DNA of 64,000 bases. Source: Lacinutrix sp. MedPE-SW. GTDB taxonomy: Bacteria > Bacteroidota > Bacteroidia > Flavobacteriales > Flavobacteriaceae. Shown piece after piece: positions 1 through 64,000 of this stretch; position 1 is the stretch's first letter, and the number at the start of each line of letters is the position of its first letter. The stretch spans positions 62,001 through 126,000 of the forward strand of contig NZ_MPCX01000003.1 of the NCBI RefSeq assembly GCF_001874145.1. Reading direction: 5' to 3'. The position numbers were made by a program, and so were the translations under genes. Below the pieces are notes generated by a model. The model worked only from the letters and a program-made list of their open reading frames with translations. It ran no database searches and was not told the origin of the DNA.

Positions 1-459
1 TTCAAAAAAGGTGAATTAATGTTAATTGACGACCATATTAACTTACAAGGTAGTTCGCCATTAGCATTTAAAGGTGTTGAAAAACTTGGAGAACGTTTTA
101 CAGATATGAGTGCGCCTTATGATGCAGAAATAAATTCAAAATTTGAAGCCATTGCAAAAGCCAATAATATTAAACTTCATAAAGGTGTTTATGCTAGTGT
201 TGTTGGACCTCAACTTGAAACCAGAGCAGAATATAGAATGCTAAAAATTATTGGTGCAGATGCTGTGGGCATGAGTACGGTTCCCGAAATTATTGTTGCC
301 AACCATTTAAACTTAAAAGTTGCTGCCGTTTCTGTATTAACAGACGAGTGCGACCCTGAAAACTTAAAGCCAGTAAATATTGAAGAGATTATTGCTATGG
401 CAACAAAGGCAGAACCTAATATGATTACATTATTTAAAGAATTAATTAAAAGCTTGTAA
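1..459 (+). CDS. punA: Purine nucleoside phosphorylase, class I (5' end outside window)
   Basis: This is the C-terminal part of a trimeric-type purine nucleoside phosphorylase, which cleaves (deoxy)purine nucleosides with phosphate to the base and ribose-1-phosphate in cytoplasmic purine salvage. The reading frame is open from the first base, so the gene starts upstream, and the ATG at 19 is probably internal. Seen in the sequence: the block VVGPQLETRAEYRML followed by GADAVGMSTVPE, the substrate-binding signature of the PNP/MTAP family, then VLTDECDPENL near the C-terminus. The visible part (about 152 codons) is roughly the last half of a 270-residue enzyme. It could be a methylthioadenosine phosphorylase relative, but the VGMSTVPE segment fits class I PNP better. 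Confidence 0.9.
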   Translation, partial: FKKGELMLIDDHINLQGSSPLAFKGVEKLGERFTDMSAPYDAEINSKFEAIAKANNIKLHKGVYASVVGPQLETRAEYRMLKIIGADAVGMSTVPEIIVANHLNLKVAAVSVLTDECDPENLKPVNIEEIIAMATKAEPNMITLFKELIKSL

Positions 460-521
460 GTAGATAGACATAAATGCGTCGAAACTAACACAGCTTAATT
501 TGCTATGATCTTTAGTGATAT

Positions 522-1409
522 ATGAAAAGATATATAGATATAATAAAAAATGCGTATTCTGGTTATTGGAATTATCTTAAAAACGAGATTATAACCATTA
601 ACCATTGGGATAACTTTTTTTATGGCCTAATTGTAATTTCAATTCTAGTTTGGATATTAGAAATTGCATTTCCATGGCGTAAAGACCAATCTATTTTTAG
701 AAAAGATTTTTGGTTAGATACGTTCTATATGTTCTTTAACTTTTTTCTTTTAAATTTAATAGTACTCATCGCATTAACAGATACTGCTGCAAACTTTTTT
801 GATGATATTTTAGGCTTAGTTGGACTCTCTATTGCTAACTTTCAATTGTTTGATGTAGACGAGTTACCATTGTGGTTAGGCTTACTTATCTTTTTTATAG
901 TTAGCGATTTCACACAATGGAATACGCATAGACTACTGCATCGTGTTCCGTTTTTATGGAACTTTCATAAAGTACATCATAGCGTAAAAGAAATGGGCTT
1001 TGCTGCACACTTACGCTACCACTGGATGGAGCCAATAGTTTATAAATCTTTACTCTACATACCAATTGCAATAATTGGTGGTTTTGACGCTAAACACGTG
1101 GCTATTGTTCACTTTTTTAGCATAACCATTGGACACTTAAACCATGCTAATCTAGGTTGGGATTATGGTGTTTTAAAATACGTATTTAATAACCCAAAAA
1201 TGCACATTTGGCATCACGCAAGAGAATTGCCTAAAAAAGGAAGTTACGGTGTGAATTTTGGCTTAACTTTAAGTCTATGGGATTATTTATTTAACACAAA
1301 TTACGTACCTTATAATGGTAAGGATATTGAGTTAGGATTTCATGGAGATGAAGACTTCCCAAAGGATTTTGTTAGTCAGGAATTGTATCCTATAAAATTT
1401 AAAAAATAA
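522..1409 (+). CDS. Fatty acid hydroxylase / sterol desaturase family protein
   Basis: This 295-residue polytopic membrane protein belongs to the di-iron fatty acid hydroxylase superfamily, whose members hydroxylate or desaturate lipids at the membrane surface. Histidine clusters expected to bind two irons are visible in order: HRLLH, then HKVHH, then HLNH, and finally HIWHH. Hydrophobic segments flank them (around residues 30-50, 70-95, 115-130 and 180-200). The ATG at 522 gives a basic start (MKRYIDIIKNAY) leading into the first membrane span. It stands 62 bases after the phosphorylase gene and 8 bases before the DUF547 lipoprotein gene, so it is probably cotranscribed with the latter. The lipid substrate cannot be deduced. 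Confidence 0.87.
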   Translation: MKRYIDIIKNAYSGYWNYLKNEIITINHWDNFFYGLIVISILVWILEIAFPWRKDQSIFRKDFWLDTFYMFFNFFLLNLIVLIALTDTAANFFDDILGLVGLSIANFQLFDVDELPLWLGLLIFFIVSDFTQWNTHRLLHRVPFLWNFHKVHHSVKEMGFAAHLRYHWMEPIVYKSLLYIPIAIIGGFDAKHVAIVHFFSITIGHLNHANLGWDYGVLKYVFNNPKMHIWHHARELPKKGSYGVNFGLTLSLWDYLFNTNYVPYNGKDIELGFHGDEDFPKDFVSQELYPIKFKK

Positions 1410-1417
1410 ATCTATTT

Positions 1418-2197
1418 ATGAAAAAGTTACTTTTTTTAGCTTGTGTTGCTTTAACCTTAAACAGTTGTTTTTCGGCTAAAGGTTTACCAGTAAAAACAGT
1501 GGATACTGTAAGTAAAAATTCACAAACAGAAAGCACAAAAACTACACAAACAGTAGATCATGCTCAGTTTGATGCTTTGCTAAAAAAATACGTCGCTAAA
1601 ATTGGCGATGTAGATTACAAAGGTTTTAAAAATGATAGCGATAAATTAAACAGTTATATTAATTACCTGGAACAACAAACACCGTCTAAAGCTTGGAGTG
1701 TAGAAACACAACTAGCTTATTTTATTAATGTTTACAATGCCAATACCATAAAACTTATAATAGAAAACTATCCTACAGAAAGCATTAAGGATATTGACAA
1801 ACCATGGTTAAAAAACAGATTTAAAATAGGTGATAATGAATTTTCTTTAGCGGGATTAGAAAATGGAATTTTACGTAAAATGAATGAACCTAGAATACAT
1901 TTTGCTATTAATTGCGCATCAACCTCATGCCCAAAATTATTAGATGAAGCTTATACTGAAGCTAATGTCATGGCATTAATGGAGCGTGCCACAAAAGAAT
2001 TTATAAACAACAATTCTAAAAACCAAATAGCTTCAGATAGCATTAAAATTTCTGAAATATTTAAATGGTATAAAAGTGATTTTACTGAAAATGGTTCTGT
2101 TATAGACTATATCAATAAATACAGTGATACCAAAATAAACGCCAATACCAAAGTAGAGTATTTAGATTATGATTGGAGTTTAAATGAACAAAACTAA
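1418..2197 (+). CDS. DUF547 domain lipoprotein
   Basis: This is a 259-residue lipoprotein. The signal peptide ends in LNSC, with the lipidated cysteine at about residue 17. A Thr/Ser/Lys-rich linker follows, then a DUF547 domain from about residue 50 to the end. DUF547 hallmarks are seen: AYFINVYNANTIKL, the cysteine motif FAINCASTSCPKL, and the closing IFKWYKSDF...YLDYDWSLN. The biochemical role of DUF547 is not known to me. The gene follows the fatty acid hydroxylase by 8 bases and precedes a glycosyltransferase by 27 bases. A second DUF547 gene of similar size lies at 7050-7766 on the other strand. Confidence 0.88.
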   Translation: MKKLLFLACVALTLNSCFSAKGLPVKTVDTVSKNSQTESTKTTQTVDHAQFDALLKKYVAKIGDVDYKGFKNDSDKLNSYINYLEQQTPSKAWSVETQLAYFINVYNANTIKLIIENYPTESIKDIDKPWLKNRFKIGDNEFSLAGLENGILRKMNEPRIHFAINCASTSCPKLLDEAYTEANVMALMERATKEFINNNSKNQIASDSIKISEIFKWYKSDFTENGSVIDYINKYSDTKINANTKVEYLDYDWSLNEQN

Positions 2198-2224
2198 ACA
2201 GCTAATTATTTCGTAAATGATTCT

Positions 2225-2914
2225 ATGATTAGCATAGTAATTCCTATTTTAAACGAAGCAGACAATATTGAAAATTTACTTTTTCATTTAATTGATAATG
2301 CTTCATTACAAAACATTCAAGAAATAATTGTTGTCGATGGTGGCAGTACAGATGGTTCTCAAGAAATTGTAAGAAACCTTGATTTAAAGGTAAAGCTTAT
2401 AAACTCTGAAAAAGGAAGAGCCAAACAAATGAATACTGGAGCAAAAATGGCTTCTGGTGAGATTTTGTACTTTTTACATGCCGATTCTTTTCCGCCAACA
2501 CATTACGATAAATATATTATAGAAGAAGTAAAACAGAATAACCAAGCTGGTTGTTTTCGCTTAACTTTTAACAACAACCATTGGTGGTTACGTTTAGCAA
2601 GTTGGCTTACACAATTTAAATGGCGTGCTTGTCGTGGTGGTGACCAAAGTCAATTTATAACAAAAGCCTTGTTTGAAGATATTGGTGGTTTTGATGAAAG
2701 CTATATTATTTATGAAGATAATATTTTAATTAATGAACTTTATAAACGCAACGAATTTGTTGTGATTAATAAAAAAATTGAGACATCAGATAGGTTATAC
2801 AAACGTCACGGTATTTGGAAATTACAATACCACTTTTGGGCTATTTATGTAAAAAAATGGTTTGGTGCTAGTGCCGAAGATTTATGTGCGTATTATAAAA
2901 AACACATTGCTTAA
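2225..2914 (+). CDS. Family 2 glycosyltransferase (TIGR04283-like)
   Basis: This 229-residue GT-A fold glycosyltransferase has no membrane segments. Its start, MISIVIPILNEADNIENL, is the typical nucleotide-sugar-binding strand. VVDGGSTDGS and ILYFLHADSFPP supply the metal-binding acidic residues, followed by RGGDQSQFI, GGFDESYIIYEDN and a C-terminal aromatic region. The family resembles TIGR04283 (rSAM/selenodomain-associated transferase 2). The length is normal for that group. Donor and acceptor are not deducible. It closes a three-gene run with the hydroxylase and the DUF547 lipoprotein and ends 17 bases before the convergent phosphoesterase gene. Confidence 0.85.
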   Translation: MISIVIPILNEADNIENLLFHLIDNASLQNIQEIIVVDGGSTDGSQEIVRNLDLKVKLINSEKGRAKQMNTGAKMASGEILYFLHADSFPPTHYDKYIIEEVKQNNQAGCFRLTFNNNHWWLRLASWLTQFKWRACRGGDQSQFITKALFEDIGGFDESYIIYEDNILINELYKRNEFVVINKKIETSDRLYKRHGIWKLQYHFWAIYVKKWFGASAEDLCAYYKKHIA

Positions 2915-2931
2915 ATATTTAGCATAAAAAA

Positions 2932-3690
2932 CTAGTGCGAATCGTTAAAAGATTTTGGGTTTCTTCCTTTTTCATTAGCATACATTTTTTGCACCTCATC
3001 ACTTTGTATTACAGCTTTTGTATCTAAATTTATAGCAGAAACTTTTCCTGTAAAAGCAGCGCCTGTATCTACATTCCACACATTTATAGCTTGCATTGGT
3101 TCTGTAGAATTAAATCGGGTTGTTGGTGTATGCCCAATATAAATTTCTTTGTAGTGTTTTAATCTGTTTGGATAAAGTGCTGAGTCTTCTTTTATACGCT
3201 TATCCATAACTAAAGCCATTTCCCAAAGTGTTCTATCTGTATAAAAACTTTTTTCAAAAACTTCTTTTTCTACACCATGCATAGAAGTAAAACCAGCATG
3301 TAAAAATAAACGGTTGTTATGGTCTATAAAATAAATTTTCATGTCTTGAAAAAACTCAAGATGTTTCTGTTTTTCTTTTTCCGAAAAACCATTATAACTC
3401 TCCACAGTATCTTTTCCTCCATGCATTAACCAAGCGTCATTAGTAGCTCCAGATTTTAACCATTTTTCGCACCAAACATCATGATTTCCTTTTATAAAAA
3501 CACAATTATATTTTTCAGAAAAATTAATTAAATATTGAATAACTTGAGCCGATTCGCTCCAACCATCTACATAATCTCCAAGAAAAATAAAGTGATCGTT
3601 CTCTTGTATTTCAATACGCTCTAATACTTGTTTTAAAGCTTTTAAACCGCCATGAATATCTCCAATGGCAAATGTTCTATGTAATTTCAT
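2932..3690 (-). CDS. Calcineurin-like metallophosphoesterase (protein phosphatase-like)
   Basis: This is a 252-residue cytoplasmic metallophosphoesterase. The five metal-binding blocks of the superfamily are visible: GDIHGG near residue 8, GDYVDGW near 38, KGNHD near 68, HAGF near 132 and IGHTP near 185. The spacing and the GDIHGG/GDYVDGW spellings are those of bacterial Ser/Thr phosphatase-like and ApaH-like enzymes, so the substrate may be a phosphoprotein or a dinucleoside polyphosphate. It has no signal peptide. It appears to be a single-gene unit: 89 AT-rich bases separate it from the next minus-strand gene upstream, and its 3' end meets the convergent glycosyltransferase gene. Confidence 0.88.
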   Translation of the reverse strand: MKLHRTFAIGDIHGGLKALKQVLERIEIQENDHFIFLGDYVDGWSESAQVIQYLINFSEKYNCVFIKGNHDVWCEKWLKSGATNDAWLMHGGKDTVESYNGFSEKEKQKHLEFFQDMKIYFIDHNNRLFLHAGFTSMHGVEKEVFEKSFYTDRTLWEMALVMDKRIKEDSALYPNRLKHYKEIYIGHTPTTRFNSTEPMQAINVWNVDTGAAFTGKVSAINLDTKAVIQSDEVQKMYANEKGRNPKSFNDSH

Positions 3691-3779
3691 AATTATAATT
3701 TATAACAAGTTATAAATATTATCATTCTAATACTAAAAACAAAAAATGAAAGATTAAGAAAATTTATAGAAAAGGTTAA

Positions 3780-5039
3780 TTAAAAATATTGCCCAATGCC
3801 AAAAACCAAGCCTTGTGTATCTCCTTTAGTTACGCCATAACCGTAATCTATTCTAAAAATAGCATTAAAAATACGTTTATGTATAAATCGCAAACCAACG
3901 CCTGGATAAACTCTAATATTATCGGCTTGCCCAAAGTCACCTAAATCGCCTCCAGGATTTCGCCAAGATCCAGCGTCTAAAAAAGCATTGCCTTGCAAAG
4001 CAAACCAGTTTTTCTCGTATAACGTGTAACGGTATTCGGTATTTAAAACTATAGCTCCAGTACCTCTATCTATGGTATTACCTACACCACGAATATTAAT
4101 ATTATTATCTACCGAAAACGGAGCAAAAGGTGTGTCGCTATTAGTTGCAAAACCTATACGTAAACGCGATGCCCAATTGCCTTTACTTAGCACTTTTTTA
4201 TAATAATTAAAATCGTTCCAGCCTATTACAAACTCTGGTAAATCTTCATTTCTAGATGTTACATATTGAAGGTTTAATATGCTTTTAAAACCTTCTACAT
4301 ATTGGTAATCGTAATCTAAATCACTAAACTCGTAAATGGCTTTATAAAGCAACTTTTTTACATTTAAATTTAATGGTACGTTGGGATTTGTAGCTCCAAA
4401 TTTATATTCATAATCTTCAGTAAAATAGTTTACACCTAATTCTATCCTGTTATTAAAATTAATCTCATATAATCCTAAAATTTCAAAAGCTTTATTTCTG
4501 TATTTATAATCGGCAGTAGTATTATCGAAAAAAACAGGTTCTTGAGTTGTTAAATCTTGATGGTTTATTGCCAGACCAAATTGTCTACTAAATAAGTATG
4601 GTGCTCTAAAATTTATACCATAAGAACTGTAAATATCTTTTTGGTAAAATCCGCCAAAAGTTATATTTCTTCCTAATAAATTAAATTCGTACAAACCTAT
4701 TCTATAGGCAAATTCATCATCATTAGTTGTATAAAAATTTACCGATGGTATGATTGTGAAATTTTCTTCAATATTATAAAACACATTATAGGTTTCGCCA
4801 TGACTTTTAAATACTTGATAATAGGCATGTGCTACTGCTGGTAATCTTTTTAAACGTTTAATATCTTCTTCAAGTATTGTAGAATCTAACACTGTTCCTG
4901 CTTTTGCTCTAGAAATTTTTACAACAAATGAGCTTTTTATTTTTTTATTGCCTTGCACTTTAAGATCTAAAATGGTTTGACTTTGAGCTAAAAGTAAACC
5001 AGATAAAATAATACTTAATGTTAGTGCAAAGGTTTTCAT
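3780..5039 (-). CDS. Omp85-like outer-membrane protein with one POTRA domain
   Basis: This 419-residue protein has a signal peptide (MKTFALTLSIILSGLLLAQS). One POTRA-like domain follows at about residues 22-95 (DLKVQGNKKIKSSFVVKISR through HAYYQVF), and then a predicted 16-strand barrel of the BamA/TamA/FhaC superfamily (about 100-419). The barrel carries an IRGVGNTIDRGTG element resembling the conserved VRGF/RGY loop. It ends in an aromatic residue (GIGQYF), as expected for an outer-membrane barrel. It is shorter than BamA, which has five POTRA domains, so it is an accessory family member, perhaps exporting or inserting a partner. It overlaps the upstream GH113-like lipoprotein gene by 4 bases, suggesting translational coupling. 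Confidence 0.8.
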   Translation of the reverse strand: MKTFALTLSIILSGLLLAQSQTILDLKVQGNKKIKSSFVVKISRAKAGTVLDSTILEEDIKRLKRLPAVAHAYYQVFKSHGETYNVFYNIEENFTIIPSVNFYTTNDDEFAYRIGLYEFNLLGRNITFGGFYQKDIYSSYGINFRAPYLFSRQFGLAINHQDLTTQEPVFFDNTTADYKYRNKAFEILGLYEINFNNRIELGVNYFTEDYEYKFGATNPNVPLNLNVKKLLYKAIYEFSDLDYDYQYVEGFKSILNLQYVTSRNEDLPEFVIGWNDFNYYKKVLSKGNWASRLRIGFATNSDTPFAPFSVDNNINIRGVGNTIDRGTGAIVLNTEYRYTLYEKNWFALQGNAFLDAGSWRNPGGDLGDFGQADNIRVYPGVGLRFIHKRIFNAIFRIDYGYGVTKGDTQGLVFGIGQYF

Positions 5040-6040
5040 TTGTGTGATTTAAAATGGTTTTTTATTATGGCTTCTACTGGTTTATTTTGAGGCGTAAATT
5101 GGCTGTCGTTTTCACCGCCAACCTCATCATGGGCGTGAAACCATTTCCAAATAAAACCACCAGCAAACCAATCTTCTTTCCAAAAGGTTTCAAACAAAGC
5201 TTTAGTGGTATTATTTTGTGCTTCTAAATTTACAGTGTTCATACTACGGTCTGAAACCCAAGGTTGTTTACCTGCATAATCAACACTTCTATAACCATAT
5301 TCTGTAAACAAAATTGGTTTTTGGTAAGTATCATAAAACGATTTAATTGTTGTTTTATGTGTTTTCCAACCTTTTAAACATTCTTCAACTGTTGGTGTTT
5401 TACTATCGCTTACAGGAAAATAAGCATCAATACCAATATAGTCTAACTGTTTCCAAAATGGTGTACGTTTATACTCGTCCCAATTTGCGGCATAGGTTAA
5501 TTTTCCCTTATATATTTTTTTAATTTCAGTAATTAAGTTACTCCAATATTCTGGTCTATTGGCTACAAATTGTTCTAGTTCTGTTCCAATACATAGAATT
5601 TCTGCGTTTATTTCTTGGGCAGCTTCAGCGTATTCTAAAATAAAACTGGAGTAAGAGGTTTCTAGAGTTTTCCAATCGGCTTCTGTTTTCATTTTCAAAT
5701 AGCCTGTAAACTCACCATTTCTAATCCATATTTGTGGTTTTACCATAATTTTTATGCCTTTAGCCTGAAGACTTTTGCCATATTGCTTAACGCCAGCTCT
5801 GGTTTCACCAAACCATTGTCTATTAGAATTATGTATTATCTCTGGATTTTCCAGACTTTTTGTAAAACCAAATGGCATAATAGCTGCATAATTTGCATGT
5901 ACATTTACTACTGGATTTGTATGAACATCTGTTACTGGTATGCCTGACGCTACAAAGCTTACACCATTAATTTTTTCTTGACCGTTACATGATTGTAACA
6001 GTACTATTAATGATAAAAAAAGGAGCTTAATATATTTCAT
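5036..6040 (-). CDS. GH113-like glycoside hydrolase lipoprotein
   Basis: This is a 334-residue lipoprotein (signal ending LLQSC, Cys18) with one TIM-barrel hydrolase domain. The arrangement resembles GH113 (beta-1,4-mannanase-like, clan GH-A). The putative acid/base is E154 in IGTELEQF at the end of strand 4. The putative nucleophile is E247 in FTEYGYRS at the end of strand 7. IGIDAYFPVSD and GGFIWKWF lie between and after them. The real substrate is not known. Many Bacteroidota carry this gene outside mannan loci, and no mannan genes are seen here. It is in an operon with a barrel protein upstream and an Omp85-like protein downstream, with a 4-base overlap. Confidence 0.78.
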   Translation of the reverse strand: MKYIKLLFLSLIVLLQSCNGQEKINGVSFVASGIPVTDVHTNPVVNVHANYAAIMPFGFTKSLENPEIIHNSNRQWFGETRAGVKQYGKSLQAKGIKIMVKPQIWIRNGEFTGYLKMKTEADWKTLETSYSSFILEYAEAAQEINAEILCIGTELEQFVANRPEYWSNLITEIKKIYKGKLTYAANWDEYKRTPFWKQLDYIGIDAYFPVSDSKTPTVEECLKGWKTHKTTIKSFYDTYQKPILFTEYGYRSVDYAGKQPWVSDRSMNTVNLEAQNNTTKALFETFWKEDWFAGGFIWKWFHAHDEVGGENDSQFTPQNKPVEAIIKNHFKSHK

Positions 6041-6084
6041 TATTTCTACTTATAATTAAACTCCTAATTTACTATTAATTAATT

Positions 6085-6996
6085 TTAAAATAATGCTCTT
6101 AAACCTAAACTGTATGTATTACCTAAACCTTGAAAACTATGACCTCTTACTATTTTACCGTAAGACGCTTCAATATTTAATGTTTGCGAAAGTTGGTATT
6201 TACCACCAAATCCTAATTGTGTGTAGTTTTGAGAAAAATCGTTTCCTAAGTCTATTAAAAAGGCTTGTTGTGCATTTACAAATACTGTAGATTTTCCTGA
6301 TGGAAAATAACTTAAAAAAGCACTTACTGGTAAAAACATACTGTTATTAGCAAAACGCTCACCAATATTTACTTCCTCTGGGTTAGCTTCGCTTGCCTTT
6401 TCTCCAAAATTAAAACCAAAATCGGCTTCTGTAAATATTTGCCAATCGCCACCACCAAATGTTTTGTCATAGAAAAATTTTGTCTCCCAAAACACACTTC
6501 GCTTGTCTAAATATCTTGCTCCAGGTTCGTCTTTAAATATTGGTAAATACACAGAACTTGTAAACGAAAAATTAGGAATATTTGCAAAAGGCTGCACTCT
6601 AATTGATGGTGCAATTGTTGTTAAACCACTTCTGGAATCTATGCCATTATTTTCGAAACTAAATACGCTAAACGCATCTTGACCATTAAATGTATTGGCT
6701 CTAACCTGCAAAATTAAACCAACATTTATTCTAGAATTATTACTAACTCCTGTATAAATCTCGGTCGTGTTTGTAAAAAAGTTTTCTCTTAATATATCCT
6801 GCGCATCACTACCAGCATCTGTTTGTTTGGTTTGCGTATATAGACTATTAAAAAACTTGATATCCCATTGTCCTTTGTTTAATAATTTTGATGGTGTATA
6901 CGTTTGTATATTACTTTCTGTTTGTTCTTCTGTTTCTTGAGAAAAGCTCAAAAATCCTGTAGCTAAAGCTATAAATAGTAAGGTTGTTTTTTTCAT
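6085..6996 (-). CDS. Putative outer-membrane beta-barrel protein
   Basis: This 303-residue protein has a signal peptide (MKKTTLLFIALATGFLSFSQE), a short acidic linker and then repeated amphipathic beta-strand patterns to the C-terminus, which ends GLRALF with a terminal phenylalanine. Alternating glycine and aromatic residues, as in IGLILQVRANTF-type strands and the closing TYSLGLRALF, indicate a barrel of about 12 strands. I do not recognise a named family, though it resembles the transporter-type outer-membrane proteins common in Flavobacteriaceae. It sits 53 bases after the DUF547 gene and 44 bases before the GH113-like gene, so it is probably part of one operon. Confidence 0.7.
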   Translation of the reverse strand: MKKTTLLFIALATGFLSFSQETEEQTESNIQTYTPSKLLNKGQWDIKFFNSLYTQTKQTDAGSDAQDILRENFFTNTTEIYTGVSNNSRINVGLILQVRANTFNGQDAFSVFSFENNGIDSRSGLTTIAPSIRVQPFANIPNFSFTSSVYLPIFKDEPGARYLDKRSVFWETKFFYDKTFGGGDWQIFTEADFGFNFGEKASEANPEEVNIGERFANNSMFLPVSAFLSYFPSGKSTVFVNAQQAFLIDLGNDFSQNYTQLGFGGKYQLSQTLNIEASYGKIVRGHSFQGLGNTYSLGLRALF

Positions 6997-7049
6997 TTAA
7001 AGGTGATTTTTAGTATTAGTTAGGGAATTTATGCGTTAGCAACATGTTG

Positions 7050-7766
7050 TTATTGCTTGTTTATATTCCAATTATATTCAAAATAAGAAAGCTTATAGTC
7101 TGTTGGAATTTTAGCAGTTCTAAAACTGTTTAGGTATTCTATTTCAGACTTGCCATTTACAGTAAAATCTTCTTTATACCATTCTAATATTTTAGAACCG
7201 TTTACCTGCTTTTTTTTATTATTTACCTTAATAAAATAATCGCCATTAATGGCTAATGTTGCTTGCTTTTGTAGTTGTGCTTCTAATGTAATTGGCAAAT
7301 AAGCTTTATTAATTAATGGCGGACAACCAACAGCACCACACACTAAAACAAAATGAAAACGGGCATCTTTAAACTGGGCTCTTAACAAATCGTTTTCTAT
7401 GCTATTTAAGGTTACTTTTTTTCCTGCTAAATTGTATTTTGTTTTATCAAAAAAACCTTTGTCGTTTAAAGGCGAGCTTGTTGGATAATTATCAACTAAA
7501 CCTTTAATAACCGAAAGATTATAAGCATTTATCCAGAAGGCTTGATAGTTTTTAGCATCGGTTTTAGATACTGTAATACCTTCAGCTGTTTTTAAAACTT
7601 CATTTAATGTAGAAGGTTCTTTTTTTATTTCAGAATAAGCGACTCTTCCATTTTTTACATAAGTTTTAAAAAAAGAATCTGCTTGTTTAAAAAAGGTTTC
7701 TATAGTTTGCGCTTCCGCAGAAAAACCTCCCAAACTCATTAATATTATTACTATTATTTTTTTCAT
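7050..7766 (-). CDS. DUF547 domain protein, exported
   Basis: This 238-residue protein has a signal peptide (MKKIIVIILMSLGGFSAEA) with no lipobox, so it is probably periplasmic. A DUF547 domain fills the rest. Family blocks seen: AFWINAYNLSVIKG, the cysteine motif FVLVCGAVGCPPL, KILEWYKEDF and YFEYNWNIN. It shares this layout with the lipoprotein at 1418-2197 but is clearly divergent. It is the first gene of the minus-strand run 7766-3780 (DUF547, barrel, GH113-like lipoprotein, Omp85-like). A 180-base gap separates it from the divergent flavoprotein gene. Function unknown. Confidence 0.86.
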   Translation of the reverse strand: MKKIIVIILMSLGGFSAEAQTIETFFKQADSFFKTYVKNGRVAYSEIKKEPSTLNEVLKTAEGITVSKTDAKNYQAFWINAYNLSVIKGLVDNYPTSSPLNDKGFFDKTKYNLAGKKVTLNSIENDLLRAQFKDARFHFVLVCGAVGCPPLINKAYLPITLEAQLQKQATLAINGDYFIKVNNKKKQVNGSKILEWYKEDFTVNGKSEIEYLNSFRTAKIPTDYKLSYFEYNWNINKQ

Positions 7767-7946
7767 AAAACAAAATGTTAAAATGTTTACAATTAAAAAT
7801 TAAGTCTGAAACATTTTTAAAAACTTTCAAAAACTGAAAAAAAATTCTTTTTAAACGTTATTCGCAATTTATATTTATTCTAAATACCACTTCACGATTA
7901 AGTTTTTATCTTTAGTCACGACCTAACAAAAAACAAAACTTAAAAC

Positions 7947-9251
7947 ATGGAGCATATTGTTATTATTGGCAACGGAATTTCTGGCGTCACTACTGCAAGA
8001 CATATTCGAAAAAATTCCGACAAAAAAATTACAATTGTTTCTGCAGAGTCCGATTATTTTTTCTCGCGTACTGCACTAATGTATATTTATATGGGTCACA
8101 TGACCTACGAGAATACTAAACCTTATGAGGATTGGTTTTGGAAAAAAAATAGAATCGAACTTAAAAACGGTTATGTTAAAAATGTAGATACGGCTGTTAA
8201 AACATTACATTTTAATAATGGTGATACTTTACAGTATGATAAACTAGTTCTAGCTACAGGAAGTAAACCAAATAAGTTTGGTTGGCCTGGACAAGACTTA
8301 GATGGTGTACAAGGCTTATATAGTAAACAGGATTTAGAAACTTTAGAAGCAAACGCACCAAATAATGAAGTATGCAATAGAGCAGTAATTGTTGGTGGTG
8401 GATTAATTGGTATTGAGTTAGCCGAAATGCTAATGACAAGAAATATTCCTGTTACTTTTTTAGTACGCGAAAGTAGTTTTTGGAACGGTGTTTTACCAAA
8501 AGGTGAAAGCGCTATGATTAATAGACATATTGAAAGTCACCACATAGATTTACGCTTATCTACAAATTTAAAAGAAATTAAAGCTGATGAAAATGGCCGT
8601 GTAAAGTCTATAATTATCGAAGAAACTGGAGAAGAAATCGCTTGTAATGTTGTAGGCTTAACTGCTGGTGTAACACCAAATATAGATTTTTTAAAAACCT
8701 CTAATATCGAAACTGATAAAGGTATTTTAGTAAACAAATATTTAGAAACAAATATACCAGATGTTTATGCTATTGGCGATTGTGCACAACAGCACGAAGC
8801 TATTGGGCAACGCAGACCAATTGAAGCAGTTTGGTATACAGGACGTATGATGGGAGAAGTTTTAGCACAAACAATTTGTGGTAATAAAATGGCATATAAT
8901 CCAGGACACTGGTTTAATTCTGCAAAATTTTTAGATATCGAATACCAAACTTACGGTTGGGTTTTTAGCGAAAGAAATAAAAAAGATAACGAGTCTCATT
9001 TTCACTGGAAACATGAAGACGATACAAAGTGTATAACTGTAGCTTATAACAATACTACAAATACATTTTTAGGTATAAATACTTTTGGTATTAGAATGCG
9101 ACATGAAGTTTTTAACCGTTGGCTTACCGAAGAAAGAGACATTGACTATGTGATTAAAAATTTAGCAACAGCTAATTTCGATCCAGAGTTTTTTAGTCAT
9201 TTTGAGAAAGACATCATTAAAGCATATAACCAACAATTACAAACAGCCTAA
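7947..9251 (+). CDS. FAD/NAD(P)-dependent pyridine nucleotide-disulphide-type oxidoreductase
   Basis: This 434-residue soluble flavoprotein has two dinucleotide-binding folds. The FAD site is IGNGISGVTTARHIR at residues 5-19. The NAD(P) site is VIVGGGLIGIELAEML at about 149-164. The second FAD motif is YAIGDCAQ at about 273. No CxxxxC redox disulphide is visible, so it is closer to ferredoxin or rubredoxin reductases and NirB-type domains than to disulphide reductases. The C-terminal 110 residues are a separate, less familiar domain. It precedes a membrane-bound iron-sulfur protein by 9 bases, so I infer that it passes electrons between NAD(P)H and that protein. Confidence 0.83.
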   Translation: MEHIVIIGNGISGVTTARHIRKNSDKKITIVSAESDYFFSRTALMYIYMGHMTYENTKPYEDWFWKKNRIELKNGYVKNVDTAVKTLHFNNGDTLQYDKLVLATGSKPNKFGWPGQDLDGVQGLYSKQDLETLEANAPNNEVCNRAVIVGGGLIGIELAEMLMTRNIPVTFLVRESSFWNGVLPKGESAMINRHIESHHIDLRLSTNLKEIKADENGRVKSIIIEETGEEIACNVVGLTAGVTPNIDFLKTSNIETDKGILVNKYLETNIPDVYAIGDCAQQHEAIGQRRPIEAVWYTGRMMGEVLAQTICGNKMAYNPGHWFNSAKFLDIEYQTYGWVFSERNKKDNESHFHWKHEDDTKCITVAYNNTTNTFLGINTFGIRMRHEVFNRWLTEERDIDYVIKNLATANFDPEFFSHFEKDIIKAYNQQLQTA

Positions 9252-9260
9252 CCTAACAAG

Positions 9261-10853
9261 ATGAGTAATAAATTAAATCACAATATGTCTTTAGCAAATG
9301 CAAAAGACTTATCTACAAAACAAAAAATAGCTTCTGGAATAGGTGTTCTAGGGCTTTTTATATTGGTTTTAGCCTTTTTAAATGTTGGTTTCACCAACAA
9401 AGTGTTATGGCTTTCTTTGTCTCTTGGACTTATAACTGCTGGTACCATTTGGTTTACAAACCTTGCTTATTTAGGTAAAAGTAAAGGCATAAAAAACGAT
9501 GGTGTTTGGTTTAAATCTATATCGTCTCGAGGCATTATTGGCTGGATAACCGGTGTAGTAATGACTGCTTTTTATATAGTACTTTATTTTAAAGCTGGTT
9601 GGTTAGGTCTTGGTACAGATGGCGCTCCAAACACTGGTTTGGTTGCACTTTTCGATCCTTTAAGTAAAGTATTAAGTGGTAATCCTGCGAGCCAATGGTT
9701 TGTTTATGGAACACTTTATACCGTTGCTATTTTAGTTTTTGGTTATAAATTTTTAATGAAATACCGCCATAATCGTTACGAACAAATTAGAACAGGATCT
9801 GTCATGTTTTTTCAGCTTGCATTTGCCTTTTTAATTCCCGAATTTATGGCGAGATTAAATTCCGATAGTTTTAAATTACCTTACTACGACCTTAAAAATA
9901 TCTGGCCACTTAATTATTATAATTTTGAGCAATATAGAGTAGACGGGTTTATTAGCGCAGGAACTGTTGGTACCGCGTTACTAATATTTGGTATACTTTC
10001 TATATTTGTAATAACTCCTATTTTAACTTTTAAATACGGTAAACGTTGGTATTGTTCATGGGTTTGTGGTTGTGGTGGTTTAGCTGAAACTGCTGGAGAT
10101 CCTTTTAGACACTTAAGTAACAAAAAACAGTATGCTTGGAAGATAGAACGTTGGGTAATACATAGTGTTTTAGTATTTGTAGTGTTAATGACAACTGCTG
10201 TTGTGTACTCATACTTAGGTGATGATTCTAGCAAATATTGGCTTACAAAAAACGTGTTTTTATTTAGCGTTGCAGGAATACTAACATTAGTATTTGCATT
10301 AACCATGATTTTTAAACGCCAAGAACTTGGTAAAGACGCTAAGCTAGGAGCCATAGGTTACTTTGCAATAATTATGGCATTAATTGGTATGCACTTTTTT
10401 AGTGGTAACAGTAATGTGTTTTTATTTGAGGCCGAAACACTTCGAAGCACATATGGCTTTTTAATTGGCGCTATATTTTCTGGAGTTATTGGTACAGGCT
10501 TCTACCCTATTTTTGGAAACCGTGTGTGGTGTCGTTTTGGATGTCCAATGGCAGCAATACTAGGATTTCAGCAACGCCTTTTTTCAAAATTTAGAATTAC
10601 AACTAATGGTGGACAATGCATCTCTTGCGGTAATTGTTCTACCTATTGCGAAATGGGAATAGACGTTCGTGCTTATGCACAAAAAGGGGAAAACATTGTA
10701 CGTTCTAGCTGTGTTGGTTGTGGTGTTTGTAGTGCTGTTTGTCCACGTGGTGTTTTAAAATTAGAAAATGATAGTATGGATGGCAGAATTAATCCTAAAG
10801 AAATTCTATTAGGAAACGATGTTAATTTAATGGATTTGTTAAACAACAAATAA
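9261..10853 (+). CDS. Membrane 4Fe-4S protein of the NapH/NosR/CcoG type
   Basis: This 530-residue polytopic membrane protein has several predicted transmembrane segments and four cysteine clusters. CSWVCGCGG (about residue 265) and CRFGCPMA (about 423) are the paired CxxxC motifs characteristic of NosR/NapH-type proteins. Near the C-terminus are two ferredoxin motifs, CISCGNCSTYC (about 453) and CVGCGVCSAVC (about 484). The protein probably moves electrons across or along the cytoplasmic membrane. It is cotranscribed with the flavoprotein 9 bases upstream. No terminal reductase, copper or haem gene is adjacent, so the electron acceptor is open. It could also be a CcoG-like copper reductase, but the flavoprotein partner argues for a different chain. 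Confidence 0.82.
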   Translation: MSNKLNHNMSLANAKDLSTKQKIASGIGVLGLFILVLAFLNVGFTNKVLWLSLSLGLITAGTIWFTNLAYLGKSKGIKNDGVWFKSISSRGIIGWITGVVMTAFYIVLYFKAGWLGLGTDGAPNTGLVALFDPLSKVLSGNPASQWFVYGTLYTVAILVFGYKFLMKYRHNRYEQIRTGSVMFFQLAFAFLIPEFMARLNSDSFKLPYYDLKNIWPLNYYNFEQYRVDGFISAGTVGTALLIFGILSIFVITPILTFKYGKRWYCSWVCGCGGLAETAGDPFRHLSNKKQYAWKIERWVIHSVLVFVVLMTTAVVYSYLGDDSSKYWLTKNVFLFSVAGILTLVFALTMIFKRQELGKDAKLGAIGYFAIIMALIGMHFFSGNSNVFLFEAETLRSTYGFLIGAIFSGVIGTGFYPIFGNRVWCRFGCPMAAILGFQQRLFSKFRITTNGGQCISCGNCSTYCEMGIDVRAYAQKGENIVRSSCVGCGVCSAVCPRGVLKLENDSMDGRINPKEILLGNDVNLMDLLNNK

Positions 10854-10877
10854 AATGAAACGCTAAGCTTTTTAAAA

Positions 10878-11354
10878 ATGAAAGTCACCATTTACATATT
10901 TGTTTTTTTATTCAGTTTTAACGCTTCCGCAGAAAAAATATATAATAAAACTTTTTATGATAACGGAAACATTAAAGCTGAAGGTTGGACAGAAAATAAT
11001 TTAAAAACAGATTATTGGAAATTTTACCACAGTAATGGTAACCTAGAAAGCGAAGGCCATTTTAAAAACAATAAACCCGTTAAATATTGGTACTTTTACA
11101 CTTTTAACGGAAAGAAAAAAAGCGAAGGCCATTATTTAAAAGGCATAAAAGTTAATTGGTGGTTGTTTTACGATAAAAACGAAAACATAAACCATAAATG
11201 CCAATTAAAAAACAATGTAAAAAATGGCTACTGCTTAATGTACAAAAACAACAAGCTTATTGCTGCTGCAAAGTTTTCCGAAGGAAAAAAAATAAAAGAA
11301 TGGAGAGACTTTTCATCCTTTAAAAAAGAAAATAAATTGAGCGATCTTAAATGA
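10878..11354 (+). CDS. Exported MORN-repeat (YwqK-like) protein
   Basis: This 158-residue protein has a signal peptide (MKVTIYIFVFLFSFNASA) followed by about five MORN-type repeats of the YDNGNIKAEG...WKFY kind (YHSNGNLESEGHF, YTFNGKKKSEGHY, YDKNENINHKC, YKNNKLIAAAKF). Such repeats form curved beta sheets. Many related proteins carry the label YwqK family antitoxin, but no toxin gene is beside it, and that name should not be taken as a function. Its stop overlaps the start of the next glycosyltransferase gene by 4 bases (ATGA), which ties it to the glycosylation cluster. Confidence 0.75.
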   Translation: MKVTIYIFVFLFSFNASAEKIYNKTFYDNGNIKAEGWTENNLKTDYWKFYHSNGNLESEGHFKNNKPVKYWYFYTFNGKKKSEGHYLKGIKVNWWLFYDKNENINHKCQLKNNVKNGYCLMYKNNKLIAAAKFSEGKKIKEWRDFSSFKKENKLSDLK

Positions 11355-12043
11355 CCAATATAAAAGTCATCATTCCTGCTTATAACGAGCAAGATTCTAT
11401 TACAAACGTAATAAACGACATCCCTAACATAGTAAATGAAGTTATTGTAGTAAACAATAATTCTACAGACCTAACCGCTGCAAATGCAGAAAAGGCAGGA
11501 GCAACAGTACTTACCGAGAATAATCGTGGGTATGGTTATGCCTGTTTAAAAGGTATGGACTATATAGCAAAACTTCAAATTAAGCCAGATATAATTGTAT
11601 TTCTTGATGGCGATTATAGTGATTACCCAGAAGAGTTAACCAAAGTTGTTGCACCAATATTAAATGATGATATCGATTTTGTAATAGGATCAAGAGTTAA
11701 ACGACTTAGAGAAGGTAACTCCATGACACCACAACAAGTATTTGGTAATTGGTTAGCAACCTTTTTAATGCGATTATTTTTTGGAGCAAAATTTACAGAT
11801 TTAGGACCGTTTAGAGCCATAAAATACAATAAGCTTGTAGCATTAAATATGGAAGACAAAACCTATGGTTGGACTGTAGAAATGCAGCTAAAAGCTTTAA
11901 AGCAAAAACTAACTTATGTAGAAATACCTGTGCGTTATAAACAAAGAATAGGTGTTTCTAAAGTGTCTGGAACCGTAAAAGGTACTATATTTGCTGGCTT
12001 TAAGATATTAGGTTGGATTTTTAAATACAGTTTTAAAAAGTGA
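11351..12043 (+). CDS. GT2 glycosyltransferase, DPM1/polyprenyl-phosphate type
   Basis: This 230-residue GT-A glycosyltransferase has PAYNEQDSI at the start, VVNNNSTD, the metal-binding block DGDYSDYPEEL near residue 85, and the late segment FTDLGPFRAIKY. The overall pattern is that of dolichyl/undecaprenyl-phosphate sugar transferases. A weakly hydrophobic C-terminus (GFKILGWIFKYSF) may touch the membrane. It starts inside the stop of the MORN-repeat gene and overlaps the following GT2 gene by 4 bases. It may supply a lipid-linked sugar to the GT87-like enzyme downstream. That link is inferred. Confidence 0.83.
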   Translation: MTNIKVIIPAYNEQDSITNVINDIPNIVNEVIVVNNNSTDLTAANAEKAGATVLTENNRGYGYACLKGMDYIAKLQIKPDIIVFLDGDYSDYPEELTKVVAPILNDDIDFVIGSRVKRLREGNSMTPQQVFGNWLATFLMRLFFGAKFTDLGPFRAIKYNKLVALNMEDKTYGWTVEMQLKALKQKLTYVEIPVRYKQRIGVSKVSGTVKGTIFAGFKILGWIFKYSFKK

Positions 12044-13533
12044 TTTATTTAAATACATTTATTATAATTATTTACTCTGTAGCATTAGTGCTTATTTTTA
12101 TGTACGCATTAGCACAGTTAAATTTGTTGTTCAATTATATTTCTGCACAAAAGAAAAAAGTAAAAACACCTTATTTAGATTTTAATAATCCAGAGCAAGT
12201 ACCACATGTAACCATACAACTTCCTGTGTATAACGAAGAGTATGTAATGGAGCGTTTATTAGAAAATATTGCTTTAATAGATTATCCAAAAAACAAATTA
12301 GAAATTCAGGTATTAGACGACTCTACAGACGAAACAGTAGAATCTACAGCCATAAGAGTACAAATGCTAAAAGACCAAGGTTTAGACATTGTACATATTT
12401 GCCGTACAAATCGTGAAGGCTTTAAAGCAGGAGCTTTAAAAGAAGGTTTAGAAGTTGCAAAAGGCGAATTTATTGCCATTTTTGATGCCGATTTTCTACC
12501 AAAAAAAGATTGGCTTAAAAAAACCATTCCACATTTTATAGACCGTAATATTGGTGTTGTACAAACACGTTGGGGACACATAAATAGAAACTATTCTACT
12601 CTAACAAAAATACAAGCATTCGCTTTAGATGCCCATTTTACATTAGAGCAAGTAGGCCGTAATTCTAAAGGACATTTTATTAATTTTAATGGTACCGCAG
12701 GCGTTTGGCGCAGACAATGTATTATAGATGCAGGAAATTGGGAAGGCGACACATTAACCGAAGATTTAGACTTAAGTTACCGCGCACAATTAAAAAACTG
12801 GAAATTTGAATACCTTGAAGATGTGGTAACTCCAGCCGAATTACCTGTTGTAATTAGTGCAGCGCGCTCACAACAATTTCGTTGGAACAAAGGTGGCGCA
12901 GAAAACTTTAGAAAAATGATGACTAGAGTTTTAAAAAGCAAAAACATTTCGCCAAAAACAAAACTGCACGGTTTACTTCACTTACTTAACAGTACCATGT
13001 TTTTAAACGTACTAGTAGTAGGTATTTTAAGCATACCAATGCTTTATATTAAAAACCAATATGCACACCTAAAACCATACTTTTATGTTATGAGTTTCTT
13101 TGTGTTAAGCACCATTATTTTCTTTGTTTGTTATTGGTTTATGTATAAACGATCTTATGGTGGTGGCTTTAAAAACTTTATTCGCTACATAGGTATGTTT
13201 TTCACCTTTTTCTCAATAGCAATGGGCTTTAGTTTACACAATTCTATAGCCGTATTAGAAGGTCATTTTGGAAAACGAAGCGAATTTGTACGCACACCAA
13301 AATTTAATATAAGTACTATAAAAGACAGCTGGCAAGGCAATAAATATTTAAGAAAAAACATCTCTAAAAACGTAATTTTCGAAGGGCTTTTAATGCTCTA
13401 TTTCGCCTTTGGAATGTATAGCGCATTTGTAGTTGGCGATCAAGGTGGCGATTTTGGTTTATTTCCATTTCACCTTATGTTATTTTTAGGTTTCGGTTTT
13501 GTATTTTTTAAATCATTAACCTCAAAAGCATAG
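12040..13533 (+). CDS. Cellulose-synthase-like membrane GT2 glycosyltransferase
   Basis: This 497-residue membrane glycosyltransferase has an N-terminal membrane helix (about residues 3-27), a cytoplasmic GT2 domain and about four C-terminal membrane helices (325-490). The D,D,D,QxxRW set is visible: VLDDSTDE (about 92), FDADF (about 150), LTEDLDL (about 240) and QQFRW (about 280). The start is a GTG at 12040 in the sequence GTGA, overlapping the previous stop. This coupled non-ATG start gives the expected N-terminal helix. Processive or ceramide-glucosyltransferase-like activity is possible. The product is unknown, and no polysaccharide export partner is adjacent. Confidence 0.85.
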   Translation: MIYLNTFIIIIYSVALVLIFMYALAQLNLLFNYISAQKKKVKTPYLDFNNPEQVPHVTIQLPVYNEEYVMERLLENIALIDYPKNKLEIQVLDDSTDETVESTAIRVQMLKDQGLDIVHICRTNREGFKAGALKEGLEVAKGEFIAIFDADFLPKKDWLKKTIPHFIDRNIGVVQTRWGHINRNYSTLTKIQAFALDAHFTLEQVGRNSKGHFINFNGTAGVWRRQCIIDAGNWEGDTLTEDLDLSYRAQLKNWKFEYLEDVVTPAELPVVISAARSQQFRWNKGGAENFRKMMTRVLKSKNISPKTKLHGLLHLLNSTMFLNVLVVGILSIPMLYIKNQYAHLKPYFYVMSFFVLSTIIFFVCYWFMYKRSYGGGFKNFIRYIGMFFTFFSIAMGFSLHNSIAVLEGHFGKRSEFVRTPKFNISTIKDSWQGNKYLRKNISKNVIFEGLLMLYFAFGMYSAFVVGDQGGDFGLFPFHLMLFLGFGFVFFKSLTSKA

Positions 13534-13643
13534 TATAAAAATATTTTGGGCGTTACCTAAAGGTCGCGCTTTCACTACTCGCTCTTTTTGTAAAAAAAAC
13601 AAAAAGCAGCTTAAACAAACCGTTCAATCGCTAACGCATAGCC
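13534..13643. repeat. Intergenic dispersed-repeat-like element with hairpin
   Basis: The gap between the two glycosyltransferase genes holds a more GC-rich block (about 13548-13638) starting GGGCGTTACCTAAAGGTCG and ending AATCGCTAACGC. Inside it an 8-bp perfect stem, CTTTTTGT (13584-13591) with ACAAAAAG (13599-13606), forms a hairpin. From memory, sequences of this general type recur between genes in many Flavobacteriaceae genomes. Only one copy is visible in this window, so the repeat status is inferred. It may act as a transcription attenuator or be a non-autonomous mobile remnant. Confidence 0.55.
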
Positions 13644-15011
13644 ATGTTTAATTCTGCAGTATTTAAAGCTAACAAACTCCCAATTTTACTTACCATTGTT
13701 AGTGCTGTTTTATATTTTACATTTGCCTATAACTTAGAAAGAACAGCACACGTTAAGCTTGTTTCTATTTATGTAATACTATTTACAAGTTTTTATTTTT
13801 TAATAAAAAGCAATAAAGTAAATACTAATTTTCTAACAGCAATAGCCTTTTTATTTCGGGCTATATTTATACTATCCATACCTAATTTATCGCAAGATTT
13901 TTATCGTTTTATTTGGGACGGACGCTTAATACTGCAAGGTATAAATCCATATTTATACACACCAGAATCCTACATCTCTCAAGCACAATATCCTGTAGCA
14001 CAAGCACAAGAACTCTACAATGGTATGAGACAACTAAATGCAAGCCATTTTACAAACTATCCACCAATAAACCAGTTATGCTTTATTATAGCAGGCGTAT
14101 TTGCAGGAAAAAGTATTATTGGCTCTGCTATGGTATTAAGACTATTAATTATTGTTGCCGATTTTGGAATTCTCTATTATGGAAAAAAGCTTTTAAAACA
14201 ATTAAAAATCCCAGCACGCAATATATTCTGGTATATATTAAATCCGTTTATAATAATAGAACTTACAGGCAATCTGCATTTTGAAGGTGTAATGATTTTC
14301 TTTTTAATTTGGAGTTTATATCTTTTACATGCTAGAAAATGGAAATGGGCAGCAGTTGTTTTTGCTTTATCTATTGCCACTAAATTAGTACCACTTATGT
14401 TTTTACCATTGTTTTTCTGGTGGTTTTTAAAAAAGCAAACAATTAAAAATTTTATAAAACTCATTACATTTTATACCATCGTTTTAGTTACAACACTATT
14501 GCTATTTGCTCCATTTTTCTCATCACAATTTATAGACAATTATGCCAAAACTGTTGGACTTTGGTTTAGTAATTTTGAGTTTAATGCTAGTATTTATTAT
14601 ATAGCAAGAGCTATTGGCTATTGGTTTAGAGGTTATAATGAGATTGCTGTAATTGGTAAAGTTTTACCAGTTATTACAGTACTTTTTATTCTTTACATAT
14701 CGTTTTTCAAGAAAAACACAAGTTTAAAAAAACTAATTACCGCTATGCTTTTTAGTTTTACAATCTATTTGTTTTTAAGTACAACTGTACATCCATGGTA
14801 CATTGCAACTATACTTATGCTAAGTGTATTTACAAATTACAAGTTTCCATTGGTGTGGAGTTTTATTGTAATTATAAGTTATCTCGCTTATGCAAATACA
14901 GATAACACCGAAAATCTCTGGATTATTGCTTTAGAATATGTAGTTGTTTTTAGCGTATTTATTTGGGAGCTATTAAAAAAAAGAAATAAAACAGTAATTG
15001 AAGCTGTTTAA
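13644..15011 (+). CDS. Polytopic GT87/DUF2029-like mannosyltransferase
   Basis: This 455-residue integral membrane protein has about 11-12 hydrophobic spans from end to end. An early extracytoplasmic loop carries SQDFYRFIWDGRLILQGINP, in which the acidic residues near the first loop are typical of GT-C fold enzymes using polyprenyl-phosphate sugars. GNLHFEGVM and a late TVHPWY also fit DUF2029/GT87-type mannosyltransferases. It follows two GT2 genes, after the repeat-like gap, and ends 2 bases before a convergent methyltransferase gene. I infer that the cluster glycosylates a membrane lipid or envelope component. Confidence 0.72.
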   Translation: MFNSAVFKANKLPILLTIVSAVLYFTFAYNLERTAHVKLVSIYVILFTSFYFLIKSNKVNTNFLTAIAFLFRAIFILSIPNLSQDFYRFIWDGRLILQGINPYLYTPESYISQAQYPVAQAQELYNGMRQLNASHFTNYPPINQLCFIIAGVFAGKSIIGSAMVLRLLIIVADFGILYYGKKLLKQLKIPARNIFWYILNPFIIIELTGNLHFEGVMIFFLIWSLYLLHARKWKWAAVVFALSIATKLVPLMFLPLFFWWFLKKQTIKNFIKLITFYTIVLVTTLLLFAPFFSSQFIDNYAKTVGLWFSNFEFNASIYYIARAIGYWFRGYNEIAVIGKVLPVITVLFILYISFFKKNTSLKKLITAMLFSFTIYLFLSTTVHPWYIATILMLSVFTNYKFPLVWSFIVIISYLAYANTDNTENLWIIALEYVVVFSVFIWELLKKRNKTVIEAV

Positions 15012-15013
15012 CT

Positions 15014-15691
15014 TTAAAACATATTATATAAATAAGTTACAATAACACCTTTACCTTCTTCAAGAGTAATACGTAACATCTCGGTTTTTTTCTCAATTTT
15101 TAAATTAAACGGAGAAGCTAATAAATCTATTCCGCTTTGTTTTTTTAATCTTGTGCCTTGACCAGAAATTATATCTTTATTTGGTACAAAAGCTTCATCT
15201 GGTAAATGCTCTGTAATAATTACATATTTATAATTGCTTAATTTATTTGCTATATTTTCAACTTCTTTATTAGATAAGTGCTGTAAAACCTGCCTAATTA
15301 AAACACAATCTCCTTTTGGTAAATTATCTTTTGCAATGTCTAAACACTTAAACTCTAGATTAGGTAATTTAAAATTATCTTTATTATAGTGTATAAGATC
15401 TTGTACAATATCTATAGCATAATATTTTTTTGAAAACGCTACTAATTGTCTACCAATATTAAAATCACCACATCCTAAATCGCAAATAACAAGTGGTGTT
15501 TTAAAAGCTTTTAAAAAAGCTGTAACAACTTTTATATAAGGTTCTATAATTTCTGGTTTATGCGAACCTTCACCAGAGTAAAAAGCAGAATTATTATTTC
15601 CCCAAAGATTCATTTTATACACTTGGTCCATTGCATCTTTAGTTGGCCAAGCTTTTTTATTTTTCTTTGGTTTTGGTGTTTTCACTTTCAA
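15014..15691 (-). CDS. Class I SAM-dependent methyltransferase
   Basis: This 225-residue soluble protein has the SAM-binding motif I VICDLGCGDFNIGRQL at about residues 67-82, a second acidic strand ending AIDIVQDL, and FKCLDIAKDNLPKGDCVLIRQVLQHL, the motif II/III region. The N-terminus is strongly basic (KVKTPKPKKNKKAWP). The substrate is not identifiable. It is convergent with the GT87-like gene and separated from the next minus-strand gene by 117 bases that hold a terminator for that gene, so it is probably transcribed on its own. Confidence 0.85.
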   Translation of the reverse strand: MKVKTPKPKKNKKAWPTKDAMDQVYKMNLWGNNNSAFYSGEGSHKPEIIEPYIKVVTAFLKAFKTPLVICDLGCGDFNIGRQLVAFSKKYYAIDIVQDLIHYNKDNFKLPNLEFKCLDIAKDNLPKGDCVLIRQVLQHLSNKEVENIANKLSNYKYVIITEHLPDEAFVPNKDIISGQGTRLKKQSGIDLLASPFNLKIEKKTEMLRITLEEGKGVIVTYLYNMF

Positions 15692-15748
15692 TTAAAAATT
15701 AAAATCTATTTATACTTTAATTTGTAAAATTAACTAAAAGTCTATTAC

Positions 15749-15774
15749 AAAAAAAAGCCACCTTAACGGTAGCT
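15749..15774 (-). terminator. Rho-independent terminator of the four-helix-bundle gene
   Basis: On the minus strand the sequence AGCTACC-GTTAA-GGTGGCT forms a 7-bp stem with one G-U pair, followed by a run of eight T. It lies 35 bases beyond the stop of the gene at 15809-16288. Confidence 0.75.
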
Positions 15775-15808
15775 TTATCTCATTCTTCTTTTTCTTTTTC
15801 AATATATT

Positions 15809-16288
15809 TTAAGCACTTACTTGAACCGATTTTATTACAGCATGCGTACTCACTAATTCTGGGCGTTTAGCTGTTCTAATTTCAGAGAGTTGGTTCATTA
15901 ACATTTCGTAAGCGATTTGAGAGTAAGATCCAGATCTAACAATTTGCATATAGTTATAATGATGATCTTGATCTATTTTTTTACTTTCTTCTAATAACAT
16001 ATTAGTATTATAATCTAAAACTGATGATTTAACATCAAACCATAATCTTGAAAGTCCACCATTTACAGTTCCTTTTTCTTGAGGTAAAACACCTATTTCC
16101 ATAAGTAAATCTGATATATCCTCAGAAAATTGGTTAAACATACTAATACGCTCTTTAATAAAATCTTTTATAGCGGTATTATTAGATTTTTGTAATAATT
16201 GCTCGTATCCAAATTCTGCATCGTGGCAAGCTTTAAGTGCATTTTGTAATGACTCGGCTCCAACTTGATAGGTGATTGTATTACTCAT
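15809..16288 (-). CDS. PA2169-like four-helix-bundle protein (DUF2383)
   Basis: This 159-residue all-helical protein resembles the DUF2383/PA2169 family, a ferritin-like four-helix bundle often induced by stress. Visible family traits are the early ALKACHDAEFGYEQLL, then GGLSRLWFDVKSSVL in the middle and LLEESKKIDQDHHYNYM. It has no signal peptide. Acidic and histidine residues on the helices could bind metal, but no complete ferritin ligand set is evident. It is a single gene with its own terminator. Confidence 0.75.
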   Translation of the reverse strand: MSNTITYQVGAESLQNALKACHDAEFGYEQLLQKSNNTAIKDFIKERISMFNQFSEDISDLLMEIGVLPQEKGTVNGGLSRLWFDVKSSVLDYNTNMLLEESKKIDQDHHYNYMQIVRSGSYSQIAYEMLMNQLSEIRTAKRPELVSTHAVIKSVQVSA

Positions 16289-16420
16289 AATAATCCTTTT
16301 TTGTTTAACTTAATATTATAAAGATATAAACAGTCATTTAACATTTTTCTTAAAAAAATTATAATTAGTACACCTTTAACATTTAAAGGTTTATTGAAAA
16401 TCTAAATTTATTTTTATACT

Positions 16421-16456
16421 AAAAAAAAGCCACATAAAACTATGTGGCTAAAAAAT
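16421..16456 (-). terminator. Bidirectional-looking hairpin terminator
   Basis: The stem AGCCACATA (16428-16436) pairs with TATGTGGCT (16441-16449) around a 4-base loop. An A-run precedes it on the plus strand, giving a T-run after the hairpin for minus-strand transcripts. It lies just beyond the stop of the 16474-16824 gene. Confidence 0.78.
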
Positions 16457-16473
16457 ATTTAAAATTTAAATTG

Positions 16474-16824
16474 TTATTTAATTTTCTCTAACTTAATGAT
16501 TGTTAACACTTCAACCTCATCATCAAATCCATCTTCATCTGTTTCTGTTACTGTTGTAGATGTGTAAGTTACTTTAAAATTTTCTCCTATTAATTCATCA
16601 GACTCTAAATCGAAACTTGCTAACACATCGTCTTTTATTTCTTGAAAAATAATAGTTCGCTCATCTCCTTCACTATTTGTATGTATAAAATTATAACCAT
16701 AATCTTCTACACCATCATACACTGCTTTAATTGTTAAAGTATCTTGTGTAATACTTTTAAAACTAGATAGAGTTAATAATAAAACACCTACCAATACTAA
16801 CGTTATTTTGTTTTTTGCTTTCAT
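16474..16824 (-). CDS. Small exported hypothetical protein
   Basis: This 116-residue protein has a signal peptide (MKAKNKITLVLVGVLLLTLSSFKS) and a small beta-rich acidic domain. I recognise no family. The mature part contains alternating hydrophobic strands (TLTIKAVYDGVED, VEVLTIIKLEKI) and an acid patch (ETDEDGFDDEVE), which may bind divalent metal or simply aid solubility. It is 61 bases downstream of the RMD1-family gene on the same strand and could be read through from the polyamine operon, but a clear gap and its own terminator make this uncertain. Confidence 0.6.
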   Translation of the reverse strand: MKAKNKITLVLVGVLLLTLSSFKSITQDTLTIKAVYDGVEDYGYNFIHTNSEGDERTIIFQEIKDDVLASFDLESDELIGENFKVTYTSTTVTETDEDGFDDEVEVLTIIKLEKIK

Positions 16825-16885
16825 TTTTTTTTGTTTTTATTATTTATTAATATTTAAATCACAGCACTTTACTGTTTGCTTTTGG

Positions 16886-17665
16886 CTATTTAATTATTTT
16901 TAGGAGCAACATATCAAACACTTCAATTACAATTAAGATTATAATAATCCACTCTAATCTACTGCTTTCTTTATGGTCCATTATGTCTTTAAAAAGCTCT
17001 AAGTTTTCTTTAATAATTTCTATGCGCTCCTGAATTAAGCGGTATCTATCTTTTAAATCGAATGTTTTTTTAAGTTCGATATTTAGCACATTTAACTCTT
17101 CTACTTCCCATGTAATTTCTGGAGAGTCGAATATGTAAAGGTTCTCTGAGATTCTATTTTTAATGTTAAGAGTCTTGCCTATAAATCGCTTAAGTTTATT
17201 TCCAGAAATATCTAACTTTCCTTTTTCTTCTAGGTATAATGTATGCTTGTTGGTTTCTACTAAAAGTGTTTCGGTAATTTCAGAATAACGGTTTAATGCT
17301 ACAGATTGAGACGTGTTTAGCATTACTAAACGAATCATTTCTTCATTTAGCGCTGGTAACTCTACGTGACTAAACTGTACTTTTAATGTTTCTGGTTTTA
17401 TAATTACTTCTGTTTCTTCAGAAAGTTTTTGAGAAAAATAATTTGTACAAAAAGGTTTAATTTTTGTTAAGCAGCTTTTTATTATTGTTTCTTCAACATT
17501 AAAAAAACTTACAATTCCATATTGAAATATATAGATAAAACTATCTTGAGATGTTTTATAATATAGCTCGTCACTATCTTGAAAAAGCAACTGCCATGAC
17601 AGTTGCTTTTGGCTTTCTTTTATATTGATAGTACTTGCAACCTGGTAGGCTACGACGTTATACAT
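16886..17665 (-). CDS. RMD1/DUF155 family protein
   Basis: This 259-residue protein has an N-terminal alpha/beta region (about 1-110), a helical middle, and a single C-terminal membrane helix (LEWIIIILIVIEVFDMLLL, about 235-254). This is the layout of the RMD1/sif2 (DUF155) family, whose yeast member is mitochondrial and whose bacterial role is not established. Typical features are YIFQYGIVSFF near residue 45 and the long helical segment KDRYRLIQERIEIIKENLELF before the anchor. The start shares one base with the stop of the acidic protein gene (TAATG), so the two are translationally coupled within the polyamine operon. Confidence 0.75.
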   Translation of the reverse strand: MYNVVAYQVASTINIKESQKQLSWQLLFQDSDELYYKTSQDSFIYIFQYGIVSFFNVEETIIKSCLTKIKPFCTNYFSQKLSEETEVIIKPETLKVQFSHVELPALNEEMIRLVMLNTSQSVALNRYSEITETLLVETNKHTLYLEEKGKLDISGNKLKRFIGKTLNIKNRISENLYIFDSPEITWEVEELNVLNIELKKTFDLKDRYRLIQERIEIIKENLELFKDIMDHKESSRLEWIIIILIVIEVFDMLLLKIIK

Positions 17666-17982
17666 TAGAAATCATTACTATTTTCGTCCATTTCTGGATC
17701 TTGTATCGCTTCTGGATCATTATCATCAAAATCTTCATAATCGTCTTCATCATAATTTTCCATTGTAGCCTCTAATTTGGTACTTACTTTTACTAAATAC
17801 TTAGTGTCTTGGGTAATTAGTTCTACAGCTTCTACTAGCTCGTTTTTTGCATTTTTAAAAGCAACTATATGTCTATCGTCATAACCGTCTGGAAATTTCT
17901 CTACCAACATGGCTAAAATTTCTGGTGTTAATTTTTTAAAATCTACAATAACGCGTTTTAAATGTTCGTGTCTGTTTTTCAT
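17665..17982 (-). CDS. Small acidic hypothetical protein of the polyamine operon
   Basis: This 105-residue cytoplasmic protein is of unknown family. The first 75 residues form a mixed alpha/beta domain (VIVDFKKLTPEILAMLVEKF ending STKLEATM). The last 30 are extremely acidic (NYDEDDYEDFDDNDPEAI onward). Such a tail could bind cationic polyamines or a basic partner, but that is a guess. It lies 2 bases after the deoxyhypusine-synthase-like gene and overlaps the RMD1-family start by one base, which places it firmly in that operon. Confidence 0.7.
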   Translation of the reverse strand: MKNRHEHLKRVIVDFKKLTPEILAMLVEKFPDGYDDRHIVAFKNAKNELVEAVELITQDTKYLVKVSTKLEATMENYDEDDYEDFDDNDPEAIQDPEMDENSNDF

Positions 17983-17984
17983 AA

Positions 17985-18959
17985 TTATTGGTTTAATAAG
18001 TATGCAAAAATTAACGGTGCTACAATAGTAGCATCACTTTCTATTATAAATTTTGGTGTGTCTATATCTAGTTTTCCCCAAGTAATTTTCTCATTTGGTA
18101 CTGCACCAGAGTATGAGCCATAACTTGTTGTAGAATCACTAATTTGACAGAAATAACTCCAAAATGGTGTTTCTGGTCTTTCCATGTCTTGATATAACAT
18201 TGGTACTACGCAAATAGGAAAATCTCCTGCAATTCCGCCTCCAATTTGAAAAAAGCCTATTCCATTTTCTGAATTATCTGTATACCAATCTGCTAAAAAA
18301 GTCATGTACTCAATACCAGATTTCATTGTACTTGCTTTAAGCTCGCCTTTAAGCACGTAGCTTGCAAAAATGTTTCCCATTGTACTGTCTTCCCAACCTG
18401 GGCAAACTATTGGCAGGTTTTTTTGGGCCGCTGCATACATCCAAGAATCTTTTAAATCTATTTCGTAATACTGCTCTAAAACTCCAGATAATAACATTTT
18501 ATACATATACTCATGCGGTAAATAACGTTCTCCATTAGCTTCGGCATCTTTCCAGATTTTTACAATATGTTGTTGTAGCCTCCTAAATGCTTCTTCTTCT
18601 GGAATACAAGTATCTGTTACACGATTTAAACCTTTTTCAAGTAAATCCCACTCATCTTGTGGTGTTAAATCGCGATAATTAGGTACACGTTTGTAATGAG
18701 AATGTGCTACTAAATTCATAATATCTTCCTCAAGGTTTGCACCTGTACAAGAGATTATTTGAACTTTGTCTTGTCTTATCATTTCGGCAAAACTTTTACC
18801 AAGTTCTGCCGTACTCATTGCACCTGCTAATGATACTAACATTTTAGCTCCACTTTCTAATTGTGCTTCGTAACCTTTTGCTGCATCAACTAATGCTGCT
18901 GCATTAAAATGCAAATAGTGTTTTTCTATAAATTGAGAAATTGGTCCTTTAGTATTCAT
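17985..18959 (-). CDS. Deoxyhypusine-synthase-like protein, canonical Lys absent
   Basis: This 324-residue NAD-binding protein belongs to the deoxyhypusine synthase superfamily. Conserved features are the early SCTGANLEEDI (residues 70-80) and the late SGAVPNEKITWGKLD (284-298), matching SGARPDEAVSWGK in the eukaryotic enzyme. The segment that carries the catalytic lysine in eukaryotes (GGGVVKHH) reads GGGIAGDFP here (240-248), with glycine at the lysine position. Bacteria lack eIF5A, so a polyamine-forming reaction on putrescine or agmatine is more likely than hypusination. The ATG at 18959 is preferred over an upstream ATG at 18980, because the protein then starts MNTKGPISQF as relatives do and overlaps the agmatinase gene by 11 bases. 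Confidence 0.85.
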   Translation of the reverse strand: MNTKGPISQFIEKHYLHFNAAALVDAAKGYEAQLESGAKMLVSLAGAMSTAELGKSFAEMIRQDKVQIISCTGANLEEDIMNLVAHSHYKRVPNYRDLTPQDEWDLLEKGLNRVTDTCIPEEEAFRRLQQHIVKIWKDAEANGERYLPHEYMYKMLLSGVLEQYYEIDLKDSWMYAAAQKNLPIVCPGWEDSTMGNIFASYVLKGELKASTMKSGIEYMTFLADWYTDNSENGIGFFQIGGGIAGDFPICVVPMLYQDMERPETPFWSYFCQISDSTTSYGSYSGAVPNEKITWGKLDIDTPKFIIESDATIVAPLIFAYLLNQ

Positions 18960-19887
18960 CGTCTTCGTTGTATTTAGCACTATTATTTTTTTGTTTTACA
19001 TTCTCGTAAGCATTGTCGTAATCTGCTTCGGCATCATCATTTTCAAATTTATAGCTTAGCATTTTGTAGTATAATTTTGCTGCTAAAAAATCTGAAGATT
19101 TATCAATTTTATTTGGGCATAACTCGACAATATCAAAACCTACTACATTTTTCTCTTCGAATACTTGCTTTAAAAATTCTAATGTTTCATACCATAATAA
19201 ACCGCCAGGTTCTGGTGTTCCTGTACTTGGCATTATTGAAGGATCAAATGCGTCTAAATCTATAGTGATAAATACATTCTCTGTCATTTGATCTACTGCA
19301 CTATCCATCCAAGTATCATCTATAGCCATTTCATGAGCAAAGTACGTTTTCTCTTTGTCCATTACTGTAGTTTCAATAACATCCATAGAACGAATACCTA
19401 CTTGAATTAAGTTAGTCGTTTGGCTAGCTTCGTAAACAGCACAAGCGTGGTTACATGTTGAGCCTTCGTATTCTTTACGCAAATCTGCATGTGCATCAAG
19501 CTGTAATACAGTTAAGCTTGGATACATTTCATTAAAGGCACGAATAGTACCAATAGAGATTGAATGTTCTCCTCCAAATATGGTAACAAACTTATTTTTT
19601 TTAATGTATTTTTTAGTTTCTTTATGCACAGCATCTACCATTGCTTCTGGCGAGCTGTTTTCAGTCACAGCTTCTGCTAGATAAATACCTTGTTTGTAAA
19701 CTTCGGTTTCTGTTTCAATGTCGTATAGCTCCATATTTTCTGAAGCATTTAAAAATGCATCTGGACCTTTATCTGCGCCTTTTTGCCAAGTACTTGTACC
19801 ATCGTAAGGCACAGGAATTAAAACAATTTTTGATGTTTCTAGCTTAGAGAACTCTTCTCCAATACCAGCATAAGTTTTAGTTTGCAT
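18949..19887 (-). CDS. speB: Agmatinase (ureohydrolase family)
   Basis: This 312-residue enzyme hydrolyses agmatine to putrescine and urea (the family also includes arginases and other ureohydrolases). The binuclear manganese ligands are in FGGEHSISIG (His near 115), LDAHADLR (about 138-144) and TIDLDAFDPSIMPSTGTPEPGG (about 217-238). The PSTGTPEPGG ending fits agmatinase-like members. The last 25 residues are an acidic tail (ENDDAEADYDNAYEN). It overlaps the decarboxylase gene before it and the deoxyhypusine-synthase-like gene after it by 11 bases each. Together with the decarboxylase it makes putrescine from arginine. Confidence 0.88.
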   Translation of the reverse strand: MQTKTYAGIGEEFSKLETSKIVLIPVPYDGTSTWQKGADKGPDAFLNASENMELYDIETETEVYKQGIYLAEAVTENSSPEAMVDAVHKETKKYIKKNKFVTIFGGEHSISIGTIRAFNEMYPSLTVLQLDAHADLRKEYEGSTCNHACAVYEASQTTNLIQVGIRSMDVIETTVMDKEKTYFAHEMAIDDTWMDSAVDQMTENVFITIDLDAFDPSIMPSTGTPEPGGLLWYETLEFLKQVFEEKNVVGFDIVELCPNKIDKSSDFLAAKLYYKMLSYKFENDDAEADYDNAYENVKQKNNSAKYNEDDEY

Positions 19888-21274
19888 AACCTAAAATTTT
19901 AAGTAAGTCTTCACTTTTTTGTTGTTCGCTAAATAGTTTTGTTGTAATGTTTCCGTCTTTATCTTTATTTATTAAAATGTGTTTTGGCGACGGTATTAAG
20001 CAGTGTTGCAAACCTCCAAAACCGCCAATAGTTTCTTGGTAAGCACCTGTATTAAAAAACCCTATATATAAAGGTTTGTCTTTATTATATTTTGGTAAAT
20101 AAATGGCATTCATGTGTTGTTCACTATTGTAATAATCATCACTATCGCAAGTTAAACCTCCAAGTAAAACACGCTCATAACTAGACTCCCATCTATTTAT
20201 TGCTAGCATTACAAAACGCTTATTTATAGCCCATGTATCTGGAAGAGTTGTTATAAACGATGAATTTATCATGTTCCATTTCTCACGATCGTTTTGTTGC
20301 TTTTGGTATAACACCTCGTAAATTGCGCCACCACTTTCTCCTACTGTAAAACTTCCAAATTCTGTAAATATATTTGGTACATCTACTTCTTCTTCCTCAC
20401 ATGTAAGTTTAATTTGGTTTACAATCTCGTCTACCATATACTCATAGTCAAAGTCGAATGCTAATGAGTTTTTAATAGGAAATCCACCACCAATATTTAA
20501 GCTATTTAAGCTTGGACATATTTTTTTTAAGCTTGTATATACTTTTAAACATTTTTGTAATTCATTCCAGTAATAAGCATTATCACGAATACCTGTATTT
20601 ATAAAAAAGTGTAACATTTTAAGGTTAACCTTTTCATTGTTTTGAATTTTATTTTTGTAAAAAGGAACAATGTTTTTGTAGCCAATTCCTAAACGTGATG
20701 TATAAAACTCGAACTTAGGTTCTTCTTCTGATGCTATACGAATACCAATGTTGTAATTACCTTTTATTTCTGCAGACAACAAATCTATTTCTTCGTAATT
20801 ATCGATAATTGGAATACAGTTTTTTTGTCCGTTATTAATTAACCTTGCAATGTTTGTTACATACTGTGCACGTTTAAAACCGTTACTTATAACAAATGTT
20901 TCGTTTGTTATTTTGCCTTCTGCTTTTAGGTTCTCTACAATATCAATATCGAAAGCAGATGATGTTTCTATATGAATATTATTAGTTAATGCCTCGTTTA
21001 AAACATGCTTAAAGTGTGAGCTTTTTGTACAATAGCAATAATTGTAAGTTCCTTTATAATCATGTTTTTCTATAGCATTTGCAAACCATTGTTTTGCTCG
21101 CTGTATATTATTTGATATTTGTGGCAAATAGGTAAACTTTAAAGGCGCACCATATTCTTCTACCAATTTCATAAGATCAATATCATGAAACTGAAGTTGA
21201 TTTTTTTCAAGTTTGAATTCTTCTTGAGGAAAATCAAAAGTTTGATTGATTAAATCAATATATTTTGTATTCAT
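19877..21274 (-). CDS. speA: Arginine decarboxylase, short alanine-racemase-fold type
   Basis: This 465-residue PLP enzyme has an alanine-racemase-like TIM barrel (about 40-310) followed by a beta domain. The PLP lysine is K84 in CYCTKSSHF. The phosphate-binding glycines are in LNIGGGFP (about 260), and FTEFGSFTVGESG and LLGGLTCDSDD follow, with the cysteine of the second active-site half. It is much shorter than E. coli SpeA (about 650), lacking the large insert, as is common for Bacteroidota. It makes agmatine from arginine and heads the operon 21274-16886. A 425-base upstream region holds a possible structured RNA. Confidence 0.87.
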   Translation of the reverse strand: MNTKYIDLINQTFDFPQEEFKLEKNQLQFHDIDLMKLVEEYGAPLKFTYLPQISNNIQRAKQWFANAIEKHDYKGTYNYCYCTKSSHFKHVLNEALTNNIHIETSSAFDIDIVENLKAEGKITNETFVISNGFKRAQYVTNIARLINNGQKNCIPIIDNYEEIDLLSAEIKGNYNIGIRIASEEEPKFEFYTSRLGIGYKNIVPFYKNKIQNNEKVNLKMLHFFINTGIRDNAYYWNELQKCLKVYTSLKKICPSLNSLNIGGGFPIKNSLAFDFDYEYMVDEIVNQIKLTCEEEEVDVPNIFTEFGSFTVGESGGAIYEVLYQKQQNDREKWNMINSSFITTLPDTWAINKRFVMLAINRWESSYERVLLGGLTCDSDDYYNSEQHMNAIYLPKYNKDKPLYIGFFNTGAYQETIGGFGGLQHCLIPSPKHILINKDKDGNITTKLFSEQQKSEDLLKILGYAN

Positions 21275-21344
21275 TATAATTTTTAAAAAACGTTAAGATT
21301 TAGTTTAAAAAACAACATTTAATGCTGTTGAAAATAAATTAAAA

Positions 21345-21500
21345 CGTTCCTCTCAAACTTGTATAATTAAGTCTGTTGTAGGTACAAAGCCATAGTAGTG
21401 TTGGCTTGCAACTATTGAAGTAAAAGCGGAAGTTAGCTCTAAAATTCGGTTACTTAAACGATAAGCTGCTTTTGAGAATGACTTCCTATTGCTCAAAAAC
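21345..21500. ncRNA. Candidate structured RNA upstream of the decarboxylase gene, family unassigned
   Basis: The block stands out from its AT-rich surroundings by higher GC and by nested complementary segments. TCTCAAA near 21351-21357 pairs with TTTGAGA near 21471-21477. GGAAGT (21429-21434) pairs with ACTTCC (21481-21486). A small hairpin GTTG-GCTTG-CAAC is near 21400. AAAGC and AGCT near 21423-21440 can pair with AGCT and GCTTT near 21464-21473. No long open frame covers it. It could be an independent small RNA (6S-like in length and long-hairpin form) or, on the minus strand, a 5' leader of the polyamine operon. The strand is not settled. Confidence 0.4.
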
Positions 21501-21653
21501 CCGAACATATAAACACGGTTCAATTTGTTCAGCTATATTATATACTTGTTAAAGTAATAATATTATAACGATGCAAATGAAATACTTTTTTTTGAATTTC
21601 AAATTAATTTTATATTATTTTTTAATTTATTTCTTAATTACTTGATTTACTGA

Positions 21654-21683
21654 TTGTTTAAGCCGTAATAATTTGTAGATTTA
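21654..21683 (+). promoter_or_regulatory. Probable promoter of the ASCH lipoprotein gene
   Basis: TTG (21654-21656), a 19-base spacer and TAGATTTA (21676-21683) match the Bacteroidota TTG-N19-TAnnTTTG pattern with one mismatch. The ATG follows 16 bases later, giving a very short leader. Confidence 0.45.
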
Positions 21684-21699
21684 AGGTTAAAACAACACT

Positions 21700-22254
21700 A
21701 TGAAGCCATATTATTTTATCATTTTTTTTATTTTTTTTCAATGTAAAAGCGACATTGAAAATAATTCTATACAAGATAATACTGTTGAAAATTCGGTGAA
21801 TACAATGTGGAATAATTTTACTAAAGCAAATCCTGAATATAAAACTGAAGCTGTTCCAGATTCTTGGTTTTTTCATGACAATAAAAGTGATGCAAATAGG
21901 TTAGCACAGCTTACTTTAAATGGAAAAAAAAGAGCCAGTTCTGGTTTATATTTATGGTACAAAGAGGCAAATGCAAGTTTACCTAAGGTTGGAACAAAAC
22001 AAATAGTTACCAATTATAACGGGCGTGCCATTGCTATAATTGAAACTAAAAAAGTAGATACTATACCATTTAGTAATATCACTAAAGCTTATGCTGCGTT
22101 AGATATGGGAACTACTATAGAGCCACTTAAAAAGTGGAAAAATGCACATTGGGCATTTTTTACAAATGCACTAAAAGAAAGTGGCAAGCACCCTACACAA
22201 AATATGCTAGTGGTTTGTGAGGTTTTTGAAACTATTTGGCCAATAAAAAAGTAA
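21700..22254 (+). CDS. ASCH-domain lipoprotein
   Basis: This 184-residue protein has a short lipoprotein signal (MKPYYFIIFFIFFQC, Cys15) and then an ASCH domain from about residue 45 to the end. The ASCH pattern is seen in LTLNGKKRASSGLYLWY, the central NGRAIAIIETKKVDTIPF, and the closing NMLVVCEVFETIWP. ASCH proteins have a PUA-like fold, and most are thought to bind RNA in the cytoplasm, so a lipid-anchored envelope copy is odd. If translation started downstream it would be cytoplasmic, but no good internal ATG precedes the domain except in NTMWNNF. Convergent with the pseudouridine synthase gene. Confidence 0.75.
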   Translation: MKPYYFIIFFIFFQCKSDIENNSIQDNTVENSVNTMWNNFTKANPEYKTEAVPDSWFFHDNKSDANRLAQLTLNGKKRASSGLYLWYKEANASLPKVGTKQIVTNYNGRAIAIIETKKVDTIPFSNITKAYAALDMGTTIEPLKKWKNAHWAFFTNALKESGKHPTQNMLVVCEVFETIWPIKK

Positions 22255-22272
22255 TTATATAAAGAGAAAGCT

Positions 22273-23130
22273 TTACATCATCATAAGCGTTTGCACTTCT
22301 TGCTCTGTTAAAATTTTCCAATTTCCTCTTGGAATATCTTTTTTAGTTAAATGAGCAATTTGTACGCAGTCGATTTTTACTAATTCGTATTTAAAATAAT
22401 CGAAAATAGTATGTAAAATAGTATTTCCTGTATTTTTAATTTTAATACCTATTTCGTTTTTTCTATTATCTACGTAATCTATTTCTTCAACATTTATTTG
22501 TTTGCCTTCAATACGTAAACCTTCACGAATTTTCTTTAAATCTTCTAATCTTAAATTTTTGTCTAATTCTAAATGAAATAAACGCACAACACCTTTATTA
22601 GAGTTTGTAAACCTATCTACAACTTTATCGTCGTTTGTAAATAATAAAAGACCAGTAGAGTTTCTACCTAAACGACCAATTGGCTTTATACGAGAACTTG
22701 TTGCATTTGCAACCAAATCCATAACCGTTTTACCTTTGTACTCACTTGTTGTTGTAGCAAAGCCTTTAGGTTTGTTTAATAAAACATAAGCCTTTTTTTC
22801 TGGATTTATTCGAGCACCATCGTAACGTACCTCATCTTCTAACTTTACTTTATAACCCATTTCTGTAACTACTTTACCGTTTACAGTTACTAGGCCTGTT
22901 GCAATATGAACATCTGCATCTCGACGAGAACAAATACCGGCATTAGCTACATATTTATTTAAACGAATCTCGTTAGAGTTACTCGCTTTTTTTGGTGAAG
23001 ATTGCTTTTTAATTGGAGCATTACCACGAGCAAAACTTTTACTTTTAACATTTCCTGCACCTCTACCAGAAGATTTGCTATTTCCAGATGCTTTAGATTT
23101 TCCTTGACGTTGTCCGCTTTGTTTACTCAT
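22273..23130 (-). CDS. Ribosomal large-subunit pseudouridine synthase, RsuA/RluB/RluF family
   Basis: This 285-residue rRNA pseudouridine synthase has a basic, low-complexity N-terminal extension (about 1-50, rich in Ser, Gly and Lys). An S4 RNA-binding domain follows (IRLNKYVANAGICSRRDADVHI, about 52-110), then the catalytic domain with the active-site aspartate replaced in context as PIGRLGRNSTGLLLFTNDD (about 176-194). In this family the catalytic Asp normally lies in GRLDxxTxGL. Here that position reads GRLGRNSTGL, with Gly instead of Asp, which questions activity. It has its own promoter and is downstream of the mevalonate-type operon on the same strand. Confidence 0.82.
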   Translation of the reverse strand: MSKQSGQRQGKSKASGNSKSSGRGAGNVKSKSFARGNAPIKKQSSPKKASNSNEIRLNKYVANAGICSRRDADVHIATGLVTVNGKVVTEMGYKVKLEDEVRYDGARINPEKKAYVLLNKPKGFATTTSEYKGKTVMDLVANATSSRIKPIGRLGRNSTGLLLFTNDDKVVDRFTNSNKGVVRLFHLELDKNLRLEDLKKIREGLRIEGKQINVEEIDYVDNRKNEIGIKIKNTGNTILHTIFDYFKYELVKIDCVQIAHLTKKDIPRGNWKILTEQEVQTLMMM

Positions 23131-23167
23131 GACTTAATAATTTAATACTCAACAATTTTTGAGGATG

Positions 23168-23175
23168 CAAAGATA
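23168..23175 (-). promoter_or_regulatory. Flavobacterial -7 element before the pseudouridine synthase gene
   Basis: On the minus strand the sequence reads TATCTTTG, an exact TAnnTTTG match, about 38 bases before the ATG. No TTG at the usual -33 distance is seen. Confidence 0.5.
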
Positions 23176-23249
23176 GTTTATAATTTGAGAAATTTATATA
23201 AATTCTCATGAGATTACAAGACTGCTTTACAAGCTAAAGTTAAGCAATA

Positions 23250-24200
23250 TTAATCTTTATATTCTACTGTAGATTGCCTTTCTCTATTTACAGTTAATTT
23301 GGTAACGTCTGGCCTTGAATAATGACCAACAGGATCGAAATTTTGGCGTTCTTCGTATACACGATTAAAATCTATAGTTTGTATAATTAACGCTTCAGTA
23401 TTAATAACTGGTTCTATAATCCATTCGCCATCTGGTCCTGCAATACAACTACCACCATTAGCCAATGTTTCTGGGCAATTTTCTAATATTTTATCTCGAT
23501 GTGGTATTTGTTTTGGAAATCTATCTTTGGTCATTATACTAGATACCGAAACTACAAATGAGCGCGATTCTCTAGCAATAAAACGCGTAATATCTCTAGT
23601 ATTATGGTCACTTCCAGGCCAAACTGCTATATGTAAATTTTCTCCTAAACCATATAATGCCGTACGTGGCAATGGCATCCAGTTTTCCCAACAGTTTAAA
23701 CCTCCAACTGTAAATTGTTTTAGTTTATGTACTTTTAAGCCATTGCCATCGCCTGGAGACCATGTTAATCTCTCATCGTAAGTTGGTTGTAGTTTTCTGT
23801 GTACAGACTGTATTTCTCCATGTTCGTTAATGTAAACCAAAGAGGCGTAAATTGAATGCCCGCCACGGTTTTTAGCACGCTCCATAATACCTAGGTATAC
23901 TGCTATTTTATGTTGTTTTGCTAACTTGCAAATGGTATCTAATTCGCCATCTTCAATTTGAACAGCGTTTCTAACATACTCTGCATGTAATTCTTTATTC
24001 ACTTTTGTATTCCATTCTGCTCCACCAGTTAATGCCAACCAAAACGGATAACCTGGTACTAAAGCTTCACCAAAAACTATAAGTTCGCATTTTAATTTTG
24101 CAGATTCTAATATTCTACTTTCTACTTTTTTAAGTGTTTCAACTTTATTTAATAGCACAGGAGAAATTTGTGCCATCGCTATTTTTAAAGTGTTTTTCAT
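23250..24200 (-). CDS. Nitrilase-family carbon-nitrogen hydrolase
   Basis: This 316-residue cytoplasmic hydrolase carries the catalytic triad: E45 in FGEALVPGYP, K136 in HRKLQPTYDER and C170 in GGLNCWENWMP. The HRKLxPTxxER and NCWEN(W/M)MP spellings are those of true nitrilases (branch 1), which convert nitriles to carboxylic acids and ammonia, rather than amidases. The length is normal. The gene starts one base after the stop of the UbiA-family gene and is therefore in the mevalonate/prenyl operon, although no nitrile pathway is visible nearby. The physiological substrate is unknown. Confidence 0.88.
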   Translation of the reverse strand: MKNTLKIAMAQISPVLLNKVETLKKVESRILESAKLKCELIVFGEALVPGYPFWLALTGGAEWNTKVNKELHAEYVRNAVQIEDGELDTICKLAKQHKIAVYLGIMERAKNRGGHSIYASLVYINEHGEIQSVHRKLQPTYDERLTWSPGDGNGLKVHKLKQFTVGGLNCWENWMPLPRTALYGLGENLHIAVWPGSDHNTRDITRFIARESRSFVVSVSSIMTKDRFPKQIPHRDKILENCPETLANGGSCIAGPDGEWIIEPVINTEALIIQTIDFNRVYEERQNFDPVGHYSRPDVTKLTVNRERQSTVEYKD

Positions 24201-24201
24201 A

Positions 24202-25107
24202 CTACAAAATACGTTTTAAAACTAAATCTATATCTATTAATAAAATACTAAAAACTCCTGCAACAATGATAATTTTTAAAATATTATGTAGAATCACATA
24301 ATGTATTTTAGTTGAAGATTTCCATAGAAAAATTAAAAAAATTACTAGTAAACTAATTGCCAAATAAAAGTAATAATACATAAAACCAATTTCATATTTA
24401 TTAATTAATAAATACAATGGAATTAAAGATATTAAGATTAAAAAAGTTATCATTTTTTTAGAAACACCTTCGCCATAGACAACCGGTATAGTACGGTAAT
24501 TTAATGCTAAATCACCTTTCATATTCTCCAAATCTTTGGCTAATTCCCTTATAGCAACAATTAAAAATAAAAATGATGCGTGTACAAAAATTACAGTATC
24601 GAAGTTTTTGTAATAGATAAAAATGGCAAAAAAAGGAGCTATTGTTAATATTGCTGAAACTAAATTACCAATTATAGGTCTTCTTTTTAATTTGTGAGAG
24701 TAAAACCAAATAGCAAATATATAAACAGAAAAAAACACAACTGCTCTAAAAGACACATAACTAGCCATTACTATAGCAGAAAAATTAAGAACGAAATAAA
24801 AAGATAATTTGGTGTTTTGACTCACCAATTTATCTAACATTGTTTTATTGGGTCTATTAATTAAATCTTTCTCTGAATCGTAAAAATTATTAATTATATA
24901 ACCCGCAGCTACTACTGCTGCAGATGCTAAAACAAGCATAAGTAAGTTTATATCTAATAAAACTTTTTTTGCTGGAATATCGTGGGCAAAAATATATACA
25001 GATGTTAGGTATTGAGCAATTACAATAATTAGAATATTATAACCTCGAACCACAGAAAACATACTAAAAAACTTAAGTAAAATGTGTTTCTGTTTTCTTG
25101 TTAACAT
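24202..25107 (-). CDS. UbiA-family prenyltransferase (geranylgeranylglycerol-phosphate transferase-like)
   Basis: This 301-residue polytopic membrane protein has about eight or nine hydrophobic helices. It has the two UbiA aspartate motifs: NNFYDSEKDLINRPNK (about residues 67-82) and AKDLENMKGDLALNYRT (about 189-205). The second motif and the overall length resemble the archaeal-type geranylgeranylglycerol-phosphate prenyltransferase group often annotated in Flavobacteriaceae, but menaquinone or haem prenyltransferases share the fold. The gene lies in a minus-strand run after the diphosphomevalonate decarboxylase and mevalonate kinase-like genes (83-base gap), fitting use of a mevalonate-derived prenyl diphosphate. 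Confidence 0.8.
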   Translation of the reverse strand: MLTRKQKHILLKFFSMFSVVRGYNILIIVIAQYLTSVYIFAHDIPAKKVLLDINLLMLVLASAAVVAAGYIINNFYDSEKDLINRPNKTMLDKLVSQNTKLSFYFVLNFSAIVMASYVSFRAVVFFSVYIFAIWFYSHKLKRRPIIGNLVSAILTIAPFFAIFIYYKNFDTVIFVHASFLFLIVAIRELAKDLENMKGDLALNYRTIPVVYGEGVSKKMITFLILISLIPLYLLINKYEIGFMYYYFYLAISLLVIFLIFLWKSSTKIHYVILHNILKIIIVAGVFSILLIDIDLVLKRIL

Positions 25108-25190
25108 GAAGTAATTTAAATTACATTTTTAAATATTATTTAAATAGGGTTTAAATCGTTTAAATGATTTAAAACAAAAAATAAGATAAA

Positions 25191-26120
25191 TTAAAAATTA
25201 TAAACAACCTCTAATTTATAATCTTTAAGAGATTTTTGCGCTTTAGTAAAGTCTTGAGTAAAACCTAAAATATAGCCACCACCACCAGAGCCACATAGTT
25301 TAAGGTAGTAATCGTTAGTTTCAATTCCTTTTTTCCAAAGTTCATGAAATTGTTTAGGTATCATTGGTTTAAAATTATTCAGAACTATTTTAGATAATTG
25401 CTTGGTATTATTAAAAAGCGACTTTATATCTCCTTTTAAAAAATCTTCAACGCAAGCATCTGTATGTTTTATAAATTGGTTTTTTAGCATACTACGAAAA
25501 CCGTCTTGTTTCATATTTTCCATAAATATACTTACCATTGGTGCTGTTTCTCCAATAATACCACTATCTAATAAAAATACGGCTCCTTTTCCAGAAGTAC
25601 TTTGTGTTGGAATTCCAGTAGCTTCTATATTATCTTTAGAATTAATTAAAATAGGTAAACTTAAGTAACTGTTTAAAGGGTCTAAACCTGAAGACTTACC
25701 GTGAAAAAAAGACTCCATTTTAGAAAATATAGCTTTAAGCTGAAGTAATTTTTCTCTTGTTAGATTTTCTAAAACTGTAATTTTATTTAGAGCATATTTA
25801 TCGTAAATAGCTGCAACTAAAGCACCGCTACTTCCAACACCGTAACCTTGTGGTATTGAAGAGTCAAAATACATACCTTTATTTACATCTTCTTTAAGCT
25901 TATCTATCTCGAAGGTTACAATTTCACTACTAATATTTTCTAAATAGTCTGTGAACTTCTTTAAACTTTCGTTAGATTTTTTTGCTTCAGCAGAAGTAAT
26001 GTCTTCGGTTTTTAAAGCTCCATTATAGAAATTGTAAGGAATTGATAATCCTTTAGAATCTTTAATAATACCGTATTCACCGAAAAGTAAGATTTTTGAG
26101 TAAAAAAGTGGGCCTTTCAT
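25191..26120 (-). CDS. GHMP kinase, mevalonate kinase-like
   Basis: This 309-residue soluble kinase of the GHMP superfamily begins FYSKILLFGEYGIIKDSKGL, the mevalonate-kinase type opening. The ATP-binding motif is PQGYGVGSSGALVAAIYDKY (about 90-109). The third motif is LKLCGSGGGGYILGF (about 274-288). It probably phosphorylates mevalonate or phosphomevalonate, and the sequence alone does not decide which. It is 42 bases downstream of mvaD, so the two steps are cotranscribed. Confidence 0.83.
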   Translation of the reverse strand: MKGPLFYSKILLFGEYGIIKDSKGLSIPYNFYNGALKTEDITSAEAKKSNESLKKFTDYLENISSEIVTFEIDKLKEDVNKGMYFDSSIPQGYGVGSSGALVAAIYDKYALNKITVLENLTREKLLQLKAIFSKMESFFHGKSSGLDPLNSYLSLPILINSKDNIEATGIPTQSTSGKGAVFLLDSGIIGETAPMVSIFMENMKQDGFRSMLKNQFIKHTDACVEDFLKGDIKSLFNNTKQLSKIVLNNFKPMIPKQFHELWKKGIETNDYYLKLCGSGGGGYILGFTQDFTKAQKSLKDYKLEVVYNF

Positions 26121-26162
26121 AACAATAGATTTGAGTATTTAGTCGCTATACATTTGTTAAAG

Positions 26163-27245
26163 TTACATTTTTTTTGCTCCTAAACCTACACTATCACAAA
26201 TATAGTGACCGTTTTGGCAATATGCAACTAACTGAGTCTTAATAAACTCTAAAATTTGTTCTTTTTCATTTTCTGGATATAATATGTGAACATTTGCACC
26301 AGCATCTAGAGTAAAACAAATATTTAATTTAGTTTCTTTTCTAAAACCCCATATTTTATTAATGATTTCTAATGTGTTTGGTTTCATTAAAATAAAGTAT
26401 GGCATACTTGTCATCATCATAGCATGCAATGTTAAAGCTTCACTTTCTACTAAAGCAATGAAAGCTTCTAAATCTCCAGACTCTAAAATATTTTTAATAA
26501 CAGAGATATTACTATTTGCTTGGTCAAATCTTTGTTTAGCATATGGGTGACCATACATTAAATTGTGACCAACCGTACTGCTTACTTGTTTCTCTCCTTT
26601 ATCTACAAGAAGTATAGTGTCTTGAAAATTTTTAAAATTTTCATGAACTTTATATGGATATTTTATACCGTATAAATCACTACTACCTTCGATATCGTTA
26701 TGTTTTCCCCAAACAACCAAATCTCCTTCTATGCTTCTAGATGCACTTCCAGAACCTAATCGCGCTAAAAAAGATGCTTTTTTATTAAAAAAAGACTTAC
26801 TAATTTTAGGGTTTAATTGCTTTTCAATACTCATTAAACATAGTGCTAAAGCACTCATTCCTGAAGCTGATGATGCTATACCAGAACTATGTGGAAATGT
26901 ATTTTTTGTTTCTATTTTAAATTTATAATTTTTAAGAAATGGAACATAATTATAAATTCTATTAAAAAAGGTTTTGATTTTAGGCTCAAAATCTAATTTT
27001 CTTTCGCCGTCTAAATATACTTGAAAATCAAAATCATCTGTTTTATTATCTTTTAATATATAACTAAGTTTTGTAATTGTTTTACATTCATTAAGTGTAA
27101 AACTTATAGATTGGTTTTCTGGAATTTGATTTTCTTTTTTTCCCCAATACTTTACAAGAGCAATATTACTTGGTGATGCCCATTCAATTTCTCCGTTTTC
27201 AACTGTATTTTCAAATGTTAAAGGGATAAATTTTTCTACAATCAT
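26163..27245 (-). CDS. mvaD: Diphosphomevalonate decarboxylase
   Basis: This 360-residue GHMP-superfamily enzyme makes isopentenyl diphosphate from mevalonate diphosphate with ATP and release of CO2. Diagnostic segments are SPSNIALVKYWGKKENQIPE (about 25-44), the phosphate-binding FPHSSGIASSASGMSALAL (about 115-133), GSGSASRSIEGDLVVWG (about 163-179) and the late FTLDAGANVHILYP, which contains the conserved catalytic aspartate. The length is normal. It heads the operon with the mevalonate kinase-like, UbiA-family and nitrilase genes. A clear TAnnTTTG element lies just upstream. Confidence 0.93.
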   Translation of the reverse strand: MIVEKFIPLTFENTVENGEIEWASPSNIALVKYWGKKENQIPENQSISFTLNECKTITKLSYILKDNKTDDFDFQVYLDGERKLDFEPKIKTFFNRIYNYVPFLKNYKFKIETKNTFPHSSGIASSASGMSALALCLMSIEKQLNPKISKSFFNKKASFLARLGSGSASRSIEGDLVVWGKHNDIEGSSDLYGIKYPYKVHENFKNFQDTILLVDKGEKQVSSTVGHNLMYGHPYAKQRFDQANSNISVIKNILESGDLEAFIALVESEALTLHAMMMTSMPYFILMKPNTLEIINKIWGFRKETKLNICFTLDAGANVHILYPENEKEQILEFIKTQLVAYCQNGHYICDSVGLGAKKM

Positions 27246-27260
27246 TTATTAAAATTTTCA

Positions 27261-27268
27261 CAAATATA
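27261..27268 (-). promoter_or_regulatory. Flavobacterial -7 element before mvaD
   Basis: Reads TATATTTG on the minus strand, an exact TAnnTTTG match 15 bases before the mvaD ATG, implying a very short leader. No convincing -33 TTG is seen at the normal distance. Confidence 0.5.
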
Positions 27269-27466
27269 GCTTATAATTCTATGAATTATCTTTATTTTCG
27301 CCACGAAACAAAATTATCATTCGGTTTAGTGATGTTTATCGATGTTTTGTTGTAAATAATCGTAAAAAATTTTATTTTTACCCTTTAACTAACATTAGCT
27401 TTCTCGAGATCCCTTAAATCCCTCATCTTGAAGTTATAAAAGCTCTATATACAAATTGCACTGTAA

Positions 27467-28024
27467 ATGGACAAAAAACAAAGAATTATTCTTACCATGC
27501 TAGAACTAGTAGTTGAGCAAGGTGTTCACGCAACACCAATGTCTCAAGTTGCTAAGGAAGCTGGAGTTGCCGTAGGCACAATTTATCATTATTTTAAAAA
27601 TAAAGAACAAATTATTGAAGAAATTTACTCAATGATTTGTCAGGATTTTGGCATTGTTTTAATGGCCAATGTGCCAGAAGACGAGTCTTTTGAAAAGCAA
27701 TACCGAATAATGTGGCTTAATTTATATAACTATTTTTTAGGAAATCCTTTAGCTTTTAAGTTTATGGAATTTGTAGGTGTACCGCCTATAATTACTTCTG
27801 AAATACGTTTAAAAAATGTTGTTCATTTTGTAAATATTAAAAATAAGTTTTTAACTGCTATTTTAAAGAAAGACATTAGAGATGTACATCTTCGCTTAGT
27901 TTTACAAATGACAATGGGCAATGTTATTTCTGCTACAAGATTAAAATTTAAAAAAGAATTACCTATGAGTAGCAACCAAATTGATGATGCCATAAAAATG
28001 TCATGGGATTCTATTAAGGTTTAA
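27467..28024 (+). CDS. TetR/AcrR family transcriptional regulator
   Basis: This 185-residue DNA-binding protein has an N-terminal TetR helix-turn-helix: KKQRIILTMLELVVEQGVHA leading into MSQVAKEAGVAVGTIYHYFKNKEQIIEEIY (residues 25-54), which is near the family consensus. The C-terminal ligand-binding half is helical and diverse, so the effector is unknown. It is divergent from mvaD, with a 221-base gap holding both promoters, and may regulate itself or the mevalonate operon. Its stop overlaps the stop of the convergent flavoprotein gene by 4 bases. Confidence 0.9.
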   Translation: MDKKQRIILTMLELVVEQGVHATPMSQVAKEAGVAVGTIYHYFKNKEQIIEEIYSMICQDFGIVLMANVPEDESFEKQYRIMWLNLYNYFLGNPLAFKFMEFVGVPPIITSEIRLKNVVHFVNIKNKFLTAILKKDIRDVHLRLVLQMTMGNVISATRLKFKKELPMSSNQIDDAIKMSWDSIKV

Positions 28025-29232
28025 TTTGATATATTTTGAGACACAATGTATGCGCTTGTCCATGCATTTTGAAAATTAAAACCGCCGGTTACAGCATCAA
28101 CATTTATTACTTCGCCTGCAAAGTAGAGGTTTTTATGCTGTTTGCTTTCAAACGATTTAAAGTTAATTTCTTTTAAATCTACACCACCGGCTGTAACAAA
28201 TTCTTCTTTAAAAGTACTTTTTCCAGATACTGAAAAAACAGCTTTTGTTAATTGATTAGTTAATTCTGCTAATTGATCTTTATTAACATCTGCCCAACGT
28301 AGTTGCTCATTTATATTTGAAGCAATTACAAGTTTTTGCCAAAGTCGTCTTGGTAAATTAAATTGAGAGTAATTATATACAGCTTTTTTTGAAGCCTCTT
28401 TTTTAATTTGTTTTAAATCGTTAATTGTTTCTTCGCTTGTTTGATTTATAAAGTTAATTTCTATATCAAAATTATAATTACGTTTTGCTAACTCTAACGC
28501 ACCAAAAGCAGATAGTTTTAAAATTGCCGGTGCACTAAACCCCCAATGAGTAATTAACAACGGACCATGAGACTCTAATAAGGTATCTAAAACCTTTACT
28601 GTAACATTTTGTGCTACAACACCAGGAATATCGTTTATTCTAGAATCTTTAATATTAAAAGTAAATAATGAAGGTACTGGATTAATAATATTATGATTAA
28701 GATCTTCTATAAGTTTCCAAATCTTAGGGTTACTACCTGTAGCTATTATTAGTTTTGAACATTGATACTCGTTTGTTTTTGTTGTAACTGCCCAAGTATC
28801 ATTCTCTTTTTTTATAGTATTTACAGATTGATTTTTTAAAACCTCAACATTGAACTTTTTTGCTTGGCTTACAAAACAATCTATAATTGTTTGAGATGAG
28901 TTTGATGTTGGAAACATACGGCCATCATCTTCAATTTTTAACTCAACACCACGCTCTTCGAACCAAGTTATAGTATCTCCAGTCATAAACGTATGAAACG
29001 GACCTAATAATTCTTTTTCACCTCTAGGATAATTAGCTACTAAATCTTGTGGTATAAACTCTGCATGTGTAACATTACAACGCCCGCCACCAGATACTTT
29101 TACTTTAGTTAGCACTTCTTTACCTCTTTCTAATATGGTAACAGATAAATTTGGGTTTTGTTCTGCTATATTTATCGCTGCAAAAAAACCTGCTGCTCCA
29201 CCACCTATTATAATAACATCTTTAAAAATCAT
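28021..29232 (-). CDS. BaiN/HI0933-family FAD-dependent oxidoreductase
   Basis: This 403-residue soluble flavoprotein begins DVIIIGGGAAGFFAAINIAE (FAD dinucleotide-binding fold), followed by the family signature KVKVSGGGRCNVTH (about 43-56), and ends in the second FAD site YFAGEVINVDAVTGGFNFQ (about 370-388). These are hallmarks of the HI0933/YhiN/BaiN group, whose reaction is mostly undefined. Its start overlaps the stop of the glycerophosphodiesterase gene by 4 bases (ATGA on the minus strand), indicating coupling. Confidence 0.9.
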   Translation of the reverse strand: MIFKDVIIIGGGAAGFFAAINIAEQNPNLSVTILERGKEVLTKVKVSGGGRCNVTHAEFIPQDLVANYPRGEKELLGPFHTFMTGDTITWFEERGVELKIEDDGRMFPTSNSSQTIIDCFVSQAKKFNVEVLKNQSVNTIKKENDTWAVTTKTNEYQCSKLIIATGSNPKIWKLIEDLNHNIINPVPSLFTFNIKDSRINDIPGVVAQNVTVKVLDTLLESHGPLLITHWGFSAPAILKLSAFGALELAKRNYNFDIEINFINQTSEETINDLKQIKKEASKKAVYNYSQFNLPRRLWQKLVIASNINEQLRWADVNKDQLAELTNQLTKAVFSVSGKSTFKEEFVTAGGVDLKEINFKSFESKQHKNLYFAGEVINVDAVTGGFNFQNAWTSAYIVSQNISN

Positions 29233-29912
29233 ACTCTATCTGGATAATCACTAATTATAGCATTCACTTTATATTTTTTCATTCTTGCAATGGCTTTAGG
29301 CGTATTAACAGTCCATGTATTTATTATATACCCATTGCTTTGAGCTCGCTTTACGTTGCTTTCACTTAATAATGCAAAGTTAGGATGTAATATTTTAGTA
29401 TTTATTGTTTTTGCAAAAGTAATTGCCTCTTCTAAATTAGCTTTTGTAAGTACTGCTAATGGAATTTTATTATTTAAACTATAAACTTCTTTTAACTCTT
29501 GGTGCTGAAAACTTGACACAATAAAATCACTATACTCCCAATTTTCATTTAGCACATAATACTCTATAATATCTACAGTTTTTGCTGCTGTATTTTTCCC
29601 TTTTAATTCTATATTTAAAAAACAACTTCTATTTATTGTTTTTAAAACCTCTTGTAGTGTTGGTATTTGGTATTGACCATCTACTTTCAAGCTTTTTAAT
29701 TCTTGTAAAGTAAACTTAGAAACCTCATCTACACCATTAGTTATACGGTCTAGAGTAAAGTCGTGAAAAACAACAAGCTCTCCACTTTTACATTTATGAA
29801 CATCTATTTCTATACCATCGACCTTTAATGCTAAAGCTTTATTTATAGACTCTAAAGTGTTTTCTGCTACGTAACCTTTTGCGCCTCTGTGACCTATTTT
29901 AAGTGGTTGCAT
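29229..29912 (-). CDS. Glycerophosphodiester phosphodiesterase
   Basis: This 227-residue cytoplasmic enzyme hydrolyses glycerophosphodiesters to glycerol-3-phosphate and an alcohol. GDPD motifs are seen: the opening KIGHRGAKGYVAENTLES, then GIEIDVHKCKSGELVVFHD, and LNIELKGKN. The metal and catalytic His/Glu/Asp residues lie in these blocks. An upstream ATG at 29966 would add 18 residues of poor character. The ATG at 29912 (MQPLKIGHRG) places the HRG motif at the usual distance from the N-terminus and is preferred. It has no signal peptide and overlaps the BaiN-type gene by 4 bases. Confidence 0.88.
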   Translation of the reverse strand: MQPLKIGHRGAKGYVAENTLESINKALALKVDGIEIDVHKCKSGELVVFHDFTLDRITNGVDEVSKFTLQELKSLKVDGQYQIPTLQEVLKTINRSCFLNIELKGKNTAAKTVDIIEYYVLNENWEYSDFIVSSFQHQELKEVYSLNNKIPLAVLTKANLEEAITFAKTINTKILHPNFALLSESNVKRAQSNGYIINTWTVNTPKAIARMKKYKVNAIISDYPDRV

Positions 29913-29998
29913 GATGTTTTGATTTTTATAAAAACGGAAAACCATCATATTTATTGAATTGAACAAAAATATGATGGTTTTTTATATTTTTTATGGTT

Positions 29999-32900
29999 TT
30001 AAAATGCTAAACCAAAGCCAAATGTGAAACGTAGTCCTTCATTACTATTAAAAAAATTAAAAGTACCTTGTATAGAATCTGCTGCAGACACCCAAAAACC
30101 TCCACCGTAATCACTATGCCATTTGTTTGAGTAGTCTTCTGGAAACCAAACTCTACCAACATCTCCACCAGCAAATACTCCAATTTGTAATGGTAATGTT
30201 GCGGTTCTAAAAGAGTTAAACGCATATCTTAAATCTGCACTACCTACTAAAGAACTTCTACCAGTGAATCGTTCATTTCTGTAACCTCTTAAACCATTTG
30301 CACCTCCTATATTAGCAGCTTGATAAAAGACTAAATCATCACCAATTCTTACTTGTGCTCTAAGGTCTGTTTTTAAAACTAATTTTCGGTTTTGAGAAAT
30401 TGCATTGTAAAAACCTAAATCTGTATTTAAATAACCATAAGTATTTTTAGTTTCTTCTGGTTCTGTTTTTGCTCCAACATTTAATCTAAAAGTCATACCT
30501 CTTGTAGGAACAATTTTATTATCGAAACTTTCATAATTATAGTTTCCTTCTAAAGCAACAAAAAAGCGTCTAGAGTAAAAATCTGTTGCAGATGTTGTTG
30601 GTGAAAATGTTGAAATAAAACGGCCTGGTGTATTTCCTATTTCTATGCCTTCAGCTAAAATTTTATATCCATAATCACTACCAAAATTACCTTTTTTAAG
30701 AATACCAATACTAGCTTGATAGATACTTTTCTTTACTCTGTTATAATCTAAATCTAACTCGTCGTCTAGGTTTATTGTTTCGTTTCCATAACCAAAAAAG
30801 TTATTTGCAAAATTTTCGGTTGTAATTTTACCTGAAACATGTAAATTCCATTCTCCAAATAAATTTGCAAATTCTCCATCGTAATCTAAGCTAAATCCAC
30901 TAGTTGCAAAAAAGTAACCTAATTTAAATCTATGTTGCTGCGAAAAAGGGTTTCTTTGAAAACCTTTTTTAGTAAAAATTGTTGAAATACCTAATAAAAC
31001 TCCGTCGTCTGGATTAAATCCTGCATTAGGAATAATAGTACTTGTTTTTACTATATTTTTATTAAAATCGAATAAATTGTGATTATAAATATCTGTTAAT
31101 TTTACAACTGCTCCCTTATTCTCTTCAATTGTATTTGGCTTAGATTTATGATCGTAAATTTTTATTCTGCGTCCGTTTTTTATTCTATAAATGTCGTTAT
31201 TTTGACCACCAATAATTCGTGTGTATATAAGGTTATTTGCTTTACCTGTAACCTCAAAAACGTCATCATCATCAAGTCCATAAATCCATAATTCTTTGGT
31301 TACATCTCTATTGAATGTTCTATCAATTAAAACTTCACCTTTTTCACCATCTATAATTCTAGAGATTTTTACGTTTGTTTCTTTATTTGCTGTTCTAGTA
31401 ATTTCGAAAAAATCATCTTTATCTGTTCCTGTTATTATTACTAACTCATTTAGGTAGTTATAATAGCGTTCTGCAATATCTAACAAGTTTTCACGACGTC
31501 CTTTTAAATAGGTTTGAACCTCAACTAACGACTCGTCTCTTACTGCCTCTGGTATATTTTTAAATGCTTTTTCTATTACAGCATCTGTAACGTTTTCTTG
31601 TAAAAATTTGGCTTGAGTGATCCATGCTTCTTTGTCTGAGTCTTGAATTAAAACTTTATCAAGTTTTATTCCTGCACTATTCATCCATTTAATATCTTTT
31701 AATTCTGCATCATAGACTTGTAATTGTTTTGTAGAACCAGAAAGAAATTTCATTATATCTAAAAGTGCTCCATCAAAATTTGAAAACACTTGATCTCTAT
31801 CTCGCGGTATAGGCTTAAATAATTTATCTCCATTTTCTTGATCAAATTGTGCCCAACGCCACTGGTCTTGGTGTCTATCCCAATCGCCAATAAGCATATC
31901 AAAAAGTCTTGCTCTTATATATGCGTTTTCATCTATTTTATATTTTTCGTCTTCTCGAACTTTTTCTATAATATCGTGTGTGCTTTCTATATCATCTGCA
32001 TAACCAAAGTTTCTTTCGTTAGTATAGTTTTCTTCTGGACGTTCTTCTATCATATATAATTCTCCTCCATAGTCTGCATTAAAATCTCCTAAATGTTTGT
32101 GTTTAGGTATAAAATACAATTTTGGATTTGTATGATAAAGTTGCGCAGCATTAGATAGGTCTGGAACAACAAGAAATGCGTATGGATGTGCTGCAGTGTA
32201 AAAATCTAGTATTAAGTCTTCAACTAAAGTTTTTTCAAATTCATCTTGTATATATGTTTCTTTAAACAAAACTGCTTGTAAATATTGTGTAGCACTTTTT
32301 CTAAGTGCTCTCATATTTAATTCTTTACCATCTTTAGTTTTTAATCTAAGTGATTTAGTTTGGTGTCCTCCACCAGCTCTAACAACTTCTAAGCCTCCAT
32401 AAAGCGTATCTAATGTTGCTACTTTAGCTGTAATATTTGTACTGTAAAGTTTTCTATAACGGTCACCTAAAAGCGTTTTATATACACCAGATTTTTCTGT
32501 TTCTTCATTTGTATAAATTGATGTTTCTACGGTTTGGGGAAAGGTGTCTTTTAATGTTTCAATATTAAATACATCTTTTGTTTTTGGCATCACTTCTCTT
32601 TGAAACATTAATTTAGGCTTTCCGTTTTCTTGAATATATATGCTTACCCAAGCGCTACCATCTTTAAAATAAGTTAACTCTGCAAAACCTTGTTCTCCTG
32701 AAGAAAATAATCCATTATTACTTAATCCAGCAAAAGATGCTTTAGATCCGCTTCCAGAAACTATTTGTTTTATACCATTATTTTCTATGTATTGCATGGT
32801 GTGCTCATGACCCGATGCAAATATTATATTATCATACTCTAAAGCCATTGTTTCTATCCTGTTCATTAACTCATTATAACGTTCGTTATAACGGTCTTGT

Positions 32901-33709
32901 ATAGAAACTCCTCCTTGTGTTCTTATTTGAGCTAATAATGAAGCTACAATTGGTAATGGAATATTACTTTGTGTTGGGAACAAATGTTTTTTTGCTGCGT
33001 ATTGCCCGCCATGAATAGCATTTGTATACATAGGATGATGCATTGCAAATACGACTCGTTTTCCTTGGGCTTTTTTAAGTTCGCCTTCTAACTCTTCAAA
33101 AAAGCGATCACGCGTTTTTATTTCGCACTCGTCATTAATTGTTGGGCTTTTGTTCCAATTTTCTAAATACCATTGTGTATCAATTACAATTAATTGAATT
33201 TTCTCGCTAATATCAATACTTTCTAAAGGGCATCCATTTTCTGGTTGAAAAGTATTTTTACCCAATTTATCTTCAATATACTTTTCTTCTCTTTTCAATC
33301 CCTTAACACCATCTGCATACCAATCATGGTTTCCTGGTATAAAAACAACATCACCTTTAAAATTATCTAAAGATTTTACTTGAGCATTTAATGCGTTTTC
33401 GCCTTCGGCTCTTCCTTTTTCATCTTTTGCAGGTAATCCATCTGGATAGATATTGTCTCCTAGAAATACAGCAACATCTTTTTTGGTGTTTTTATTAGAT
33501 ATATGAGCTTTAAAAGCCTGTAAACCAAGAGACATTCCGCCCATAGGAGATTTACCAGCATCACCAATTAAATAAAATTTTCTATCAACTTCTTTATTAG
33601 GTAAAGTTGCATTTTTATCACTTTCATCTCTATACTTAGCTTTATACGTCGCACAACTAGAAATAAAAAGCAGAGTAAAAATTGTTAGAATTATGTTATT
33701 TTTAGTCAT
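29999..33709 (-). CDS. Giant lipoprotein: metallophosphoesterase + kinase-like middle + Omp85-type barrel
   Basis: This 1236-residue protein has a lipoprotein signal ending ISSC (Cys19). Residues about 45-305 form a calcineurin-like phosphoesterase: IGDAGK (48-53), FLGDNIYPDG (82-91), PGNHDW (125-130), MHHP (223-226) and GHEH (300-303). Residues about 440-645 resemble an atypical protein-kinase fold: a glycine-rich AGGGHQTKSLRL, a hinge-like ELYMIEERP (550-558), a catalytic-loop-like LIGDWDRHQDQW (606-617) and PIPRDRDQVF (633-642). From about 890 a D15/BamA-type barrel follows, with GGANGLRGYRNERF (1135-1148) and a final phenylalanine. Phosphoesterase-barrel fusions are common in Bacteroidota. 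The kinase-like reading is mine. Divergent from the HD-PycTM gene. Confidence 0.82.
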   Translation of the reverse strand: MTKNNIILTIFTLLFISSCATYKAKYRDESDKNATLPNKEVDRKFYLIGDAGKSPMGGMSLGLQAFKAHISNKNTKKDVAVFLGDNIYPDGLPAKDEKGRAEGENALNAQVKSLDNFKGDVVFIPGNHDWYADGVKGLKREEKYIEDKLGKNTFQPENGCPLESIDISEKIQLIVIDTQWYLENWNKSPTINDECEIKTRDRFFEELEGELKKAQGKRVVFAMHHPMYTNAIHGGQYAAKKHLFPTQSNIPLPIVASLLAQIRTQGGVSIQDRYNERYNELMNRIETMALEYDNIIFASGHEHTMQYIENNGIKQIVSGSGSKASFAGLSNNGLFSSGEQGFAELTYFKDGSAWVSIYIQENGKPKLMFQREVMPKTKDVFNIETLKDTFPQTVETSIYTNEETEKSGVYKTLLGDRYRKLYSTNITAKVATLDTLYGGLEVVRAGGGHQTKSLRLKTKDGKELNMRALRKSATQYLQAVLFKETYIQDEFEKTLVEDLILDFYTAAHPYAFLVVPDLSNAAQLYHTNPKLYFIPKHKHLGDFNADYGGELYMIEERPEENYTNERNFGYADDIESTHDIIEKVREDEKYKIDENAYIRARLFDMLIGDWDRHQDQWRWAQFDQENGDKLFKPIPRDRDQVFSNFDGALLDIMKFLSGSTKQLQVYDAELKDIKWMNSAGIKLDKVLIQDSDKEAWITQAKFLQENVTDAVIEKAFKNIPEAVRDESLVEVQTYLKGRRENLLDIAERYYNYLNELVIITGTDKDDFFEITRTANKETNVKISRIIDGEKGEVLIDRTFNRDVTKELWIYGLDDDDVFEVTGKANNLIYTRIIGGQNNDIYRIKNGRRIKIYDHKSKPNTIEENKGAVVKLTDIYNHNLFDFNKNIVKTSTIIPNAGFNPDDGVLLGISTIFTKKGFQRNPFSQQHRFKLGYFFATSGFSLDYDGEFANLFGEWNLHVSGKITTENFANNFFGYGNETINLDDELDLDYNRVKKSIYQASIGILKKGNFGSDYGYKILAEGIEIGNTPGRFISTFSPTTSATDFYSRRFFVALEGNYNYESFDNKIVPTRGMTFRLNVGAKTEPEETKNTYGYLNTDLGFYNAISQNRKLVLKTDLRAQVRIGDDLVFYQAANIGGANGLRGYRNERFTGRSSLVGSADLRYAFNSFRTATLPLQIGVFAGGDVGRVWFPEDYSNKWHSDYGGGFWVSAADSIQGTFNFFNSNEGLRFTFGFGLAF

Positions 33710-33767
33710 ATGGGAAATTGATGGTTATTTTTTTAGTAATTTGGTTTTCTTAAATCCTAAAAGTTAT

Positions 33768-35048
33768 ATGTCTGAAATTGTAAAAAAAGCCGAGAAGTTT
33801 GTTTTAAATCTTTTTAAAGAACAGCTTCCTAACACTTTTATTTATCACGATTTTACTCATACAAAACGAGTGCTTAAAAGTACAAAAGAATTAATTGAAA
33901 ACTCTCAAATAAATGTTAATGAGGAAGAAATATTACTTTTAGCAGCACTGTTTCATGATACCGGCTATATTAAAACTAGAGAAGGACACGAGGAAGAAAG
34001 TGTTATTATAGCAACAGATTTTTTAGAAAAAGAAAAGGTTTCTAAAAATATTATTGATGGTGTAAATAAGTGTATAATGGCGACAAAATTTAAAGATTCG
34101 CCAAATGGAAAACTTGAAGAAATTATTCGTGATGCAGATGCATCTCACTTTGCAAAAGACTATTTTGAAGAAGCGAGTGAGTTTTTAAGAAAAGAATATG
34201 AAGTACAAGGCATTAAAAACTACACAACAAAAGAATGGCTTAAAGAAAATATTACTGTTTTAACTGAAAAACACCGTTTTTATACACCATATGCTATAAA
34301 AAATTGGCAACCAAAAAAAGATGAAAATTTAGCTAAATTAATTAAACGAAGAAAAAAGAAAAAAGCTAAAGAGAATAAAGAAAAATTAAAGGCTAAATAC
34401 AAAGCGCAATATAAAAACGAAAGCCCTGAAAGAGGCATCCAAACTTTTTATAGAGTAGCATTAAGAAACCATATAAAACTTAGTGATATTGCAGATACTA
34501 AAGCCAATATTTTGCTATCGGTAAATGCTATTATCATATCTGTAGTTTTAGGTAACTTAATCTCAAAATTAGATACTAATCCTTATTTAACTTATCCTAC
34601 AGCAGTTTTTACACTTTTTTGTGTAATCTCTATGATCATGTCTATAATCGCAACTAGGCCAAATGTTACTAGTGGTGAGTTTACCAAAGAAGATGTTGAA
34701 AACAAAGAGGTTAACTTAACATTTTTTGGAAATTTTCATAAAATGGAATTGAAAGAATACGAATGGGCTATCACAGAGTTACTTAAAGACAAAAACTACG
34801 TTTATAATTCACTTACTAAAGATTTATATTACTTGGGTAAAGTTTTAGAAAGAAAGTACAGAATACTACGTATAACCTATACAGTATTTATGACTGGTAT
34901 AATTGTGTCTGTAATTTTCTTTGCTTATGCAATAAAATCTAATCCTGGTGTAGATATTCAAGATGTATTAGAAGAAGAACCAGCAGCAGCTAAAATTATA
35001 AAACCACAACTTGAAGCTACAAATTGTGGTAATAATTTTTATGTTTAA
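33768..35048 (+). CDS. HD-domain phosphohydrolase fused to a Pycsar-effector-like membrane domain (DUF5706)
   Basis: This 426-residue protein has an N-terminal HD domain with metal ligands H27, H63-D64 (LFHDTGY) and D122 (IRDADASH). A very basic linker follows at 194-216 (KRRKKKKAKENKEKLKAK). The C-terminal membrane domain starts with LSDIADTKANILLSVNAIII (238-257) and has transmembrane helices near 248-266, 276-296 and 371-390. The ADTKANILL start is characteristic of the PycTM/DUF5706 effector family known from cyclic-pyrimidine Pycsar defence. No cyclase gene is next to it. The ATG at 33768 is preferred to one at 33693, because the latter lies inside the divergent gene and adds an unlikely 25 residues. 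Confidence 0.85.
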   Translation: MSEIVKKAEKFVLNLFKEQLPNTFIYHDFTHTKRVLKSTKELIENSQINVNEEEILLLAALFHDTGYIKTREGHEEESVIIATDFLEKEKVSKNIIDGVNKCIMATKFKDSPNGKLEEIIRDADASHFAKDYFEEASEFLRKEYEVQGIKNYTTKEWLKENITVLTEKHRFYTPYAIKNWQPKKDENLAKLIKRRKKKKAKENKEKLKAKYKAQYKNESPERGIQTFYRVALRNHIKLSDIADTKANILLSVNAIIISVVLGNLISKLDTNPYLTYPTAVFTLFCVISMIMSIIATRPNVTSGEFTKEDVENKEVNLTFFGNFHKMELKEYEWAITELLKDKNYVYNSLTKDLYYLGKVLERKYRILRITYTVFMTGIIVSVIFFAYAIKSNPGVDIQDVLEEEPAAAKIIKPQLEATNCGNNFYV

Positions 35049-35052
35049 AAAG

Positions 35053-37437
35053 TTAAGATTGTAACTCGTTCATTAAGTCATTATAAGTATAAAAATCTTT
35101 TTTACTAGACTCTGTTTGGTATAAAATATTAACTCTAATTGCCTTTAAACCTGTTACGCCTTGTAAATCTTCCAATTCTAAAATTTCTACTTCATTACCA
35201 AGTTTATGCTTAGATTGTAAAAACTTTACATATTTTAAATACTCAAACTCGTCTTCTTGCTGTGAGTAAACTATAGTTAACTTACCTTTTGCTGTAATAC
35301 GCTCTTCTGTGCCTTTTATATTTGCTTTATCAACACGTTTTTTTACAACTTCGTATCTAGCATTATATGTACCATCTACATCAAAGTGCTTTTCGTCTGT
35401 TCTAAACCTAATCGATAATGGTTGATTAAAAACTAATATCATAGAAGCAACATCTAATGCTATTGGATATTTGTGTTGCTTATTATAAAAAGCCGTTTCC
35501 ATATCTATCATTACCTGCATTTGCCATAAACGTAAATTGTAAAGGTAAATTTCGTTAAAAGAATCTTCTTTAGTTATAGATTCACCAATGTACATATTAT
35601 GCTCTACACCATCGGTTTTAAAACGCTCAAAAAAGTGTGGATACATTGCTTGAGCTTCCACTTGCTTTTTATCTAATAATGATGACATATTTTTGTTTAT
35701 TAAACTAATAGTATCATCATAGTTTTTACGGTAATAATATATAACATCTAAACCAACATCAACTTTATTAAAATAATCTTCAACATCTGCTGTTAAATAT
35801 GGTTTTGTTTTAAGCTGAAATTTAAATAGCGGTTCAATTTCATATTTAAAAAACTGAGTTATTTTTTGTTCACTATCTACCTTAAAATTATTTTTTAAAT
35901 CTTTTTGATAGCTTTTAATTTGAAATAATAATTGCTCAAAAATTGGAAGCTTCTCTTTTTTAAAAGCCGCTTTTACAATTTTATCTACCATTTTAAGCTG
36001 AAGTACTAAATCTTTTTGGGTAGCAGTATTTCTTGCATCAGATGAACCTTTGACATCTATTTGACCAAATAAAGGATACACATTATTAAAACTAATTTTT
36101 TTAAAAGCTGGATTTTCATTTCCATTATATTCTTCTTGCATAAACTGCCTTGCAGCACTTTCAAACTTCCACTTAACACTTGGGTGAATAGATGTACACT
36201 CTCGTTGTATAATGGCTTGAATAAGGTTTTCTTCGTCTAGTTTAGAACGCTTTACTGCAGATAAAATAAACGGCATAACATCAACCAGTTTATTAGAGTT
36301 TATACTGTTTAAAGCCTTTGGTGTTTTAGAAACTAGCTCTAAAACTGCTAATAACTCACCGTTTTCTGCAATTGGAGCAAAAATGGCACTTTTAAAACCT
36401 TGCTCTTTTAAAACATTTATTTGAGGCGAATCACCATCTGAACATTTAAAACTTTTATCTACATCTGAAATTGCGAATGTAGTTTTGTCTTTTAAAACTT
36501 TTTCATAACTATAATGACAAAACAAATTTTCACAATTATATTCTTCTTTAGCCTTTAAAAGAAAACTACTAATGCTAGAATCATGCACTTTCATTAACGT
36601 ATTATCTTCTTTATTAAAAACCGAGAAACCAACTTCTAAATCTGTGATACCTAAAAGCGATCTAAAAACATTTTGAAAGTCGCCCATAAAACTTTCTGTT
36701 TTACGCTTGTTACTTCCTATTAATGTTGTTTTAATATTTGAAATGGATTGATCGTCTGTGACATCAAAAATATTAGAGATTACAAATCCTTTTGACAAAT
36801 AACTATTTGGAGGAAATTTTTCTTTCCATAATTCTATATTTTCAAAATTATCTAACAACTCATCAAAATCGTCATGAGTTAATTTTGGTGCATCTTCTGT
36901 TGGAATAATCTCCATAAAATCTGCATTATATAAAATTTTATATATTCTAATTATACCGTTTTCGTCTGGAATTTCATAATACAACGGTCGTTTAAAATTG
37001 GTATCATAATTATAACAAAAACTCATAATTATGGTACAACTTAAAATATACCAATCATTTTCTGGCATATTTTTTATAACCAACTCAAAATCTGGGCCTG
37101 CTTCTTTTATAATTTTTTTAAAACGCTTTGAAGCATTAAAAATAAAATTATGATAAGGAACACTTGCTGTTTTAATTTCGTTTAGACTTAATACTTCGCT
37201 AAAAGAATCTTGTAATAAAACTTGAATTTCCTTTTCATGCTTTTTTAAAACCGAAGTTTTACTAAAACCATCTCTAAGTACAGGATATGGCTCTTGAGTT
37301 TTAAGTATACGACGTGCCTTGGCAGCAATAAACTCATCATCGCTATTTGCCAATTCCTCATAACGCTCAATAAGTTTATTGAAACTTATCTCTAACGTAA
37401 AGGGTAAATTAATATTGTCGTTAAGGTCTAAAATCAT
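35053..37437 (-). CDS. Large GAF-domain protein of unknown function
   Basis: This 794-residue cytoplasmic protein has a helical N-terminal region. A GAF-like domain lies near residues 280-390 (ending FKSAIFAPIAENGELLAVLELVSK, which is the typical GAF core), and a long helical and mixed C-terminal region has no family I can name. An ATG at 37509 is possible, but it would start within bases next to the terminator of the upstream operon and add MFIVILLKKVRLNLK. The ATG at 37437 (MILDLNDNINLP) is 15 bases after a TACTTTTG -7-like element and is preferred. GAF domains often bind cyclic nucleotides or small ligands, but the ligand here is unknown. Confidence 0.75.
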   Translation of the reverse strand: MILDLNDNINLPFTLEISFNKLIERYEELANSDDEFIAAKARRILKTQEPYPVLRDGFSKTSVLKKHEKEIQVLLQDSFSEVLSLNEIKTASVPYHNFIFNASKRFKKIIKEAGPDFELVIKNMPENDWYILSCTIIMSFCYNYDTNFKRPLYYEIPDENGIIRIYKILYNADFMEIIPTEDAPKLTHDDFDELLDNFENIELWKEKFPPNSYLSKGFVISNIFDVTDDQSISNIKTTLIGSNKRKTESFMGDFQNVFRSLLGITDLEVGFSVFNKEDNTLMKVHDSSISSFLLKAKEEYNCENLFCHYSYEKVLKDKTTFAISDVDKSFKCSDGDSPQINVLKEQGFKSAIFAPIAENGELLAVLELVSKTPKALNSINSNKLVDVMPFILSAVKRSKLDEENLIQAIIQRECTSIHPSVKWKFESAARQFMQEEYNGNENPAFKKISFNNVYPLFGQIDVKGSSDARNTATQKDLVLQLKMVDKIVKAAFKKEKLPIFEQLLFQIKSYQKDLKNNFKVDSEQKITQFFKYEIEPLFKFQLKTKPYLTADVEDYFNKVDVGLDVIYYYRKNYDDTISLINKNMSSLLDKKQVEAQAMYPHFFERFKTDGVEHNMYIGESITKEDSFNEIYLYNLRLWQMQVMIDMETAFYNKQHKYPIALDVASMILVFNQPLSIRFRTDEKHFDVDGTYNARYEVVKKRVDKANIKGTEERITAKGKLTIVYSQQEDEFEYLKYVKFLQSKHKLGNEVEILELEDLQGVTGLKAIRVNILYQTESSKKDFYTYNDLMNELQS

Positions 37438-37451
37438 TGTGTTAAATAATG

Positions 37452-37459
37452 CAAAAGTA
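37452..37459 (-). promoter_or_regulatory. Flavobacterial -7-like element before the GAF gene
   Basis: Reads TACTTTTG on the minus strand, an exact TAnnTTTG match, 15 bases upstream of the preferred ATG at 37437. It supports that start over the one at 37509. Confidence 0.4.
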
Positions 37460-37513
37460 CGTATTTTAAGGTTTAGTCGTACTTTCTTTAACAAAATGAC
37501 AATAAACAAAACA

Positions 37514-37539
37514 AGAAAAGTGCCTTACAGCACTTTTCT
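37514..37539 (-). terminator. Terminator of the maltodextrin operon
   Basis: A perfect 10-bp stem, AGAAAAGTGC (37514-37523) with GCACTTTTCT (37530-37539) and a 6-base loop, is followed on the minus strand by T-rich sequence. It lies 31 bases past the last gene of the seven-gene operon. Confidence 0.75.
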
Positions 37540-37570
37540 ACATTTTTAATACTATTTGTTATTAATTCTA

Positions 37571-38992
37571 TTAGTTTTTAACTAAAACCTTGTATTCATT
37601 TTTAGCTAAAGGAATTGCGTCTCCATTTAATTCTACTGTTTCGTTAGACATATAGTCTACGTAAGTTCCTTTTTGAGGCAAGCTTACCTTTACGTTTTCT
37701 TCGGAAACATTTCCAATAAATACCACTTCATCATTTCCTTTGGTTCTTGAAAAAGAAATTACATTTTCACCATTATCAATAGCGTTGTATTTAGCTGAAG
37801 TTTTTCCTCCATGTAAAGCAGCATTGTTTTGCTTTAGTGTTGCTAATTTTTCTAATACTTTCCATGTTTTTCCTTTGGTATGCGGAAAACTATCTTTTTC
37901 AAAAAACAGTAATCTATGATCTAAATCGTATTCTTGACCAGAATAAATTAATGGTATTCCTGGTGTTACATAAGCCAAAGCAGTCATCATTTCACCAGCT
38001 TCTCCCATACGTTCTTTAATGGTACCATTCCAAGAATTTTCATCGTGATTGGTTACAAAATTCATTAAAATATCATCTGCTTCATAACGATCAAAATCGG
38101 TTTGTAAAGCATTAGTAAATTCGGTTGCATCTTTTTCACCTTTAGCAATAGCATTCATAGCATGGTGTCTATCCCAACCATAAGCCATATCAAACAAACC
38201 GTCTTTTAATAATTCTGGCTCCCAAGCTTCTGCTAGCATAAAAATGTCTTTTTTAGCGCGTAATTTTGGTATTGCTTGTTCCCAAAAATCTGTTGGTACA
38301 GATCCTGCAACATCACATCTAAAACCATCTACATTTTCCTTTGTTAACCAATAGCTCATATCTGCAATCATCGCTTTACGCATCTCTTGGTTATCGTAAT
38401 TTAAGTCGGCAACATCTGTCCAATCTGTATCTACAGGATGTACAACTTCGCCTTTATCATTTTGCGTGTAATATTCTGGATTGGTTTTTAACCAAGTATG
38501 ATCCCAACCTGTGTGATTTGGTACCCAATCTAAAATAACATAGATTCCATTATCGTGAGCAGTACTTACCAAGTTTCTAAAATCTTCTATAGTTCCGAAT
38601 TCTGGATTGATTTTAGTAAAATCTGACACTGCATAATAACTACCTAAATATTTGTCTTGTTCTGCTTCTGGAAAATCGGTTGCAAACTTGCTATCTTCTC
38701 CTCCTGTAGCTTTACGTTTTGTTTCTGAAATAGGAAATACTGGCATTAACCAAATTACTTTTACACCTAATTGTTTTAACTGCGGAATGTCTTTTGTGAA
38801 AGCTTCAAAAGTGCCTTCAGGTGAATATTGCCTAATGTTAGCTTCATAGATAACAGCCGTTTCTAAATCGGAAGCCGAAATAGGTTGTATTGCTACTTTT
38901 TCTTCTGTAACAACTTTAGTTTCTTCTTGTTTTTTCTCTTCTTTACAAGCAAAAACACTAAGTATTGCAAGGGATAAGATTAGTTTTTTCAT
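37571..38992 (-). CDS. GH13 alpha-amylase-type lipoprotein
   Basis: This 473-residue lipoprotein (LSVFAC, Cys16) has a GH13 TIM barrel from about 45 to 380 and a small C-terminal beta domain. GH13 regions: I as LDWVPNHTGW, II as GFRCDVAG with nucleophile D227, III as LAEAWEP with acid E255, IV as TNHDENSW with D317. The NHTGWDH arrangement fits small alpha-amylases that trim maltodextrins. The Cys anchor and operon position suggest a periplasm-facing or outer-membrane role in oligosaccharide breakdown. It is the last gene of the minus-strand maltodextrin operon, 8 bases after its neighbour. Confidence 0.92.
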   Translation of the reverse strand: MKKLILSLAILSVFACKEEKKQEETKVVTEEKVAIQPISASDLETAVIYEANIRQYSPEGTFEAFTKDIPQLKQLGVKVIWLMPVFPISETKRKATGGEDSKFATDFPEAEQDKYLGSYYAVSDFTKINPEFGTIEDFRNLVSTAHDNGIYVILDWVPNHTGWDHTWLKTNPEYYTQNDKGEVVHPVDTDWTDVADLNYDNQEMRKAMIADMSYWLTKENVDGFRCDVAGSVPTDFWEQAIPKLRAKKDIFMLAEAWEPELLKDGLFDMAYGWDRHHAMNAIAKGEKDATEFTNALQTDFDRYEADDILMNFVTNHDENSWNGTIKERMGEAGEMMTALAYVTPGIPLIYSGQEYDLDHRLLFFEKDSFPHTKGKTWKVLEKLATLKQNNAALHGGKTSAKYNAIDNGENVISFSRTKGNDEVVFIGNVSEENVKVSLPQKGTYVDYMSNETVELNGDAIPLAKNEYKVLVKN

Positions 38993-39000
38993 GTGAATTT

Positions 39001-40674
39001 TTATTTAATATTTTCTAATAATAGGATGTTAGATTCTGTTTCTATTGTAATTTTTCCGTTTGTAACTTCTAGAATTTCTCCAGAATAGAAGTCCTTAATT
39101 TGAGAGGCTTCGTTAAATACTGAAGACACATCGATAGTATGTTTTCCTTTAGGAATATCGATACCAATAATGACCTCATCTTTAAAACCTCCTTTGGTAT
39201 AGCTTCTACTAAAAAAGTAAGGTGCATTGCTTAGCATCGTATGTTTTCCTGCTCCAACGGAAGGATGATTACGTCTAAATTGTCCTAATTTTTGCCAGTG
39301 GATTAACAAGTCTTGTTGCTGTGCTATTTCACTCCAATTCATAAAACTTCTTAAAGTAGCATCTCCAACCGTACCTTCTATAGTTAAATCTCTTGCAGAT
39401 TCGTCTCCATAATATACTTGTGAAGCTCCAGGAGATAGTAATAATCGCGTAGCTGTTTCGTAGGTTTTCTCTCTGTTTTTATCGAAAGGTTGTCCGTCGT
39501 CATGAGACGTTAAATAGTTTAAAACACCATAACCTTTAAGGTTGGTATGCAAAAGACTATCGTATGTTTTAAATTGCTCTTCGTAGGTTTGCTGTGCAGC
39601 ATTCCATTTAAATTCAAAATTGATTAAGCTGTTAAATGCATCATCAAAATAATTTACTTTTTTATCTCCAAAATCGAAAGTGGTTCCTGCCGAAATTCCG
39701 TAGTTATACACTTCTCCAACCAAGTAAAACGCATTATCGTCCAGCACTTTGTTTGGGTTTTGCTGCTTAAATTCCGTGAAAGCGTTATCACAAACGTCTT
39801 TAAACTCTTGCCATACAAAAGCTTCGGTATGTTTAACGGTATCTACTCGGTAACCATCAATACCAAAATCTGTAATGTAGTCGCTTAACCATTTCATGAT
39901 GTAAAAACGAGGTGCACGAGGATGACCTGTTTTTTTGAAAAAGGCATCTAATTCTGCAACCTCTTCTTCATAACGACCTTCAGTTTTCCATTTTTCTACC
40001 AATTGTAGTGGTAATTCAACTGCTTCATTACTTTCGGTTTTAATGTCTGGAAGGTTTTTTACCAAGGTACACGTTACGGTGTTTTCGTAATTATCGTATT
40101 GACATTGCGGTTCTGTTCTAACCCAATCACTTGGCCAAACAGGATCTTGATTTGTAACAGGACCTGTGTGATTTATTACAGCATCTAATAGAATACGAAT
40201 GCCTTTTTTGTGGGCTGCATCAACAAGTTGTTTTAAATCTTCTTTGGTTCCTAAATTAGCATCGATATTCGTCCAATCTTTAGTCCAATAGCCATGAAAT
40301 CCATACGTGTTTCCTGTTCCTTCGTCTGTTGCACCATGAATTTGCTCTACAATTGGCGACATCCAAATGGCATTGACACCTAAATTTGTAAAATAACCGT
40401 CTTCTATTTTTTGCGTGACTCCTTGTAAATCGCCACCTTCAAAACCACGCAACACACCGGTTTCTTTAGTTCTTCCATAATTTACGTCATTGGCTTTATC
40501 GCCATTATTAAAACGATCTGTCAATAAAAAATAAACGTTTGCAGCATCCCAAACAAAAGGTGTTGTAGCTGCTTCTTTTTTCTGGTCTTCAGTAATATCT
40601 TGATTTGCTTTTTTTTCGATTTTACAACTGAAAGCAAGCAAAGTTAATGCGATTAAAAGTATGTTCTTTTTCAT
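39001..40674 (-). CDS. GH13 alpha-amylase-family lipoprotein
   Basis: This 557-residue lipoprotein (LAFSC, Cys17) has a GH13 catalytic barrel. Region I is LDAVINHTGP (about 163-172). Region II is GYRVDTVKHT with nucleophile D278. Region III is LVGEVYN with acid E321. Region IV is SHDDGQPFD with D392. The long insert between regions I and II (PSDWVRTEPQCQYDNY through RFYIMKWLSDY) contains two cysteines that may pair. It lies 7 bases after the GH31 fusion gene and 8 before the smaller GH13. The exact specificity (amylase, glucosidase or cyclodextrinase) is not settled. Confidence 0.92.
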   Translation of the reverse strand: MKKNILLIALTLLAFSCKIEKKANQDITEDQKKEAATTPFVWDAANVYFLLTDRFNNGDKANDVNYGRTKETGVLRGFEGGDLQGVTQKIEDGYFTNLGVNAIWMSPIVEQIHGATDEGTGNTYGFHGYWTKDWTNIDANLGTKEDLKQLVDAAHKKGIRILLDAVINHTGPVTNQDPVWPSDWVRTEPQCQYDNYENTVTCTLVKNLPDIKTESNEAVELPLQLVEKWKTEGRYEEEVAELDAFFKKTGHPRAPRFYIMKWLSDYITDFGIDGYRVDTVKHTEAFVWQEFKDVCDNAFTEFKQQNPNKVLDDNAFYLVGEVYNYGISAGTTFDFGDKKVNYFDDAFNSLINFEFKWNAAQQTYEEQFKTYDSLLHTNLKGYGVLNYLTSHDDGQPFDKNREKTYETATRLLLSPGASQVYYGDESARDLTIEGTVGDATLRSFMNWSEIAQQQDLLIHWQKLGQFRRNHPSVGAGKHTMLSNAPYFFSRSYTKGGFKDEVIIGIDIPKGKHTIDVSSVFNEASQIKDFYSGEILEVTNGKITIETESNILLLENIK

Positions 40675-40681
40675 CTTATAC

Positions 40682-43600
40682 TTAGTATTTTATTTGTGTT
40701 TCAATGCTTTTTGAAGTATTCCACTTTAGATTAAAATGCAACGTTTTTGAGTTTGCATCGTAATGGAAATCTAATTTTTTTCCATTGCTTTTTATACGTT
40801 TTGGTGCTTTAGGAAAATGATGAATTACAACATCTATATTTTTAGTAGTTGTAATGTATTTAGCTCCTATCTCTGCTTCAAATTCTAATTCTAAATTGTT
40901 GTTTGATGTTTCTGCTTCAAACTCTAACATTTCATATTGACCTTTTTCAAAAGCGTTTTTTGTTGCTCCATCATCGTTATATAATGTGCGTTCGCTTTCT
41001 TCAACAGATGCATCAAAATAGTAATGTAAGTTGAAAGTGTTTCCGTTATATTCTGCAGTACTTTGCATTGGTTTTGCTAAAGGAATAAATGCACCACCAC
41101 GTACATACGTTGGTATGTAGTTGACTTCAGTTTTCACAGATAACGATTGTCCACCATTAACTTTTTCATCTGTGTAAAAATTATACCAATTACTGTTTTT
41201 CGGAAAGTAAACCTCAGCTTCTTTTTGTTCTGAATGTACAATTGGTGTCACTAAAAAGTCATTTCCCCAAAGGTATGTTGACGCATTGGTTTGTAACTTT
41301 TTATTGTCTTCTTCTTCAAAAAACAAGGTTCGCATTAAAGGCGCACCAGTTTGGTTATTTTCAAATACCAAATTGTAATTATATGGAAGTAATTGATAAC
41401 GTAATTCGATAGACGCTTTAGCCAAAGCTTTTGCTTTATCACTTCTAAAAACAGGTTCTGCAGGAACTTCTTCTTGTGCATGTGGTCTGTAAATTGGTTG
41501 AAATACACCATACTGTAACCATCGTGCATACAACTCATCATCTAAATTATTACCTGCAAAACCACCTAAATCACTATGCATATAAGCTAATCCTTGCATT
41601 CCCATTTGTAATGCAATTTCTGGTTGAGATTGTAATCCTCCCCAAGTTCTGTTGACATCACCAGACCAAGGTATCATACCAAATCGTTGCGATCCAGAAC
41701 TTCCTGCACGCATTAAAATAAACGGTCTTGTATTTGGAAAGTTTTTGGTGTACATGTCTTGTACTAATTCTGCCCAATGGTGACCATAAATATTATGTAC
41801 TTCGTCTGCTGTTCCTGTTGCATGAAGTAATCCTTTAGGATGCACTTCTGGCTCGCCTAAATCTCCCCAAACTCCTGAGACACCTAAATCGGTTAAGTCT
41901 TTATAAATATTCTGAAACCATTGTTTTCCTTTTGGATTGAAAATATCTATCAATCCTGTGTTACCAAAATAGAAATCGTAAGTAAACGGATTTCCTATAG
42001 AATCTTTAGCTAAAACATCTGCTTTTACCGCCTCGTCCCAACGATTAGAAGTGGTTAATAAAAACGGTTCTGTTACCAAAACAGTTTTGACATTTTGGTC
42101 TTTTAAACCCTTAATCATTTGTTTAGGATTTGGGAAGGAATCTCTGTAAAATTCTAAATTTCCCATAGTACCTTGAATGGTTTTTCCGAACCAAAAAATA
42201 TCGATAATAATAGCATCTAAAGGAATGTTTTCGTATTTAAATTTTTGTACTGTTGTTTCTACTTCTTCTTGCGAATGGTACCCAAATCGGCTTGAAAAAT
42301 TACCCAAAGCCCAACGTGGTGGCATGGGTTGTGTTCCTGTAAGTTTAGTATAGTTTTTAGTAAGGTCTAACCAAGAATCACCAACTACGATTTGATAGGT
42401 TTTTCTACCTGAAATAGTTTCGTAGGTTATTGTGTTATCTGCTTTGCTATCTAAATCTAAAAAGCCAATAGGTGCATTATCAAAATGAATTAAATACTTG
42501 TTTGAAGACACCACAATTGGCATGGTGTAATTCATTAATTCGCTTCGGTCTTCGTAACCATAATGAGCTTTATTGTATAATTCTAAACGATTGCCACGTC
42601 TATTCATCCCTAACGCTCTTGCGCCTCCACCATACAATACTTCCTCTGGTTTTAAATTAAAACTAATGGTTTCAAAATCGTCTGTTTTTTGAAAACTATT
42701 TTTTACAGAAGTCACTTCTTTTCCATCTTTCCAATACGAAATATGAAAAGGAGACTTGGTGATTTTTACTGTTAATTTTTCAGATTGAAAAGTAATTTCA
42801 TTTTCTGTTTCATTAAATTTCACATCAGAAAGTACTTTATCTATAACAACAGTGTGTGACTCTTTATCAAATGTTTCACCTTTAGGCAAAAATGTAGTTT
42901 CGATAATTTCAGGATGGTAAAAACGCATTTTATAATTTCCATCTGAAACCTGAATATGTAATTGATTGTCTTGAAAGTTCGCTATCTTGAACTCTCTTTT
43001 TTTAATAGCATCTGCAAACAACCACGTTATAGCTTCAGCAAAATTGTTTTCCCATAAAGCTTCATTATGTTTGCCTTCTGGAACGACTTTAGATTGTATG
43101 TTTTTTTTTGAAAATCCGTTATCTTTTAAAATAGAAATGATACTATTCATATCTGTAACGGTTTGGCTAATCTCATTATAACCTGCGTTTTCACCTTCTT
43201 TTCCTCCAGCTAAAAAGTACATTTTAGTATCCTTGATATTAGCATGAGATTTTGTAAAAGGGTGCACTTCTGGAGCAAACCAAAATGCAGGAGAATACAC
43301 ACCAACTTTACCAAAAACTGTTGGATGTTTTAAAGCTGCATAATGCGAAATTAATCCTCCCATAGAGCTACCAAAAATGGCTGTATTAGCTCTGTCTTTT
43401 TTGGTATTATAGTTAGCATCAATGTACGGTTTTAGTGTATTGACAATAAACTTGACGTAAGCTTCACCTTCGCCACCACCATATTTAGCATTGGTCCATG
43501 GAGAATATTCGTCTAAGCGTTTGGACTCACCATTATCGACACCAACAACGATAAGTTTTAAGTTATCTTTAAATAGCTTATCTAAAGTTTCATCGACATT

Positions 43601-44158
43601 CCACTCACCATAACCAGAGGTTTTAGCATCAAAAATATTCTGTCCATCGTGCATATACACCACAGGATAATCTTGCTTTGAAGTCTGATAATCTGGTGGT
43701 AAATAAATCCAAACACGACGCTCTCTGTCTAACTGTGGGATTTGAAACGCTTCAGAAATTATTGACACGTTTTTTGAAGCAGTAGAAACTTCCTTAGTAT
43801 CAAACATATGGCTCCAACCAGCTATTTTCACATGTATTGTATCGTTTGATTTTTCAAATTTATGAATACGATTATCTATAGTTTCACCTGTATTGGTACT
43901 TTCTGAAGTATCCCAATTACCCAAAGTGAATTTGAATAAAATACGTTGTTCTGTTTTTGGAAGTGTTATTTGATGCTTACCATTTACGAATTGTAATTGG
44001 TAGTCTTTGTGTCCGCCAGACCAACCTTCAAAATCTCCAGAAATAAATAGGGATGCGTCTTTTGGTGTGTCTTCTGGAAGTGCTTCTACAATAATCGTAA
44101 CCTGAGAATAGGTAACTTGAGCTAGTAAAAGGCATAGTATGTATATAATATTTTTCAT
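40682..44158 (-). CDS. CBM20-like / esterase / GH31 alpha-glucosidase fusion
   Basis: This is a 1158-residue exported protein with signal MKNIIYILCLLLAQVTYS. Residues about 20-115 resemble a starch-binding CBM20/E-set module (LFISGDFEGWSGG, FKFTLGNWDT). Residues about 125-385 form an alpha/beta-hydrolase esterase of the EsteraseD/PF00756 type with nucleophile S265 in FGSSMGG and probable His364 in EGKHNEALW. From about 395 a GH31 alpha-glucosidase follows, with nucleophile D766 in WGDLGEPE and acid/base D834 in PWSGDVNRTW. GH31 enzymes release glucose from maltodextrin ends, and the esterase may remove acyl groups or be binding-only. It lies in the operon between two GH13 genes. Confidence 0.9.
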   Translation of the reverse strand: MKNIIYILCLLLAQVTYSQVTIIVEALPEDTPKDASLFISGDFEGWSGGHKDYQLQFVNGKHQITLPKTEQRILFKFTLGNWDTSESTNTGETIDNRIHKFEKSNDTIHVKIAGWSHMFDTKEVSTASKNVSIISEAFQIPQLDRERRVWIYLPPDYQTSKQDYPVVYMHDGQNIFDAKTSGYGEWNVDETLDKLFKDNLKLIVVGVDNGESKRLDEYSPWTNAKYGGGEGEAYVKFIVNTLKPYIDANYNTKKDRANTAIFGSSMGGLISHYAALKHPTVFGKVGVYSPAFWFAPEVHPFTKSHANIKDTKMYFLAGGKEGENAGYNEISQTVTDMNSIISILKDNGFSKKNIQSKVVPEGKHNEALWENNFAEAITWLFADAIKKREFKIANFQDNQLHIQVSDGNYKMRFYHPEIIETTFLPKGETFDKESHTVVIDKVLSDVKFNETENEITFQSEKLTVKITKSPFHISYWKDGKEVTSVKNSFQKTDDFETISFNLKPEEVLYGGGARALGMNRRGNRLELYNKAHYGYEDRSELMNYTMPIVVSSNKYLIHFDNAPIGFLDLDSKADNTITYETISGRKTYQIVVGDSWLDLTKNYTKLTGTQPMPPRWALGNFSSRFGYHSQEEVETTVQKFKYENIPLDAIIIDIFWFGKTIQGTMGNLEFYRDSFPNPKQMIKGLKDQNVKTVLVTEPFLLTTSNRWDEAVKADVLAKDSIGNPFTYDFYFGNTGLIDIFNPKGKQWFQNIYKDLTDLGVSGVWGDLGEPEVHPKGLLHATGTADEVHNIYGHHWAELVQDMYTKNFPNTRPFILMRAGSSGSQRFGMIPWSGDVNRTWGGLQSQPEIALQMGMQGLAYMHSDLGGFAGNNLDDELYARWLQYGVFQPIYRPHAQEEVPAEPVFRSDKAKALAKASIELRYQLLPYNYNLVFENNQTGAPLMRTLFFEEEDNKKLQTNASTYLWGNDFLVTPIVHSEQKEAEVYFPKNSNWYNFYTDEKVNGGQSLSVKTEVNYIPTYVRGGAFIPLAKPMQSTAEYNGNTFNLHYYFDASVEESERTLYNDDGATKNAFEKGQYEMLEFEAETSNNNLELEFEAEIGAKYITTTKNIDVVIHHFPKAPKRIKSNGKKLDFHYDANSKTLHFNLKWNTSKSIETQIKY

Positions 44159-44200
44159 TACGATGGAGACCTCTCGACTGCGCTCGAGGTGACATTTAGG
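44159..44200. repeat. Short intra-operon palindromic repeat-like element
   Basis: The 42-base gap between the GH13 and GH31 genes contains GACCTCTCGACTGCGCTCGA and the following GGTGACA. CTCGA and TCGAG, or ACCTC and GAGGT, can form a hairpin. Sequences of the CTCGACTGCGCTCGA...TGACA type are, from memory, widely dispersed in Flavobacteriaceae genomes. It is much more GC-rich than its surroundings. Only this copy is in the window. Confidence 0.5.
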
Positions 44201-46120
44201 TTATAACTTGGTGGTTAATATTAGGCTTCCTCTTTCATTTAAGATAATTTCATCTTCCCAAACAAAAGTTTCATTCGTTATTATGTTTTTTAATGTTTTA
44301 CCATTTAAACCAACTTCTTCATAGCGTTTTAAGTCTATGGTAATTGGCTCATCATTTTTATTAATAATATGGACAACGGTTTCATTATCGCTAACTCTAA
44401 ATAAGAAATACGTTCCCATAAATGGTGCAAAATGAATGGTTTTACCTTCATGAATGGCTGCACTTTCTTTTCTGTAATTAAGCAGCTTTTTCAGGTAATT
44501 CTGCATGTCTTTTTGGTCGTCTGTTAAGCCTTCACCTGTAAACGCATTAACAGCATCTCCTTGCCAACCACCCGGAAAATCAGTACGAATAAGTCCATGA
44601 TCGCCTGGTTTTGCAAAGTCATTCATTAAAATTTCTGTTCCGTAATATAATTGCGGAATTCTAGGTAAGGTTAACAAATAACTCAATGCCATTTTGGTAT
44701 TTGGAATATCACCTTTTAGCTGCGTAAAAATGCGACTCATATCATGGTTATCTGGAAAAATCATGATGTCTTTGGGTGAGGTGTAAGCAAAATCGTTAGC
44801 CAAACCTTCGTATATTTTCACCAATCCTGTATCCCACTGTTCTACTTCGTTTAGAGCTTCAACAGTGTTTCTTTGCATCGCAAAATCCATAGTGGATTTT
44901 AGATTAGATTGGTAACCATCCTTATTTTTATGTCCATCTTGCCAATACGCAATAAGTAATGGATTATAACTCCATTCCTCTCCAACTATTGAAAAATTTG
45001 GGTACTCGCTCATAATAGCTCCTGCCCAATTAGACATAAACGTTTTATCTGGATAAGGATAGGTATCTTGTCTTATTCCGCTTAGGTTTAGCGTTTCAAT
45101 CCACCAAATACTATTTTGGATAATATAGTTTGCCATAAACGGATTGCGCTGATTTAAATCTGGCATTGTTGGCACAAACCAACCTTCTGCCATTTCTTTT
45201 TTATCGCGTTTAGAAGCATACAAATCTTGATTGCTGGTACGTCTGTGGTTAGAATTGTTTAAAGGTTTGTTATTCTCAAAACTCTCTTGCTGATTGACCC
45301 AATCTTTAAACGGTAAATCTTGCATCCACCAATGTGCACTTCCGCAATGATTAGCCACTTGGTCCATGATTAAACCTATACCTTTTTCTTTCGCTTTTGC
45401 AGCTAATTCTTGGTATTCTTCTAAGCTTCCATAACGTGGATCTACTTGGTAAAAATCGGTCATGGCATAACCATGATACGACGACCTTGACATGTCGTTA
45501 GTTAATAAAGGACACGACCAAATTTGAGTAAAACCCATTTCTTGGATATAATCTAAATGCTGAATAATGCCTCGTAAATCACCACCATGACGCGCATAAT
45601 CATCTTCTCTATTGATGGTTTTTTCCTTTAAACTTTCGTTTATATCATTAGAAGTATCACCATTTGCAAAACGATCTGGAGTGATTAGATAAATGGCATC
45701 TGTACTATCAAAACCTTGATAATCGGAAGCATCTTTTACACGTGCTTTTACTTCGTAGGTTTGAACCAGTTCTTTTTCTTCATTAAATTTAAAATGAATA
45801 TTAAATTGTCCTGCTTTAGCACTTTCTGAAATATTTAGATCTAAAAACAGGTAGTTAGGACTATCTGCTTTATGCACTTTTTCAATGGAAACTCCTGCAT
45901 AATTTATACTAGGTGTTGCTTCCGAAATGTTAGGATGCTTCACCAATAATTGTACTTGTGTATTATTAAAACCTGTCCACCAATGAGGTGGTTCGATACG
46001 CTCGATATCGTTTTTAACTTCGGTTACAACTTCAGAAGTTGTTGTTTTTTCGGTTTCCTTTTGACAGGAAAAACTAACACTAATTAAAATTACTAATGCT
46101 AGTGGAATTAATTTTTTCAT
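44201..46120 (-). CDS. GH13 neopullulanase/cyclomaltodextrinase-like lipoprotein (SusA-like)
   Basis: This is a 639-residue lipoprotein (SVSFSC, Cys19). An N-terminal beta domain (about 40-130, RIEPPHWWTGFNNTQVQLL) is the cyclomaltodextrinase-N type. The GH13 barrel follows with region I MDQVANHCG, II SGIRQDTYPY with nucleophile D352, III IVGEEW with acid E381, and IV PDNHDMSRI with D460. A beta C-domain closes the protein. This domain order is that of SusA/neopullulanase-type enzymes that cut imported maltooligosaccharides, pullulan fragments or cyclodextrins. It is 20 bases after the GH65 gene. Confidence 0.92.
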   Translation of the reverse strand: MKKLIPLALVILISVSFSCQKETEKTTTSEVVTEVKNDIERIEPPHWWTGFNNTQVQLLVKHPNISEATPSINYAGVSIEKVHKADSPNYLFLDLNISESAKAGQFNIHFKFNEEKELVQTYEVKARVKDASDYQGFDSTDAIYLITPDRFANGDTSNDINESLKEKTINREDDYARHGGDLRGIIQHLDYIQEMGFTQIWSCPLLTNDMSRSSYHGYAMTDFYQVDPRYGSLEEYQELAAKAKEKGIGLIMDQVANHCGSAHWWMQDLPFKDWVNQQESFENNKPLNNSNHRRTSNQDLYASKRDKKEMAEGWFVPTMPDLNQRNPFMANYIIQNSIWWIETLNLSGIRQDTYPYPDKTFMSNWAGAIMSEYPNFSIVGEEWSYNPLLIAYWQDGHKNKDGYQSNLKSTMDFAMQRNTVEALNEVEQWDTGLVKIYEGLANDFAYTSPKDIMIFPDNHDMSRIFTQLKGDIPNTKMALSYLLTLPRIPQLYYGTEILMNDFAKPGDHGLIRTDFPGGWQGDAVNAFTGEGLTDDQKDMQNYLKKLLNYRKESAAIHEGKTIHFAPFMGTYFLFRVSDNETVVHIINKNDEPITIDLKRYEEVGLNGKTLKNIITNETFVWEDEIILNERGSLILTTKL

Positions 46121-46140
46121 CTTAATTAGTGTATTTAGTT

Positions 46141-48447
46141 TTAAATTTTTACCAAGTTATTTGGCGAAACTGTTATTGGATTATTATTTACAAGAATGTT
46201 TAAATCTGTATTTCCTTCTAACTCGAAAGTCGTTTCTGCTTGAGATACATTCACTTTTAAAATTTGATCTCTAAAGTTTACTTTAAACGAATACGCATCC
46301 CATTCTTTAGGAATTCTAGGTTCAAAATTCAGCATATCATTTTTAACACGCATACCACCAAAACCTTCCACAATACTCATCCAGGTTCCAGCCATACTTG
46401 TAATATGCAAACCTTCTTCTACCTCTTTATTATAATCGTCTAAATCTAAACGAGACGTACGTAAATAAAAGGTATACGCTTGTTCCATTTGGTCTAATTT
46501 AGCAGCTTGAATACTGTGTACACAAGGTGACAACGAGCTTTCATGTACTGTAAATGGTTCGTAAAAATCGAAATGACGTTTTAATTCTTCGGTAGAAAAT
46601 TGATCTTCAAAGAAATAGAACCCTTGTAACGTATCTGCTTGTTTGATGTATGGCGAACGTAAGATTCTATCCCAACTCCACTTTTGGTTTATTGGTCTAT
46701 CTTCTTTTGGTAAATCTGCAACCGTAATTAATTCTTTATCTAAAAAGCCATCTTGTTGTAGGTACACTTGGTGTTTTTCAGAATAAGGGAAAAACATATT
46801 ATCTGCTACTTTTTTCCATGCTTCTAGTTCGCTATCAGTAATTTTTGTTTTACCAGAAATACGTAAATAATCGTCGTTATACCCTTCTTTTACTTTTTCA
46901 ATTTGCTCTAAAGCATAATCGATACACCATTTAGCTAAATAGTTGGTGTAAAAGTTATTATTGATATTGTTTTCGTACTCATTAGGACCAGTAACACCTA
47001 AAATAACATACTTGTTTTTATCTGTAGAAAAAGTAGCACGTTGTTGCCAGAATCTAGCAATACCAATAAGAACTTCTAATCCCATTTCTGGAATATAGCT
47101 GTAATCTCCTGTATAACGATAGTAGTTAAAAATGGCAAAAGCAATAGCTCCATTTCTGTGTATTTCTTCAAAGGTAATTTCCCATTCGTTATGGCATTCT
47201 TCGCCATTCATGGTTACCATTGGGTACAATGCTGCTCCATTATTGAAACCTAGTTTCTCTGCATTTTCAATCGCTTTTTCTAAATGATTGTAACGATATT
47301 GCAGTAAGTTTCTTGCTACTTTTTGATCTTTGGTAGCCATATAAAAAGGAATGCAATACGCTTCAGTATCCCAATACGTACTTCCACCATACTTTTCTCC
47401 TGTAAATCCTTTTGGACCAATATTTAAAGTAGAATCTTTTCCTAAATAGGTTTGGTTTAATTGAAAAATATTAAAACGAATACCTTGTTGTGCTTTTACG
47501 TCTCCATCGATTGTGATATCTGACATTTCCCAAATTTTTGACCAAGCCTCTTTTTGATTATTTAAAAGTGCTTGAAAACCTAAATTTGATGCAGTATCTA
47601 ATGCTTTTTTAGCTGCTGAAACTAACTGATTTTTATCGTGATTTCTATCTACTGTATAACCACCAAACTTTTGGATGCTTGCAGTTTCACCTGAATTCAC
47701 AGAAACTGTATAGGTAAATGCAATAGCATTTGCTTGTTTATCTATTTCTGGTGTTTGCTCTTGTTTTGCATTATTTACAAAAACCGAAGACTGCATAAAT
47801 GTGCAAGTATGGAAAGCCGTTTTCATTGTTTTTGCTTCAATAAACGCTTGCTCGTTTTCTGAACTTACATTTAAAGTGTCCCAAAATTGGTCGTCCCAAT
47901 TGGTATCTTCATTGGTAATACCTGAATCTAGATACGGTTGAAACTTAATAGTCGCTTTTTCGTTTAAAGGTGTTATTTGGTAATTAATAGCACCAACTTC
48001 ATCTAAATCTAAGCTTAAAAAACGAAGTACTTTTACCTCAATTTCTAATTTATTTTGAAGCGTTGCAGTAAACGATCTAGATAACCAACCTTCTTGCATG
48101 TTAAGCTCCCTTCTAAAATTTGAAACCGAAACACAAGTATTTAAATCTAGTTGTTCTCCATTAATTTCTACATTAATACCTATCCAATTTGGAGCATTTA
48201 AAACTTTTGCAAAATACTCTGGATAGCCATTTTTCCACCAACCAACTCTGGTTTTGTCAGGATAATAAACGCCTGCAATGTAGCTACCTTGAAAGGTTGG
48301 ACCTGTATATTGTTCTTCAAAATTTGCACGTTGACCCATTGCACCATTTCCGATGCTGAATAAACTTTCTGAAGACTTAACGCGATCTGCATCAAAACCT
48401 TCTTCAATAATAGACCAATTGTCTGGTTGTATATAATCTTGATTCAT
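46141..48447 (-). CDS. GH65 family phosphorylase (maltose phosphorylase-like)
   Basis: This 768-residue cytoplasmic enzyme has no signal peptide. The N-terminal super-beta-sandwich opens with LFSIGNGAMGQRANFEE. The (alpha/alpha)6 catalytic barrel contains GGSTYWDTEAY (about 354-364) and GVTGPNEYENNINNNFYTNY, whose Glu490 is the expected general acid. The phosphate-site region near HEVSSLSP-type loops reads TVHESSLSPCVHSI. Maltose phosphorylase converts maltose and phosphate to beta-glucose-1-phosphate and glucose. Kojibiose, trehalose or nigerose phosphorylase remain possible, but the operon supports maltose. The beta-phosphoglucomutase encoded next upstream would use the product. Confidence 0.92.
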   Translation of the reverse strand: MNQDYIQPDNWSIIEEGFDADRVKSSESLFSIGNGAMGQRANFEEQYTGPTFQGSYIAGVYYPDKTRVGWWKNGYPEYFAKVLNAPNWIGINVEINGEQLDLNTCVSVSNFRRELNMQEGWLSRSFTATLQNKLEIEVKVLRFLSLDLDEVGAINYQITPLNEKATIKFQPYLDSGITNEDTNWDDQFWDTLNVSSENEQAFIEAKTMKTAFHTCTFMQSSVFVNNAKQEQTPEIDKQANAIAFTYTVSVNSGETASIQKFGGYTVDRNHDKNQLVSAAKKALDTASNLGFQALLNNQKEAWSKIWEMSDITIDGDVKAQQGIRFNIFQLNQTYLGKDSTLNIGPKGFTGEKYGGSTYWDTEAYCIPFYMATKDQKVARNLLQYRYNHLEKAIENAEKLGFNNGAALYPMVTMNGEECHNEWEITFEEIHRNGAIAFAIFNYYRYTGDYSYIPEMGLEVLIGIARFWQQRATFSTDKNKYVILGVTGPNEYENNINNNFYTNYLAKWCIDYALEQIEKVKEGYNDDYLRISGKTKITDSELEAWKKVADNMFFPYSEKHQVYLQQDGFLDKELITVADLPKEDRPINQKWSWDRILRSPYIKQADTLQGFYFFEDQFSTEELKRHFDFYEPFTVHESSLSPCVHSIQAAKLDQMEQAYTFYLRTSRLDLDDYNKEVEEGLHITSMAGTWMSIVEGFGGMRVKNDMLNFEPRIPKEWDAYSFKVNFRDQILKVNVSQAETTFELEGNTDLNILVNNNPITVSPNNLVKI

Positions 48448-48535
48448 TTTTTATATTTATTTATTATTGCGAAGCATAAAATGAAGGGTTGTTTTTTTGA
48501 TAAGATTTCTTCAATAACTTCGGAATAACGTGATT
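48448..48535. repeat. Possible degenerate intergenic repeat
   Basis: The gap between the pgmB and GH65 genes holds ATTGCGAAGCATAAAATGAAG and GATTTCTTCAATAACTTCGG, which loosely resemble a common Bacteroidota intergenic repeat with ATTGCGAAGC and TTCGGAAT parts. The match is weak and no clean hairpin is present. Confidence 0.3.
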
Positions 48536-49192
48536 TTATCTGTTTATTAATTCTTGAATGAAGCTGTTTTCAATTTCGGTGAAATCTGAAAAAATATAAT
48601 CTGCTTCATGTAATACGTCTTTTTCGCCTATACCAATAGAAATCATGTTTGCAGTATTTGCAGCTTGAACACCAGCTACAGAATCTTCAAACACAATACA
48701 ATCTTCTGGTTTCATATTTAAATGTTGAGCTGCTATTAAAAACACTTCTGGATTTGGTTTAGCTTTGCTAACATCGTTACCATCAACAATAGCATCAAAT
48801 TTTGAAAGCAAATGGACTTTTTCTAAAATTGGACGTGCATTTTTACTAGCAGAACCTAATGATATTGGCTGTTGGTTTTCGATTAAATAATCTAATATTT
48901 TTGGTACATCTGGTAAAATTTCTTCCTCAGTCATTTTAGCAATAAAGCTTAAATACTCTTCATTTTTTTTACCCATTAAAGATGTAAATAGTTCTTCTGA
49001 AATGGTTTTATTTCCCCATTCCAGTATTTTTTCTAATGATTTTACACGACTTACACCTTTAAGTTGTTCGTTTTGCTCGTGTGTAAAATCTATATCAATA
49101 CTCTTTGCAAGGTTTTTCCATGCTAGAAAGTGATATTTTGCAGTGTCTACAATGACACCATCTAAATCGAATATGAATCCTTTTTTATTCAT
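48536..49192 (-). CDS. pgmB: Beta-phosphoglucomutase
   Basis: This 218-residue HAD-superfamily enzyme interconverts beta-glucose-1-phosphate and glucose-6-phosphate. The HAD motif I FIFDLDGVIVDTAKYHFLAW has nucleophile D9 and acid/base D11, and the YHFLAWK continuation is typical of beta-phosphoglucomutases. LKGVSRVKSLEKIL forms the cap substrate loop. SLGSASKNA is motif II, and IVFEDSVAGVQAA is the late metal-binding motif. It lies 88 bases before the GH65 gene and 3 bases after the transporter gene, joining transport, phosphorolysis and glycolysis. Confidence 0.94.
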   Translation of the reverse strand: MNKKGFIFDLDGVIVDTAKYHFLAWKNLAKSIDIDFTHEQNEQLKGVSRVKSLEKILEWGNKTISEELFTSLMGKKNEEYLSFIAKMTEEEILPDVPKILDYLIENQQPISLGSASKNARPILEKVHLLSKFDAIVDGNDVSKAKPNPEVFLIAAQHLNMKPEDCIVFEDSVAGVQAANTANMISIGIGEKDVLHEADYIFSDFTEIENSFIQELINR

Positions 49193-49195
49193 TTT

Positions 49196-50569
49196 TTAAA
49201 TGTCTTCAGCTTGATAAGTAATTGCGTTTTTGTTTGTGATTAATAAGTTGCAAAGTCCTGCAATTATTAAACTTATTCCTGCAACTGTCATTGCATTTAT
49301 GGCTTCGTCACCTAATAAATTAGAGACAAAGTTAATTCCGCCTAAGGCAGCAATAATTTGTGGGATTACTATAAACATGTTAAATATTCCCATGATTACT
49401 CCCATTTTTTTAGGATCTACAGAACTTGATAACATAGCGTATGGCATAGATAAAATACTTCCCCAAGCAAAGCCAATAAGTACAAAACAATACTTAAGAT
49501 GTTCTGGTGAAGTATAATTCATGGCTAAAAAACCAACACCTCCTAAAATTAGAGATCCCATATGCACTAGCTTACGGTTGATGCGTCTTTTTGAAGTGTA
49601 CAACACTAATAGCAATGCAAATGCCATAGAAGACAAACCGTAAATTCCCATTGCTGATCCAACTAAATTTGATGATTTTTGGAAGGCAGTATTTTGTGTG
49701 TCAAACGCTGCTTTTTGTACTGTGTCTGCCATATTAAAAGCACTTTCTACTGGAGCTGGCGTATTAAACACGTGCTCTGTAAGTGCAGGATTGGCCATAC
49801 TCCACATAGTAAAAAAGGCAAACCAAGAAAAGAATTGGATAACTCCTAATTTTTTCATGGTTAATGGCATATTACCAATGTTATTTAATATGTCTGGAAT
49901 GAAGTTATTCTTTTTAGCTTTTTCACGTTCGAACTCTTCCATGTCTTCTGGAGGATATTCGGTTGTTGTAAATACTGTATAAAGAATACTAATTAAAAAC
50001 ACGAATGCTCCAATGGCGAATGCAATTTTTACAGAATCTGGTATCACACCAGAATCTGCAGCATCACTAACTCCAAATTGAGACACCATCCAAGGTAAAT
50101 TACTGGCGACCCAAGTACCTATACCAATAATTAGCGTTTGAACCACAAACCCATAAGAGCGTTGAGATTCGGGAAGTTTGTCTGCAACAAGTGCTCTAAA
50201 TGGCTCCATAGACACGTTAATTGATGCATCTAGAATCCATAAAAATCCTGCTGCAACCCAAAGTGCTGGCGAATAAGGCACAAAAAATAAAGCTAGAGAA
50301 CTTAAAACTGCTCCTATTAAAAAATAAGGACGTCGTCTTCCCCATTTATTACTCCAAGTACGATCACTCATGTAACCAATAATGGGTTGGACTAGTAAAC
50401 CTGTTAAAGGTGCTGCTATCCATAGTAATGGAATTTCGTCTTTACTTGCTCCTAATGTTTGAAATATTCGAGACATGAAGCCTCCTTGTAGTGCAAAACC
50501 AAATTGAATTCCTAAGAAACCAAAACTCATGTTCCAGATTTCCCAAAAACCAAGGGTACGCTTTTTCAT
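49196..50569 (-). CDS. SLC45-type MFS maltose/maltodextrin symporter
   Basis: This 457-residue inner-membrane transporter has about 12 predicted helices. MFS signatures include IGYMSDRTWSNKWGRRRPYF between helices 2 and 3, the glycoside-pentoside-hexuronide/SLC45-like RGRRRPY form. An insert after the sixth/seventh helix contains a soluble stretch (FNTPAPVESAFNMADTVQ). Homologues beside maltose phosphorylase genes carry maltose into the cytoplasm. It is the first gene of the minus-strand operon ending at 37571. The divergent LacI-type gene lies further upstream. Confidence 0.88.
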   Translation of the reverse strand: MKKRTLGFWEIWNMSFGFLGIQFGFALQGGFMSRIFQTLGASKDEIPLLWIAAPLTGLLVQPIIGYMSDRTWSNKWGRRRPYFLIGAVLSSLALFFVPYSPALWVAAGFLWILDASINVSMEPFRALVADKLPESQRSYGFVVQTLIIGIGTWVASNLPWMVSQFGVSDAADSGVIPDSVKIAFAIGAFVFLISILYTVFTTTEYPPEDMEEFEREKAKKNNFIPDILNNIGNMPLTMKKLGVIQFFSWFAFFTMWSMANPALTEHVFNTPAPVESAFNMADTVQKAAFDTQNTAFQKSSNLVGSAMGIYGLSSMAFALLLVLYTSKRRINRKLVHMGSLILGGVGFLAMNYTSPEHLKYCFVLIGFAWGSILSMPYAMLSSSVDPKKMGVIMGIFNMFIVIPQIIAALGGINFVSNLLGDEAINAMTVAGISLIIAGLCNLLITNKNAITYQAEDI

Positions 50570-50615
50570 AAATAGTAAGTTTAAATTATTACTATTTTGA
50601 CAAGCATTTACTTAT

Positions 50616-50623
50616 CAAAACTA
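50616..50623 (-). promoter_or_regulatory. -7 element of the maltodextrin operon promoter
   Basis: Reads TAGTTTTG on the minus strand, a TAnnTTTG match about 47 bases before the transporter ATG. No LacI-type palindrome is visible in the 131-base gap between this operon and the regulator gene. Confidence 0.42.
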
Positions 50624-50700
50624 TATTACCTGAGAAGTAAAAATATATGTTTTGAATGCCGTAAAGATATAAAAGATTTTAATTGTGCAATGTTAAATTT

Positions 50701-51741
50701 TTATTTTGTGGAGTCACGCTCAATTAATTCGGTTTCAATAACTACGGTTTGATAATGTTCTTCCTCTTCTTCAATTTCAAGATTGTCGATTAATAAATCG
50801 GCAGCTTTTTCGCCCATTTGCTGTGCGTGCTGGCTTACAGTTGTTAAAGTTGGTGTTGCATGTTTAGACAGCACACCATCTGTAAAACCAATAAACTGCA
50901 CATCTTCTGGCACTCTTAAGTTTAATTTTCTAGCAACTTTCATTGCTGTTATTGCATAAATCTCATTAACCGCAAAAACGCCATCTATATTTTTATTTGC
51001 AGTAAAAAGTGTTTCAATATCTTTTTCTAAAACTTCTAAATGATCGTCTGAAACCAAAGCATCATCAACCTTTAATATAAGACTTCCTTTGGCTTTTATT
51101 TGTTTTTCTTCAAGCGCCTCTAGATAACCTTGTGTTCGAAGTTTACCAACACTTACATAATCTTTAGTAGTAATGATTGCGATATTTTTACAACCTTTTT
51201 CAATTAACTTAAATACTGCTTTTTTACTACCATTTAAATCGTCTACTATAACCTTATCACATTGTATTTCATTTACAACACGATCGAACATTACAATTGG
51301 CATTCCTTGGTTAATTGTTTCGGTAAAATGATGATAATCTTGCTGCTGTAAGGTTTCTTTAGATATGGATAATATAAAACCATCTATACTTCCATTAGCC
51401 AGCATTTCCATATTTATAACCTCTTTAGAAAATGATTCGTTAGACAGCCCTACAATTACATTGTAACCACGTTTGTTTGCTACAAGCTCAATACCTCTAA
51501 TAACCTTAGAAAAGAAATGATGTACAATTTCAGGAATAATAATTCCAATAGTTTTTGTCTTTCTATTCTTTAAACTTAATGCAATATTATTAGGTCTATA
51601 ATTATAGAGCTTTGCAAAAGCTTGAACTTTTTGTCGGGTATCTTCACTTATTTCATTACTATTTCTAAGTGCTTTTGAAACCGTAGAAATAGATACATCT
51701 AATTCTCGAGCAATCTGTTTTAGTGTAATTTTTCGTTTCAT
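50701..51741 (-). CDS. LacI-family transcriptional regulator of the maltodextrin locus
   Basis: This 346-residue DNA-binding regulator has a LacI helix-turn-helix at the N-terminus (ITLKQIARELDVSISTVSKA, residues 4-23) with the hinge region RPNNIALSLKNRKT. The periplasmic-binding-protein-like sensor domain runs from about 62 on (TIGIIIPEIVHHFFSKV and the following VPEDVQFIGFTDG). The effector is probably maltose or a maltodextrin by analogy with flavobacterial MalR-type proteins. It lies between the transport/hydrolase operon and the divergent susC gene. A perfect palindrome suitable as its operator is 143 bases upstream of its ATG. Confidence 0.92.
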   Translation of the reverse strand: MKRKITLKQIARELDVSISTVSKALRNSNEISEDTRQKVQAFAKLYNYRPNNIALSLKNRKTKTIGIIIPEIVHHFFSKVIRGIELVANKRGYNVIVGLSNESFSKEVINMEMLANGSIDGFILSISKETLQQQDYHHFTETINQGMPIVMFDRVVNEIQCDKVIVDDLNGSKKAVFKLIEKGCKNIAIITTKDYVSVGKLRTQGYLEALEEKQIKAKGSLILKVDDALVSDDHLEVLEKDIETLFTANKNIDGVFAVNEIYAITAMKVARKLNLRVPEDVQFIGFTDGVLSKHATPTLTTVSQHAQQMGEKAADLLIDNLEIEEEEEHYQTVVIETELIERDSTK

Positions 51742-51768
51742 TTTTATGAATTGTGGTTACAATAATCT

Positions 51769-51776
51769 CAAAAATA
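51769..51776 (-). promoter_or_regulatory. -7-like element of the LacI-type gene
   Basis: Reads TATTTTTG on the minus strand, a TAnnTTTG match 28 bases before the ATG. No -33 TTG is found at the usual spacing. Confidence 0.38.
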
Positions 51777-51883
51777 CGAGGATTTATTGTTCATTTATTA
51801 AAATTGTTTAGATAAATGCGCAAAAAAAGAAAAAACGATGCTTTTTATTGCAAAATTATCAGACTAAAAAAAAAGTTGTCAAC

Positions 51884-51899
51884 ACGAAAACGTTTTCGT
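51884..51899. promoter_or_regulatory. LacI-type operator palindrome
   Basis: ACGAAAACGTTTTCGT is a perfect 16-bp palindrome with the central CG and flanking A/T tracts typical of LacI/GalR-family operators. It lies between the regulator gene and susC, about 110 bases before the susC ATG. Position well upstream of the probable susC start suggests activation or looping rather than simple blockage. Confidence 0.75.
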
Positions 51900-51921
51900 A
51901 ACCCATAAAATATAGGGTTAC
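51898..51921. promoter_or_regulatory. Second inverted repeat next to the LacI operator
   Basis: GTAACCC (51898-51904) and GGGTTAC (51915-51921) form 7-bp inverted arms around a 10-base A/T spacer. It abuts and overlaps the operator by two bases. It could be a site for a second regulator or a DNA hairpin. Confidence 0.5.
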
Positions 51922-51924
51922 CGA

Positions 51925-51953
51925 TTAATTAACATAAAATTTACATAGTTTTA
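51925..51953 (+). promoter_or_regulatory. Possible susC promoter
   Basis: TTA (51925-51927), an 18-base spacer and TAGTTTTA (51946-51953) give a weak TTG/TAnnTTTG-type promoter with one mismatch in each element, 57 bases before the susC ATG. Confidence 0.33.
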
Positions 51954-52009
51954 ACGACGAGAAGTGAAAATATAAGTTAAAAATTAAACAACTAACTTAA
52001 TAATATTGT

Positions 52010-54949
52010 ATGAAAACAATTTTTAAAAGTGTACTATTCGTGTTATGTTTTATACCATTATTGGGTATTGCTCAAACAACGATTACAGGAACAGTAACAG
52101 AACAATCATCTTCACTACCGCTTCCTGGAGTGAATGTTATTGTAAAAGGTACAAACAATGGTACTGCTACAGACTTTGATGGTAAATATCAATTATCTGT
52201 TTCTAATGGAGATGTTTTAGAATTCTCTTTTTTAGGCTACATAAATCAGGAAGTAACATTCACAGGACAAACAACAATTAATATCGCTTTAGCCGAAGAT
52301 GCTTCACAGTTAGATGAAGTAGTAATTATTGGTTATGGTAGTGTTAAAAAGGAAGATTTAACAGGATCTGTTGATTTAATTAGTGAAAAAGATTTTAACG
52401 ATGGTCCAATCGTTTCTGCACAGCAACTTATTTCTGGTAAAATTGCCGGAGTTAATGTAAGTTCTGGCGGTGGTGCACCTGGTGAAGGACAAAACATTAC
52501 AATTCGTGGTATTGGTTCTTTATCATTAAATAGTTCTCCACTATATGTAATTGATGGATTACCAATTGACAATGGAGGAGTTGGTGGAAGCCGAAATCCT
52601 TTAAATCTTTTAAATCCAAATGACATAGAAAGTATTACTGTGCTAAAAGATGCTTCAGCCACTTCTATTTATGGTTCAAGAGGAGCAAATGGAGTAATCC
52701 TTGTAACTACAAAAAAAGGAAAAGACAGAGATTTTAAATTTAATTTAAGTACTAAAACTACTGTATACAATCCAGTAGACTATGTAGATGTTTTATCTGC
52801 ACAGCAATTTAGAAATATTGTGCCTTTAGACTCTAATGCAGATGCAGAGAGTATTGCTCTGTTAGGGAATTCTAATACAGACTGGCAAGATCAAATATAT
52901 CAAACAGCCTACGGTAAAGATCACAATTTTAGTGCATTAGGCAATGCTTTAGGTGTGCCAATGAGAGTTTCATTAGGTTACTCAGATCATGATGGTGTTT
53001 TAAAAGGTGACAATTTCGAGCGTTTAAATGCCTCACTTAGTCTTACTCCAAGTTTTTTAGATGAAAGTTTAAAAATTCAAATAAACGCGAAAGGTAGTTA
53101 TACCGAAAATCAATTCGCTAATAGAGGTGCTATTGGATCAGCTGTTGCTTTTGATCCAACACAATCCGTTTTTGATGAAACCTCTCCTTTTGGTGGTTAT
53201 TTTACTTGGATAGATCAAAGTACAGGACAACAAGCTGCATTAGCACCAACAAATCCTGTTGCATTATTGGATTTAGTTGAAGACTCTGCGGAAGTAAGAC
53301 GTTTTTTAGGAAACTTTAAAGCAGATTATACTCTGCCATTTTTTAAAGATATTACTGCAACAGTTAATGTTGGTTTAGACAAATCTAATAGTCATGGAAG
53401 AAATTCAACTTCTGAATTTATCCCAACTACTGACCCAACTTGGAATGGTTCATTCTCAAATTACAGACAAGAAGCAACTAACAAATTACTAGATGCTTAT
53501 CTAACTTACAATAACACTTTTAAAGACCTTCATAACTTAACAGCTGTTGTAGGTCACTCATACCAATCTTTCGAATACGATAACTTTAGTTATAACAGTG
53601 AAAATGAAGAAGATGGTCAACAGTTTGAATTTATCGACAAATCTAAAAACGTATTACTATCATACTTTGGTAGAGTAAACTATGATTTCGATAGTCGTTA
53701 TCTTTTAACAGCAACAGTTAGAGCAGATGCTTCATCAAAATTAAACCCAGACGATAGATGGGGAATTTTTCCTTCTGTTGCTTTAGCTTGGAACATTAGT
53801 AACGAAGAATTCATGGAAAACTCTGTATTCAATGACTTAAAATTTAGAGTTGGTTATGGTGAAGTTGGTAACGTTAATGGATTAGGAGACTATTTATTCC
53901 TTACCCGTTATACAGCAAGTACAGATACTGCTGGTTATCAATTTGGGTATAATAATGGAGTTCCTGCATTTTTTCAAACGTATAGACCTGAAGCTGTAAA
54001 CGATAATTTGAAGTGGGAAATAGGTCGTACTTTAAATGTTGGTTTAGATTTTAGTATATTAGATAGAAGAATAACTGGTCTATTTAACGCATATGTTAGA
54101 GAAACTCAAGATTTAATAGCCACATCTACTGTAGATCCATTTACGAATTTCTCTAACACGATTCAAGCTAACCTAGGAGATATGGAGAACAAAGGGATTG
54201 AAATTGGTTTAAACGTAATACCTGTTGAAACAGACAACTTTACATGGTCATTTAACTACAATGTAGCTATAAACGACAATACGGTTACTAGCTTACCAGG
54301 AGACCAACCAGTTGGTGGTATTTCTACAGGTGTAGGTACAAATGTACAAGTGCACAAAGAAGGTGAAACGCCATTTAGCTATTTAGTTTTTAAACAAGTG
54401 TATGATGCTAGTGGTCGACCAATAGAAGGAGCATATGCAGATTTAAATGGAGATAATGTAATTAATGACGACGACAAATATTTGTACAAAGATGCCTTAG
54501 CAGATGTAACAATGGGTTTCAATACAAATTTTAATTATAAAAAGTGGGATTTAGCTGTTGTAACAAGAGCTAGTATTGGTAATTATGTTTATAACGATGT
54601 TAACTCTTCTAGAGGTGCGCTTAATAACGTAGTACCAACAACCAATAATTATCTAACTAATTTAAGTTCAGATTTTTTAAATACTGGTTTCCTAGATACA
54701 ACTAATACAAATGCACTAAGTGACCACTTTGTTGAAGATGGCTCTTTCTTTAAAATTGATAATATAACTTTAGGCTACAATGCTAAAGGAATTTTAGAAG
54801 GCATTGATGCTAGATTTTATGGATCTGTACAAAATGTAGCTACTTTCACTAAATACGATGGTATTGATCCTGAGATTAGTGGTGGTATAGACAATAATTT
54901 TTATCCTAGACCACGATCTTTCGTATTAGGACTTAATGTTGATTTTTAA
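52010..54949 (+). CDS. susC: SusC-type TonB-dependent transporter
   Basis: This 979-residue outer-membrane transporter has signal peptide MKTIFKSVLFVLCFIPLLGIA. A carboxypeptidase-like beta domain follows (about 23-100, ITGTVTEQSSSLPLPGVNVI), then the TonB box region EVVIIGYGSVKKEDLTGSV and a plug domain with ISGKIAGVNV, IRGIGSLSLNSSPLYVIDG and the plug end SIYGSRGANGVILVTTKKGK (about 220-239). A 22-strand barrel ends in FVLGLNVDF. It imports maltooligosaccharides captured by the SusD-like partner. Length and domain order are normal. It starts the plus-strand arm, with susD 11 bases downstream. Confidence 0.96.
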   Translation: MKTIFKSVLFVLCFIPLLGIAQTTITGTVTEQSSSLPLPGVNVIVKGTNNGTATDFDGKYQLSVSNGDVLEFSFLGYINQEVTFTGQTTINIALAEDASQLDEVVIIGYGSVKKEDLTGSVDLISEKDFNDGPIVSAQQLISGKIAGVNVSSGGGAPGEGQNITIRGIGSLSLNSSPLYVIDGLPIDNGGVGGSRNPLNLLNPNDIESITVLKDASATSIYGSRGANGVILVTTKKGKDRDFKFNLSTKTTVYNPVDYVDVLSAQQFRNIVPLDSNADAESIALLGNSNTDWQDQIYQTAYGKDHNFSALGNALGVPMRVSLGYSDHDGVLKGDNFERLNASLSLTPSFLDESLKIQINAKGSYTENQFANRGAIGSAVAFDPTQSVFDETSPFGGYFTWIDQSTGQQAALAPTNPVALLDLVEDSAEVRRFLGNFKADYTLPFFKDITATVNVGLDKSNSHGRNSTSEFIPTTDPTWNGSFSNYRQEATNKLLDAYLTYNNTFKDLHNLTAVVGHSYQSFEYDNFSYNSENEEDGQQFEFIDKSKNVLLSYFGRVNYDFDSRYLLTATVRADASSKLNPDDRWGIFPSVALAWNISNEEFMENSVFNDLKFRVGYGEVGNVNGLGDYLFLTRYTASTDTAGYQFGYNNGVPAFFQTYRPEAVNDNLKWEIGRTLNVGLDFSILDRRITGLFNAYVRETQDLIATSTVDPFTNFSNTIQANLGDMENKGIEIGLNVIPVETDNFTWSFNYNVAINDNTVTSLPGDQPVGGISTGVGTNVQVHKEGETPFSYLVFKQVYDASGRPIEGAYADLNGDNVINDDDKYLYKDALADVTMGFNTNFNYKKWDLAVVTRASIGNYVYNDVNSSRGALNNVVPTTNNYLTNLSSDFLNTGFLDTTNTNALSDHFVEDGSFFKIDNITLGYNAKGILEGIDARFYGSVQNVATFTKYDGIDPEISGGIDNNFYPRPRSFVLGLNVDF

Positions 54950-54960
54950 AAAAATAAACT

Positions 54961-56535
54961 ATGAAAAATTTATTTAAACAATTCAATTATGTTTTTGCTT
55001 TACTATTTTTAGTAACTGCATGTCATGATGATTTAGATCAATCACCAATTGATCCAGACAGTTTCACCGAAGAAAACGTTTTTGCGAATGCAAACGAAGC
55101 AAAAGGAGCATTAGCGAAAGTATATGCCAGTTTAGCCTTAACAGGTCAAGCAGGTCCAGCTGGACAACCAGATTTAGCTAATATTGATGAAGGATTTTCT
55201 CAATATTCTAGAATGTTATTTAATCTTAATGAGTTAACAACAGATAATGCTGTAGTTGCTTGGGGAGATGCTGGCTTGCAAGATTTACACGGTTTATACT
55301 GGACATCTAGTAATGATTTTACAGATGCTATGTATAATAGGTTAGCGCAATCTGTTTCTTTTTCTAATTCATTTATAGAAAATGCAACAGGCTTGAGCGA
55401 TGACATTGTAACTCAATACATTGCCGAAGCTCGTTTTATAAGAGCATTTGCCTATTACAACTTGATAGATTTGTTTGGAGATGTTCCTTTAGTAACAGAA
55501 ATCGCAACTACATTACCAGTTCAAAATTCAAGACAGGAAATTTTCAATTTTGTTGAAGCTGAATTGTTAGAGATTCAAAATCAATTAGCACCATCAGGAT
55601 CAAATGAATATGGTAGAGTAGACGAAGTTGCTGCTTGGGCATTATTATCTAAACTATATTTAAATGCAGAAGTTTGGATAGGAGAATCATTATATGATGA
55701 ATCCGTAACATTTTCAAACAACGTAATTACATCTTCCTATAGTATTAACACTACAGATGCTAATAATAATGGATCAGCATACGATGAATTATTTTTAGCT
55801 GATAACGATGTAAACGGAGCTCAAAACGAATTTATTTTCACACTTAATTTTGATGGACTAAATAGTCAAACGTATGGAGGTACAACTTTTTTAGTTCATG
55901 CATCTATTGGAGGAAGTATGGATCCAACAATTTACGGAGTAAATGGTGGTTGGGGAGGATTAAGAACCACCAGCGCACTAGTAAACAAAATGGAACCTGG
56001 TGATTCTAGAGCTTTATTTTTTACAGATGATCAAAATTTAGAAATTCAAGATATCACTTCGTTTAGCGATGGTTATGCAGTTACTAAATTTAAAAATATA
56101 AAATCAGATGGTACACAAGGTAGTGATGCTTCAGGAGAATTTGTTGATACAGACCTTCCTTTAATAAGGCTATCTGAAATATATTTAAATTATGCCGAAG
56201 CTACCTTAAGAGGCGGAAACGGAAGTCCATCTATAGCATTAGATGTAGTAAACAAATTAAGAGAGAGAGCTTATGGCGACACCTCTGGAAATATTACAAC
56301 TGGAGATTTAACTTTAGACTTCATTCTTGACGAAAGAGCTAGAGAACTTTATTGGGAAGGACAACGTCGTACAGATTTAGTAAGGTATAATTACTTTACT
56401 ACTAACAGTTATTTATGGCCTTTTAAAGGTGATGTATCACAAGGAACATCTGTAGGTGATTTTAGAAACTTGTTTCCTATTCCTACTAATACAATTTTGT
56501 CTAATCCTAACCTACAACAAAATCCAGGTTATTAA
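54961..56535 (+). CDS. susD: SusD-type starch-binding lipoprotein
   Basis: This is a 524-residue surface lipoprotein (LLFLVTAC, Cys21) of the SusD/RagB family. The family pattern is seen: FTEENVFANANEAKGALAKV, then the TPR-like helical core with AEARFIRAFAYYNLIDLFGDV, ALLSKLYLNAE, LIRLSEIYLNYAEATLRGG (about 400-418) and the C-terminal ILDERARELYWEGQRRTDLV. It caps SusC and binds malto-oligosaccharide. It lies between susC (11-base gap) and the SusE/F-like gene (19-base gap). Confidence 0.96.
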   Translation: MKNLFKQFNYVFALLFLVTACHDDLDQSPIDPDSFTEENVFANANEAKGALAKVYASLALTGQAGPAGQPDLANIDEGFSQYSRMLFNLNELTTDNAVVAWGDAGLQDLHGLYWTSSNDFTDAMYNRLAQSVSFSNSFIENATGLSDDIVTQYIAEARFIRAFAYYNLIDLFGDVPLVTEIATTLPVQNSRQEIFNFVEAELLEIQNQLAPSGSNEYGRVDEVAAWALLSKLYLNAEVWIGESLYDESVTFSNNVITSSYSINTTDANNNGSAYDELFLADNDVNGAQNEFIFTLNFDGLNSQTYGGTTFLVHASIGGSMDPTIYGVNGGWGGLRTTSALVNKMEPGDSRALFFTDDQNLEIQDITSFSDGYAVTKFKNIKSDGTQGSDASGEFVDTDLPLIRLSEIYLNYAEATLRGGNGSPSIALDVVNKLRERAYGDTSGNITTGDLTLDFILDERARELYWEGQRRTDLVRYNYFTTNSYLWPFKGDVSQGTSVGDFRNLFPIPTNTILSNPNLQQNPGY

Positions 56536-56554
56536 TTAATAAAAAATTAAAATA

Positions 56555-57886
56555 ATGAAAAATTTTATAAAAATATCCGCTTTATTTATTGCTATCTTAG
56601 TTGGATTTACTTCGTGTGAAGACGATGAAAAACTAGAATTCATTGCAGCTCCTCAAGGTGAATTTGAATTAACAAATACTTTTTTATCTGAGTATGTTTT
56701 ACCAGCAGAAAGTACTACAGACAACAACATAGGAGCTGTATTTGCTTTTAATCCTGCAGATTTTGACATACAAACAAATATTTCTTATGAATTACAATCT
56801 TCTATAAATGGAGATTTTTCAGATGCTACTGTTGTTAATACTTTATCAAGTGATAACAACCAAATAGATGTTTCTATAGGCACATTAAAAACATTAGCAG
56901 AAGAGTACGGAATAATTGCTCCAGATTCTGGTGTTTTAAACTTTAGAGTACGTGCTTTCCCAGGTGATAGTTCTTCTTCTACAGAAGTATTTACACCAAT
57001 ACAACAGATATTAGTCACTCTATTAGAAGAGCAAGCTGGTGGATCAGGTTCAGGAATAGAACCTGTAAGCTGGGGAATTGTAGGTTCTGGTTACAATAAC
57101 TGGGGAGCTTATGAAGATCAAACTTTTTATTCTACTTCAGAGTCTAACGTTTTTGTAACATATGCAACATTATTAGATGGAGAAATTAAATTTAGAGAAA
57201 ATGACGATTGGGCTAGTGATTTTGGAGACGATGGAGCAGATGGAACTTTAGATGCTGGTGGAGCAAATATTGTAGTAACTGCTGGTACATATAAAATTAC
57301 AATGAATTTAAATGACAATACGTACACTATCGAACCATTTTCATGGGGAGTTGTAGGTTCTGGATACAATGATTGGGGAGCATCACCTGATGCAAAATTT
57401 TACTATGATTATGTAACAGATACATTTAAAGTTGGTGTGAGATTAGTTGATGGAGAAATAAAATTCAGACAAAACAACGAATGGACTACAGATTTTGGAG
57501 ACTCTGGAGCAGATGGAACTTTAGATGCTGGCGGAGATAACATTGTTGTAACTGCAGGACATTATACTATTACTTTAGATTTTAATGCTAGTACATATAC
57601 TATTGAAGCTGCAGATTTATACGGTATTGTTGGTTCTGGATATAATGATTGGGGAGCAACACAAGATTTTACTTTAACACCTTTAAGTAATGATATTTGG
57701 GTTGGAGATATAGTAAACCTTGTAAATGGAGAAATTAAATTTAGAGTTAATGATGCTTGGGATACAGATTTTGGAGATACTGGAGCAGATGGAACTTTAG
57801 ATGCTGGCGGTGATAATATTGCTGTAACAGCAGGAAGCTATAGAGTAAAATTAGATATCGCTAATGGCACTTATGCTATAAACTAA
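56555..57886 (+). CDS. SusE/SusF-like surface starch-binding lipoprotein with three tandem modules
   Basis: This is a 443-residue lipoprotein (LVGFTSC, Cys21). The N-terminal SusE domain (about 22-165, with NTFLSEYVLPA and a Ser/Gly-rich linker GGSGSG) is followed by three near-identical starch-binding modules of about 91 residues each. All three contain VGSGYN(N/D)WGA, GEIKFR and DFGD(D/S/T)GADGTLDAGG. Aromatic residues in the WGA loops are probable glucan contacts. The repeats are close at DNA level too, with an identical 20-base word recurring at 57239, 57512 and 57788. A terminator follows the gene. Confidence 0.93.
   Translation: MKNFIKISALFIAILVGFTSCEDDEKLEFIAAPQGEFELTNTFLSEYVLPAESTTDNNIGAVFAFNPADFDIQTNISYELQSSINGDFSDATVVNTLSSDNNQIDVSIGTLKTLAEEYGIIAPDSGVLNFRVRAFPGDSSSSTEVFTPIQQILVTLLEEQAGGSGSGIEPVSWGIVGSGYNNWGAYEDQTFYSTSESNVFVTYATLLDGEIKFRENDDWASDFGDDGADGTLDAGGANIVVTAGTYKITMNLNDNTYTIEPFSWGVVGSGYNDWGASPDAKFYYDYVTDTFKVGVRLVDGEIKFRQNNEWTTDFGDSGADGTLDAGGDNIVVTAGHYTITLDFNASTYTIEAADLYGIVGSGYNDWGATQDFTLTPLSNDIWVGDIVNLVNGEIKFRVNDAWDTDFGDTGADGTLDAGGDNIAVTAGSYRVKLDIANGTYAIN
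57067..57883 (+). repeat. Triplicated starch-binding module coding repeat
   Basis: Three tandem units start near 57067, 57340 and 57619. The word GATGGAACTTTAGATGCTGG occurs exactly at 57239, 57512 and 57788, spaced 273 and 276 bases apart. The DNA-level identity points to recent duplication within the gene. Confidence 0.85.
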
Positions 57887-57910
57887 CAATACACATTATT
57901 CCTTAAACAA

Positions 57911-57946
57911 AAGGCTGCATTTATACGCTAATTGCAGCCTTTTTTA
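57911..57946 (+). terminator. Terminator/attenuator between SusE/F-like and amylase genes
   Basis: A 9-bp stem, AAGGCTGCA (57911-57919) with TGCAGCCTT (57933-57941), is followed by a T-run. The amylase ATG at 57959 is only 12 bases later, so no promoter fits between. Confidence 0.85.
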
Positions 57947-57958
57947 TAAACTATTATT

Positions 57959-60844
57959 ATGAAAAACAAATTACTTTTATTTTTTACACTTCTTAGTTAC
58001 AGCGTTTTAGCTCAGCAACAGAATGTAAACTATACTATTTCTCCTAATGTTTTTGAAGAAAATGAAACCATAACAATTACAATAGAAGGCAACAGTATTA
58101 ATGAAGCAACATGGAATATAACAAACAACTCCTTATACTTATGGGCTTGGTCTTTCGATTTAAATCTCGATAATATTCAAAACTGTCCTACAAATGGAGA
58201 TTGGACAAATTCAAACGAAACAAATAAATTAACCTATAATAGCGGTAACGATACCTACACTATTTCTTTTGTACCAAGTACATTTTATAATAGAACAAGC
58301 ATAGGTAGAATTGGTTTTCTAATTAAAGCAAAAGATGGTACTGGAGACAAAAAATCTCAAGACATATTAGCAGATGTAGGAGCTTTTCAAGTAATACAAA
58401 ACGCACCAGAATCAAATTCAACTACAATTCTAAACTCTGGAGACAACTTAACTATAGATGCTCAAAATACTGGTGGCAACGCAAATTATACTTTAAGAGC
58501 AAATGGTATTGTTATAAATACTCAAACAAACATATCAACATACAATTATACAGATACAAATATTACTGAAAACAAAAATTACGAATTAGAAGTAAATCAA
58601 AATGGTAATATCGTTATTAACACTTTCCAAACTATGGTAGATCCTGGAAATAATATTGCCGTGATGCCAACAGACTATCAAGATGGTATCACCTATTTAA
58701 GCGACACAGAAGCCGTTTTAGTTTTATATGCTACAGGGAAAGACTTCGTTTACGTTGCTGGTAGTTTTAATAATTGGCAGCCAGATTCTTCTTACGCCAT
58801 GAAAAAGGATCCAACTAGAAATAATAAATTTTGGTTAGAGCTTACAGGTTTAACACCTGGACAAATAGAAACATATCAATATTGGGTTGTAGACAAAACA
58901 CCTATAGCAAATTCACCAGTATTAGTTAAAACTGCAGATCCTTATTCTACTTTAGTATTATCGCCTTTTGATGATCCATATATTCCAGCTAACACGTATC
59001 CAAACTTACCTGCATATCCTGCTGGCCAAGAAAGAGAAGTAACTGTATTACAAACAGGGCAAACACCATACGCTTGGCAGGTAACAAATTTTCAAAAACC
59101 TAAAAAAGAAGATTTAGTAATCTACGAGGTCTTAATAAGAGATTTTGATGCCGATAGGAACTTTCAAGATTTAATAGATAAAATAGATTATTTCAAAAAC
59201 CTAAATATTAATGCTATTCAACTTATGCCTGTAATGGAATTTGAAGGAAACGAAAGTTGGGGATATAATACGTCTTTTCACATGGCATTAGATAAGTATT
59301 ATGGCACAGAAGACAAGTTTAAAGAACTTGTAGATGTTTTTCACCAAAACGGAATTGCAGTTATTTTAGATGTCGCTTTAAATCATGCCTTTGGTAGAAA
59401 CCCAATGGTTCGTATGTGGATGAATGATCCAGATAATGATGGTTGGGGAGAACCAAGTAGTGAAAATCCGTATTTTAATGAGGTAGCATTACACAGCTAT
59501 AACGTTGGTTCAGATTTTGACCATTCTAACCCAAGAACTCAAGATTATGTAAAACGTGTAATTGAACACTGGATAAACAATTTTAATATAGATGGTTTCC
59601 GTTGGGATTTAACAAAAGGATTTACTCAACAATGTACTGCCAGTGACGAAGCCTGCACAAACGCATACCAGTCAGATCGTGTTGCTGTACTAAAAAGCTA
59701 TGCAGATCATTCTTGGGTACAAGATGACACGCACTATGTAATTTTCGAACATTTAGGTGGTAATCAAGAAGAGAAAGAATGGGCAGACTATAGAGTTAAT
59801 GAAAACAAAGGCATCATGCTATGGGGAAAAATGACCAATAATTATAACCAATTAACAATGGGTTATAACTCAGATAATGATATTAGTGGCATTGGTCACG
59901 AAAGTAGAAACTTTAACGAACCAAGATTAGTGGGTTATGCCGAAAGTCATGACGAAGAACGTTTAATGTACAAAAACTTACAATTTGGTAACCAAACTAA
60001 TACTGCTCACGATGTGCAAGATTTAAACACAGCATTATCAAGAATGTCTGCTTTAGGAGCTGTAACTTTAACTATTCCAGGACCAAAAATGATATGGCAT
60101 TTTGGTGCTTTAGGAATGGAAAATTCCATTTTCACTTGTAATAATGGCACTGTAAACGAACCTGGAGATGCAGATGGAAGCGGAGATTGTAAATTAGACA
60201 CAAAACCTCAACCACAGTGGACAAATAATTGGCTTGCAGATGCTAATAGAAATAAAATTTATAACGATTGGGCAAGAATAAATATTTTAAAAACCGAAGA
60301 AGCTGTTTTTGAAGGCGACTATTCTATAAACCAAACAGATAATAGTTTAACGCCAAAAATTTATATTTGGGATGATACATTACCAACTACAGAACTTAAA
60401 AACGTTGTAATTTTAGCAAATTTTGATGTAAGCAATCAAAATATTACACCTAACTTCCCATACACAGGAATTTGGTACGATTTAATGGATCCTACAGGAA
60501 ACACAACCATTAATGTAACAAACGTTAATACACCAATACCTGTTGATGCTGGACAATTTAAAATGTACGGAAACCAAAATTCTCAAACACTATCTACAAT
60601 AGATTATAATTTGAATAATGAATTAACACTATACCCTAATCCTGCAAACAACACATTTGCAATTAGTAAAAAAGCAACTGTTTTAGAAATTTATAATATT
60701 TCTGGTAAACTTATAAAACGCTTTAAAGGTGATTTTATTGAGAACACATCATTTAGTATTAGTGATATTACTCAAGGTATTTACATTGTAAAAACCCAAA
60801 ATAATTTAGGAGCAACTTCTACCACTAAACTTATAAAGTTGTAA
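57959..60844 (+). CDS. Secreted GH13 alpha-amylase with T9SS sorting domain
   Basis: This is a 961-residue extracellular amylase with signal MKNKLLLFFTLLSYSVLAQ. An N-terminal beta domain (about 20-150) is followed by an E-set/CBM48-like module (about 232-330, FVYVAGSFNNWQPDSS). The GH13 barrel has region I ILDVALNHAF (Asp471), II GFRWDLTKGF with nucleophile D550, III IFEHLG with acid E597, and IV ESHDEER with D665. The last about 75 residues (LYPNPANNTFAI through KLIKL) are a type A type IX secretion sorting domain, so it is exported or surface-attached like SusG in function. A terminator before it suggests readthrough expression. Confidence 0.94.
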   Translation: MKNKLLLFFTLLSYSVLAQQQNVNYTISPNVFEENETITITIEGNSINEATWNITNNSLYLWAWSFDLNLDNIQNCPTNGDWTNSNETNKLTYNSGNDTYTISFVPSTFYNRTSIGRIGFLIKAKDGTGDKKSQDILADVGAFQVIQNAPESNSTTILNSGDNLTIDAQNTGGNANYTLRANGIVINTQTNISTYNYTDTNITENKNYELEVNQNGNIVINTFQTMVDPGNNIAVMPTDYQDGITYLSDTEAVLVLYATGKDFVYVAGSFNNWQPDSSYAMKKDPTRNNKFWLELTGLTPGQIETYQYWVVDKTPIANSPVLVKTADPYSTLVLSPFDDPYIPANTYPNLPAYPAGQEREVTVLQTGQTPYAWQVTNFQKPKKEDLVIYEVLIRDFDADRNFQDLIDKIDYFKNLNINAIQLMPVMEFEGNESWGYNTSFHMALDKYYGTEDKFKELVDVFHQNGIAVILDVALNHAFGRNPMVRMWMNDPDNDGWGEPSSENPYFNEVALHSYNVGSDFDHSNPRTQDYVKRVIEHWINNFNIDGFRWDLTKGFTQQCTASDEACTNAYQSDRVAVLKSYADHSWVQDDTHYVIFEHLGGNQEEKEWADYRVNENKGIMLWGKMTNNYNQLTMGYNSDNDISGIGHESRNFNEPRLVGYAESHDEERLMYKNLQFGNQTNTAHDVQDLNTALSRMSALGAVTLTIPGPKMIWHFGALGMENSIFTCNNGTVNEPGDADGSGDCKLDTKPQPQWTNNWLADANRNKIYNDWARINILKTEEAVFEGDYSINQTDNSLTPKIYIWDDTLPTTELKNVVILANFDVSNQNITPNFPYTGIWYDLMDPTGNTTINVTNVNTPIPVDAGQFKMYGNQNSQTLSTIDYNLNNELTLYPNPANNTFAISKKATVLEIYNISGKLIKRFKGDFIENTSFSISDITQGIYIVKTQNNLGATSTTKLIKL

Positions 60845-60879
60845 ACTATTTTATTTCAGATAACCTCTGAAACTTTAAA

Positions 60880-60906
60880 AGCCACTCAAATGAGTGGCTT
60901 TTTTTA
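60880..60906 (+). terminator. Terminator after the secreted amylase gene
   Basis: AGCCACTCA pairs with TGAGTGGCT around a 2-base loop, followed by seven T. It lies 35 bases past the amylase stop. Confidence 0.88.
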
Positions 60907-60999
60907 TAGAAAAAAAAACAAGATTAACAACCTCTATTTCAATAATATAATCGCATAAAACAAAAAATCCCAATACAATTAAGTATCAGGATTTTGTTG

Positions 61000-61072
61000 T
61001 TGGCCCACTAGGGCTCGAACCTAGACTCTTCGGTACCAAAAACCGACGTGTTGCCAGTTACACCATAGGCCA
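61000..61072 (-). tRNA. trnQ: tRNA-Gln (anticodon UUG)
   Basis: A full cloverleaf reads on the minus strand. The acceptor stem is TGGCCTA/TGGGCCA (one G-U pair), the D stem GTGT/ACAC with the GG of the loop, and the anticodon stem TCGGT/ACCGA enclosing loop TTTTGGT with anticodon TTG. The T loop contains GTTCGAG. The CCA end is not encoded, so it must be added after transcription. Confidence 0.96.
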
Positions 61073-61354
61073 GTGTTTCTAACAGGTTGCAAATTTAAAA
61101 CAAAGTTTTATTTGAGCAAACATTTTATAGAAAAAAAATATAAAAAATATAATCTTTGTTTTAAAACACCGTTAATGGTAATGATATTAAGTAACAAATA
61201 GAATATTAACTTTCCCTTTGTATTATTATATATTTATTGTTTTAATATTACATCTAAAATTTAATAGCTACTATTTAAGCTGCTATAGGCTTAATTGTTA
61301 TGCTCATTTCATATTTATTAGTAAATTCGCCATAGTATATAATTTATCTTGTTT
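61073..61354. other. AT-rich gap before the DUF2723 gene
   Basis: The 282-base gap holds the tRNA promoter at its left end. Near its right end is a weak promoter-like TAAATTCG at 61322-61329, 26 bases before the ATG. Nothing else is evident in it. Confidence 0.4.
61090..61119 (-). promoter_or_regulatory. Promoter of tRNA-Gln
   Basis: On the minus strand TTG (61117-61119), exactly 19 bases and TAAATTTG (61090-61097) match the Bacteroidota sigma-factor consensus perfectly. The tRNA begins 18 bases downstream. Confidence 0.7.
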
Positions 61355-64000
61355 ATGACATCAATTAACTTTAAAAAATGGAACAACATATTAGGTTGGT
61401 TCGCTTTTTTTATTGCACTTCTAACATATAGCTTAACAGTAGAACCTACAGTAAGTTATTGGGATGCCGGAGAATACATTTTAACTTCAGCTAAATTACA
61501 AGTTGGACACCCACCAGGAGCACCATTATTTCAAATGCTTGGTGCATTTTTCTCAACTTTTGCTATAGAACCACAATATGTAGGTTTAATGCTTAATATG
61601 GTTAGTGCTGTTTCTAGTGCATTTACCATATTATTTATGTTTTGGAGTATTTCGCTATTACTACAAAAAATCGTTGGAGAGCAAGATTTAACAAATAGCA
61701 AAATTCAAGGTATTCTTGCTAGTGCTTTTGTTGGTAGTTTAGCATTTACTTTTACAGATTCATTTTGGTTTAATGCTGTAGAAACAGAAGTATATGCCAT
61801 GGCAACCCTAATAATGGCCATACTTTTTTATCTAGGCTTACGTTGGGAAAGAGACATGAATAATCCTCGAGGAAATCGCTGGCTTATTTTAATTGCATTT
61901 GTAATTGGTCTATCTTTTGGTGTACACTTCATGGGATTACTTACCATTCCTGCATTAGGTCTTATATACTATTTTAAAAATTACAAAAAAGTAACAATTG
62001 TAAACTTTATCGTTGCCAACGTTGTTTCGGTAGCTATATTATTATTTATATTTAAACTGTTAGCTCCAAATATTCTTAGGTTTTTTAGTGCTCTAGAAAT
62101 TTTCTTTGTAAACACTATTGGCTTACCGTTTAACTCTGGATCTATAATTGCTGGTTTAATTCTAATTGCTGCAATATATTTTAGCCTTAACTATACACAA
62201 AAGAAAGGCTATAAACATTTAAATACAGGTATACTTTGTATAACATTTGTAGTAATAGGTTTCTCTTCTTGGTTAATGCTTCCTATTAGAGCTAATGCCA
62301 ACGTAGTTATTAATGAAAATAACCCTTCTAGTGCAAGAGAACTTCTTGCATACTACAATTTAGAGCAATATCCAGAGACACATTTATTTTATGGCCCGCT
62401 ATTTACAGACCAATACTCTGGTTTAGATGAAGATAAACCATATGTAGATGATAAACCTAAATACGAAAAAGATGAAGCCTTAGGCAAATATGTTATTGTT
62501 AACGATTATAAAAACGCTAAACAAAACTATAATAGTGACCAAGCAGCAATATTACCTAGAATGTGGAGTGGCGAAAACGCCGAAAACTACATGCTATTTT
62601 CTGGTTTTTTAGATTTTAGCTTAAAAGAAGAATATATTGTAGACCCATTTACTGAAAATAAAATTGCCGATTTTATTTCTAAATACCAAAACAACCAACT
62701 CACAGAAAGTGAATATGATGGTTTTATGGCACAGTATGGTGATAAATTAAACTTATATTTAAATCAAGGAACTCAAAAAGATATTGCTTTAATAAATCAA
62801 TTTAAAAATGAAGTTGTTAAAGGTAATGTAGATTATGAAGGCTATCATAATTTCCTAAAAACTTACGGGCAACAATATTTAGATATTAAAAAACCATCAT
62901 TAGGAAGTAATATTGCATACTTACTTGAATACCAATTAGGCTATATGTATTGGCGTTATTTTATGTGGAATTTTACAGGACGCCAAGACGATATTCAAGG
63001 AGAATATAACAACCATGGTAATTGGATAAGCGGTATAAAAGCTTTTGATGCATGGCATTTAGGACAGTCTCAAGATAATTTACCTAGCGATGTAGAAAAT
63101 AATAAAGCAAGAAACACCTATTACTTTTTGCCTTTAATTTTAGGACTAATAGGCTTATTCTTTATTTTTAATAAAGACAAAAAACTCTTTTGGGTATTAC
63201 TTGTATTTTTCTTGTTTACAGGTTTAGCAATACAAGTTTATACCAATGTTAGACCTTTTGAGCCTCGTGAAAGAGATTACTCTGTCGTAGGTTCATTTTA
63301 TGTATTTGCAATTTGGATTGGTTTTGGTGTTTATGCAATTTTCGACATGCTTAAAACCAAAATAAAAAACAGCATGCTCGCGCCTGCTGTTGGTTTAGTA
63401 TGCTTAATTCTAGTACCTGGAATTTTAGCAGCAAATAACTGGGACGACCATGATAGGTCTAACAAGTACACAGCATTATCTATGGCAAAAAAATATTTAG
63501 ATTCTTGTGCAGAAAATGCCATACTATTTTCAATAGGAGATAACGATACATTTGCACTTTGGTATGCACAGGAAATTGAAAATTATAGAACCGATGTGCG
63601 TGTAGTTAATACCAGTTTATTTCAAACCGATTGGTATATAGACCAAATGAAACGTAAAGCCTATGAAAGCGACCCAGTACCTTCTCAATTAACTCATGAC
63701 CAATACAAGTACGGTACACGAGATTATATCATGAAACGTACTAATTATTACGACCCTAAAACTGAAGAGTACAAACCTACTTTTAGCAGAGACACGCTTT
63801 CTATTAAAGAATTTTTAGATTTTGTTTCAAGCGACAACCCTAAAACTAAATTTAAACGTATAATTCAATTGCAAGGCGAAGATCCAAAACAATACCCATC
63901 GCAATTACTAAACACAAACTATTTTCCGGTAGAAAATATTCGAGTTCCGGTTAATAAAAATGAAGTTTTAAGTAATGGCCTTGTAAAAGAAAAGGATGCA
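61355..64000 (+). CDS. DUF2723 protein (putative protein O-mannosyltransferase), 3' end outside window
   Basis: The frame is open for 882 codons from ATG 61355 to the window end with no stop. The N-terminal half is polytopic: a first helix after MTSINFKKWNN, then VEPTVSYWDAGEYILTSAKL and QVGHPPGAPLFQMLG, the strongly conserved DUF2723 opening with acidic WDAGE and the following HPPG. FWFNAVETEVYAM and GLSFGVHFMGLL come next. This layout is a GT-C fold like protein O-mannosyltransferases, with the acidic WDAGE site in the first outer loop. VRPFEPRERDYSVVGSFY and SIGDNDTFALWYAQ lie near the C-terminal part. It may glycosylate exported proteins, which is common in Bacteroidota. Confidence 0.9.
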   Translation, partial: MTSINFKKWNNILGWFAFFIALLTYSLTVEPTVSYWDAGEYILTSAKLQVGHPPGAPLFQMLGAFFSTFAIEPQYVGLMLNMVSAVSSAFTILFMFWSISLLLQKIVGEQDLTNSKIQGILASAFVGSLAFTFTDSFWFNAVETEVYAMATLIMAILFYLGLRWERDMNNPRGNRWLILIAFVIGLSFGVHFMGLLTIPALGLIYYFKNYKKVTIVNFIVANVVSVAILLFIFKLLAPNILRFFSALEIFFVNTIGLPFNSGSIIAGLILIAAIYFSLNYTQKKGYKHLNTGILCITFVVIGFSSWLMLPIRANANVVINENNPSSARELLAYYNLEQYPETHLFYGPLFTDQYSGLDEDKPYVDDKPKYEKDEALGKYVIVNDYKNAKQNYNSDQAAILPRMWSGENAENYMLFSGFLDFSLKEEYIVDPFTENKIADFISKYQNNQLTESEYDGFMAQYGDKLNLYLNQGTQKDIALINQFKNEVVKGNVDYEGYHNFLKTYGQQYLDIKKPSLGSNIAYLLEYQLGYMYWRYFMWNFTGRQDDIQGEYNNHGNWISGIKAFDAWHLGQSQDNLPSDVENNKARNTYYFLPLILGLIGLFFIFNKDKKLFWVLLVFFLFTGLAIQVYTNVRPFEPRERDYSVVGSFYVFAIWIGFGVYAIFDMLKTKIKNSMLAPAVGLVCLILVPGILAANNWDDHDRSNKYTALSMAKKYLDSCAENAILFSIGDNDTFALWYAQEIENYRTDVRVVNTSLFQTDWYIDQMKRKAYESDPVPSQLTHDQYKYGTRDYIMKRTNYYDPKTEEYKPTFSRDTLSIKEFLDFVSSDNPKTKFKRIIQLQGEDPKQYPSQLLNTNYFPVENIRVPVNKNEVLSNGLVKEKDA

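Follow-up and report, generated by a model that had tools for sequence, protein, structure and literature searches.

One operon of Lacinutrix sp. MedPE-SW most likely makes homospermidine from arginine, by imine chemistry on a lysine (K296) of its deoxyhypusine synthase (DHS)-family enzyme and probably under the control of a conserved leader. This reading brings together the genes and their overlaps, the predicted fold of the enzyme, the conservation of K296, the absence of hits for the common genes of spermidine synthesis and the pattern of mutual exclusion with NspC. Anabaena is already known to go from arginine to homospermidine by means of a DHS homologue, and the less ordinary part of the locus is the leader before the operon rather than the enzyme. 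The window, i.e., the whole stretch of 64,000 nucleotides that was analyzed, contains the following genes and enzyme motifs.

19877..21274, minus strand: speA-like PLP decarboxylase, 465 aa, probable arginine decarboxylase
18949..19887, minus strand: speB, agmatinase, 312 aa (TIGR01230)
17985..18959, minus strand: speY-like DHS-family enzyme, 324 aa from the ATG, probable homospermidine synthase
18216..18242, minus strand: GGGIAGDFP, residues 240-248 of the speY-like enzyme, where human DHS has GGGVVKH (K287, H288)
18072..18074, minus strand: codon (AAA) of K296 in TWGK, equivalent of human DHS K329
17665..17982, minus strand: 105-aa gene, no family assigned, starting 2 bases after speY
16886..17665, minus strand: DUF155 (RMND1/Sif2-Sif3) protein, 259 aa, PF02582 at E 2e-29, 1-base overlap with the 105-aa gene
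16474..16824, minus strand: 116-aa gene, 61 bases beyond the DUF155 gene; judged by eye, its start resembles a signal peptide

As the preliminary description had it, the speA-like gene and speB overlap by 11 bases (19877-19887), and so do speB and the speY-like gene (18949-18959), whose mechanical ORF begins upstream of the ATG, at a GTG (18980). The assigned families (PF02784/SpeA, PF00491/TIGR01230 and PF01916) also held. The three genes of the operon placed at 16886-21274 are real, but this span also holds two that had not been named (16886-17665 and 17665-17982). The speA-like product matches PF02784 (E 4e-15), its best NCBIfam matches are SpeA models (E 3e-48 and 1e-45, both under the cut-offs), and its best solved relatives are the arginine decarboxylases 3n2o, 3nzq and 3nzp; it is related to the SpeA family but shorter than the ~630 aa usual there, and is probably an arginine decarboxylase. 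For the speB product, which matches PF00491, the TIGR01230 agmatinase model gives 225 bits (cut-off 174), and agmatine ureohydrolase 3pzl is the best solved relative. At E 0.001, neither Pfam nor NCBIfam gave a match for the product of the 105-aa gene; a homologue of this gene follows speY within 150 nt in 63/80 loci, and a DUF155 homologue is present in 18/80.

The speY-like protein is a member of PF01916 (DS; E 7e-43, 147 bits versus a cut-off of 27). Its AlphaFold model (pLDDT 91.7) matches human DHS over its length, with human DHS as the best Foldseek hits (E 1e-15, TM 0.77-0.78 for the top ones) and 16-18% identity in the structural alignments. The proposed coupling of arginine-to-putrescine synthesis to a DHS-fold enzyme held. 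The motifs reported for it were found as well, GGGIAGDFP at 240-248 and ASY at 199-201. In the human DHS chain 1rlz, SWGK ends at residue 329 (the matched peptide starts at 297). Counting back from 297, we take the human residue at the glycine position of GGGIAGDFP to be K287, and the numbers around K287/H288 were obtained in the same way. This K287, replaced by glycine, is not the imine-forming lysine. That lysine is K329 of SWGK (PMC7226451), and not, as had been assumed, the one in GGGVVKHH. K296, in the TWGK of the window, aligns with K329 in the sequence profile, i.e., there is a lysine at the equivalent active-site position, the outcome that the preliminary description had itself named as refuting its claim. 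The Trichomonas structures 8qzw and 8qzx differ exactly at this residue (WGK versus WGA).

We compared relatives from 141 loci, of which L137 yielded nothing and five others, fragments or broken copies (L118, L135, L136, L139 and L141), were dropped, leaving 98 in the branch of the speY-like enzyme and 37 in the other branch. K296 is invariant in 98/98 members of the clade and in 36/36 rows of alignment A2. At least 97% of the 98 relatives, and 26/26 rows of alignment A1, retain E290, W294 and D309; E290 and W294, with K296, are the equivalents of human E323, W327 and K329. Since K296 is kept, no new nucleophile is needed, contrary to what had been claimed. Other lysines were considered as substitutes and rejected; besides K296, only K291 is present in 98/98, with K65 in 97/98. 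The fold and E290, W294 and K296 are shared with human DHS, whereas four pocket positions differ in our alignment (K287 to G245, H288 to D246, D243 to N196 and D316 to Y283). Human His288 has been described as a proton acceptor/donor (PMC7226451); this proton-transfer histidine is not conserved and aligns with Asp246. Like these pocket differences, the model scores count against the homospermidine reading: the protein has 109-110 bits on the homospermidine model NF001980 (PRK00770), far under the cut-off of 450, and about the same (111-112 bits) on a deoxyhypusine synthase model. Its identity to the other bacterial branch (10 rows) is only 23-26%, which also counts against it. With the catalytic lysine in place, the protein nevertheless most likely makes homospermidine, and the polyamine operon around it is of an ordinary type. 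It is best read as a homospermidine synthase that uses NAD and a lysine imine, from a Bacteroidota branch of the known SpeY kind.

In the proposed pathway, SpeA would decarboxylate arginine to agmatine and SpeB would hydrolyze this to putrescine, two molecules of which would be joined by the DHS-family enzyme. Its substrates, product and chemistry we infer by analogy with DHS: NAD+ would oxidize putrescine, the aminobutyl group would be held as an imine on K296, and a second putrescine would take it over, with NADH reducing the product to sym-homospermidine. The same three steps are carried out in Anabaena by SpeA, SpeB and the DHS homologue SpeY (PMC10385936; SpeY is also treated in PMC9992855 and PMC10407285), and the catalytic lysine is likewise kept in aligned DHS, HSS and SpeY-type sequences, including a cyanobacterial one (PMC10981699). 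The window enzyme appears to differ from SpeY in its score far below the homospermidine model cut-off, the glycine in place of the GGGxxK lysine and its Bacteroidota host. The literature searched, mainly open-access papers, contained no assay of a Bacteroidota enzyme.

The rest of the genome fits homospermidine, already suggested in the preliminary description, as the predicted product. A profile search at E 0.01 found no SpeE, SpeD or NspC match. The alternative of an HSS of the saccharopine-dehydrogenase type was rejected, as none of the three PF03435 matches resembles HSS: the first has saccharopine dehydrogenase as its nearest relative along the full length (E 1e-68) and matches none of the HSS chains at E 0.001, another is glutamyl-tRNA reductase, and the third, under the cut-off, lies inside an apparent acyl-CoA dehydrogenase gene (by eye). 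Homospermidine is said to be the major polyamine in all members of the Flavobacteriaceae (PMC3072086), and one Flavobacterium strain had 27.3 µmol per g of it versus 0.7 of putrescine and 0.2 of spermidine (PMC8570120). In the part of the phylum sample that belongs to the class (n = 98), NspC was found in 0/84 genomes with a DHS-family gene (7 of them read as sequence, the others placed by score) versus 11/14 without one (Fisher p 3e-12, in a test that ignores kinship, the 11 NspC genomes falling in 4 families). NspC and a DHS gene, the latter of the other score range, occur together in one genome outside the class (G125).

The order of the steps could be different. In Thermus, CdmS (caldomycin or 1,9-bis(guanidino)-5-azanonane synthase), also a DHS homologue from bacteria that keeps the lysine equivalent to K329 and lies on a route to homospermidine, uses agmatine (PMC10981699); two agmatines would give a bis-guanidino compound that agmatinase trims to homospermidine. 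The gene content is compatible with both orders. In 56/80 loci, as would suit a SpeY homospermidine synthase, both speA and speB lie upstream of speY on the same strand, at up to 2.5 kb and 1 kb, respectively, but 22/80 have speA alone, the locus giving no match to speB (2/80 have neither), as agmatine-first coupling might leave them. Against it, the NCBIfam CdmS model scores below the homospermidine model (92 versus 109 bits), putrescine does occur in Flavobacterium, in small amounts (PMC8570120), and some arginase-family gene was present in 19/19 genomes tested, though with a weak best match (E 1e-22 to 1e-28) in 7/11 of one genus (g2). At the D243 and D316 positions CdmS has Phe and Leu (PMC10981699), versus Asn and Tyr in the speY-like enzyme by our alignment. 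We consider agmatine-first coupling improbable. Much less probable is a protein modifier with another target: enzymes of the DHS family move aminobutyl groups onto a protein lysine in eukaryotes and archaea, but the genome, in agreement with the claimed absence of eIF5A and unlike the human case, gave no match to this protein (PF01287, E 0.01; 4/14 control genomes did), the speY-like gene overlaps those of putrescine synthesis, and there is much free homospermidine in the family (PMC8570120, PMC3072086). The original idea of an enzyme without the catalytic lysine, using another nucleophile or reaction, is hardly credible: GGGIAGDFP does lack the lysine of the eukaryotic GGGVVKH, a change nearly fixed among relatives (80/81 loci, GGGISGDFP in the remaining one), but this motif was mistaken for the catalytic site, and the invariance of the TWGK lysine refutes the loss at the sequence level.

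The putative homospermidine operon is preceded by a leader element that spans 21353-21537, outside 16886-21274, and has two overlapping parts.

21426..21537, minus strand: conserved leader RNA before speA, structured, with strong covariation and a pseudoknot
21353..21523, minus strand: leader ORF of 56 codons with a TTG start, overlapping the structured RNA

Of 78 upstream sequences, L023 (72 bases) and L052 (misplaced start) were excluded, and 39 of the other 76 matched the leader. Two-sided changes were found in 20/30 pairs, a level that 0/500 shuffles reached by any of five measures, and in 25/30 pairs in 21 sequences kept out of the structure definition; sliding the partners by one base reduces the pairing from 87% to 51-53%. 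The reading frame also appears to be maintained, with an NTG start in 39/40 aligned stretches and an in-frame stop in 0/40 (shuffles had a mean of 13.5 sequences with a stop). The open frame, together with the single helix that RNAalifold alone predicted, would suit a small protein gene whose base-pair pattern is a by-product of coding, but the two-sided changes, the effect of the one-base slide and the nearly equal column variability at the three codon positions (0.76, 0.79 and 0.87 bits) argue against this, and we regard it as unlikely.

The leader element was detected in 147/299 sampled genomes of the family, with one marginal hit among 294 other genomes of the class sample, in searches that scored 12 candidates per genome under stricter filters that lose weak matches. 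Its context was checked in 50 regions, 30 taken by best score and 20 hand-chosen (weakest hits and second copies), and homologues of the 116-aa gene (16474-16824) lie elsewhere behind second copies of the element. At gathering scores, Rfam 15 recognized only a tRNA in the window, and at 21275-21699 only SNORD45 and mir-1814 appeared, below their cut-offs (E up to 5). The leader is apparently undescribed, as far as Rfam, PMC2864571, PMC9723704 and the literature searched, again mainly open-access papers, go. No intrinsic terminator was found at 21200-21700, and sigma-70-like sites were no more frequent there than expected by chance. The idea of a slippery site ahead of the pseudoknot in some relatives was dropped on reading the alignment by eye, because the window lacks it. 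The Salmonella orf34-speF leader also combines a small ORF and RNA structure upstream of the gene of a polyamine amino-acid decarboxylase (PMC6386406); the one in the window differs in standing before speA, in another phylum, with 56 codons and a pseudoknot, and its regulatory role is putative. As peptide gene and RNA share the same bases, translation and folding could compete. The leader probably controls the operon, and polyamine synthesis may have a new regulator in it; on balance we favor, with some reserve, the fuller version in which this undescribed ~56-codon peptide gene and pseudoknotted RNA sense arginine, agmatine or a polyamine and also govern a second small secreted protein (the 16474-16824 homologue).

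The correction made here removes the false lead of a lysine-less enzyme, and the pocket changes around the kept catalytic lysine become a natural experiment in DHS specificity. Within the class, a simple rule can be tested, either NspC (spermidine) or the speY-like enzyme (homospermidine). That homospermidine is the main polyamine of the Flavobacteriaceae has long served as a chemotaxonomic trait, for which the speY-like branch as a whole now offers a gene. Should the leader prove regulatory, it would add a new means of controlling polyamine synthesis, seen up to now in one bacterial family.

The DHS-family gene of the window, coding for a speY-like protein of 324 aa, is part of a compact operon preceded by a predicted RNA element:

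21353-21537, minus strand, predicted pseudoknotted leader RNA in front of speA, overlapping an open frame of 56 codons
19877-21274, minus strand, SpeA-like decarboxylase gene
18949-19887, minus strand, agmatinase gene
17985-18959, minus strand, DHS-family gene
17665-17982, minus strand, gene for a 105-aa protein with an acidic tail
16886-17665, minus strand, DUF155 (RMND1-like) gene, end of the operon

The decarboxylase and agmatinase genes, and the agmatinase and DHS-family genes, overlap by 11 bases at each junction, and the last two genes follow nearly without gaps, the 105-aa protein being without any family match. Directly after the operon, an ORF (16474-16824, minus strand) codes for a small secreted-looking protein. 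The nearest named relative of the DHS-like protein among the matches listed was that of Lacinutrix himadriensis (96% identical), which marks the host as a flavobacterium; family names in this text are deduced from relatives of this sort. Across the 80 loci listed, out of 592 stretches encoding a relative, identity was 82 to 96%. A homologue of the 105-aa protein was located no more than 150 nt after speY in 63 of these 80, and a DUF155 gene appeared between speB and speY in three Tenacibaculum loci and one of Polaribacter (L028, L031, L046, and L049). In 22 of the 80 (L010, L013, and L016 included), speA was upstream of speY and speB was absent from the cluster; 18 of these were titled Flavobacterium. 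An arginase-family gene of some kind was present in all 19 genomes tested.

The preliminary description held that the catalytic lysine was missing, by comparing GGGIAGDFP (residues 240-248) with the eukaryotic GGGVVKHH. The two motifs do differ, but the lysine of the latter is not the catalytic one. The imine of human DHS is described as being formed on Lys329 (PMC7226451), which is the K of SWGK when numbered via the matched peptide starting at residue 297, and this is exactly where two Trichomonas structures, 8qzw and 8qzx, diverge (WGK against WGA). TWGK of the window aligns on SWGK when solved DHS chains are compared by profile, and also when a second bacterial branch is aligned. Its lysine (K296) is invariant: all 98 members of the window's branch have it, as do the 36 rows of the alignment mixing both branches. 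Aligned and invariant, K296 indicates at the sequence level that the catalytic lysine is present, and the change in GGGIAGDFP maps to other positions; the earlier finding misread a motif in an operon that is itself real. We take human K287 and H288 to correspond to Gly245 and Asp246, and D243 and D316 to Asn196 and Tyr283, by alignment and with human numbers counted back from 297. The nine second-branch sequences displayed retain the GGGxxK lysine (GGGxPK), with Asn at the position of the human DHS His. An AlphaFold model built on the mixed alignment (pLDDT 91.7, pTM 0.90) had human, Brugia, Pyrococcus, archaeal-type (8put), and Trichomonas DHS as the best PDB matches listed by Foldseek (query TM, 0.73 to 0.79; identity, 16 to 20%). 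Since Foldseek prints no residue pairs, K296 was placed by sequence-profile alignment and not by superposition.

Homospermidine is described in Anabaena as the product of SpeA, SpeB, and the DHS homologue SpeY, and in other phyla SpeY is described as clustered with speB and decarboxylases (PMC10385936, PMC9992855, PMC10407285). sym-Homospermidine is given as the main polyamine in two Flavobacterium strains (PMC8570120), and its predominance is said to hold for the whole family (PMC3072086). The simplest reading makes the window enzyme this group's homospermidine synthase, a divergent branch of a known kind that probably forms homospermidine. Its score with the homospermidine model (110 bits, cut-off 450) and a pocket that differs from that of DHS and, at the two positions reported, from that of CdmS, the Thermus DHS homologue that couples agmatine, tell against filing it easily. 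Agmatine-first coupling, on record for Thermus (PMC10981699), is a less likely alternative.

The DHS family (PF01916) was matched in 302 of the 395 genomes of a phylum sample. All matches in the window's class were at ca. 1e-37 to 1e-45, while the rest of the phylum had both this range and another of 1e-67 to 1e-104, besides a few fragments weaker than either; sequences read in both ranges form two branches only 23 to 26% identical. The window genome (3.04 Mb, 22 contigs, given as 99.99% complete) has a single PF01916 gene; one same-family genome (G154) carries, together with the usual copy, a second one (L140) 68% identical to the window's. NspC is the final enzyme of the alternative spermidine route. 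By hand count from the listings, the class has 98 genomes in the sample, and NspC was found in none of the 84 with a DHS-family gene versus 11 of the 14 without (Fisher p 3e-12, uncorrected for kinship; the 11 belong to four families). In the whole sample NspC was detected in 15 genomes, 14 of them devoid of PF01916; the other, G125, has a PF01916 gene of the other score range. The window genome gave no match at E 0.01 for NspC, spermidine synthase, AdoMet decarboxylase, or eIF5A, each of which was positive in some of 14 control genomes. PF03435 matched three times in this genome: in a relative of saccharopine dehydrogenase (E 1e-68 to 2axq), in a glutamyl-tRNA reductase, and, weakly and under the cut-off, inside another dehydrogenase. 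A homospermidine synthase of the saccharopine-dehydrogenase type was thus not seen.

Within the 425 bases upstream of speA there is a conserved element, recovered by iterated search in 39 of 76 speA leaders; these and the window align nearly gap-free (40 sequences). We drew by eye a structure of five helices, one of them a pseudoknot pairing the hairpin loop GGAAGU with a downstream ACUUCC, which was the only helix predicted by RNAalifold alone. In this alignment, 86.7% of cells are paired (51 to 53% when partners are slid by one base), 20 of 30 pairs show two-sided changes, and none of 500 shuffles was as high on any of five measures, kinship uncorrected. For 21 sequences outside the definition set, the values were 77.7% and 25 of 30, again with none of 500 shuffles as high on any measure (kinship uncorrected). 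These came from a model already holding four of the helices, so that only the pseudoknot count is unbiased (78.6% paired, two of six pairs changed on both sides). Rfam had no family above cut-off for the element.

A covariance model found it in 147 of 299 family genomes, with two copies in three. Applied to a 295-genome sample of the class, the model gave only the window's own match and one at E 0.0098, with none in the eight other same-family genomes there, which belong to three genera. In a search of 44 sources, the Flavobacterium and Tenacibaculum leaders among them gave nothing better than E 0.7. speA was 141 to 220 bases downstream in all of the 30 best-scoring loci, and on the same strand downstream in 18 of 20 hand-picked regions, the remaining two having been picked as second copies. 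All five second copies seen (L025, L051, L181, L182, and L183; three from Kordia or Kordia-like genomes) precede a homologue of ORF 16474-16824, judged by eye in L025.

A start codon occupies one shared column in 39 of the 40 leaders (TTG in 20, ATG in 17, and GTG in 2), and no sequence has an in-frame stop within the aligned stretch, versus a mean of 13.5 (minimum, 6) with shuffled columns. Stops interrupt the other two frames in 40 and 32 of the 40 sequences. The open frames end at 51 to 61 codons, mostly 55 to 57, with TGA in 35 of 40. The element thus has the look of a sequence that is translated as well as folded, and it may exert control through translation of a leader peptide, a mode known for orf34-speF of Salmonella (PMC6386406). 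This leader deserves a follow-up of its own.
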